Source: a virus. Taken from it: a stretch of DNA of 26,768 bases. A program made the position numbers and the translations under genes. Positions 1-26,768 of this stretch are shown here, piece after piece. Location of the stretch: positions 1 through 26,768 of the IMG/VR virus record IMGVR_UViG_3300047560_000324, one strand, 5' to 3'. The stretch's first letter is position 1. Each line of letters begins with the position of its first letter. The notes below the pieces were generated by a model, which was not told where the DNA came from, did no database searches, and saw only the letters and a program-made list of their open reading frames with translations.

Positions 1-455
1 GAATTACCTTTAGTATATGAAACGTAAAGTGTCTTTGGATTATCAGTACCTTCATTACCATCTAGAGCAATGTTAACATATGCCTTAACACCAGTTGTTT
101 GGCCAGTGACGATCTGACCATTGAATAAGCTAATATCTACATCATTACCTAGTAAGTCTTTATCATTAATCTTAACATAGTTTGCTTTGGTGTCAAGTGT
201 AAACTTTCCACCAAGAACCATACTACCTTCTTTAAAGATATGTCGGCCGAATTTCTGAATCTGATCTTGTAGGATAGATTGAATCTGAGTTAACTCTCTG
301 GCCTGAACAGCAAACCCTGGCTTGAACAAAATCTTATAGTAATTGTTCTTGTCATCAAAATCATCATAATAGGGGTTAACGTTAAAGTCAGTTGTAATAG
401 AACTTACATTAGAGTAGTAAAACTCAGAGTTGGCATATACTAGGTCGTCGGCCAT
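1..455 (-). CDS. DUF4815-type virion protein, 5' part only
   Basis: Reading leftward from the ATG at 455, an open frame of 151 codons runs off the left edge of the window, so only the N-terminus is present. The stretch FKPGFAVQARELTQIQSILQ, followed by DQIQKFGRHIFKEGSMV, is typical of the DUF4815 proteins of T4-like marine phages, which are found in virions and usually lie close to baseplate genes. An AAAGGA ribosome site sits about 8 bases upstream. The gene follows gp8 after only 14 bases, so it is probably in the same late operon, and a baseplate-periphery or fibre-attachment role is plausible. Family assignment is from remembered motif similarity; the biochemical role is unknown. Confidence 0.75.
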   Translation of the reverse strand, partial: MADDLVYANSEFYYSNVSSITTDFNVNPYYDDFDDKNNYYKILFKPGFAVQARELTQIQSILQDQIQKFGRHIFKEGSMVLGGKFTLDTKANYVKINDKDLLGNDVDISLFNGQIVTGQTTGVKAYVNIALDGNEGTDNPKTLYVSYTKGN

Positions 456-469
456 TTATACTTGTCCTT

Positions 470-1795
470 TTAGAATTTCAGAATTATTTTGAAGTCCTCA
501 ACCTGATCGGAGGATCTTTCAACTGGTGATATGTTATCAATATATAGTAGATTTCCTGTATAACGTTTCATGTCGGGATTAGTTATAGAACTCAAGAATC
601 TAGCACCGGTACTTGTAAGTCCGTTCACGAGTTCTGATGATGGTGTTCCCTTAACGTTATTTACTTTTAGTTTGTTATTAGCAGAATCCCATTCAACTAC
701 GTTAGCACTGAATGTTGCGGCAGCTAATGAAGCACCTTGATACACAATTTCATCCTCAACATACTCAGCAGAAATGCCGTTTAGTGTGAGAATGGTTAGC
801 TGATTAACAGCAACATTTGAAATCAAATCTTGTGCATCGAATGTATATGGATCTTCGATCAGTGCAATCTGTCTATAGTCGTTTTCTGTGGTTAGTATGC
901 CACCTTCAGATGACTTGATACGAGTATTAATTAATAGATTTGAACCACCAAGTTCAATCAAAGGATCAGATCCATGTCCACCTTTAGGACTCATGATTGC
1001 TCTAGCAACTGCACCAGAACCTGTAGAGGAAGAAATGCTAACATTAGCATATGTATAGTTAACACCTCTATTAGTCATAACGATTGATGAAACAATGTTT
1101 GATGTGGTGTTTCTAACTGCTATGGCTGTGGCATCTTGCCCGTCACCAGTGATAGTAATAGAGATATCGTTTGCGGTATAATTGCTACCGTGATCTGATA
1201 GAACAATGCTATGAATACCACCAACGATTGAATTGTTTTGAACAGCCCACTGTAATGAACCATCATTGACTGTTAGAGTTTTAACTGGAATATAATCTGA
1301 GGTTACGAATCTTAGTTGCTCTTCCGAAGAAACGGTATACATGTATTTCCATACATAGCCGTCATCAGAGGTAACGTCAGTAGTTGTTGCGATAGTAGTT
1401 GGCTTAGATGTGGACACAGCACCGTAATTGTTGCTAATGCATTTATACACATGCCAATCATCTGTAACAACATAGAAATTAGAAATGTCAGACTTGAGTG
1501 ACTTAGAATCTGCAATGTCATCATATGCAACATACACTGTATCAGCAGTCCAGTCATGTCTAGGAACAACATGTCTAATGTCGTTACCTGATACTTTCTT
1601 ACCACCAACCATCTTGTTCCATACTTCATAGAAAGTAGAGACACCTGTGTTTGCCTGTGGAGGATTCTGTTCATCGCTCCAGGGAACTGATCGACCAAAC
1701 GTTAAATAAACATTAGAAGGAAGCGGCTCTGACACCGATTCCTTAAACTGTTTTGCGTTAAAGACTTGAAGGTATTTTGAATATGCAGATGACAA
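470..1795 (-). CDS. 8: Baseplate wedge protein gp8
   Basis: This 441-residue protein matches the gp8 wedge family of T4-like phages. The N-terminus (SAYSKYLQVFNAKQFKESVS), the VYLTFGR and VSTFYEVWNKMVGGKK segments, and DGYVWKYMYTVSSEEQLRF with YIPVKTL are the conserved landmarks. In T4, gp8 dimerises in each of the six wedges and binds gp6, gp7 and gp10. The start is an unusual TTG at 1795: no ATG occurs in frame before residue 62, the family N-terminus lies exactly here, and AGAAGGAA precedes it by about 7 bases. Residues about 195-268 carry two copies of a G-x-NYT ... TGDG-x-ATA module that also occurs in the gp6 and gp7 products. A CATAAATA late-promoter-like motif lies 25 bases upstream, at the end of gene 7. 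Confidence 0.9.
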   Translation of the reverse strand: MSSAYSKYLQVFNAKQFKESVSEPLPSNVYLTFGRSVPWSDEQNPPQANTGVSTFYEVWNKMVGGKKVSGNDIRHVVPRHDWTADTVYVAYDDIADSKSLKSDISNFYVVTDDWHVYKCISNNYGAVSTSKPTTIATTTDVTSDDGYVWKYMYTVSSEEQLRFVTSDYIPVKTLTVNDGSLQWAVQNNSIVGGIHSIVLSDHGSNYTANDISITITGDGQDATAIAVRNTTSNIVSSIVMTNRGVNYTYANVSISSSTGSGAVARAIMSPKGGHGSDPLIELGGSNLLINTRIKSSEGGILTTENDYRQIALIEDPYTFDAQDLISNVAVNQLTILTLNGISAEYVEDEIVYQGASLAAATFSANVVEWDSANNKLKVNNVKGTPSSELVNGLTSTGARFLSSITNPDMKRYTGNLLYIDNISPVERSSDQVEDFKIILKF

Positions 1796-1815
1796 AAATA
1801 TATTCCTTCTATTTT

Positions 1816-4800
1816 TTAGTATTTATGCAGCGAGGTATAGACATACCCTGTATTGTTTGGTAGTAGATTAGTCAAATCATTACTGACAACGACACCTGTG
1901 TGTCTAATGCTATACTGATTAGTATTGGCAACAGCATCAACAGTATAAACACCATTTGCAATGTTTTCTACATTTCCTGAATCAAATAGAACGTCGATAA
2001 CATCACCGACAGAACGACCGTGTGACTGTCTGAATATGTTAACGTTAGCATATCCTCTATAGACAGTAACAGTTCCGTTTGTTGTTAGAATAGCTGGTGT
2101 GTCAAAGAACAACTGACTGCTATTTCTAACATTGACATAGTAAACACCGTTTGAAATATTAGCGGTGTCACCACTGGTGAACCATACTCTGACAGGATCA
2201 TCTGTATTGAATCCATGGCTAGTAATATTCAGAGTAATGTTTGCTGTCTTAGCATATGCAGAGCCGGCTGCTGTAACAGGATAAGTTGCAACAACATTAA
2301 AGGTATTCTGAGTTGAACCAGAAACCGTATATAGTGAGTTTGTAGCGTTACCGGTGTCACCACTGTAGAAATAAATGAATACTGATTCGTTATCTGTTAG
2401 CCCATGATAATTGGATGTCAGAGTAAGAACATTTGTGTGAACATTTGCTACACCACTAACAGAAACGGCAGATCCGATATTCTTATGTGTCACACGTAAC
2501 ATTGTAGCATTGGCAAACAATACTTCATATCTTGTATTCTGTAATGTCGTGTCATTAGAAGCAAACTTGATATATGCATTGTCACCGGTAACAAGCCCGG
2601 TTGTGTTTGCATATACAGTCATAACAGGATCGAATATAGAAACATTACCGTTTGCTGTGTATGCTTTCTTACTAACAGCGATAGACTTGTTTGTTAGATT
2701 GCCGGTTAATCCTGGTGAGACGACAACGACTGATGCATCAGCATTGGATGAAACAACTTTCACTTGTGATCCATTAATAGTCAATGAGTCACCGAGAGAG
2801 ATAACAACGTTTGAATTTTTCAGAACTTGTGATAGTGAAACGTAGTTGTTCGTCAATCCATAACCAGTTGCAGCGATTAGATTTGAACTGATTGTTGGTG
2901 GTGAATAAAATGCAGAATTGCCATTAGCAATCGGAACAGTAATATAGTTTGTGTTTGCAGATTTAATATTGTATATACCATTAGTAACGTTAGAATAAAT
3001 TGCTGTATGGAACTTTAGATATACATTGCTGTTCTTAAATAACCCATGACCTGGTGAATACAGAATCATATCAGTTCCGACAGATGTGAACGATGCCGTT
3101 TCTGATGATGTAACGATATAAGTACCAGGGATAATCTTAGGTGTATAAGATGCAGTCAGGCTATTTACGTTATATGTTCCTGTCTTGGTAACATCGCTAA
3201 GAACAACTGTATAGTCTGATTGATACAATTTATTATTTGCTGTCCAGGATACTACATTAGGACTGACATTGATTCGATTCTGATCAGTCAATAGATAATG
3301 ACCAAACATCTTCATGCCTGCTGGATGAATTAGGTCATTGATTGCTTTTCTATACTTGTTAGTTGATTCGTCTACACGGATAACATAAGAGAAGTTCTGA
3401 TAATAGTCTCTATCTTCTAAGAAGTTATATGCACTGACAAAGCCATCATCATTCAAGAATCTACCAGGATAGGTATATGCACCTGTAACAATAGAAGCGG
3501 CAGCCTGTGCACCAGAACCTGTAGCCATATTGCTAAGATTTATTGTTGGCTCGGATGTATATCCAGAACCACCAGTGACAAGTTTTAGTTCTAGAATCTT
3601 ACCGTATGTAACAGCAGATGCAGCAACAGTTTCACCGTCACCCAGAATTGCTTTGACTGCAATATTAGCACCAGATCCTGTGCCTGATGACACGCTTACT
3701 AGTGGTAATGCAAGTTGTTCATAGCCTGAACCGCCGACAGTATGACCAGGCATTTCTCTGAATTTAACTTCGGTGATCATACCATTTGCAGCAACAGCAC
3801 TAACATTTGCTTTAGCACCGACACCATAACAACCAACCGGATTATTGAATACTAATTCATCACCTACGTTGTAGTTTAAACCACCGTCTAGGATTTCCAT
3901 TCGTCCTAGAATACCCAATGCACGGACAGTTGTGTTAGATTGAACATCAATTGATGGTGGTGATACATAATGGTCACCAATATTCAATACTAGACAGGTT
4001 GCTACAGGACCACAGTTAGAAAATGTCCAGTATGACATTGAGTTCTGAACCCACTGACTATATGGGTTAACAATGCTACTGTTTAGATTTGAATATCTAA
4101 CGTTATTAATTGCTGTACCAGATTCAAGACTGATTGTTGACTTTACTAGGTTGTATGTATTAGGATGATACTTTTCACTTAGATCAACTGATGAAACATT
4201 AGAAGATGCATCGACACCTCCACCACCAGTGATGATTAGAGTATCGTCTACTCTAAAGCCAGCACCACCATTCATAACACCAATAGATGAAATAGATCCT
4301 TTTGTTGTGGATGAAATGATGACCTGAGCACCAGTGCCTCCACCACCTTCAACGGGAATAGATGCTCCCTCTGTATAGCCTGTACCACCTTCGATAAGAC
4401 TGACAGCAACAACGACACCAGAGAACAAACTACCGGTTAGATATTTGTCACCATCCTCTTGTGGGAACATACAAGCAACTGTTTCACCATTTAAGAATGA
4501 TCTGTATTCGTTTGATAGTTTAAGTTCGATGACATGTTCACCTTTATCATAGAATGTATCTACAGTTTCTACGATAGCTGTGGCACCAGAAGAAAGTCCA
4601 GTGATTTTCTTATTGACGAAGTTGTTATATGCAATAGTGTTTGAAGTATTGTTAACCTTGATATCACTAATCTTGACAGACTTTTCAATGAACCACTTAC
4701 CGTCTGATGCTCTTAGGATATCTCTCTTAGGATAATAAAACTCTATCTCTTTGTTTAATAGAATACGTAGCAAGAAGCGAACAGACTTTTCCGATCCTCT

Positions 4801-5091
4801 AGCACGATAGAAGTCCTTAACGTGTTTAAGAATAAGCGTCTTATCAGCAACAATGTTTTCAGGAAGTAGTTTGATAAAGTTATCATAGAGTTTTTGTAGA
4901 AACTCACCTTCAGCAATATCAGCATCTTTATACTTGGTAAAGTTCTTTGAAACATTACCTACTTGATTGTTCTGTTCTAGGAATTTATAATAGTCTTGTA
5001 AGAATAGAACAAAGGTTTCATGATCGTCTTTGACGAACTGGGGAACCTGTGATGATATAAGAAGTGATGTTTTGTTGTTTGATATCGTCAT
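1816..5091 (-). CDS. 7: Baseplate wedge protein gp7
   Basis: The 1091-residue product sits between gp6 and gp8, as gp7 does in T4. Residues 1-130 (QVPQFVKDDHETFVLFLQDY; FYRARGSEKSVRFLLRILLN; EIEFYYPKRDIL) resemble the C-terminal half of T4 gp7, and residues 577-600 (STNKYRKAINDLIHPAGMKM) match its late segment, so the conserved core is about 1-610. Between these lie several GGxGYT...GAxA modules (about 235-290, 400-430, 450-480 and 505-532). Residues about 665-1065 hold five degenerate repeats of about 60-70 residues with the pattern HGL...V...F.SG...N..NG.Y.V, which look like beta-rich decorations. The large N-terminal part of T4 gp7 is not present. Start and gp6 stop overlap as TAATG, so translation is probably coupled. 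The wedge role is inferred from T4. Confidence 0.85.
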   Translation of the reverse strand: MTISNNKTSLLISSQVPQFVKDDHETFVLFLQDYYKFLEQNNQVGNVSKNFTKYKDADIAEGEFLQKLYDNFIKLLPENIVADKTLILKHVKDFYRARGSEKSVRFLLRILLNKEIEFYYPKRDILRASDGKWFIEKSVKISDIKVNNTSNTIAYNNFVNKKITGLSSGATAIVETVDTFYDKGEHVIELKLSNEYRSFLNGETVACMFPQEDGDKYLTGSLFSGVVVAVSLIEGGTGYTEGASIPVEGGGGTGAQVIISSTTKGSISSIGVMNGGAGFRVDDTLIITGGGGVDASSNVSSVDLSEKYHPNTYNLVKSTISLESGTAINNVRYSNLNSSIVNPYSQWVQNSMSYWTFSNCGPVATCLVLNIGDHYVSPPSIDVQSNTTVRALGILGRMEILDGGLNYNVGDELVFNNPVGCYGVGAKANVSAVAANGMITEVKFREMPGHTVGGSGYEQLALPLVSVSSGTGSGANIAVKAILGDGETVAASAVTYGKILELKLVTGGSGYTSEPTINLSNMATGSGAQAAASIVTGAYTYPGRFLNDDGFVSAYNFLEDRDYYQNFSYVIRVDESTNKYRKAINDLIHPAGMKMFGHYLLTDQNRINVSPNVVSWTANNKLYQSDYTVVLSDVTKTGTYNVNSLTASYTPKIIPGTYIVTSSETASFTSVGTDMILYSPGHGLFKNSNVYLKFHTAIYSNVTNGIYNIKSANTNYITVPIANGNSAFYSPPTISSNLIAATGYGLTNNYVSLSQVLKNSNVVISLGDSLTINGSQVKVVSSNADASVVVVSPGLTGNLTNKSIAVSKKAYTANGNVSIFDPVMTVYANTTGLVTGDNAYIKFASNDTTLQNTRYEVLFANATMLRVTHKNIGSAVSVSGVANVHTNVLTLTSNYHGLTDNESVFIYFYSGDTGNATNSLYTVSGSTQNTFNVVATYPVTAAGSAYAKTANITLNITSHGFNTDDPVRVWFTSGDTANISNGVYYVNVRNSSQLFFDTPAILTTNGTVTVYRGYANVNIFRQSHGRSVGDVIDVLFDSGNVENIANGVYTVDAVANTNQYSIRHTGVVVSNDLTNLLPNNTGYVYTSLHKY
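1820..1828 (-). promoter_or_regulatory. Late-promoter-like motif upstream of gp8
   Basis: The minus strand reads GCATAAATA here, overlapping the last codons of gene 7. It resembles the T4 late promoter core TATAAATA and lies about 25 bases before the gp8 TTG start, which leaves room for a short leader. The same nonamer occurs before gp25. Function is inferred from position and similarity only. Confidence 0.45.
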
Positions 5092-7169
5092 TATGATTCG
5101 GCAACTACTTCTAATTGAATACTCTGATAATTGTTTTCGTCAATAGCAAGTATTCTGTTTCTTAGTGGGTATACGATGTCGCTATTAGGAACGACATTAA
5201 CTGTTACAACGTCTGTGTCATAGAAATCGTTGATACCGATTCCTAGTGGGTTAACTGCATTTAAAATGATTCGACCAGTATTGTAATCTACTGTTCCGGC
5301 ATTATCATTAACGACAACTTTCTCACCGTTAGCCTTATAGTAGAATGATCTTAGAACACCATTCTTGGCTTCTAATACTGCTGATGCTGTGGCTTCGCTA
5401 CCATCACCTGTGATAGTAACAGTTGCACGGCTATAGTTGATACCCTTGTTGGTAACTGTTATTGATTTTAGTCTAGTACCAACAAGAGTGGCATAAGCAG
5501 TCGCACCAGAGCCGTCACCAGTGATAGTAACAGTTGGTGTTGTTTCATAGTTAGCACCAGCATTGGTAACATTGATTGAATCGATACCAGTAAATGAGTT
5601 AGGCACTTCTTCAATGAATACGTTTCTTAGAATATTACTACTATCAATCACAGTGAATTGTGGGAATGAATAAATCTTTTCAATGAAGTCACCCTTTTTA
5701 AGTGGTGAATTGAAATTGATAACATAGTTCTTAGACTGATTAGTGGTAAGTTTCAAACGCTTCTGCATATAGATTGTAACGTCAGATGCGGTGATTGACT
5801 TCTCTGCGTTCTCAATGTAATACTGCAACTTAGACTTTTTAAACGTTGACTTAAACTTAGATAGTTCATCATTGTTGTATTGAATGATGGCATTCTTAAC
5901 GATGTTCTTAATTTCTTCATTAGATAGAGATGTGAGAGATGGATTATATGTTACTCTTCCCTTGATGATTAGGAAGATATAATCTGGATCGACAATCTCA
6001 GGAACGATTGTTAGAATGTTGCGGTTCTCAATAAGAGTATTCTTGATGTTCTCTTTCTCTAGATTAGATAGAGCATAATAGCCACGAGTCTTTAGTGATA
6101 GATAAACTTTACCATATACAACAGGATCATTATCTTCACCACCCCAAATAGATACAGAGTCGATGTTGTTATAATCTTTGGTGATAATTGATTCGTAGTC
6201 TTTAACAGTAACAGCACGGTTCTGTGCAGTATAATAGTAAGGAGCACGGAAGCGAATCTTCTCAATGTCTTCCTTATCTGTACCACCATATGATGTTGAT
6301 ATTGTGGAGATAGTAACGTTATCTCTGTAGAGAGGACCACCGACAGGATCAGTGAATTTAAACTTAGAGATATTATTAGACACCGAACCAACAGTGTCTA
6401 GATATGTTGCAATAACAATGTTACCGTCCTTAGGACGTCTGCCTAGAACACCATCACCGAAATAAATGGTGTATTTAAGTTGATCATCTTCTTCAACATA
6501 ATATACATTAGATGCAGAAGAAATTTCTGTCAAGTCTTCCGCTAACTTATATTCAGTTGTCATTGTGTTAGATGCTGACTCTTGAACAGTTACAATAAGA
6601 GTATCAGTATCAACATTAGCAGATGGTAACTGAAAGCGTCTTTTTGTGTTTGCAGGTTCAACAAGGAATTGCTGAGTGATAACTTCACCCTGCTTAATAA
6701 TAACATTAGCAAATGAAAATGCATCACCGCTCTTATAAGATGTATTAGAGTTTAAGGTGACATATGGATAATTGATACCGTTCTTATCTTGCCCAACCAA
6801 CTTGGTATACTTCTCAAGAGTAATAACGTTTGTATCACGGTCTTCCACTGTAGAAGGAGTAACGATGACGTTTACTAGTGATACAGAACCGTGTGGTGAG
6901 TCGGGAACATAATTGATTAGTTTAGCATGTGAAAGGATATTATTACGGACCTGTGCAGTATCTAAGAATGACTCATTGGCAGCCATGTTAAGATAGAAAG
7001 AATTGTAATAGGTATTATACGCAAGAACGTCTAATAGAACAGACATACCAGAACCTTCAAAATCGTAGTCAGTAAATGTGGACTGGCTACGAAGAAAGTT
7101 TTTTAGATTTTCTTTAATAGTAAAGAAGTCTAGGTCTGCAACTTGGAGGGCAGTGTTGGAAGTTGCCAT
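5091..7169 (-). CDS. 6: Baseplate wedge protein gp6
   Basis: The 692-residue protein is the gp6 wedge subunit, which in T4 forms the ring that joins neighbouring wedges around the hub. Family landmarks are the N-terminus (ADLDFFTIKENLKNFLRSQS, then F.DYDFEGSGMSVLLDVLAYNT), YTIYFGDGVLGRRPKDGN near 233-250, FRAPYYYTAQNRAVTVKDYE near 307-326, and VYPLRNRILAIDE near the C-terminus. Residues 530-600 contain two tandem copies of an N-Y-x-x-x-x-VTITGDGSxATA module shared with gp7 and gp8 but absent from T4 gp6. The gene begins 3 bases after the gp25 stop, with AAGGAT upstream, and its stop overlaps the gp7 start. It belongs to the leftward late operon. Confidence 0.92.
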   Translation of the reverse strand: MATSNTALQVADLDFFTIKENLKNFLRSQSTFTDYDFEGSGMSVLLDVLAYNTYYNSFYLNMAANESFLDTAQVRNNILSHAKLINYVPDSPHGSVSLVNVIVTPSTVEDRDTNVITLEKYTKLVGQDKNGINYPYVTLNSNTSYKSGDAFSFANVIIKQGEVITQQFLVEPANTKRRFQLPSANVDTDTLIVTVQESASNTMTTEYKLAEDLTEISSASNVYYVEEDDQLKYTIYFGDGVLGRRPKDGNIVIATYLDTVGSVSNNISKFKFTDPVGGPLYRDNVTISTISTSYGGTDKEDIEKIRFRAPYYYTAQNRAVTVKDYESIITKDYNNIDSVSIWGGEDNDPVVYGKVYLSLKTRGYYALSNLEKENIKNTLIENRNILTIVPEIVDPDYIFLIIKGRVTYNPSLTSLSNEEIKNIVKNAIIQYNNDELSKFKSTFKKSKLQYYIENAEKSITASDVTIYMQKRLKLTTNQSKNYVINFNSPLKKGDFIEKIYSFPQFTVIDSSNILRNVFIEEVPNSFTGIDSINVTNAGANYETTPTVTITGDGSGATAYATLVGTRLKSITVTNKGINYSRATVTITGDGSEATASAVLEAKNGVLRSFYYKANGEKVVVNDNAGTVDYNTGRIILNAVNPLGIGINDFYDTDVVTVNVVPNSDIVYPLRNRILAIDENNYQSIQLEVVAES

Positions 7170-7172
7170 TAC

Positions 7173-7580
7173 TTATCTGATCCTTTCAAGGAATATGCTT
7201 GTTATAACAGGTTCTTCTCTGTTCTTGATAACATACTGTAACTCAACATTGAAACCATTTCTATCAAAGTCGGCAGAAACACGGACAGCAATATCTTTAA
7301 CTCTTGGCTCGAAATTATTTATTACGGATATAATAGAGTCCTCGATATGTTGTGGTGTAAATGAATCAATATTATCAAACAACAATTTGCGAACATTACA
7401 ACCAATATATGATCTAAACGGTCTATCATAAAAATTTGTGAACACCAAGTTTCTAATAGACCTTTTGATTGCTTCATTACCTGACTTAGCAACAACGTCA
7501 CCTGTTGTCGGATGACGCAGGAAGTCTAAATCTAAATCGACATAATCTGGTGCTCTGTTAACAAATACTAGGCTAGCCAT
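7173..7580 (-). CDS. 25: Baseplate wedge protein gp25
   Basis: This 135-residue protein is a member of the GPW/gp25 family, the most conserved baseplate wedge component of contractile tails and type VI secretion systems. It has DFLRHPTTGDVVAKSGNEAI near the N-terminus, then KRSIRNLVFTNFYDRPFRSY, the conserved NNFEPRVKDIAV segment (about residues 88-99) and a final beta-rich part. Length is close to T4 gp25 (132). gp25 nucleates sheath polymerisation and forms the wedge core with gp6, gp7 and gp53. A GAGGAA ribosome site precedes the ATG, and a GCATAAATA motif lies 24-32 bases upstream, so this gene may begin a late transcript running through gp6-gp7-gp8. Confidence 0.93.
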   Translation of the reverse strand: MASLVFVNRAPDYVDLDLDFLRHPTTGDVVAKSGNEAIKRSIRNLVFTNFYDRPFRSYIGCNVRKLLFDNIDSFTPQHIEDSIISVINNFEPRVKDIAVRVSADFDRNGFNVELQYVIKNREEPVITSIFLERIR

Positions 7581-7603
7581 TGTTTTCCTCTACAGTGTTC
7601 CTT

Positions 7604-7612
7604 TATTTATGC
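7604..7612 (-). promoter_or_regulatory. Late-promoter-like motif upstream of gp25
   Basis: The minus strand reads GCATAAATA across the stop codon of the spike-tip gene, 24 bases before the gp25 ATG. It is identical to the motif before gp8 and close to the T4-type late core TATAAATA. Assignment as a promoter is inference. Confidence 0.5.
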
Positions 7613-8518
7613 CAGGTTACGGATAGATGCTGCATCTGACGAAGCCACTTGTGGGTTGCCAGAAGGTGTAGTGGTTGGTGAACCAGGCTTTTCAGCATTG
7701 CTAGCCGTCTGGGCTCCTTCTTGCATACGAATCTCTGCTGCTTGTATTTTCTTCTGCCCGCTGAAATTCATATGACTGTCTGTTCCGCTAATCTTAACTG
7801 CACCAGATGAATTGATATCTAGACTTGCTGACTTAATCAATGTGCCCTGGCTTGAGGTAACATCAACTGATCCAGATCGTGCTTCCATTTTAACCGTCTT
7901 TGCGCTTTGTGCTAATTGACTATTAGTGAATAGTGACAGTTGCTTTTCTGAGCCGAGATTCAATGATCCTTTAGACGATGCAATAGTTGTATCTTCACCA
8001 GCCGCTAGAGCATATGACTTAGCAACTTTTCTTGATTCACTACCAGCAATCTTTGTTGTCTTATTACCACCGACAGCAACATCCATATTATTGCGAACAA
8101 CCGCATTATGGGAATCTGCTGTCATGTTATATGCACCAGTCACCGTCATATTAACATCACCATGAATAGTCTTATTATAATCACCATACACCATCATTGA
8201 CCCGTGACCCTTTACTGTTAGATCATGAGCACCAGTAACAGTCATTCTATTCTCACCAAAGATAATATCATATTTACCGTGGTGTGCAGTTACTTGAACA
8301 GAACCATCTGGTAGAAATTGAAATGCTGATCCGCTTCTATGTTGAATAGTCATACTCTCTGAACCTGGAGTATCATCGACCATCATAGGTATATTACCAG
8401 AGCGTGTCTTTGTGATTAACTGATTGGGATACTTGCCAGCGTTTTTCTTAGCACGTGGATCTTTTGCAGACGACCACTTTTCTGGTGTTTCTTTTTTAGG
8501 ATTATTATGCTCAGCCAT
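7607..8518 (-). CDS. Central spike beta-helix protein (gp5 C-terminal-like)
   Basis: The 303-residue product resembles the C-terminal needle domain of T4 gp5 and the VgrG spike. After a charged N-terminus come GNIPMMVDDTPGSESMTIQH and a long run of eight-to-ten-residue steps of the type VxVxGxxxxxVxGxxxxxVxG (about residues 75-250: MTVTGAHDLTVKGHGSMMVY, then HGDVNMTVTGAYNMTA, and so on), the hallmark of an intertwined triple beta-helix. There is no OB fold and no lysozyme domain, both present in T4 gp5; the OB-like part is in the gene immediately upstream. The C-terminal 50 residues are Ala/Ser/Thr/Pro-rich. The start has a GAGGAT site 6 bases upstream and lies 9 bases after the preceding stop. 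It is expected at the tip of the tail hub as a trimer. Confidence 0.78.
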   Translation of the reverse strand: MAEHNNPKKETPEKWSSAKDPRAKKNAGKYPNQLITKTRSGNIPMMVDDTPGSESMTIQHRSGSAFQFLPDGSVQVTAHHGKYDIIFGENRMTVTGAHDLTVKGHGSMMVYGDYNKTIHGDVNMTVTGAYNMTADSHNAVVRNNMDVAVGGNKTTKIAGSESRKVAKSYALAAGEDTTIASSKGSLNLGSEKQLSLFTNSQLAQSAKTVKMEARSGSVDVTSSQGTLIKSASLDINSSGAVKISGTDSHMNFSGQKKIQAAEIRMQEGAQTASNAEKPGSPTTTPSGNPQVASSDAASIRNLA

Positions 8519-8527
8519 GTTATCCTC

Positions 8528-9874
8528 TTATGACATAAATTTAGAAAGTGGGTTACCACCCTCAATCGTCTGTTTAACTATTTGCATTAGGTCTTGGTCG
8601 CTATTCATACCTTCCATTAATTTCTTCATCTGCCCTTCAGCATTTGGTGGTAGACGTTTCATCATGCCCATTAGATTAGATATCTTATCACCAAACATAT
8701 TCTGTCCGCTACCAGAGCCAGGATTAGAAGATGGGTTGCTAAGATTATTACTCATAGCCTGTTGTGGTTTAGTATTCGAATATTGTGTTTGAACGTCACC
8801 AGTTGCGGTAATAATAGTGTTAGCGTTACCCCATGCTGTCTCTGTTACAATAATATTATTGGCTAATTGATCTAGACCGAATAATGTTTCGTCATGCTGC
8901 AAACGATTGAGAACTTCCATCAAGTCTGATAGACAGGTAACCTGACCTAATAGTTCGGAAGCATTATCTAGATATGTTTCCTCATGCACTCTATATGTGC
9001 TACCATAAGATGCATATGTGCTATTGGGAGATAATCCCTGAGATAGTGTAGCAATACTGGTGACAGCATCTTGCATTTCTGGGGATAGGTTTTGTTGGAT
9101 TTGATCCATTCTGTTATAAGAAAGGCTAGTCTGTAACCCTTGTTGCCCCTGGGCACCACCTCCTGCACCCCCTTGACCACCTCCTGCTCCACCTCCACCT
9201 CCACCCATGCCACCCATGAGACCTTGAAACATACCACCAAGAGACATCATCGTCCCTGGCAAATTGTTTAGCATATCTCCAGTTAATAGATTAGAGAATT
9301 GCTGTTTAGCAGTAGGAACGTTGGTGACTTCAGGTAATCTAAAGCCAGATGTTTCAAACATAGCACCGTGGGATGGTGTTCCCTTTAGTAGTGAGTGCTT
9401 ATGCTTCTTACCTTTTTCTTTAATCTTCTTTACTTTGGCACCTTGAACAGTTGTTTCTTCAATATCTGGTGGAATATTAACACCTGTCTCACGATCAAAT
9501 AGATCCTGAAAGTATTGAGCACCTAATAGATTTGTTCCACCACCTTGGCTGCCTTTGTCGTAATTGACAATATCATTAGCCTGACCGAGAATAACACCAC
9601 CGTTCTGCCCAGGATACTTGAGAAAATATACAAGAGCACCAGGATCCATCACACCTTGAAATGATTGCTGACCCAATGCTGTCGGTGAGTGCATCAGAGG
9701 AGAGAACGCTAGATGTTCTTGTTTAACACCTTGTGGGTCCATTGTAGATGGTATAATGACTTTCTGATTGCCAGAATTATCTTTTGGGTGATCACCATTT
9801 CCCTGTGGATCACCACCAGAAGCAATAACACCTATCTGTAGAAAATCTAATGGACTAGAGTTAAAATTTCCCAT
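8528..9874 (-). CDS. Baseplate hub/spike protein with gp5-like OB fold
   Basis: I start this gene at the ATG at 9874 (MGNFNSSPLDFLQIGVIASG), because AGGGAG lies 9 bases upstream and the previous gene stops one base before it; an in-frame ATG at 9910 would overlap that gene by 35 bases. The 448-residue product has an N-terminal OB-like domain (about 10-100) with VIIPSTMDPQGVKQEHLAFS, GVMDPGALVYFLKYPGQNGG and VILGQANDIV, the layout of gp5/VgrG OB domains (exposure-to-partial conditions, then GxxVLG). A Lys-rich patch is near 145-165, a glycine-rich linker (GGMGGGGGGAGGGQGGAGGG) near 218-245, and the C-terminal half is Met/Asn/Gln-rich. No lysozyme motif is seen. Between the gp27-like hub and the needle gene, it most likely connects the two. 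Confidence 0.65.
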   Translation of the reverse strand: MGNFNSSPLDFLQIGVIASGGDPQGNGDHPKDNSGNQKVIIPSTMDPQGVKQEHLAFSPLMHSPTALGQQSFQGVMDPGALVYFLKYPGQNGGVILGQANDIVNYDKGSQGGGTNLLGAQYFQDLFDRETGVNIPPDIEETTVQGAKVKKIKEKGKKHKHSLLKGTPSHGAMFETSGFRLPEVTNVPTAKQQFSNLLTGDMLNNLPGTMMSLGGMFQGLMGGMGGGGGGAGGGQGGAGGGAQGQQGLQTSLSYNRMDQIQQNLSPEMQDAVTSIATLSQGLSPNSTYASYGSTYRVHEETYLDNASELLGQVTCLSDLMEVLNRLQHDETLFGLDQLANNIIVTETAWGNANTIITATGDVQTQYSNTKPQQAMSNNLSNPSSNPGSGSGQNMFGDKISNLMGMMKRLPPNAEGQMKKLMEGMNSDQDLMQIVKQTIEGGNPLSKFMS

Positions 9875-9875
9875 C

Positions 9876-11111
9876 TTATACGACTCCCTGACCAACAGTT
9901 TTTGAAACACAATCTAATGTAGTGGTAGAGAAACCACCAAATTTAATAGTGTGCATCATGGATGATATCAGATAATCTCCTGATCCATAAACCTTTGAAC
10001 CGTCAATTCTATTCTTCCAGTCTAATGTTATTAATTTACCTGCGTGTAATTCTGGATTCCATGGCACAACTATTCTCAATGCAATCTTATCTCTTTCTAA
10101 CAAACCCATTCTTGCTTGTCTCTTTAATAGGTGTGATTCAACATCTAGGTTGCAACTATTTTGCTGCTGTGCTGTGGCTTGATTAGACAAACCTTCTTTA
10201 TAATTATATCCACCTAGACCACAGTGATTAGTGAAACCTCCTCCACCTTCAGTCATACCAAACATCTGTTTAAATACCTGATTAATAAACGCACCGCTGT
10301 TTTTATTCTGTCCGTTTTCATCGATACCATTGAGAAGATCAGATAGATAATCAAAGTCACAGGGGAAAGAGAAACTAAGAGCAACGAATTTGTTTTGATA
10401 GCCACCACCCAATGGGCCGCCGGTCCATACCGAGTCACCATACTCATAAGTGGCTATAGAACTACCTTGAGTCATTGACTTCAACGATTCGAAATGATGA
10501 ACACCCTCACCAGTTTGTTGATTCAATGTCATGAAATGAACAAACGATGGATCATCACCATCAAGAGCAACCTGTGCCTGCTGTGCTATTACCTGAAAGG
10601 GATGAATATTTTCTGCAATATAATCTCTAGCAGGATCAGCACTACCAACTTTAGTTTCGCTGGCATCAAGGCATTCGTTTAATACGTTACTAACAACCTC
10701 AGAGGGTCTTGTGCATTTCCATGACTTGCTTACAAGACTTTGTGCGTCTTTTAAAACAGACTTATCAATGGCATGAAACGTCATCTCTTCCGCATTGCCA
10801 ATATTAGATACAACGAAATCACGATGATCTAGTCTATAGCATTGCTGACTGACTGTCATCGAGGATTTAACCCGTTCTTTTCTAGTTAATGTGAAAGACA
10901 TCTCTTGGTTTTTAAACTGATCAAAGTTTTTACCAGATGGTTTGTATAGGTTTGATTGAATGGTTGCTGATACTTGAACAGCTGGACTTAGCAGGCTCTC
11001 AACAATGTTTATTTCTCTAATAGTCATTTCACCAGGAAGGCCTGGCTGTATATCAAAGTTCTCTACACTAATAACACCAATCGGATCTTGAATTTCAAAC
11101 GTTATTGCCAT
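9876..11111 (-). CDS. 27: Baseplate hub protein, gp27/gpD-like
   Basis: The 411-residue protein looks like the hub ring that adapts sixfold tail to threefold spike (T4 gp27, Mu/P2 gpD, N-terminal VgrG). Evidence is its length (T4 gp27 is 391), its place directly before the two spike genes, an N-terminal beta domain with MTIREINIVESLLSPAVQVS, and a C-terminal stretch typical of the gpD/gp27 fold: IALRIVVPWNPELHAGKLIT, then LDW, GSGDYLISSMMHTIKFGGFS and TTTLDCVSKTV. A Gly/Asn/Gln-rich insertion lies at about 290-325. Overall sequence similarity to T4 gp27 is weak by eye, so the assignment rests on fold-like motifs and order. The start overlaps the gp53 stop as TAATG. Confidence 0.7.
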   Translation of the reverse strand: MAITFEIQDPIGVISVENFDIQPGLPGEMTIREINIVESLLSPAVQVSATIQSNLYKPSGKNFDQFKNQEMSFTLTRKERVKSSMTVSQQCYRLDHRDFVVSNIGNAEEMTFHAIDKSVLKDAQSLVSKSWKCTRPSEVVSNVLNECLDASETKVGSADPARDYIAENIHPFQVIAQQAQVALDGDDPSFVHFMTLNQQTGEGVHHFESLKSMTQGSSIATYEYGDSVWTGGPLGGGYQNKFVALSFSFPCDFDYLSDLLNGIDENGQNKNSGAFINQVFKQMFGMTEGGGGFTNHCGLGGYNYKEGLSNQATAQQQNSCNLDVESHLLKRQARMGLLERDKIALRIVVPWNPELHAGKLITLDWKNRIDGSKVYGSGDYLISSMMHTIKFGGFSTTTLDCVSKTVGQGVV

Positions 11112-11830
11112 TATTTAACTCTTCGGATAAATGGTGGTCTATAAGAGGCTAGTTTATCAAACTCTTTTATAACCTGGTTGTAATATTCTTTCTTGATAAT
11201 CTTAATTAATCGTCTGCTTTCATTTAATGACAACTCATAATCATATGCAGTAATAGCCTCACCGTGAGTTGTAACTGTGATTGTCTTTCCATCTATATCA
11301 AACGTTTCAACTGACTGCACATTGGCAAGAGAGCCAGGATCACCAAAGTGAGGATTGTAATAGCTATAAGGAACATCAAGATTATTGTCGGTTAGTTTTG
11401 TGCCATTGACTTGAAATCTTGTTTCGGTTGTTACATTGTCTGGTTGTAGGACTCTTGTAATAACCATATCATAATGATGAACTAACAACTCAGAGGCTTC
11501 AATTGATCCATACTTGCTGATAAGATAGCTGTTAAATGCATCGTATGATAGAGGCCATTCAAACTGCGGATCAATGATCTGATTAGCCAACAATATCATC
11601 CAACCAGCACCAGCATCATCATATACTTTTTCTGCAAGGATTTCTGGTGTGTCACCATCATCAACTTCTACAGTGTAGTATGATGAAAGGTTGTTTAATA
11701 CTTCTTTGATATAACCTACACGAAAGAAGATATCGGTGACTTTCTCATACTGCTTATCTAAGACAGTATTTTGAATGTCATAGTCAACCTTAGGAAACTT
11801 ACCGAAATATGTATTGTATTTAATTGACAT
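11111..11830 (-). CDS. 53: Baseplate wedge protein gp53
   Basis: The 239-residue protein matches gp53, the LysM-like wedge protein that clamps neighbouring gp6/gp7/gp25 wedges in T4. Shared features are YYTVEVDDGDTPEILAEKVY followed by DDAGAGWMILLANQIIDPQF and EWPLSYDAFNSYLISKYGS (compare T4 gp53, where a 'PEELANAIYGNPQLYWVLL' segment precedes 'YYGW'), and a C-terminal LNESRRLIKIIKKEYYNQVI helix. It is about 40 residues longer than T4 gp53, mainly in the middle. AAGGCAAG precedes the ATG. Its stop overlaps the start of the hub gene by one base, so the two are probably translationally coupled. Confidence 0.88.
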   Translation of the reverse strand: MSIKYNTYFGKFPKVDYDIQNTVLDKQYEKVTDIFFRVGYIKEVLNNLSSYYTVEVDDGDTPEILAEKVYDDAGAGWMILLANQIIDPQFEWPLSYDAFNSYLISKYGSIEASELLVHHYDMVITRVLQPDNVTTETRFQVNGTKLTDNNLDVPYSYYNPHFGDPGSLANVQSVETFDIDGKTITVTTHGEAITAYDYELSLNESRRLIKIIKKEYYNQVIKEFDKLASYRPPFIRRVK

Positions 11831-11839
11831 CTACTTGCC

Positions 11840-12364
11840 TTATCGATTGAATACCCAGTCTTCCACTGGGAGTTGCACGGCCAAATCATACTCACTAGGA
11901 TAAATTTCAATAAACTTTGAACGAACCTGAGTAAACACATATCTATGAACACAAGGGATTGCCAACTTTTCAACTCTTGTGTTCGTCAATAATTTCTGAT
12001 AATTGACTTTCATAACTGTTTTGTCGTTAACAATTTCTTCGCTTCGAGTCTGTAACAGTAGTTCCAGCAATGCTGATCTTTGTGCAACTCCGAGATAATG
12101 TAAATTCAATCCTAAGAATCCGTTTCCATATCTCTCAATCGGTACACAAAGAGGTAACTTGTCATACTTAGAAAGAGTATACCTACCAATAGGGTTATAC
12201 TTGAATAGGTATAACTTGCCCAGCATAGCAAATGCACGACCTCTTTCATCATTAGACATGACAATTTTTCTGGCAATCTTGGGGTCTTTAGCCTCTGCTG
12301 CCTTTTCAAATAACCACTTCTGCATCTCAGCGGAAGTATATTTCTTTTTACCTTCGTCTGCCAT
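11840..12364 (-). CDS. Conserved T4-like phage protein of unknown function
   Basis: This 174-residue protein lies between gp4 and gp53. It has an N-terminal helical, Lys-rich part (about 1-45), then a core with GKLYLFKYNPIGRYTLSKYD, LPLCVPIERYGNGFLGLNLH and YLGVAQRSALLELLL. I recall a similar 'YNP...LPYYD.FPL..P......GF.GxNxHYL' pattern in conserved, unnamed proteins of marine T4-like phages, but know no assigned function. Its location among virion genes suggests a structural or head/tail-joining role. It begins 4 bases after the gp4 stop with no strong ribosome site, so it probably depends on ribosomes arriving from gp4. T4 has no gene at this exact position. Confidence 0.7.
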   Translation of the reverse strand: MADEGKKKYTSAEMQKWLFEKAAEAKDPKIARKIVMSNDERGRAFAMLGKLYLFKYNPIGRYTLSKYDKLPLCVPIERYGNGFLGLNLHYLGVAQRSALLELLLQTRSEEIVNDKTVMKVNYQKLLTNTRVEKLAIPCVHRYVFTQVRSKFIEIYPSEYDLAVQLPVEDWVFNR

Positions 12365-12368
12365 ATTA

Positions 12369-12824
12369 CTATTTATTCTTCTTATTAAACAGTTCTTTTT
12401 CGGTTATCAATTTAAATTCCCAACCCTTGTGCTGACAGTATTTAGATGCAGCATCCCACTTGGCTTGATTGACACCATACGTCATAACCTCATTGAGAAA
12501 CCTTTTAGTCTGTCTCTGTGGCTTCTTAGGTGCTTGTGTCTGTGCAATAGGTTTAACCTCTAGCAGCATCACCTTAACAGAACCATCTGGTGCTCGGGCT
12601 TCAACATAAAAGTCAGGGAAATATCTATGAACTTTATTATCAACAGGAGACACATAAGGTATAATAATCTCCTCAGATGACCAAGATATAACATTAATAT
12701 TATCATCTAGCGAATCCATTACTCGTTTCTCCCAGCCGGAGCGATAGACTATATTGTTAGCATCACCACGATACTTGGATGGGTTCTTCGGTCTGAAAAA
12801 TCCCTGTTTGAAGTTAGTTGCCAT
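12369..12824 (-). CDS. 4: Head completion nuclease gp4
   Basis: The 151-residue product is very close to T4 gp4 (also called 50/65, about 150 residues). It begins with a FKQGFFRPKNPSKYRGDANN segment, then IVYRSGWEKRVMDSLD, ISWSSEEIIIPYVSPVDNKV, HRYFPDFYVEA, VMLLEVKPIAQTQAPKKPQR and QAKWDAASKYCQHKGWEFKL. The E (in SGWE), D (FPDF) and E-x-K (LEVK) arrangement is that of TnsA-type restriction-fold endonucleases. In T4, gp4 is needed to finish DNA-filled heads so that tails can join. It is the first gene of the leftward virion block, with AGAGG 7 bases before the ATG, reading away from gp48 across a 48-bp gap. Confidence 0.93.
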   Translation of the reverse strand: MATNFKQGFFRPKNPSKYRGDANNIVYRSGWEKRVMDSLDDNINVISWSSEEIIIPYVSPVDNKVHRYFPDFYVEARAPDGSVKVMLLEVKPIAQTQAPKKPQRQTKRFLNEVMTYGVNQAKWDAASKYCQHKGWEFKLITEKELFNKKNK

Positions 12825-12872
12825 TATATACCTCTGCTAAATATATGTAGCATAACTCCATAGAGGCATTAA
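12825..12872. promoter_or_regulatory. Divergent promoter region between gp4 and gp48
   Basis: These 48 bases separate the two divergent virion operons, so promoters for both directions must lie here or inside the first genes. On the plus strand GCTAAATATATG (12837-12848) resembles the CTAAATA/TATAAATA late core and is about 25-30 bases before the gp48 ATG. No equally good late core is seen for the minus direction; ATATATTTAG is its weak counterpart. AGAGG ribosome sites face both genes. Confidence 0.45.
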
Positions 12873-13676
12873 ATGGCAGAACCATCTATTTTCGGCTCAT
12901 TACTTGATACAGCATTGACAGCAGTAGTAACACCGCTAGAAGCAGTTGATCCAACTGGTGCAATCAAGTTCATAGAGAAACAAATCTTTGGCTCAAAATA
13001 CACATTTGAGTCTGCACATTTCCCAGAGGACCTTGGTGCAGAGTATATGGGTCACTGGATGACAATTAAGTTCTTTGATGATCAGTATGGTTTTGCAACC
13101 GGTTCTGCTACTTCAGGACCAACAACACCTGTGTTCTCGGCTGCCTTGTTCATGCCATCTGCTACAGGTGGTGGTTCAACACCAATCTATACAGATGCAC
13201 ACGAATACGCTGACATTAAACTGTCAAACATAGTCACCAATAATCTATTAGGTGTATCTGGTACAAATATGGCAGCCACTATGCGTCGTGCTATTAATCC
13301 TGGTGTTCAGGTACTATACAGAAGCACCGCACTAAGAACATTTCAGTTCGGCTTCCTCTTTGCACCACGTTCTGAGAAAGAATCACAGAACATGGAAAAG
13401 ATCATATACTATATTCGTAGAAACGCTGCACCGGTTAATCAAGGTCTGACCTTTAAAACACCAGCAGAAGCACAGATTAATTTTTGGTTCAACGGTAAAG
13501 AAAACACACACGTACCTAAACTAAAGCGTTGTGTTGTTACGGCTATTGAAGCAAACTATTCTCCACAAGGTGAGTGGTCAACATTCACCAATGGTTACCC
13601 AGTTTCATGTCTATTCACATTTACAGTTAGAGAAATGGAAATTATTGACAGAAACTATATCGATCAGGGATTCTAA
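12873..13676 (+). CDS. 48: Baseplate tail-tube cap/initiator gp48
   Basis: The 267-residue protein fits gp48, the ring that with gp54 sits on the hub and starts tail-tube polymerisation. The C-terminal half has LRTFQFGFLFAPRSEKESQN with a following helix (MEKIIYYIRRN), FKTPAEAQINFWFNGKENTH, VPKLKRCVVTAIEANYSPQG and EWSTFTNGYPVSCLFTFTVR, the tube-like beta-sandwich pattern seen in gp48. The N-terminus (about 1-40) is hydrophobic and may contact the hub. AGAGG precedes the ATG by 6 bases. It opens the rightward virion block and its stop overlaps the next ATG (TAATG), as in the T4 48-54 pair. Confidence 0.8.
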   Translation: MAEPSIFGSLLDTALTAVVTPLEAVDPTGAIKFIEKQIFGSKYTFESAHFPEDLGAEYMGHWMTIKFFDDQYGFATGSATSGPTTPVFSAALFMPSATGGGSTPIYTDAHEYADIKLSNIVTNNLLGVSGTNMAATMRRAINPGVQVLYRSTALRTFQFGFLFAPRSEKESQNMEKIIYYIRRNAAPVNQGLTFKTPAEAQINFWFNGKENTHVPKLKRCVVTAIEANYSPQGEWSTFTNGYPVSCLFTFTVREMEIIDRNYIDQGF

Positions 13677-14329
13677 TGGCCTCTTTTAACGTATCAAACC
13701 CACCATCAAATCTTACTATGTTGGATTTTAATAGTAAGATTAACAGTCTAGGTGCTTTGGCAAAACAGTGCCGTTATATGGTCAGAGTTAGCCCAACAAA
13801 TCCTAATAATCTGATGACTCAACTGGGCTATAATCAGTTGTTTAAAGAGTTGTCATATCTATGTGATGCAACTGAGTTACCCGGTAGAGGATCTGAAATA
13901 TCTGAAACAAGATATTATGGACCACCTATCATGTTTCCATATAACACAAAATACTCAAACGAAATTTCAATGTCATTCATCTGTAGAGGTGAGTCGTATG
14001 AAAGACAGCTATTTGATGACTGGGTGGGTATTATTAATCCCATCAATAACTTTAACTTCAATTACCCAGAACAGTATTATGCCACGATAGATGTGTTTCA
14101 ACTATCAGAAGCACCAACAAACATTAAGGGTGCAACAGCACCTAAGGCAGTATATCAGTGGTCATTACAGAACGCATGGCCAGCACAAGTCAATCCTCAG
14201 CCTGTGACATGGGCTGACAATGATGTGCTAAGATTATCAGTTTCATTTGTATATCAGTATTGGACAAGACCAGGAAGAGATGCAGTACCTGGCACAGCAC
14301 CATCAACATTATCAGGATTAACACCATAA
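13676..14329 (+). CDS. 54: Tail-tube initiator gp54-like (gp19/gp54 family)
   Basis: The 217-residue protein belongs to the family that includes the T4 tail tube protein gp19 and its paralogue gp54. It has LSYLCDATELPGRGSEISET near residues 58-77, YYGPPIMFPYNTKYSNEISM, SFICRGESYERQLFDDWVGI, and a C-terminal AWPAQVNPQPVTWADNDVLR followed by LSVSFVYQYWTR, the usual end of tube proteins. I favour gp54 over gp19 because it follows gp48 with a one-base overlap and is longer than a typical gp19 (163 in T4), although much shorter than T4 gp54 (320). A separate tube gene is expected outside the window. Confidence 0.7.
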   Translation: MASFNVSNPPSNLTMLDFNSKINSLGALAKQCRYMVRVSPTNPNNLMTQLGYNQLFKELSYLCDATELPGRGSEISETRYYGPPIMFPYNTKYSNEISMSFICRGESYERQLFDDWVGIINPINNFNFNYPEQYYATIDVFQLSEAPTNIKGATAPKAVYQWSLQNAWPAQVNPQPVTWADNDVLRLSVSFVYQYWTRPGRDAVPGTAPSTLSGLTP

Positions 14330-14343
14330 GTGGAGATTAGAAT

Positions 14344-15096
14344 ATGAGTTTGCCTATTGAAACGGTAGAAAGACCTCTACCAAAGATTGATGTGCCGGTT
14401 CACACAGTAAAGATACCATCAAATGGTAAGACAATTAAAGTCAGACCATTTACGGTGAAAGAAGAAAAGCTATTGTTTATGGCAGCCGAGTCGAAGAATC
14501 TAGAAGATATCATAACGACAAGCAGACAGGTGTTAAACAATTGTATTGTTAGTGGTGATATTGATATTGACAAGTTACCATTCTTTGACATTGACTTTTT
14601 GTTTATCTTTCTGAGAGCAAAGTCTGTTGGAGAATCTGTAGAGGTAAGCCTAACTTGCAATAACACACTAGACAATGGTAATAGATGTGGGCATACATTC
14701 CCAACAAATATGGATATAGCCAAGTGTGAGATAGTTAAAGATGAAACTATTACCAATGATATAAAGTTTGATCAGAATAACGGTGTCAAGATGAAGTATC
14801 CTAACTATTCACTAGTTAAGAATCTAGATCAAGCACCAGAGATTGATAAGAAAACTACCATTATCATAAACTCTATTGAACACATATATGATAAGAAGGG
14901 TGTCTACTCTGCAAAAGACTATTCAACAAAAGAACTAAAAGAATTTGTTGAAGGGTTGACTGAGGAGAACTACAAGAAACTAGAAAAGTTTGTTGACAAC
15001 TTTCCGACATTTGTTGTTAAACTAGAAGCAGACTGTCCCAAGTGTGGATTTCATCATGAAGTGAGGTATTCAGATTTCTTAGATTTTTTTTACTGA
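14344..15096 (+). CDS. 26: Baseplate hub assembly protein gp26
   Basis: The 250-residue product fits the T4 baseplate gp26 family. It has the signature IKVRPFTVKEEKLLFMAAES at 31-50, a Cys in 'VLNNC', LPFFDIDFLFIFLRAKSVGE at 78-97 and CNNTLDNGNRCGHTF at 105-119. A second cysteine pair (CPKCGFHH, 231-238) near the C-terminus suggests a zinc knuckle formed with C105 and C115. T4 gp26 acts in hub assembly and is not abundant in the particle. GGAG lies 8 bases before the ATG. The last codons are GAT TTT TTT TAC TGA, an exact slippery heptamer just before the stop, and the -1 frame is open into the next gene, so a longer 324-residue form is probably made as well. Confidence 0.85.
   Translation: MSLPIETVERPLPKIDVPVHTVKIPSNGKTIKVRPFTVKEEKLLFMAAESKNLEDIITTSRQVLNNCIVSGDIDIDKLPFFDIDFLFIFLRAKSVGESVEVSLTCNNTLDNGNRCGHTFPTNMDIAKCEIVKDETITNDIKFDQNNGVKMKYPNYSLVKNLDQAPEIDKKTTIIINSIEHIYDKKGVYSAKDYSTKELKEFVEGLTEENYKKLEKFVDNFPTFVVKLEADCPKCGFHHEVRYSDFLDFFY
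15084..15090 (+). promoter_or_regulatory. Predicted -1 ribosomal frameshift site
   Basis: The heptamer T TTT TTT is in the gp26 reading phase and is followed by TAC TGA, so the zero-frame stop is one codon away. After a -1 slip translation continues LLILGHDKLSG and then directly into the frame of the gp51-like protein without any stop. A frameshift would give a 324-residue gp26-gp51 fusion. This is analogous to tail-assembly chaperone frameshifts (lambda G/GT). I see no obvious strong downstream stem. Confidence 0.7.
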
Positions 15097-15122
15097 TACT
15101 CGGTCATGATAAACTTAGTGGT

Positions 15123-15317
15123 GTGTTTAAAACAAACTTTGCAATGATGCAGCATCACCATTGGAGTCTAACAGAACTTGAGAGCATGATGCCGTGGGAA
15201 AGATATATTTACATTGATTTGCTGGCAGCCTTCTTGGACGAGCAGGAGAAACTTGCTAAACAAAGAGAACAAGAAATGAAAGCCCAGATCAAACAAGCAC
15301 AAAGAAGAAAGCAGTAA
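15123..15317 (+). CDS. gp51-like hub assembly domain (likely frameshift extension)
   Basis: As a stand-alone gene this would start at GTG 15123 and give 64 residues, but there is no ribosome site before that GTG and the frame is open upstream to the slippery site at 15084. I therefore read it as the C-terminal 75 residues (from 15090) of a gp26 fusion. The sequence MQHHHWSLTELESMMPWERY followed by IYIDLLAAFLDEQEKLAKQ resembles small proteins or C-terminal regions that follow gp26 in other T4-like phages and are named after gp51, the hub assembly catalyst. The end is a highly charged Lys/Gln/Arg helix. The stop is directly followed by the ATG of the next gene (TAAATG). The gp51 name is tentative. 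Confidence 0.65.
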   Translation: MFKTNFAMMQHHHWSLTELESMMPWERYIYIDLLAAFLDEQEKLAKQREQEMKAQIKQAQRRKQ

Positions 15318-17897
15318 ATGCCATTCACAGCAAGAAAAGCAAACTTTAATGCTTTAAGAAAATTAAATCTGCAAGATAGAATAGCGGCTGTCCAGGATCA
15401 ACAGACTGGACAATTTCTTATTTCTATGCTGACACCAACACAAGCAGCAGAACTATTCCCACATTACTATATTGAACGCAACCCAAACATTAGTGGGTTT
15501 CTAAGGGCTATACCATCTTCTCTATCAGCTATGAAGCAAAGAGAATACGAACAGCAGTTGAATAATACTGCTTCAGGTTCTTCAGCAGGATCTAATTTTA
15601 ATGCTGGCGGCTATCGTAAGAAGTGGCAAGAGAACATGGATGCAGAACGTGCTGCTGTCAGTAAAAAAGGATATAAACCACCTCCACAATTATCACCAGA
15701 ACAAAAGGCTGCCTTCGACGCATTAAAGGCTGGTGATATTGCCGTCAATGACGAGAGAATGAAGTGGTTGAAAAATGCACCGGAAGAAATTAGAAAAGAA
15801 GTTGGCATTACTATTACAAAAGATGATAAGGGTAATGAAAAGTTTCACTATGCTGCACCACAGATTAGTGAAGAAGAGGCTAAAGCAAGTCTTTCTTCTT
15901 CAGGTAGTCTAAAACAGATGATTGATGCTGCTGCGGCCAAACACAATGTTGATCCTAAAATAATGTATGGTATTGTTCGTGGTGAATCAGGTCACGGCAA
16001 TATCTATGATAGAAATATTAACAGTAGAGAAGAATCGTGGGGTCCTTTTCAAATGAATCGTGCCAGTTGGAATCCTGGATTAGGATCTGACTTTGAGAGA
16101 GAAACAGGATTGTCAGTGAGAGACCCTTCTTCTCTTTCTAGACAAGCTGATTGGATTGCTGCTAAAATTGCAGCACATGGTGGTGACCGTCGTTGGGTAG
16201 CTAGTCAATGGTATGGATATGGATCTGATGTAGGAGGACCGAAAGATTTTGATGCTAGAGCCGCTGGTGGTGCTCGTGACTGGAACAAATCTTGGGGAAC
16301 GATGGGGTCTGCGAGTAATGATCCCATAACACAAAACTATACCTCACAACAGATTGCTGCTAGGAGAGAACAATTAGCAGTTGAAGCAGAAGCAGGACGT
16401 TTAGGTAAGTTGGCATCTGTTACACAACCTGAACAAACAGCAATTACTTCTACTGCGGCAGCCGGTGGTACTACAGGCTCATGGCTGGGAGAATCAAAAC
16501 AATGTGTGGCACTTAGTAAGCATTTTGCTCCTCAAGTTGGACCAGCAAGTACCTGGAATGTTAAGTATAATCCAGATGGTATTGTACCTGGTGCTGTTAT
16601 CGCTACAACATCTTATAATGATCATTCTGGTGGTAAGATGGCAAGAGATATGCCTGATGGTAAGAGTCATTATCACACAGGAATTGCGCTAACAAAACCT
16701 GATGCACAAGGCAATGTTCTCATATTAGATCAACACGCTGGACGTGGTGCTTCTGTTACAAGAGTAAACATTAATGATTATCATGGTGAGAAATGGGGTA
16801 TTGTTGGTAATGGACAACCTACAGAAAGTTCAATGGCTGCTATCAATATGGCAAAATCATTGGCCTCACCAGAACAAAAAATGTTGATTGAAGGTACATC
16901 ACAACCATCATCAATACCTGCATCAGTGGCACCTTCTGCTGAAAAAACTGTGAAAGATTCTACTACTAAATCTAATAACGAAGTTGCTGCGAGACAAGAC
17001 GTTACTGGAGGTATCAAGCCATTAACAGACGTTACACAACCAGGTGGTCCTACGAACACTCCCGCTGCTGCACCTACTGCTAAGGTCGAACAACCAAAGG
17101 CTTCACCATCGGGTAATAGATTTACCTTTAACAAAGATGCATATCTAAATGAAGTCGGTACTAAACAACCATTGGCATATTCATTTGTTGGGCCAGGCCG
17201 TGAAGGTGTGTGGAATGATACAGTTAAAGGACTGAGAGAAGCACAGGCACAGGGTGTTCTATCATATGATGAAAAGTCTGGCGCCTTGAATATTAAAGAT
17301 ATGAATCATCCTAAGGTGCAAGAAATTCTAGGTGACATGAAGAAGTATAATCTTGATAAAGACACTTTCATGAAGAAACACGAAGATGTGCCAACACAGG
17401 TTAAACCTAAAGCACAGGGTGGCACCACGAAGGTCAGCACAGAAGAAATTGCTGCATATCCTATTGGTGGGTTACAGGGAGATAATGCTGTAGTTGTTAA
17501 TGCACAACAAAAGCCACTGTTCACAATGAATACAAATGAAGCAGCAGTAATGAATCCTGACACTAAGACTGTTGATGTGTTACCAAACAAAAAGAATAAT
17601 GCTCTCGGTCCACAGCAACAAACAGATACCGCTGCACCTATGATGAATGAGTTTCAATCTGCTATACAAGATTTACAAAAGGGGTTTGCTGATATGCAAA
17701 CTAAGACAGCCAAGGCACCTGATTTAAATAAGCAAGCAACAGATCAACTCAATCAGAATTGGTTAGCAGCATTAGGTCATGTTACAGAGATACCATATAG
17801 AAACCCAACTGCACATAGAGTGGCAAGTCGTGCTAATGGTGTTGAAACTGGTAGTGCAGATAATAATTACCATTACAGTAAAGGTAACAGATCATAA
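15318..17897 (+). CDS. Virion protein with lytic transglycosylase and cysteine amidase-like domains
   Basis: The 859-residue product carries two likely wall-degrading domains. At about 198-300 is a lysozyme/SLT-type domain: GIVRGESGHGN with catalytic Glu223, then SWGPFQMN (241-247) and ASQWYGYGS. At about 388-498 is a CHAP-like domain close to the BPSL0067 group: SKQCVALSKHF with nucleophile Cys396, IVPGAVIATTSY, HYHTGIALT with His453, and VLILDQHAGRG. The N-terminus (1-80) is well ordered in composition; 500-620 and 690-859 are Ala/Gln/Pro/Thr-rich and may be extended. No transmembrane or signal sequence is seen. Position after gp26 suggests a hub or tail-lumen protein that opens peptidoglycan at injection, replacing the lysozyme domain missing from the gp5-like genes. 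A tape-measure role is possible but unsupported. Confidence 0.75.
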   Translation: MPFTARKANFNALRKLNLQDRIAAVQDQQTGQFLISMLTPTQAAELFPHYYIERNPNISGFLRAIPSSLSAMKQREYEQQLNNTASGSSAGSNFNAGGYRKKWQENMDAERAAVSKKGYKPPPQLSPEQKAAFDALKAGDIAVNDERMKWLKNAPEEIRKEVGITITKDDKGNEKFHYAAPQISEEEAKASLSSSGSLKQMIDAAAAKHNVDPKIMYGIVRGESGHGNIYDRNINSREESWGPFQMNRASWNPGLGSDFERETGLSVRDPSSLSRQADWIAAKIAAHGGDRRWVASQWYGYGSDVGGPKDFDARAAGGARDWNKSWGTMGSASNDPITQNYTSQQIAARREQLAVEAEAGRLGKLASVTQPEQTAITSTAAAGGTTGSWLGESKQCVALSKHFAPQVGPASTWNVKYNPDGIVPGAVIATTSYNDHSGGKMARDMPDGKSHYHTGIALTKPDAQGNVLILDQHAGRGASVTRVNINDYHGEKWGIVGNGQPTESSMAAINMAKSLASPEQKMLIEGTSQPSSIPASVAPSAEKTVKDSTTKSNNEVAARQDVTGGIKPLTDVTQPGGPTNTPAAAPTAKVEQPKASPSGNRFTFNKDAYLNEVGTKQPLAYSFVGPGREGVWNDTVKGLREAQAQGVLSYDEKSGALNIKDMNHPKVQEILGDMKKYNLDKDTFMKKHEDVPTQVKPKAQGGTTKVSTEEIAAYPIGGLQGDNAVVVNAQQKPLFTMNTNEAAVMNPDTKTVDVLPNKKNNALGPQQQTDTAAPMMNEFQSAIQDLQKGFADMQTKTAKAPDLNKQATDQLNQNWLAALGHVTEIPYRNPTAHRVASRANGVETGSADNNYHYSKGNRS

Positions 17898-17921
17898 AAA
17901 AGGGGAGCATTTCTGCTCCCC
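17896..17921 (-). terminator. Rho-independent terminator after gp32
   Basis: The 8-bp perfect stem GGGGAGCA/TGCTCCCC with a 4-base loop (17902-17921) is followed on the minus strand by six T residues. It lies 7 bases past the gp32 stop, between convergent genes. The plus-strand side lacks a U run, so it should work mainly for gp32. Confidence 0.9.
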
Positions 17922-17928
17922 AATTCTA

Positions 17929-18855
17929 TTAGTCCTCAGCAAGTTTTCTAAACATTGCTAGATCCTCATCCTCGTCATCTTCGACAACGGGAACCTTCTT
18001 AGAAGCCGTAAAAGGAACTTCATCATCTTCTACAATATCAGCCTTAGTTACCTTAGGTGCTGGTGTAGGAGCATAGGTAGCCTTTGAGGTACCAGATGAT
18101 AGCCCCATAACGTCATCAAGACGCTTCTTCAATTCATCATAAGACTTGAAGTTCTTAGAGTCAACAATCTCCTTGAGAGAATACTCAGACTTCCAAATTG
18201 CTTCCAACTCAGAGTCATCTTCACTCAAAGGACCAGGTGCCAAGAATGTTGATTCATCGTAGTTGGGGAAGCCAGACTGACGGGTCATCTTCAACTTGAA
18301 ATGTGCACCTTCCCAAAGATTGAAAGGATTGATCTTGGCTTCTGACTCAAGGTCTGGGTTCATCATCTTTGTAATCTTATCAAAGATTTTCTTACCATAC
18401 TTGAATAGAAATACCTTACCCTCATTCTGTGGGTTCTTAGGATCGTTGATAACCTGAATGTTAGAAACATAATGCAGACGACGCTTCTGATCACGAGCCT
18501 GCTTACGCTCTGGTGAGTTATCATCACCCGAAGCATTCCACAGAGTGGAGTTATACTCAGAAACAGGATCCTTCTGACCCAAGGTTGTTAGGGACTTCTC
18601 AATATACCACTTACCAGTGATCTTGTTCTGGAAGCCGTGATCCCAATACTGTACCCATGGTAGAGCATCTTCACCGTCTACTGCTGGGCCAGGAAGAAAG
18701 CGAATAACTGCTAGAGCATTACCTGACTTATCAGGGGTAGGCTTCCAATAGTTATCAGTTTCTTTGTTTTCGTATGTGGGGGTATTGAGTTTGTCCACTT
18801 CCTTTAGTAGGTTATCAAAGGACTTAGACTGCTTCTTGAGGTTTGCAAAGTTCAT
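17929..18855 (-). CDS. 32: Single-stranded DNA-binding protein gp32
   Basis: The 308-residue protein is a gp32 homologue. The N-terminal basic cooperativity segment (MNFANLKKQSKSFDNLLKEV) is followed by an OB core with VIRFLPGP, DHGF....GKWYIEKSLTTLG, RRLHYVSNIQVINDPKNPQN, EGKVFLFKYGKKIFDKI and NLWEGAHFKLKMTRQSGFPN, then YDESTF. The C-terminus (about 270-308) is strongly acidic (VVEDDEDEDLAMFRKLAED), as needed to recruit replication partners. There is no cysteine anywhere, so the zinc site of T4 gp32 (one His, three Cys) is absent; the T4 Cys region reads SLTTLGQKDPVSEYNSTLW here. GGAG lies 8 bases upstream of the ATG. A consensus sigma70-type promoter, a late-like motif and a strong terminator frame the gene, matching its expected high expression. 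Confidence 0.95.
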   Translation of the reverse strand: MNFANLKKQSKSFDNLLKEVDKLNTPTYENKETDNYWKPTPDKSGNALAVIRFLPGPAVDGEDALPWVQYWDHGFQNKITGKWYIEKSLTTLGQKDPVSEYNSTLWNASGDDNSPERKQARDQKRRLHYVSNIQVINDPKNPQNEGKVFLFKYGKKIFDKITKMMNPDLESEAKINPFNLWEGAHFKLKMTRQSGFPNYDESTFLAPGPLSEDDSELEAIWKSEYSLKEIVDSKNFKSYDELKKRLDDVMGLSSGTSKATYAPTPAPKVTKADIVEDDEVPFTASKKVPVVEDDEDEDLAMFRKLAED

Positions 18856-18918
18856 ATATTTTCTCCGTATGTTCGTTGTATAGTCGTATTATCCACATAT
18901 TCATAATATAATGTTTGT

Positions 18919-18947
18919 ATTATAACAGAAGAATCTCCTTCTGTCAA
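18919..18947 (-). promoter_or_regulatory. Consensus sigma70-type promoter of gp32 with palindromic spacer
   Basis: On the minus strand TTGACA (18947-18942), a 17-base spacer and TATAAT (18924-18919) form a perfect consensus promoter. The spacer is largely a 7-bp inverted repeat, ACAGAAG/CTTCTGT with a 6-base centre (18925-18944), which overlaps the end of the -35 box and abuts the -10 box. A repressor or activator site is possible. The predicted leader is about 55-60 bases long and AT-rich. Confidence 0.85.
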
Positions 18948-18950
18948 GTG

Positions 18951-18958
18951 ATATTTAG
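18951..18958 (-). promoter_or_regulatory. Late-promoter-like motif upstream of gp32
   Basis: The minus strand reads CTAAATAT directly after the stop of the preceding gene and just upstream of the consensus promoter. It shares TAAATA with the motifs before gp8, gp25 and gp48, and may give gp32 a second, late start. This is inference from similarity. Confidence 0.35.
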
Positions 18959-19276
18959 TCACCATTGCATAGAAGGATCGTTTAAGTCTTCCCATTCATG
19001 CTTACTGATGAGATCCTTTCTTTCATCAACAACAGCCTGACACTCAAACTTGACCTCTTGTATTGTCTTTTCTCCCCATGTGCGGCGAGGATTAGCACAC
19101 ATATAACAACGAGGATTGCCACAGTTCATGGCATGTTTCTTGTGTAACTTGTGCTTGTTGTTGTCGTTGTAATACCCATGATCGTGGGTCTTAGCGATAT
19201 CAAACTGTCGTTCGATATGTCTGTCTTTCTGTTGAAATCTCTTTTGTCGTTTAGTCTTGGAGTAACTCATATCCAT
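18959..19276 (-). CDS. Small conserved phage protein with CGNPxCxxC motif
   Basis: This 105-residue protein is strongly basic in its first half (KTKRQKRFQQKDRHIERQF), then has NCGNPRCYMCANPRRTWGEK (51-70) and an acidic helical end. C52, C57 and C60 plus nearby His residues (H45, H48) could bind a metal ion. I recall similar small proteins with 'NCGNPxCxxCxNPR' in many T4-like phages; function is unknown. The ATG at 19276 is chosen because GGAG lies 8 bases upstream; a second ATG two codons on is possible. It overlaps the upstream gene by 26 bases and is the last gene before the gp32 promoter. Confidence 0.75.
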   Translation of the reverse strand: MDMSYSKTKRQKRFQQKDRHIERQFDIAKTHDHGYYNDNNKHKLHKKHAMNCGNPRCYMCANPRRTWGEKTIQEVKFECQAVVDERKDLISKHEWEDLNDPSMQW

Positions 19277-19439
19277 AGATAATCTCCATATAATATAGAA
19301 CTTCGTCTGATGGTAACCAAACAGTTTGTGTATCTTTACATACTAGAACCATTCGACCTTCTTCATTGAATGTTCTAAAGTAATACCCGTCCGCAACTTG
19401 CAATAGAATATCTGACGCTTTACCCTGTAGAGTTTCCAT
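19251..19439 (-). CDS. Hypothetical protein, 62 residues
   Basis: A small acidic protein (METLQGKASDILLQVADGYY...) with no recognised family. It looks like a short alternating beta-strand/helix domain, with aromatic residues in the centre and at the C-terminus (VLYYMEIIYGYELL). It has a good AAGGAG site 8 bases before the ATG. It overlaps the end of gene 59 by 20 bases and the following small gene by 26, so the three are probably cotranslated. In T4 nothing lies between genes 59 and 32. Confidence 0.65.
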   Translation of the reverse strand: METLQGKASDILLQVADGYYFRTFNEEGRMVLVCKDTQTVWLPSDEVLYYMEIIYGYELLQD

Positions 19440-20028
19440 TTACTTTCTCCTTGAGTATGGCTTTGATTCTATCCGAGTCATACTTAAGGAAGGGTCTATA
19501 CTTTCGGAGTTTCAAAGCAAGTCTTGACCAAATGATATCATCATCTCCTAAGTATTTATCAAACTTATCGGTGTATGGTATGAAATCATTTAGAATGACC
19601 GCAGACTCAAAAGCAATATCTTTACGCATAACCATGCCGACAATCCAAGGGTAATCACCATCGTTAACAGTGAAAGCAGATTTACAACCATGTTCAAATA
19701 CACGGTCCATGTCGTTTCTAAAGATGTATGAGAGTGATTGTTGTCGCTTCTGTAACTCATAAAACGCTCCATGTGCATCTTCCTCAAGCATGTCTGTTAT
19801 ATAATGACGATCTTCTAAGAAGTTTGCGATATAGAAGTTTTTCAACTCCTCGGCATTATATAGTTTCGCAACCTTTTCAAAGAAAGCCTTATCATTACGT
19901 TTTAGGTATGACTCCTTAGTTGCACGGAGTTTACCGTTCATCTGAAAGAAATCATACTTAGCCCTAGTGAAATGAGTCCTTAGGGCTAAGAATAACAGAT
20001 ATGCACCATATCCTGAAAAGTGTTTCAT
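19420..20028 (-). CDS. 59: Helicase loader gp59
   Basis: The 202-residue protein matches gp59, which in T4 (217 residues) loads the gp41 helicase onto gp32-coated forked DNA and helps couple leading and lagging synthesis. Aligned features are KYDFFQMNGKLRATKESYLK, RNDKAFFEKVAKLYNAEELK with NFYIANFLED, the helix ELQKRQQSLSYIFRNDMDRV, and a C-terminal IIWSRLALKLRKYRPFLKYD corresponding to 'LVWNNYSIKLKAYRKIL' in T4. Position upstream of gp32 on the same strand is as in T4. GGAT lies a few bases before the ATG, 8 bases after the previous stop. Confidence 0.87.
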   Translation of the reverse strand: MKHFSGYGAYLLFLALRTHFTRAKYDFFQMNGKLRATKESYLKRNDKAFFEKVAKLYNAEELKNFYIANFLEDRHYITDMLEEDAHGAFYELQKRQQSLSYIFRNDMDRVFEHGCKSAFTVNDGDYPWIVGMVMRKDIAFESAVILNDFIPYTDKFDKYLGDDDIIWSRLALKLRKYRPFLKYDSDRIKAILKEKVNGNSTG

Positions 20029-20036
20029 TTTATCCG

Positions 20037-20879
20037 TTAGATATATGATGAATCGGTACGATAACGCTTCATGGTATCTTCCACAGTCTGTGCTGTGATA
20101 CCAGCATCATCTAAGGTCTGCTTATTGATAGTATATTCAGTACCCGCAATCATCACTTTGCCGATTGCTTCCTGTTTCAATTTCTCAAATGACTCACGAA
20201 TGACCTCACGTTGAGCATCTAACAGGGTTTTCTTACTACCATCATCAAGAGTCCAACCTTTGGCAAGAAAGTTGCTTAGACGATACTGATGGTTCTTACT
20301 TTTCTGATCATTATTAATCTTGAGGATCTTATTCTGAATACAGTCATAAGTCTCACGGTTGATATAGAGTTTTTCCTCTACAGGAACATAAGATACCTTG
20401 CAATGCTTATAGTCAAAGTGTGCTAGTAGTTCTTCACGGGTCTGATACTTGGTGAGAATATACTGTGCATCTGTTTTGTGATTATTGATAACATCAACAA
20501 TTTCTTTGTTGTGCATATATGCCATCATTTCAGAACGTGACCATTCCGTGTCTGCTAAAGGAACATCCTGAAAGATAGAATTGATAGGTGTGACAGAAAG
20601 GAGGTCGCCACGCAACACCCGTTCTCTTTCTTTCTCTTGTCTTTCACTCTGCTTCTTGAAACCTTCTGTCAGGTGATTATATACAACATAATCATTGTTC
20701 AATACAAAGATATCAATGTCCTTGAACTTATTATTTTGTAGGACATTCGTAAAGAATCCACCAGCAATCACGACGTTATGGCCATATAAACCTGATAAGA
20801 GATTTCGTGATTTGATTAGGGACTGGATTTCGGCCTTGGCGTTTTCAATAGAGAAGGATTCATTCGCATTAAACATCAT
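20037..20879 (-). CDS. Putative nucleotidyltransferase-fold protein
   Basis: The 280-residue protein shows the polymerase-beta-like nucleotidyltransferase signature: VVIAGGFFTNVLQ (36-48; the GG pair at 40-41) followed by KFKDIDIFV (51-59), with D54 and D56 as the likely metal-binding residues. Around 155-170 a segment HFDYKHCKVSYVPVEEKLYI is followed by a helical region with arginines (YRLSNFLAKGWTLDD), a layout I recall in phage proteins of this fold. A third carboxylate is expected on the VSYV strand but is not obvious, so activity is uncertain. It lies between gp33 and gp59, which are adjacent in T4. The ribosome site is weak (GGTGA), and either of two adjacent ATGs could start it. Confidence 0.6.
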   Translation of the reverse strand: MMFNANESFSIENAKAEIQSLIKSRNLLSGLYGHNVVIAGGFFTNVLQNNKFKDIDIFVLNNDYVVYNHLTEGFKKQSERQEKERERVLRGDLLSVTPINSIFQDVPLADTEWSRSEMMAYMHNKEIVDVINNHKTDAQYILTKYQTREELLAHFDYKHCKVSYVPVEEKLYINRETYDCIQNKILKINNDQKSKNHQYRLSNFLAKGWTLDDGSKKTLLDAQREVIRESFEKLKQEAIGKVMIAGTEYTINKQTLDDAGITAQTVEDTMKRYRTDSSYI

Positions 20880-20888
20880 ATCACCATA

Positions 20889-21113
20889 TTAAAGAGGGAG
20901 TTGGGAAGTGTTTGACTTTTTGAGGTAGTGTAGTTCTTCGGCTTCTAGTTTGATCTTTGACTTGAGGACACCAGAGACTAACTTAGCTGCTGTCTCTACC
21001 TCAAATCCTGTTTCTTCACAATACATAACAACTGCATCAATGTAAGGTATGTCTTTCATATAGACCATCTCCTCGATGGCCATTGAAAAGCGGCTGATAT
21101 CTTCTGCGTTCAT
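20889..21113 (-). CDS. 33: Late transcription coactivator gp33
   Basis: This 74-residue protein resembles gp33 of T4-like phages. FSMAIEEMVYMKDIPYIDAV, VMYCEETGFEVETAAKLVSG and VLKSKIKLEAEELHYLKKS correspond to the C-terminal part of T4 gp33 (IIEKMVEEFGMSYLEATTAF, then the helix ending in 'IIEKIQSEA'). gp33 binds the RNA polymerase flap and the sliding clamp gp45, linking replication to late promoters of the TATAAATA type. It is shorter than T4 gp33 (112) but similar to versions I recall from marine T4-like phages. AAGGAA lies 8 bases before the ATG. It is the first coding gene downstream of the tmRNA, so readthrough from the tmRNA promoter may reach it. Confidence 0.75.
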   Translation of the reverse strand: MNAEDISRFSMAIEEMVYMKDIPYIDAVVMYCEETGFEVETAAKLVSGVLKSKIKLEAEELHYLKKSNTSQLPL

Positions 21114-21183
21114 ATCCGTTCCTTGTTATCATAATATAAAGTGCCACCATTTCTGTTTCGAGGCTGGTGGCCCACCCAAAGGA

Positions 21184-21228
21184 TTACGCTGCTAGAGCGA
21201 AAGCCTCATAGGCGTTGTTGTCGTTTGC
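21184..21228 (-). other. tmRNA proteolysis tag reading frame
   Basis: Fourteen sense codons and TAA encode ANDNNAYEAFALAA. The ANDN start and ALAA end are those of alphaproteobacterial tags, and the ALAA end is what ClpXP-type proteases recognise. The frame ends close to the short stem that closes the coding piece. Confidence 0.93.
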
Positions 21229-21292
21229 CTTTACGATTTGCTTTCGATCTCCTTACGACCTTACTGAATCCTGTCGAACCTGAATCGCCCCC

Positions 21293-21374
21293 ATCAAAGA
21301 TACACCTATTATCATATCCCATCGGCTAGCACGATATAAGACCACACAAACGACCTCGGTGGCTGGTGTATCTA
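21293..21374 (-). other. tmRNA intervening segment removed on processing
   Basis: These 82 bases join the CCA end of the acceptor piece to the 5' end of the coding piece. Near the edges AGATACACC and GGTGTATCT are perfectly complementary, which would extend the acceptor stem and present the loop to processing enzymes. No protein-coding content is seen. Confidence 0.75.
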
Positions 21375-21447
21375 TGGTGGAGGCGGTGGGAACTGCCCCC
21401 ACGTCCAAGAAACCTATGTTTCGTCTCTCAACGATCTAAGCATATTA

Positions 21448-21476
21448 TTTATAGCACAAAACTCATTGCGTGTCAA
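21448..21476 (-). promoter_or_regulatory. Sigma70-type promoter of the tmRNA
   Basis: The minus strand reads TTGACA (21476-21471), 17 bases, then TATAAA (21453-21448). Transcription would begin near 21441, right at the start of the acceptor piece. The -10 region continues as TATAAATA, which is also the T4 late core, so the RNA could be made both early and late. Confidence 0.85.
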
Positions 21477-21517
21477 GGGTATTTTCAAAATCTTCTATCC
21501 AAGGTGCTTGAGATTCC

Positions 21518-21646
21518 TTAATTACACGGATTTGATGTGCGGTCTCGGGCGAGACATTCGAGGAACTTTGCATCATCACCAACGCTATTACAACCACTGA
21601 TACCAAGACTAAGAAACACCAATGCGATTAGATATACTTTCTTCAT
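21518..21646 (-). CDS. Tiny predicted lipoprotein, 42 residues
   Basis: An ATG at 21646 with AGGGA 6 bases upstream opens a 42-residue frame beginning MKKVYLIALVFLSLGISGCN. This is a complete lipoprotein signal: positively charged start, hydrophobic core and the lipobox ISGC, with Cys19 as the lipidation site. The mature part would be only 24 residues (CNSVGDDAKFLECLARDRTS then NPCN), with two further cysteines that could form a disulphide. The start overlaps the previous stop as ATGA. It is the last gene before the tmRNA promoter. Small phage lipoproteins include superinfection-exclusion proteins (T5 Llp) and Rz1-like spanins; this one lacks the proline-rich character of Rz1, and its role is unknown. 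Confidence 0.75.
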   Translation of the reverse strand: MKKVYLIALVFLSLGISGCNSVGDDAKFLECLARDRTSNPCN

Positions 21647-21795
21647 TTGTATTCCCTCATTTCTTTCTTTGCTTCCCTATTGCGTTCTCTAACTTTGAAG
21701 TTCTGTAAAACACAACACTTACAGGAAAGGAGTTTATATTTTTTACCTTTTAGATCAATCTGACCTGCTACGTTTCCAATATGGAGAGATTTCAT
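21643..21795 (-). CDS. Small Cys-containing basic protein, 50 residues
   Basis: The frame starts at ATG 21795, overlapping the upstream stop (ATGA), with a strong GGGAGG site 6 bases away. The product begins MKSLHIGNVAGQIDLKGKKY and has a LLSCKCC cluster (22-28) followed by a charged helix (VRERNREAKKEMREYK). Lys, Arg and Glu make up much of the C-terminal half. The cysteine cluster may bind metal. I recall similar 'CKCC...NxK...R..EAKKEIRE' small proteins in other phages but no function. It overlaps the following lipoprotein gene by 4 bases, indicating a coupled set. Confidence 0.7.
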   Translation of the reverse strand: MKSLHIGNVAGQIDLKGKKYKLLSCKCCVLQNFKVRERNREAKKEMREYK

Positions 21796-21995
21796 TTGAA
21801 TACCTCCCAAAATTCTTTCATTGCCAATTCGTAATCCAATACTAACTCTTTAGCTTCTGATATGGTATCAACAATCTGTAATAGTTTGATACCCTCAGGA
21901 TCGTTTTCAATGTAGGCATACTTACCATCTTCGGTAGCAGCACACGCAACATAGTTATCGTCCGAAATATAACAAGTTTTAGTAGCCTGTTTCAT
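21792..21995 (-). CDS. Hypothetical protein, 67 residues
   Basis: A small acidic protein (MKQATKTCYISDDNYVACAA...) predicted to have two or three beta strands followed by a helix (TISEAKELVLDYELAMKEFW). No family is recognised. The start overlaps the end of the nuclease gene by 17 bases and the stop overlaps the next ATG (ATGA), so it sits inside a tightly coupled cluster of small genes. The ribosome site is weak. Confidence 0.6.
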   Translation of the reverse strand: MKQATKTCYISDDNYVACAATEDGKYAYIENDPEGIKLLQIVDTISEAKELVLDYELAMKEFWEVFK

Positions 21996-22653
21996 TTCTA
22001 AACTGTTTCACCTTTCTTGCTAACTCTGGTATATAATCTCTGCGGTTCTTAACAAACACCTGAGGTTGTTCATTATCAACAGATATTAATACCACAATTT
22101 GCTTACATTGCACTCCCGTCATCTCCTCATACATGAGAGAATAGCAGGTACATTGTTCAAAGTAGTTCAAGATCCAATCTTCTCTCTTAGGCTTTAGAGA
22201 AGTCTTAAAGTCAATGATAGAAGGGACGCCATCAAACTCGGCAATACAATCAACTTGACCAGCGAGACCAAGTGTCTCTGAATAGAGCATAGTTTCCAGA
22301 TAGTGAACATTATCAATCCTATTAATGGTAGGTCTAATCTCCAGAAATGCATGTTGCATATCTGGCATTACATCTGGTTCAGTGAGGAATCCTTTCTGAT
22401 TAGAGATATAAGATTCCATAAGAGAATGGAATTTTGTACCTCTGCGGCTTGCTCGTGCCGAGATTTTGTTCGCTTCTTCTTCTCCGACTTTTTTGCGCCA
22501 CTTTGCAATAGAGTCGCCTTTGAAGTGAGATAGAAAAGTCGTAACCGAGGGGAGTTTAGTACCCTTTGGCGAGATATAAAATCGCTTGCCATTATATTCT
22601 TCTCTCTTTAGTTCACATAGAGGGGTTGTGTTTAGGTGGGTAAATGTTTTCAA
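21979..22653 (-). CDS. RecB/Cas4-like PD-(D/E)XK nuclease
   Basis: The 224-residue product has the full motif set of the RecB/Cas4 nuclease group: RGTKFHSLMESY with His75, E120 in a beta strand, GLAGQVDCIAEF with Asp135, PSIIDFKTSLK with Asp148 and Lys150, and QCTCY (Q167-Y171), the QxxxY motif. Phage homologues are usually called exonucleases. No N-terminal helicase or four-cysteine iron-sulphur cluster is evident. The start is TTG at 22653; there is no in-frame ATG until residue 79, and the conserved RFYISPKGTKLPSVTTFL segment needs the earlier start. The TTG overlaps the stop of a 13-codon ORF as TTGA, suggesting that it is translated by coupling. Confidence 0.82.
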   Translation of the reverse strand: MKTFTHLNTTPLCELKREEYNGKRFYISPKGTKLPSVTTFLSHFKGDSIAKWRKKVGEEEANKISARASRRGTKFHSLMESYISNQKGFLTEPDVMPDMQHAFLEIRPTINRIDNVHYLETMLYSETLGLAGQVDCIAEFDGVPSIIDFKTSLKPKREDWILNYFEQCTCYSLMYEEMTGVQCKQIVVLISVDNEQPQVFVKNRRDYIPELARKVKQFRNETGY

Positions 22654-22691
22654 CAGCCCACATCAAAATCATCATCGAGGATTTCGTCCAT
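22650..22691 (-). CDS. Possible 13-residue leader peptide
   Basis: ATG 22691 opens a 13-codon frame, MDEILDDDFDVGC, ending in TGA that overlaps the TTG start of the nuclease gene. CGGAG lies 7 bases upstream, a better site than any before the TTG itself. It could be a coupling leader or an expressed acidic peptide. Its shortness means chance cannot be excluded. Confidence 0.4.
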   Translation of the reverse strand: MDEILDDDFDVGC

Positions 22692-22705
22692 TTTAAAACT
22701 CCGTA

Positions 22706-22738
22706 ATATTGGAGGGAGAATTGCTCTCCCTCCAATAT
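22706..22738 (-). terminator. Strong hairpin between two genes, terminator or mRNA processing site
   Basis: A perfect 14-bp stem, ATATTGGAGGGAGA/TCTCCCTCCAATAT with a 5-base loop, lies 4 bases after the stop of the 61-residue gene. No U run follows on either strand, so intrinsic termination would be inefficient. It may stabilise the upstream message or be cut, and one arm hides a GGAGG sequence. Confidence 0.6.
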
Positions 22739-22742
22739 ATAG

Positions 22743-22928
22743 TCACTGTCCTACGACTGTGATACCTTCTGACGAGAGATAATTTTTAAACTCAACCTCT
22801 TTGTCATTGTTAAACTTGACCCAAAATCTTAGATCATGTCTAGTACCGTCGGCTTGAACATTAGCCATTTGTGTATTGATAAACTCTTTCAATCGTTTAA
22901 TGTATTCATCTTGTGTAATTTGTGTCAT
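22743..22928 (-). CDS. Hypothetical protein, 61 residues
   Basis: The product begins MTQITQDEYIKRLKEFINTQ, an amphipathic helix, and continues with charged, probably beta-rich sequence (LRFWVKFNNDKEVEFKNYLS). No family is recognised. It starts at an ATGA overlap with the PhoH-like gene, with GGAG 11 bases upstream, and is followed by a strong hairpin. Confidence 0.6.
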   Translation of the reverse strand: MTQITQDEYIKRLKEFINTQMANVQADGTRHDLRFWVKFNNDKEVEFKNYLSSEGITVVGQ

Positions 22929-23644
22929 AGTCCCATCTCCGTTTTCTGAATAATATATTCTTTCACAACACCACTTCTCACAATATCTTCAATACCAAAT
23001 TCAATGTGGTCAAAAGATGGCATACGTCTTGTGATGTTCATTAACTCTTTAATACCAGTTTTCTCGTGTGGCTTATGTAGATCAGTCTGACGATAATCAC
23101 CACAGAAGATGATACGAGAATTGTTTCCGATACGTGTCATAACGGTATCAATTTCCTGGAATGTCATATTGTTACATTCGTCCACTATGATAATACTATC
23201 ATTAAATGTCGTTCCACGCAAGAAGGAAGTTGTGGTAAACTCAACTAATTTTTTCATTTTTAAAATCTTCCATCCGTCACCACGACCGAAAAGATCGTCA
23301 CAGATTTCCTGATAAGGTTGTTCATATACTTCCGCTTTTTGCTTTTCAGATCCAGGAAGAAAACCCATATCTCTGGATGGTACAACGGAGCGGATGATAA
23401 CTACCTTCTTATATGTCTCGTCTATTAACACCTCCTTTAGTGCTAGGTATGAGGATAGAAAAGTTTTACCGGTGCCGGCATAACCATGTAGCATTAGATT
23501 AGAACCGTCTTGATATGCGTCCCACACTCTCTGTTGGTTTACTGTTAGTGGTTTAATGTGACGCAGTTCAAAATGATTTCTTTCTGCAATGTTCTCATTA
23601 TTATGTTGCTGATTATGGTTATTTCTTCTCTGCTTTCGTGACAT
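22925..23644 (-). CDS. PhoH-like P-loop ATPase
   Basis: I start at ATG 23644 (MSRKQRRNN...), which has AAAGGT 6 bases upstream, rather than an in-frame GTG at 23674; this gives 239 residues. After a basic, Asn-rich N-terminus (1-20) come LTVNQQRVWDAYQDGSNLML, the Walker A motif GYAGTGKT (54-61), VVIIRSVVPSRDMGFLPGSE (81-100), Walker B IIIVDECNN with Asp155, and a GDYRQTDL sensor-type segment. This is the PhoH family, ATPases related to superfamily 1 helicases and common in T4-like marine phages; the phage role is unsettled, probably RNA- or phosphate-stress-related. A hairpin terminator just upstream separates it from the preceding genes. Confidence 0.92.
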   Translation of the reverse strand: MSRKQRRNNHNQQHNNENIAERNHFELRHIKPLTVNQQRVWDAYQDGSNLMLHGYAGTGKTFLSSYLALKEVLIDETYKKVVIIRSVVPSRDMGFLPGSEKQKAEVYEQPYQEICDDLFGRGDGWKILKMKKLVEFTTTSFLRGTTFNDSIIIVDECNNMTFQEIDTVMTRIGNNSRIIFCGDYRQTDLHKPHEKTGIKELMNITRRMPSFDHIEFGIEDIVRSGVVKEYIIQKTEMGL

Positions 23645-23686
23645 ATATTTACCTTTGTTGTTATTGTTAGTCACATCATCATAACC

Positions 23687-23722
23687 AAAAGAGGTCGAAG
23701 CCTTCTTACGGGCTCGACCTCT
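23687..23722 (-). terminator. Terminator upstream of the PhoH-like gene
   Basis: On the minus strand AGAGGTCGA-GCC pairs with GGC-T-TCGACCTCT (one bulged T, 8-base loop) and is followed by TTTT. It is about 34 bases past the preceding stop. A TTTTT also lies on the plus-strand side, so it could act in both directions. Confidence 0.8.
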
Positions 23723-23755
23723 AAACTTTTTGCTAGTATGTTCGGTTGACAGGGA

Positions 23756-24019
23756 TTAAATCTCCTTAGGAATGTCCCAACGCTTATTAGCAACGGCTTC
23801 TGCACCAGGTACAGCGGACTTAACACGACCAAGAATATACTTTTGAAAATCTGCTGGAGGTTTAGTGACACCAATTGAGACTGGGTCTACAAAGTTTGCT
23901 GATAGGATCATCTGCTCCCAATCAGGTTTGTCATCTAGGTAAGTATCATGTTCAGCCATTGTCATGGTAACAGTAACTTCTTCACCAGTCACTTTGTTTT
24001 TATATGTGTAATTAGGCAT
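23756..24019 (-). CDS. Small conserved phage protein, paralogue A
   Basis: I start at ATG 24019, overlapping the preceding stop as TGATG, not at the in-frame TTG one codon earlier. The 87-residue product begins MPNYTYKNKVTGEEVTVTMT and has MAEHDTYLDDKPDWEQMI. It is clearly related to the next gene upstream over the first 45 residues (MPxYxxxxKxTGExxxVxM, then DTxLDxxPxxE). Similar N-terminal modules ('MPxYxFKNxxTGE') recur in T4-like marine phages; the strand pair resembles a zinc-ribbon-like module that has lost its cysteines. The C-terminus (KPPADFQKYILGRVKSAVPG) is not shared with its paralogue. Function unknown. Confidence 0.7.
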   Translation of the reverse strand: MPNYTYKNKVTGEEVTVTMTMAEHDTYLDDKPDWEQMILSANFVDPVSIGVTKPPADFQKYILGRVKSAVPGAEAVANKRWDIPKEI

Positions 24020-24213
24020 CAATCACGTCCTTTTGGGTCATAGAATGTATTATTGTTTAGACCACCATTCATGTTAGTACCAAGAAACATTGGTGCTGAT
24101 AATAGTTTCTCAAGTTCTGGATGATTGTCCAGAAAGGTATCTAGTTCGGAGACTGACATGAATACGTCGAACACCTCTCCTGTTTGTTTATCACGAAACG
24201 AATATGTTGGCAT
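24019..24213 (-). CDS. Small conserved phage protein, paralogue B
   Basis: The 64-residue frame begins at ATG 24213, which overlaps the stop of the DUF2829 gene as TAATG; longer in-frame starts would run back through that gene. The product starts MPTYSFRDKQTGEVFDVFMS and has VSELDTFLDNHPELEKLLSA, matching the following gene. The end (FLGTNMNGGLNNNTFYDPKG) is short and Asn/Gly-rich, so it looks like the family module without the C-terminal extension of its neighbour. Tandem duplication is the simplest explanation. Function unknown. Confidence 0.7.
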   Translation of the reverse strand: MPTYSFRDKQTGEVFDVFMSVSELDTFLDNHPELEKLLSAPMFLGTNMNGGLNNNTFYDPKGRD

Positions 24214-24428
24214 TAAACCAGAACCCAATCGGTTGCAAGGATATCGGTCTGTGATGCTAACCATGGTACCTGATTATCACATGCCGTTTTCATATAGATA
24301 TAGGGCAATGTCATCTTAGAATGTGCATCAGGAACTTGTAGATTGATCCACATACCCTTGCCATTCCATCCTTCACGGGCAACCTTCTTACCATCTTTCA
24401 ATGCTTCTAATGCTTTACCAAAGTCCAT
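24213..24428 (-). CDS. tad2: DUF2829 protein, Tad2-type anti-Thoeris factor
   Basis: The 71-residue protein is a typical DUF2829 member: MDFGKALEALKDGKKVAREG, WNGKGMWINLQVPD, SKMTLPYIYMKTA, VPWLASQTDILATDWVLV, full-length with no missing block. DUF2829 proteins from Bacillus phages were shown to be Tad2, which binds the gcADPR signal made by the Thoeris ThsB protein and so blocks the ThsA effector. Whether this homologue keeps the binding pocket has not been tested, and some DUF2829 proteins may do something else. GGAG is 9 bases before the ATG. It begins one base after the upstream stop and overlaps paralogue B by one base, so it is part of a translated cluster of small genes. Confidence 0.85.
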   Translation of the reverse strand: MDFGKALEALKDGKKVAREGWNGKGMWINLQVPDAHSKMTLPYIYMKTACDNQVPWLASQTDILATDWVLV

Positions 24429-24429
24429 A

Positions 24430-24975
24430 TTAATTCTCCATTATCCATGATGGTGGCAATGCAGGTGCTTTCCACTTGTGGAGGTGTGCTTTGCCTACCT
24501 TGTAGTAGTTTCGATAGTTTGTAATCGAATTTTCTGATATGATGTATTTAGCATCCATCGCACTAGGTGGCTGGAAGAAATGTTTGATAGGAATGTTATG
24601 TGGAGGAGTCTGTAACACTTTTAGAAGGCCGCTTTGTTCAATCTTATGGACTTTGCCATAGCGACGGGTATATTCTTTACAATGTTCATACAGATAGCAC
24701 CACAGCCAGTTGTAGTTGTTATTAGACTCACGAGCCCAGATAGCAGACGGGTGATTAACATGTGTGGCAGAATATAGAACAATTTCACGGTCATCGTCGA
24801 TGCTCCACCGCTTGATCTTGCGACCAGAGGATGCGTCAATATACTGCACACCGTCTAGCACTCGGTGAGCCGTTGATAGCAACTGGGCAGCCTCAAGGAT
24901 CATCTTGACACAATGCGAGTCAACAGCCCACTCGGCACACACTTTAGGATCAGAATGTAGATAAAAGATATTCAT
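24430..24975 (-). CDS. Conserved phage protein of unknown function
   Basis: The 181-residue protein begins MNIFYLHSDPKVCAEWAVDS, then HCVKMILEAAQLLSTAHRVL, VLYSATHVNHPSAIWARESN, YNWLWCYLYEHCKEYTRRYG and ends with ISENSITNYRNYYKVGKAHL, then HKWKAPALPPSW. I recall this His/Trp-rich family in many T4-like phages as a hypothetical protein; the conserved His residues (HCVKM, THVNHP) and C-terminal YRNYY could be catalytic or metal-binding. It is related in neither length nor motifs to T4 endonuclease V. It overlaps the ligase stop by 4 bases (ATGA). Confidence 0.75.
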   Translation of the reverse strand: MNIFYLHSDPKVCAEWAVDSHCVKMILEAAQLLSTAHRVLDGVQYIDASSGRKIKRWSIDDDREIVLYSATHVNHPSAIWARESNNNYNWLWCYLYEHCKEYTRRYGKVHKIEQSGLLKVLQTPPHNIPIKHFFQPPSAMDAKYIISENSITNYRNYYKVGKAHLHKWKAPALPPSWIMEN

Positions 24976-26078
24976 AGGTCACGCTTGCCTTTCCAGAAAG
25001 CAACAACAACAGGGAAACGAAGTTTGTCATCTTCGGTTTTGTTCTGATATCTTACGGTAACGTCCGTACCGATATATTCATCAGCATTATACAACAGATC
25101 CTTGAGCATGTCAAATGAGCCACGCACTCCGGAAAACTGTGTCGTTCCGTCTTTCAAACGGATTTCGATACGCTTGGCAGCACCTGCCCAGTTACCTTTA
25201 CCTTCTTCGATAGAGACGATTTCAAACTCGTCATCCTCAAACTCTTTATGCTTGATAAGGTTCTTAGAACGCTTACCTTCATAAGGAGAGTCAGGAACAC
25301 GGAGCATTTGACCTTCAAAACCCTGTTCAAGATAATGTGATAACATCGTCTGAACCGATTGTTCATCCTCTATCATATAGGTGTCAACGATACGAGTTGA
25401 AACACTACTTGATAGATTTTGATCTATAAAGTTTTTACGACCTCTAAAGTTTAGATCCATAATAGCATCATAGATCCAATACTGGATCATTTCTTTTGAC
25501 TCTTGCAAATCAGCATCAGTTGGCTTACTCTTACGAGCCAGTGAAATGATCTTCTCAAAATCATTCTTGAGGTCATGGTTATACAATTCACCATCAAGAA
25601 CAACATCAGGATATTTTTGGAAGAATGGTTCTAATACCTTACGAATATGAGGTGCAGATAGAATGGGCTTGCCATTGCGTGACTGCATACCTTCACGAGA
25701 AACAAGACAGCGAACACCATCTAACTTGGGCTGTGAGTAATATGGAAACTTGTTATGCTTCTTGGCATCATACTTGTCAGCCAACATACACTCAAAGAAT
25801 TTAGCACCAAAGTAAATAGACTCACCAACAGAGGTGTGATACTTACCTTGGTTCTGCTTCTTTGTATATTCGGCTTCGACCTCTGCCTTCACCTGCTCGG
25901 CAATAGTCGTCGCATTAGAACGACCAACATTCTTAGCGGTCGGATACTGCCAACCAGAAACTACAATCTTACCTCCTTCGATACCAGAATGTGTGCGATA
26001 CTTTTCATGGTCATACTCCATCCACCACACACGAGGATTACTGTTGGAGTCAATCTTGTATAGTTTCTGTCCATGCAT
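24972..26078 (-). CDS. ATP-dependent DNA ligase with WGR-like N-terminus
   Basis: I start at ATG 26078, 8 bases after AAGGA, rather than the in-frame ATG at 26087 that lies on that site; the product is 368 residues. Residues 1-80 form a WGR-like domain (LYKIDSNSNPRVWWMEYDHE, KNVGRSNATTIAEQVKAEVE). The nucleotidyltransferase core follows: PYYSQPKLDGVRC with adenylated Lys118 (motif I), SRNGKPI, VVLDGELYNHD (motif III), YWIYDAIM, GFEGQMLRVPDSPYEGKRSK (motif IV) and LIKHKEFEDDEFEIV (motif V), then an OB domain. It seals nicks in replicated and repaired DNA. The WGR-ligase arrangement is common in phages of this group; T4 gp30 lacks it. Confidence 0.92.
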   Translation of the reverse strand: MHGQKLYKIDSNSNPRVWWMEYDHEKYRTHSGIEGGKIVVSGWQYPTAKNVGRSNATTIAEQVKAEVEAEYTKKQNQGKYHTSVGESIYFGAKFFECMLADKYDAKKHNKFPYYSQPKLDGVRCLVSREGMQSRNGKPILSAPHIRKVLEPFFQKYPDVVLDGELYNHDLKNDFEKIISLARKSKPTDADLQESKEMIQYWIYDAIMDLNFRGRKNFIDQNLSSSVSTRIVDTYMIEDEQSVQTMLSHYLEQGFEGQMLRVPDSPYEGKRSKNLIKHKEFEDDEFEIVSIEEGKGNWAGAAKRIEIRLKDGTTQFSGVRGSFDMLKDLLYNADEYIGTDVTVRYQNKTEDDKLRFPVVVAFWKGKRDL

Positions 26079-26080
26079 TA

Positions 26081-26446
26081 TTAGCATCCTTCGTCTAAGA
26101 TTTCATGACCAACATCAGGTCCCCAATTAACTTCTCTATGTATCCGTGCTTCACGCTCTTTCAAACTATCGTAAATAAACTCCAACTTTTTATCGGTCGG
26201 CCATCCACTTAGATAGGCGTTCTCACGATCAAACATTTCCAGATATTCTTTTTCTGTGATAACACGGTGAGAAAAGATAACTTCGGAGATATGGTTCTGT
26301 GTAACGTCTGTTAGATTATCATTAAGGTTATCCATACCACATACTACATCATCAAGCGCATAATCATTAGGATCACTGTCAGGCAACTTGATAACGTATG
26401 TGTGGCGGAATGTGGAAACAGTTTCGACTAGGACAAGTTTGCTCAT
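26081..26446 (-). CDS. Conserved phage protein of unknown function
   Basis: The start at ATG 26446 overlaps the previous stop (ATGA), and MSKLVLVETVSTFRHTYVIK is the N-terminus I recall for this family in marine T4-like phages; an in-frame ATG five codons upstream is less likely. The 121-residue product continues with an acidic middle, ISEVIFSHRVITEKEYLEMF and WPTDKKLEFIYDSL, and ends CGC-free at DEGC. The layout suggests a small alpha/beta fold of unknown function. It ends 2 bases before the ligase start, so the genes are probably cotranslated. Confidence 0.7.
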   Translation of the reverse strand: MSKLVLVETVSTFRHTYVIKLPDSDPNDYALDDVVCGMDNLNDNLTDVTQNHISEVIFSHRVITEKEYLEMFDRENAYLSGWPTDKKLEFIYDSLKEREARIHREVNWGPDVGHEILDEGC

Positions 26447-26664
26447 TTTACGTTTTCCCATGTCTGTGTGTTTAGATTTACAGTCTTACCGGTACGAACA
26501 AACAACTCAAAGCACTCCGGACTTTTAATGTTATTGCTTTGCACACACTTTGTCTCAAGGTTATAGTGGTATGTCATGACAGCAGGAATACCAAAGAGCA
26601 TACCAAAGATTAATACTGCTATGGAAGTTAGAAGGGTTTTTCCAAACCAATCATCATTATACAT
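26443..26664 (-). CDS. Small single-pass membrane protein
   Basis: The 73-residue protein has a short acidic N-terminus (MYNDDWFGK), a hydrophobic segment at about 10-31 (TLLTSIAVLIFGMLFGIPAV), and a polar C-terminus with two cysteines (C40 and C51). It therefore looks like a one-span inner-membrane protein. The C-terminal side would be periplasmic if the N-terminal segment stays in, and the cysteines could then form a disulphide; orientation is a guess. No family is recognised. GGAG is 8 bases before the ATG, inside the end of the upstream gene's spacer. Confidence 0.65.
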   Translation of the reverse strand: MYNDDWFGKTLLTSIAVLIFGMLFGIPAVMTYHYNLETKCVQSNNIKSPECFELFVRTGKTVNLNTQTWENVK

Positions 26665-26668
26665 TATA

Positions 26669-26768
26669 TCAACTCCGTTCGATTAAGTCAAGTAGTTCGG
26701 TGAGGAAACGTTCCTCTTGACCACACTGGCCCACAATACCTTCCCAAAGAGGATCAATCTTTGCCGTC
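26669..26768 (-). CDS. C-terminal end of an unidentified gene
   Basis: The minus strand is open from the right edge to TGA at 26671-26669, giving 32 residues that end in ...GQEERFLTELLDLIERS. The start is outside the window. The sequence looks helical and acidic, and resembles no family I can name. Its stop is 4 bases before the next ATG, and the GGAG for that gene overlaps its last codons, the spacing usual in this cluster, which supports it as real. Confidence 0.55.
   Translation of the reverse strand, partial: TAKIDPLWEGIVGQCGQEERFLTELLDLIERS

Follow-up and report, generated by a model that had tools for sequence, protein, structure and literature searches.

A gp26-like gene of an uncultured phage lineage very probably yields two tail assembly chaperones by −1 frameshifting

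Results

A gp51-like reading frame at the end of gp26

The window, by which we mean the whole stretch of 26,768 nucleotides analysed here (IMG/VR record IMGVR_UViG_3300047560_000324), carries a gp26-like gene between a tail tube-like gene (13676–14329) and a gene for an 859-residue protein. The 3′ end of the gp26-like gene reads GAT TTT TTT TAC TGA, where TAC is the single codon separating a slippery heptamer from the stop (Table 1). From 15090 the −1 frame reads on without a stop until 15315–15317 and encodes a 75-residue product beginning LLILGHDKLSGVFKTNFAMM; joined to gp26 residues 1–249, it gives a predicted long product of 324 residues next to the short product of 250. An earlier reading of this DNA, referred to below as the original prediction, had claimed a T TTT TTT heptamer in the gp26 phase with the stop one codon on, a −1 frame unbroken from 15090 to 15317, and products of 250 and 324 residues from one gene, all of which was borne out when sequence and phase were verified, the open reading frame was read through and the lengths were recomputed (249 + 75 = 324). 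It had also named a GTG without a ribosome site as the sole downstream start, and the earliest start in the −1 frame of the window is indeed GTG 15123, ahead of which no Shine-Dalgarno (SD)-like sequence was found in the window.

Table 1 Features of the gp26–gp51 region of the window
Feature	Position	Strand	Basis
gp26-like gene, short product TAC-N, 250 aa	14344–15096	+	ORF, PF12322, phrog_150, AlphaFold2 model
SD-like GTGAGGT, a possible stimulator, 16 nt ahead of the heptamer	15061–15067	+	
T_TTT_TTT, slippery heptamer in phase with gp26, one codon ahead of the stop	15084–15090	+	
0-frame stop TGA of the short product	15094–15096	+	
−1 frame extension TAC-C, gp51-like, 75 aa and stop	15090–15317	+	phrog_634, phrog_150, tblastn, T4 gp51 C-terminus homology
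859-aa protein, candidate tape measure	15318–17897	+	Position and annotation of relatives

The two frames match two different phage protein families. The 0-frame product matches PF12322, “T4 bacteriophage base plate protein” (E 1.5e-56), and phrog_150, baseplate hub (E 1.5e-59), while the −1 product, taken from 15090, matches phrog_634, “baseplate hub assembly catalyst”, that is gp51 (E 1.5e-23), and aligns in addition to phrog_150 positions 236–277, just past the point where gp26 ends. Since the phrog_634 match starts at the second residue of the −1 product, the residues encoded upstream of the GTG are covered by the match.

In T4, gp26 (208 aa) and gp51 (249 aa) each match nearly the whole of PF12322, the gp51 match extends through phrog_150 to position 280, and the last ~48 residues of gp51 align with the −1 domain of the window. 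Judged by sequence, T4 gp26 and gp51 are thus paralogues that match the short and the long product, gp51 consisting of a gp26-like body followed by the C-terminal domain that we find in the −1 frame of the window. Unlike the window, T4 has two separate genes on opposite strands, and its gene 26 ends without a heptamer. The original prediction had held that a frameshift was not described for T4, where 26 and 51 are separate; the separation stands, but frameshifting is known in T4-like phages, and the two T4 genes are paralogues rather than unrelated. Cyanophage gp51 has been reported to be only ~20% of the T4 length, with the first ~200 residues missing (PMC3037559); it would seem truncated because those residues belong to gp26 and are joined to it through the frameshift.

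Structural match and neighbouring genes

The 0-frame product was modelled with AlphaFold2 (pLDDT 82), and an unguided Foldseek search with the model gave the HK97 tail assembly chaperone 2OB9 as the best PDB match (E 1.5). Aligned with VIA-align, model and chaperone gave Z 7.7 with an rmsd of 4.1 Å over 83 of 107 residues, and the second-ranked structure gave Z 4.6. A Z of 7.7 falls where chance matches are seen and short of what is commonly regarded as decisive. The match agrees with the gene order, in which the tail tube-like gene lies upstream and a large gene, the candidate for the tape measure, directly downstream. For the latter, family searches returned no convincing match, so that its role can only be inferred; its position directly after the chaperone gene, where lambda and other phages have their tape measure gene, and the annotation of relatives suggest that it is probably the tape measure protein. 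In HTVC008M and phiM12 a protein encoded shortly after the gp51 ORF carries the annotation tape measure, and relatives of the window retain a homologue of the 859-residue protein.

Inspected by eye, the 859-residue protein contains putative lytic transglycosylase-like (ESGHGNIYDRN...GPFQMN) and CHAP-like stretches. It is a mosaic, in that relatives match separate segments only, and proteins in the equivalent position are annotated as endolysin or peptidase in other phages.

Elsewhere in the window, a T4-like contig, a permuted two-piece tmRNA lies on the minus strand at 21093–21480; it is of alphaproteobacterial type (RF01849, 88.9 bits; ARAGORN tag ANDNNAYEAFALAA). Melnitz-like marine phages are already known to carry permuted tmRNAs (PMC9004378), and the one found here hints at an alphaproteobacterial host.

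Conservation of the heptamer among gp26 homologues

The gp26 protein found 894 phage records by tblastn at E ≤ 1e-3 and the −1 domain 534 at E ≤ 10, while megablast returned no near DNA relative of the window among cultured or public phage records. We read 43 IMG/VR loci and ~20 annotated phages. In 47 of 49 distinct gp26 homologues the gene has T_TTT_TT(T/C/G) in phase near its end, no further than three codons from the stop (0–2 codons before it), which answers the question of conservation across related phages that the original prediction had raised. Wherever the contig continues, the gp51 domain is found in the −1 frame of these heptamer-bearing homologues; one contig (L019) stops at the junction. 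Heptamer and −1 domain occur together in Kyanoviridae, in Straboviridae (Angelvirus, Schizotequatrovirus), in Pootjesviridae, in Emdodecavirus, Menderavirus and Otagovirus, and in uncultured phages. The heptamer is absent from the two remaining homologues, those of Vibrio phage D508 (L062) and Kuttervirus Maynard (Ackermannviridae; L059). To control for chance occurrence, 294 distinct ORFs of at least 120 aa, taken from all loci and the window, were scanned for the motif in their final six codons. It occurred in 46 of these ORFs, all 46 of them gp26, and in none of the ~248 other ORFs of the same loci.

Codon use was analysed in the 23 sequences of the window's clade, with residues numbered by alignment column. 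Invariant residues for which synonymous codons are available occupy 46 columns, and a single codon is used in only six, all at the extreme 3′ end: H240, V242 (GTG), R243 (AGG), D249 (GAT), F250 (TTT) and F251 (TTT). The last three are the codons of the heptamer. In the remaining invariant Asp columns of the clade GAT and GAC are used about 50:50, and given two Phe codons and the codon use of gp26, the heptamer would be expected at a frequency of ~0.22 per sequence (0.34 × 0.65). Since the heptamer codons are fixed while the other Asp columns vary, it is the nucleotides that are conserved, and not the amino acids alone.

Independent start or frameshift

The gp51 domain could instead be a separate small protein, produced by termination at the gp26 stop and reinitiation at a nearby ATG or GTG. 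This would fit the frequent calling of gp51 as a separate short gene in public annotations, and in many relatives an ATG stands at codon 3–5 of the −1 reading frame, as in TGATAATG. To that extent the independently initiated ORF against which the original prediction was to be judged does exist, but the relatives that have it retain the heptamer as well, and in these a minor reinitiation product may be made. The window, in contrast, offers only GTG 15123 without an SD, and in three of its closest relatives (L003, L004 and L007, gp26 86–88% identical) this codon is GTC and no ATG, GTG or TTG precedes codon 21 of the −1 frame, which falls inside the conserved domain. Despite the loss of the GTG, LLILGHDKL... 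is still encoded in all three, and most of the differences between heptamer and GTG (5 of 8 in L003) affect third codon positions of the −1 frame; the residues between heptamer and GTG, whose conservation the original prediction had proposed to compare, are thus kept where the GTG itself is not. For the window and its nearest relatives we therefore rejected an independent gp51 start. Several annotated cyanophage genomes likewise have no good start for the extension, and the region is without an annotated gene there. Reinitiation also leaves the conserved heptamer and its synonymous constraint unexplained, and T4 gp51 is a full-length fusion, so that we regard this explanation as very unlikely.

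A run of eight consecutive T, as found in the window, could also cause transcriptional slippage, a known mechanism on homopolymer runs that is treated beside ribosomal frameshifting in PMC5009743, and mRNAs with an altered number of U would then be read normally into the −1 frame. Many relatives, however, have only six T (GATTTTTTCG) and yet keep the heptanucleotide exactly, in the phase that a ribosomal shift would need. Six T are too short for typical slippage of bacterial RNA polymerase, and we give this mechanism even less credence than reinitiation. Homopolymer runs are prone to errors, and a mistake made in sequencing or assembling the T run might mask an ordinary single fused ORF; this reading, the least credible of the three, is already refuted by the comparative data, as the same architecture recurs in 47 distinct sequences, including the complete genomes of many cultured phages. 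A −1 frameshift from gp26 into the gp51-like domain, parallel to lambda G/GT as originally claimed, remains the best reading: the heptamer and the residues ahead of the GTG are conserved while the GTG is lost.

The gp51 extension is unannotated in the public records of the cyanophages ACG-2014i, S-H9-1, S-CAM1 and S-CAM8 (L048, L049, L055 and L057).

Sequences flanking the heptamer

Two of the single-codon columns upstream of the heptamer, the GTG-AGG pair encoding V and R (invariant in the 23 clade sequences), form the SD-like GTGAGGT. In the clade members that carry it, its pairing with the anti-SD is stronger than that of nearly all synonymous versions, and judged from the sequence it may raise the frameshift rate. 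Its conservation upstream of the heptamer is limited to the window's clade. Cyanophages have an SD-like GAGGG 9 nt upstream, which pairs no more strongly than other synonymous encodings of the peptide; since the peptide accounts for it, we claim no selection on this element. Downstream RNA structure was considered as a stimulator and rejected: the fold in the window has a z of −0.67, and among nine sequences no conserved downstream fold was found, the individual folds disagreeing with one another.

The −1 frameshift of E. coli dnaX likewise has an SD-like sequence inside the gene, ahead of a homopolymeric slippery heptamer, and there the spacing between the two is about 10 nt. The arrangement in the window's clade differs from it in its 16-nt spacing, in that no downstream hairpin was detected, and in belonging to an unrelated gene. 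We suggest tentatively, as a distinct possibility, that in this clade the shift on U_UUU_UUU is tuned by the codon-locked internal GTGAGGT and not by downstream structure, an arrangement perhaps undescribed for T4-like chaperones. Counting against a shift here, U_UUU_UUU in E. coli constructs was reported to be far less shift-prone than A_AAA_AAG (PMC5009743).

Discussion

Taken together, we consider it very probable that 14344–15317 forms a single gene for tail assembly chaperones, from which two products, TAC-N of 250 aa and TAC-NC of 324 aa, are made through a −1 frameshift. From the conservation, the homology to T4 gp51 and the match to the HK97 chaperone we infer that gp26 and gp26-51 form a TAC-N/TAC-NC pair of the lambda G/GT type, and with it the shifting of ribosomes, its rate and the chaperone function. 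Most ribosomes would stop at the TGA and release TAC-N. A minority would slip back by one base on the T_TTT_TTT, where both Phe tRNAs can re-pair with UUU, and would thereby bypass the stop and append the 75-residue gp51-like domain to give TAC-NC.

A frameshift in tail chaperone genes is reportedly general among dsDNA phages (Xu, Hendrix and Duda, 2004). The slippery heptamer of lambda is G_GGA_AAG, whereas that of the present system is U_UUU_UUU/C, one codon from the stop, and the protein family differs by sequence from that of gpG/gpGT. Lambda gpG and gpGT both bind the tape measure protein, and the partner of the T domain is the major tail protein (PMC5009743). By analogy, TAC-N would form a coat on the tape measure protein, which 15318–17897 probably encodes, and the gp51-like extension would recruit the tail tube protein.

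That tail chaperone genes use frameshifting has been established before for tailed phages, T4-like phages among them. Vladimirov, Gautam and Davidson are said to have found in 2022 that it is conserved in several T4-like groups and that T4 itself uses genes 26 and 51. As far as it is recounted in two later papers (PMC12846349, PMC10885494), the 2022 study (Vladimirov et al., Virology 566:9–15) identified the T4-like tail assembly chaperones and is credited with poly-T −1 frameshift signals in T4-like TAC-N genes, and according to the same passages some T4-like phages have separate short and long chaperone genes instead. The gene described here belongs to the same gp26/gp51 family, to which the uncultured lineage of the window adds a further member. 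With the principle already published, the gain is incremental: what we add is the codon-level evidence and the codon-locked SD-like GTGAGGT in the window's clade, and this upstream element is the only part that may be new.

For annotation, the finding matters in that many public genomes omit the extension or list it as a separate gene. For the biology of the group, it means that many T4-like phages would make a short and a long tail chaperone from one frameshifting gene, where the model phage T4 uses two paralogous genes.

Follow-up and report, generated by a model that had tools for sequence, protein, structure and literature searches.

A conserved permuted tmRNA in a T4-like phage and its spacer as a probable refuge for HNH homing endonucleases in related phages

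Circularly permuted (two-piece) tmRNAs are known from bacteria, where they are represented by the models RF04321, RF01849 (alpha) and RF01850 (beta), and from phages, in which 53 of 133 unique tmRNA structures are of the two-piece kind (PMC9004378). The closest known counterparts of the gene described here belong to the Methylophilales phage Melnitz (MZ577097), whose two-piece tmRNA has been published together with proposed roles (PMC9004378), and the Pelagibacter phage Mosig (MT647606); in both, the permuted tmRNA lies between a PD-(D/E)XK exonuclease gene and gp33. Melnitz infects OM43, a member of a beta/gamma lineage, yet carries a tmRNA of the alpha type, and a riboswitch has been said to control this tmRNA (PMC9004378). 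Homing-type genes in removed parts of tmRNA genes have been described as LAGLIDADG genes in group I introns; in the available portions of the 97,179-sequence tmRNA survey that covers them, endonuclease genes are mentioned in group I introns only, and the contents noted for permuted spacers are a tRNA and a repeat (PMC11915505). In T4-like phages, I-TevI of the td intron, SegB, which sits in a tRNA region, and MobE combine a late promoter within a hairpin that masks the ribosome binding site (RBS) with an ORF end that contributes to host RNA structure, and early translation harms splicing in the I-TevI-type arrangement (PMC2988022).

The DNA analyzed here (the window, 26768 bases of an IMG/VR virus record) carries a permuted tmRNA gene on its minus strand (Table 1). 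ARAGORN called a permuted tmRNA with the tag ANDNNAYEAFALAA on that strand, and two Rfam covariance models matched over their full length, RF04321 (tmRNA_permuted) at 21436-21184 (92.3 bits, E 6.7e-17, gathering 47) and RF01849 (alpha_tmRNA) at 21480-21140 (88.9 bits, E 3.9e-23, gathering 50). The acceptor piece is 5' of the coding piece, G3-U70 and CCA are both present, the tag frame has a resume codon and a stop (ANDNNAYEAFALAA*), and all elements modelled for bacterial permuted tmRNAs are found in the window. When co-folded, the two pieces form the acceptor stem, the T arm and inter-piece helices, with an energy of -52.3 versus -42.5 for shuffled sequences (z = -2.6). No endonuclease gene is present in the 82-nt spacer of the window, which is an empty allele. 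An initial annotation of this DNA had read the region as a phage-encoded two-piece tmRNA of alphaproteobacterial type and had proposed covariance models as a check, and both models, scoring above gathering, bear this reading out. Its further structural details also agree with the sequence, namely predicted ends at 21375 (CCA) and 21292 (start of the coding piece), a G3-U70 wobble in GGGGGCG/CGCCTCC, a 9-bp stem closing the spacer, and P2 pairing between the pieces; it had placed the gene correctly and had left the strand, which is minus, unstated.

Table 1. Coordinates of the tmRNA gene, its promoter and its neighbours in the window
Feature	Position	Strand	Basis or remark
-35 element TTGACA, 17 nt ahead of the -10/late box	21471..21476	minus	also found in relatives
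TATAAATA, sigma-70 -10-like and T4 late-promoter motif	21446..21453	minus	sequence motif
Circularly permuted tmRNA, whole gene	21436-21140	minus	Rfam, ARAGORN
Acceptor piece: P2 5' side, T arm, P1 3' strand, encoded ACCA	21375..21440	minus	5' end inferred
T arm of acceptor piece	21402-21386	minus	
P1 3' strand CGCCUCC	21385-21379	minus	
Encoded ACCA	21378-21375	minus	
Excised spacer (IVS), 82 nt, empty allele	21293..21374	minus	
Spacer-closing 9-bp stem AGATACACC/GGTGTATCT	21373-21365 / 21306-21298	minus	
Coding piece: P1 5' strand, P2 3' side, tag ORF, 3' stem region to ~21140	21140..21292	minus	
P1 5' strand GGGGGCG	21292-21286	minus	
Tag reading frame ANDNNAYEAFALAA and stop UAA	21184..21228 (tag 21228-21187, stop 21186-21184)	minus	ARAGORN
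gp33 (late promoter transcriptional regulator), next gene after the tmRNA	20889..21113	minus	PHROG 254, E 9e-21
PD-(D/E)XK exonuclease, upstream neighbour of tmRNA	21979..22653	minus	PHROG 298, E 8e-72

The surroundings of the gene tie it to phages already described. The gene order PhoH - exonuclease - tmRNA - gp33 - gp59 - gp32 is common to the window and Melnitz, Mosig has an annotated tmRNA at the same locus between the exonuclease and gp33, and the Pelagibacter phage HTVC008M (KC465899) has an unannotated permuted tmRNA at 145161-145370 between the exonuclease and a late transcription factor. These three phages are among the closest relatives of the window by baseplate protein gp6, and the earlier assignment to a T4-like phage with gp33 beside the tmRNA is right. 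Melnitz further shares the alpha-type tmRNA and the TTGACA-N17-TATAAATA promoter; the tags and spacers of Melnitz and Mosig are unlike those of the window. Compared with bacterial permuted tmRNAs, that of the window resides in a phage genome, has a T4-late-type promoter and adjoins gp33. A nucleotidyltransferase-like protein (PHROG 1614, 4400) is encoded between gp33 and gp59 (20037-20879, minus), and a short ORF (MKKVYLIALVFLSLGISGCNS..., 21646-21518, minus), likely encoding a small lipoprotein, lies just upstream of the tmRNA promoter. The window tmRNA is one more instance of a kind already published, which a few marine phages were known to carry, and the novelty first ascribed to a phage tmRNA is forestalled by the Melnitz publication and the Mosig annotation. 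What is new about the locus lies not in the window RNA but in the endonucleases of relatives, where a dedicated clade colonizes the discarded spacer.

Two inferences drawn earlier from tmRNAs of this kind need revision. The initial annotation held the tmRNA to be the best guide to the host; we rejected host prediction from tmRNA type, since the alpha-type tmRNA of a phage with an OM43 host demonstrates that this type does not fix the host. Beta-type tmRNAs are carried by phages with a related exonuclease gene, and the host is poorly predicted from the tmRNA. The Melnitz glutamine riboswitch (RF01739; 8355-8403 in our Melnitz record, L002) is positioned downstream of the tmRNA and before gp33 and thus can hardly control the tmRNA; control of gp33 is more likely. 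No RF01739 match was obtained in the window between 20800 and 22200, even at E<=5, which sets this locus apart from that of Melnitz.

A sequence matching the strong promoter attributed to the tmRNA is present, with TTGACA, a 17-nt interval and TATAAATA upstream of the gene. Exact TATAAATA occurs just once in the whole window, here, and other late genes of this phage must therefore use variant boxes or other promoters. TATAAAT/AATAAATA precedes the tmRNA in 50 of 82 relatives (background, 2.6%) at a nearly fixed distance to the T-stem, and TTGACA (at least 5 of 6 positions matching) stands 15-19 nt ahead of the box in 32 of the 54 relatives with a late-type box (5% after shuffling). Because box and hexamer both recur in relatives, these motifs suggest that one promoter could be used by the sigma-70 polymerase of the host as well as by the late system of the phage.

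Relatives were gathered via the neighbouring exonuclease, gp33, DNA patterns and the spacer endonuclease, and their tmRNAs were located by a finder that required seven P1 pairs, with the letters left free, as well as a tag. G3-U70 was present in all 84 distinct phage permuted tmRNAs, across 14 P1 stem variants (e.g., GGGGGCG/CGCCUCC, GGGCCGG/CCGGUCC, and GUGCCGG/CCGGUAC). This invariance despite the varied stems indicates that the phage permuted tmRNA is under selection and is no decaying passenger. Tags were diverse (51 distinct), with 80 of 84 ending in ALAA (69) or RLAA (11), and the P2 helices between the pieces covaried, with many double changes among 43 sequences. The gp33 set comprised 60 loci with at least 1.6 kb of upstream sequence; 53 of them had a tmRNA by motif in the 1.6 kb preceding gp33, and six more (L123, L153, L156, L158, L159, and L160) were positive by Rfam or ARAGORN, giving at least 59 of 60, with L161 checked by motif alone. 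Across this T4-like branch, the tmRNA has long occupied the interval between exonuclease and gp33 and is close to fixation there.

The endonuclease genes that occupy the spacer in relatives had been missed in the first reading of the window. Spacers of 482-492 nt with an ORF were found in L004/L084-L087 and L099-L101. The ORF matches the PHROG 655 homing endonuclease (E 7e-15) and a beta-beta-alpha start is predicted for its product; the Pfam HNH match was slightly below the cut-off, and a model of the protein compared with the PDB by Foldseek placed HNH domains near the top, all at E > 1 and not significant. HNH genes lie between CCA and the P1 5' strand, in the same orientation as the tmRNA, in 16 phage lineages (L084, L099, L222, L223, L226, L228, L300, L312, L313, L315, L316, L319, L321, L324, L327, and L374), with spacer residence read by eye in L300, L312, L313, L319, L321, L324, and L327. 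Complementary P1 strands and the tag are intact in each of the 16; in L222, pair 2-71 is changed on both sides (GUGCCGG/CCGGUAC) and G3-U70 is kept. Several filled lineages recur in 3-4 separate contigs, which argues against misassembly. The insertion point leaves the T loop intact, unlike that of a T-loop group I intron, and no group I intron was among the Rfam matches of L099 and L222.

The inserted genes are closely fitted to the RNA around them. The ends of the spacer pair over at least 9 positions in all 12 filled alleles tested (p <= 0.04 each against shuffled sequences). In every case the right arm of this closing stem consists of the final bases of the endonuclease ORF or of bases adjacent to them. 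The TGA stop is often one base ahead of P1, and in L226, L228, and L315 the endonuclease frame overlaps the first 15-27 nt of the coding piece, so that a single molecule cannot serve both uses. A leader hairpin lies beside or over the RBS in 10 of the 12, with exact TATAAATA inside it in 8; L084 and L222 have leaders of 10-11 nt without such a hairpin. Filled alleles are probably under-annotated, since ARAGORN reported none of the endonuclease-filled tmRNA genes and in the Rfam search at genome scale many of them came out as two halves, each below threshold; when single loci were run through cmscan, the tmRNAs of L099 and L222 were detected. Separately, a permuted tmRNA missing from the annotation of Sinorhizobium phage Phosso (L003, 2440-3042) has a spacer of 410 nt and the tag ANDNVSTKVALAA, and short spacer ORFs of another sort, both without a Pfam match, are found in L111 (4596-4802, 68 aa) and L147 (2248-2481, 77 aa), the latter extending into the coding piece.

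These features resemble the I-TevI, SegB, and MobE arrangements in the late promoter held within an RBS-masking hairpin and in the contribution of the ORF end to RNA structure, and SegB offers a parallel in its tRNA-region site. I-TevI and SegB are GIY-YIG enzymes, whereas the endonuclease of the relatives is an HNH protein lodged in a permuted tmRNA spacer. The LAGLIDADG case likewise has a homing-type gene in a removed part of a tmRNA gene (PMC11915505), and differs in that the relatives have an HNH gene in a permuted gene with no intron and that removal would depend on tRNA processing instead of self-splicing. The open-access literature yielded no earlier description of an endonuclease gene residing in the spacer of a permuted tmRNA. 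Nor did a scan of bacterial genomes give a tmRNA with such an HNH gene, its sole match being an Actinomycetes MAG without a tmRNA.

Insertion in the spacer would cost the tmRNA little because the spacer is discarded, and a homing endonuclease gene, in most cases equipped with a late promoter of its own and an RBS-masking hairpin, may use it as an intron-like refuge. We think it probable, from sequence comparisons, that in T4-like phages the permuted-tmRNA spacer offers a dedicated HNH homing clade an intron-like niche, in which host tRNA processing would "splice", the last codons would keep the closing stem, and the late-promoter hairpin over the RBS would separate tmRNA maturation from endonuclease translation. 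Alternatively, the spacer genes may be passengers of ordinary recombination rather than homing elements, as might be expected from the other short ORFs in the spacers of L111 and L147 and from HNH relatives elsewhere in phage genomes. We regard this as unlikely, although it deserves some weight. Against it, the members of one HNH clade reside solely in tmRNA spacers or at their edge: a clade of 18 members (support 92) holds all spacer residents plus L249 and L308, in which the HNH gene is just upstream of the tmRNA, and L319, the only clade member labelled "other", likewise turned out to lie in a spacer. The late-promoter hairpin is recurrent, and the spacer HNH genes are under strong purifying selection (dN/dS, 0.06-0.24).

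Empty and filled alleles occur in related phages, as in L113 versus L099 and the window versus L084. The empty L113 and filled L099 are 98.7% identical over the coding piece and 78-88% in flanking segments, and this coding-piece similarity may reflect constraint on the RNA. The window and L084 agree at 93-96% in the flanks and 77% in the acceptor piece, a pattern compatible with co-conversion. These flank comparisons are suggestive of homing, and other recombination can also account for them. Elsewhere, L230 and L267 have duplicated or truncated tmRNA acceptor pieces beside an HNH gene, possibly relics of homing, and in L332 (2515-2825) a one-piece tmRNA with the tag VESEFALAA adjoins an HNH relative.

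Taken as a whole, the locus very likely encodes a functional permuted tmRNA whose spacer serves, in relatives, as a refuge for an HNH endonuclease best read as a homing one. A single precursor would be transcribed from the dual promoter, sigma-70 (TTGACA-N17-TATAAA) and T4 late (TATAAATA). Host tRNA-processing enzymes would remove the 82-nt spacer, as in known permuted tmRNAs, and the acceptor and coding pieces would remain, held by P1 and P2. The product would be charged with alanine via G3-U70 and, with host SmpB, would free ribosomes that stall on broken mRNAs in the infected cell, adding the ...ALAA degradation tag to the nascent chains. SmpB was not found in 20 related phage records, several of them 140-470 kb (control genomes were positive in 10 of 14), so the phage tmRNA would need the host protein and probably works with it. 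The suggestion of the initial annotation that the phage controls ribosome rescue or retags proteins during infection is possible, though the RNA could not act without SmpB from the host. On our analysis, the phage tmRNA would most likely keep ribosome rescue going when the tmRNA of the host has been lost or does not suffice.

The authors of the Melnitz study suggested that phage tmRNA mainly tags host proteins for degradation, thereby recycling amino acids, and two features fit this proposal, the retained ...LAA tag ending, which is read by host proteases, and the sigma-70 part of the promoter, which is usable early. However, trans-translation targets stalled ribosomes rather than finished proteins, and the late-promoter motif points to expression at a stage dominated by phage proteins; we judge such recycling improbable and less likely than sustained ribosome rescue. 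Still harder to credit is a captured host tmRNA gene that drifts without function in the phage. Host tmRNA genes are often integration sites from which phages pick up fragments (PMC9004378), and the SmpB result would also fit, but near-universal retention at one locus, the invariant G3-U70, compensated P1 and P2, and intact tags are at odds with drift. The least credible reading is that of a decoy inhibiting host tmRNA: inhibitors of tmRNA exist among phages, such as the CDS-less tmRNA of phage DS6A, but that type (PMC11915505) has no tag, whereas tag frame and stop are kept in 84 of 84 here, and, even with the tag required by our finder, nearly all loci of the gp33 set have the tag-bearing form.

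In sum, the window provides a further, conserved case of probable ribosome rescue encoded by a phage, and its relatives indicate that a homing-type gene can live in a structural RNA gene without an intron, its removal being left to host tRNA processing. Filled and empty alleles offer a testable parallel to I-TevI, as well as a genetic handle on what phage tmRNA does.
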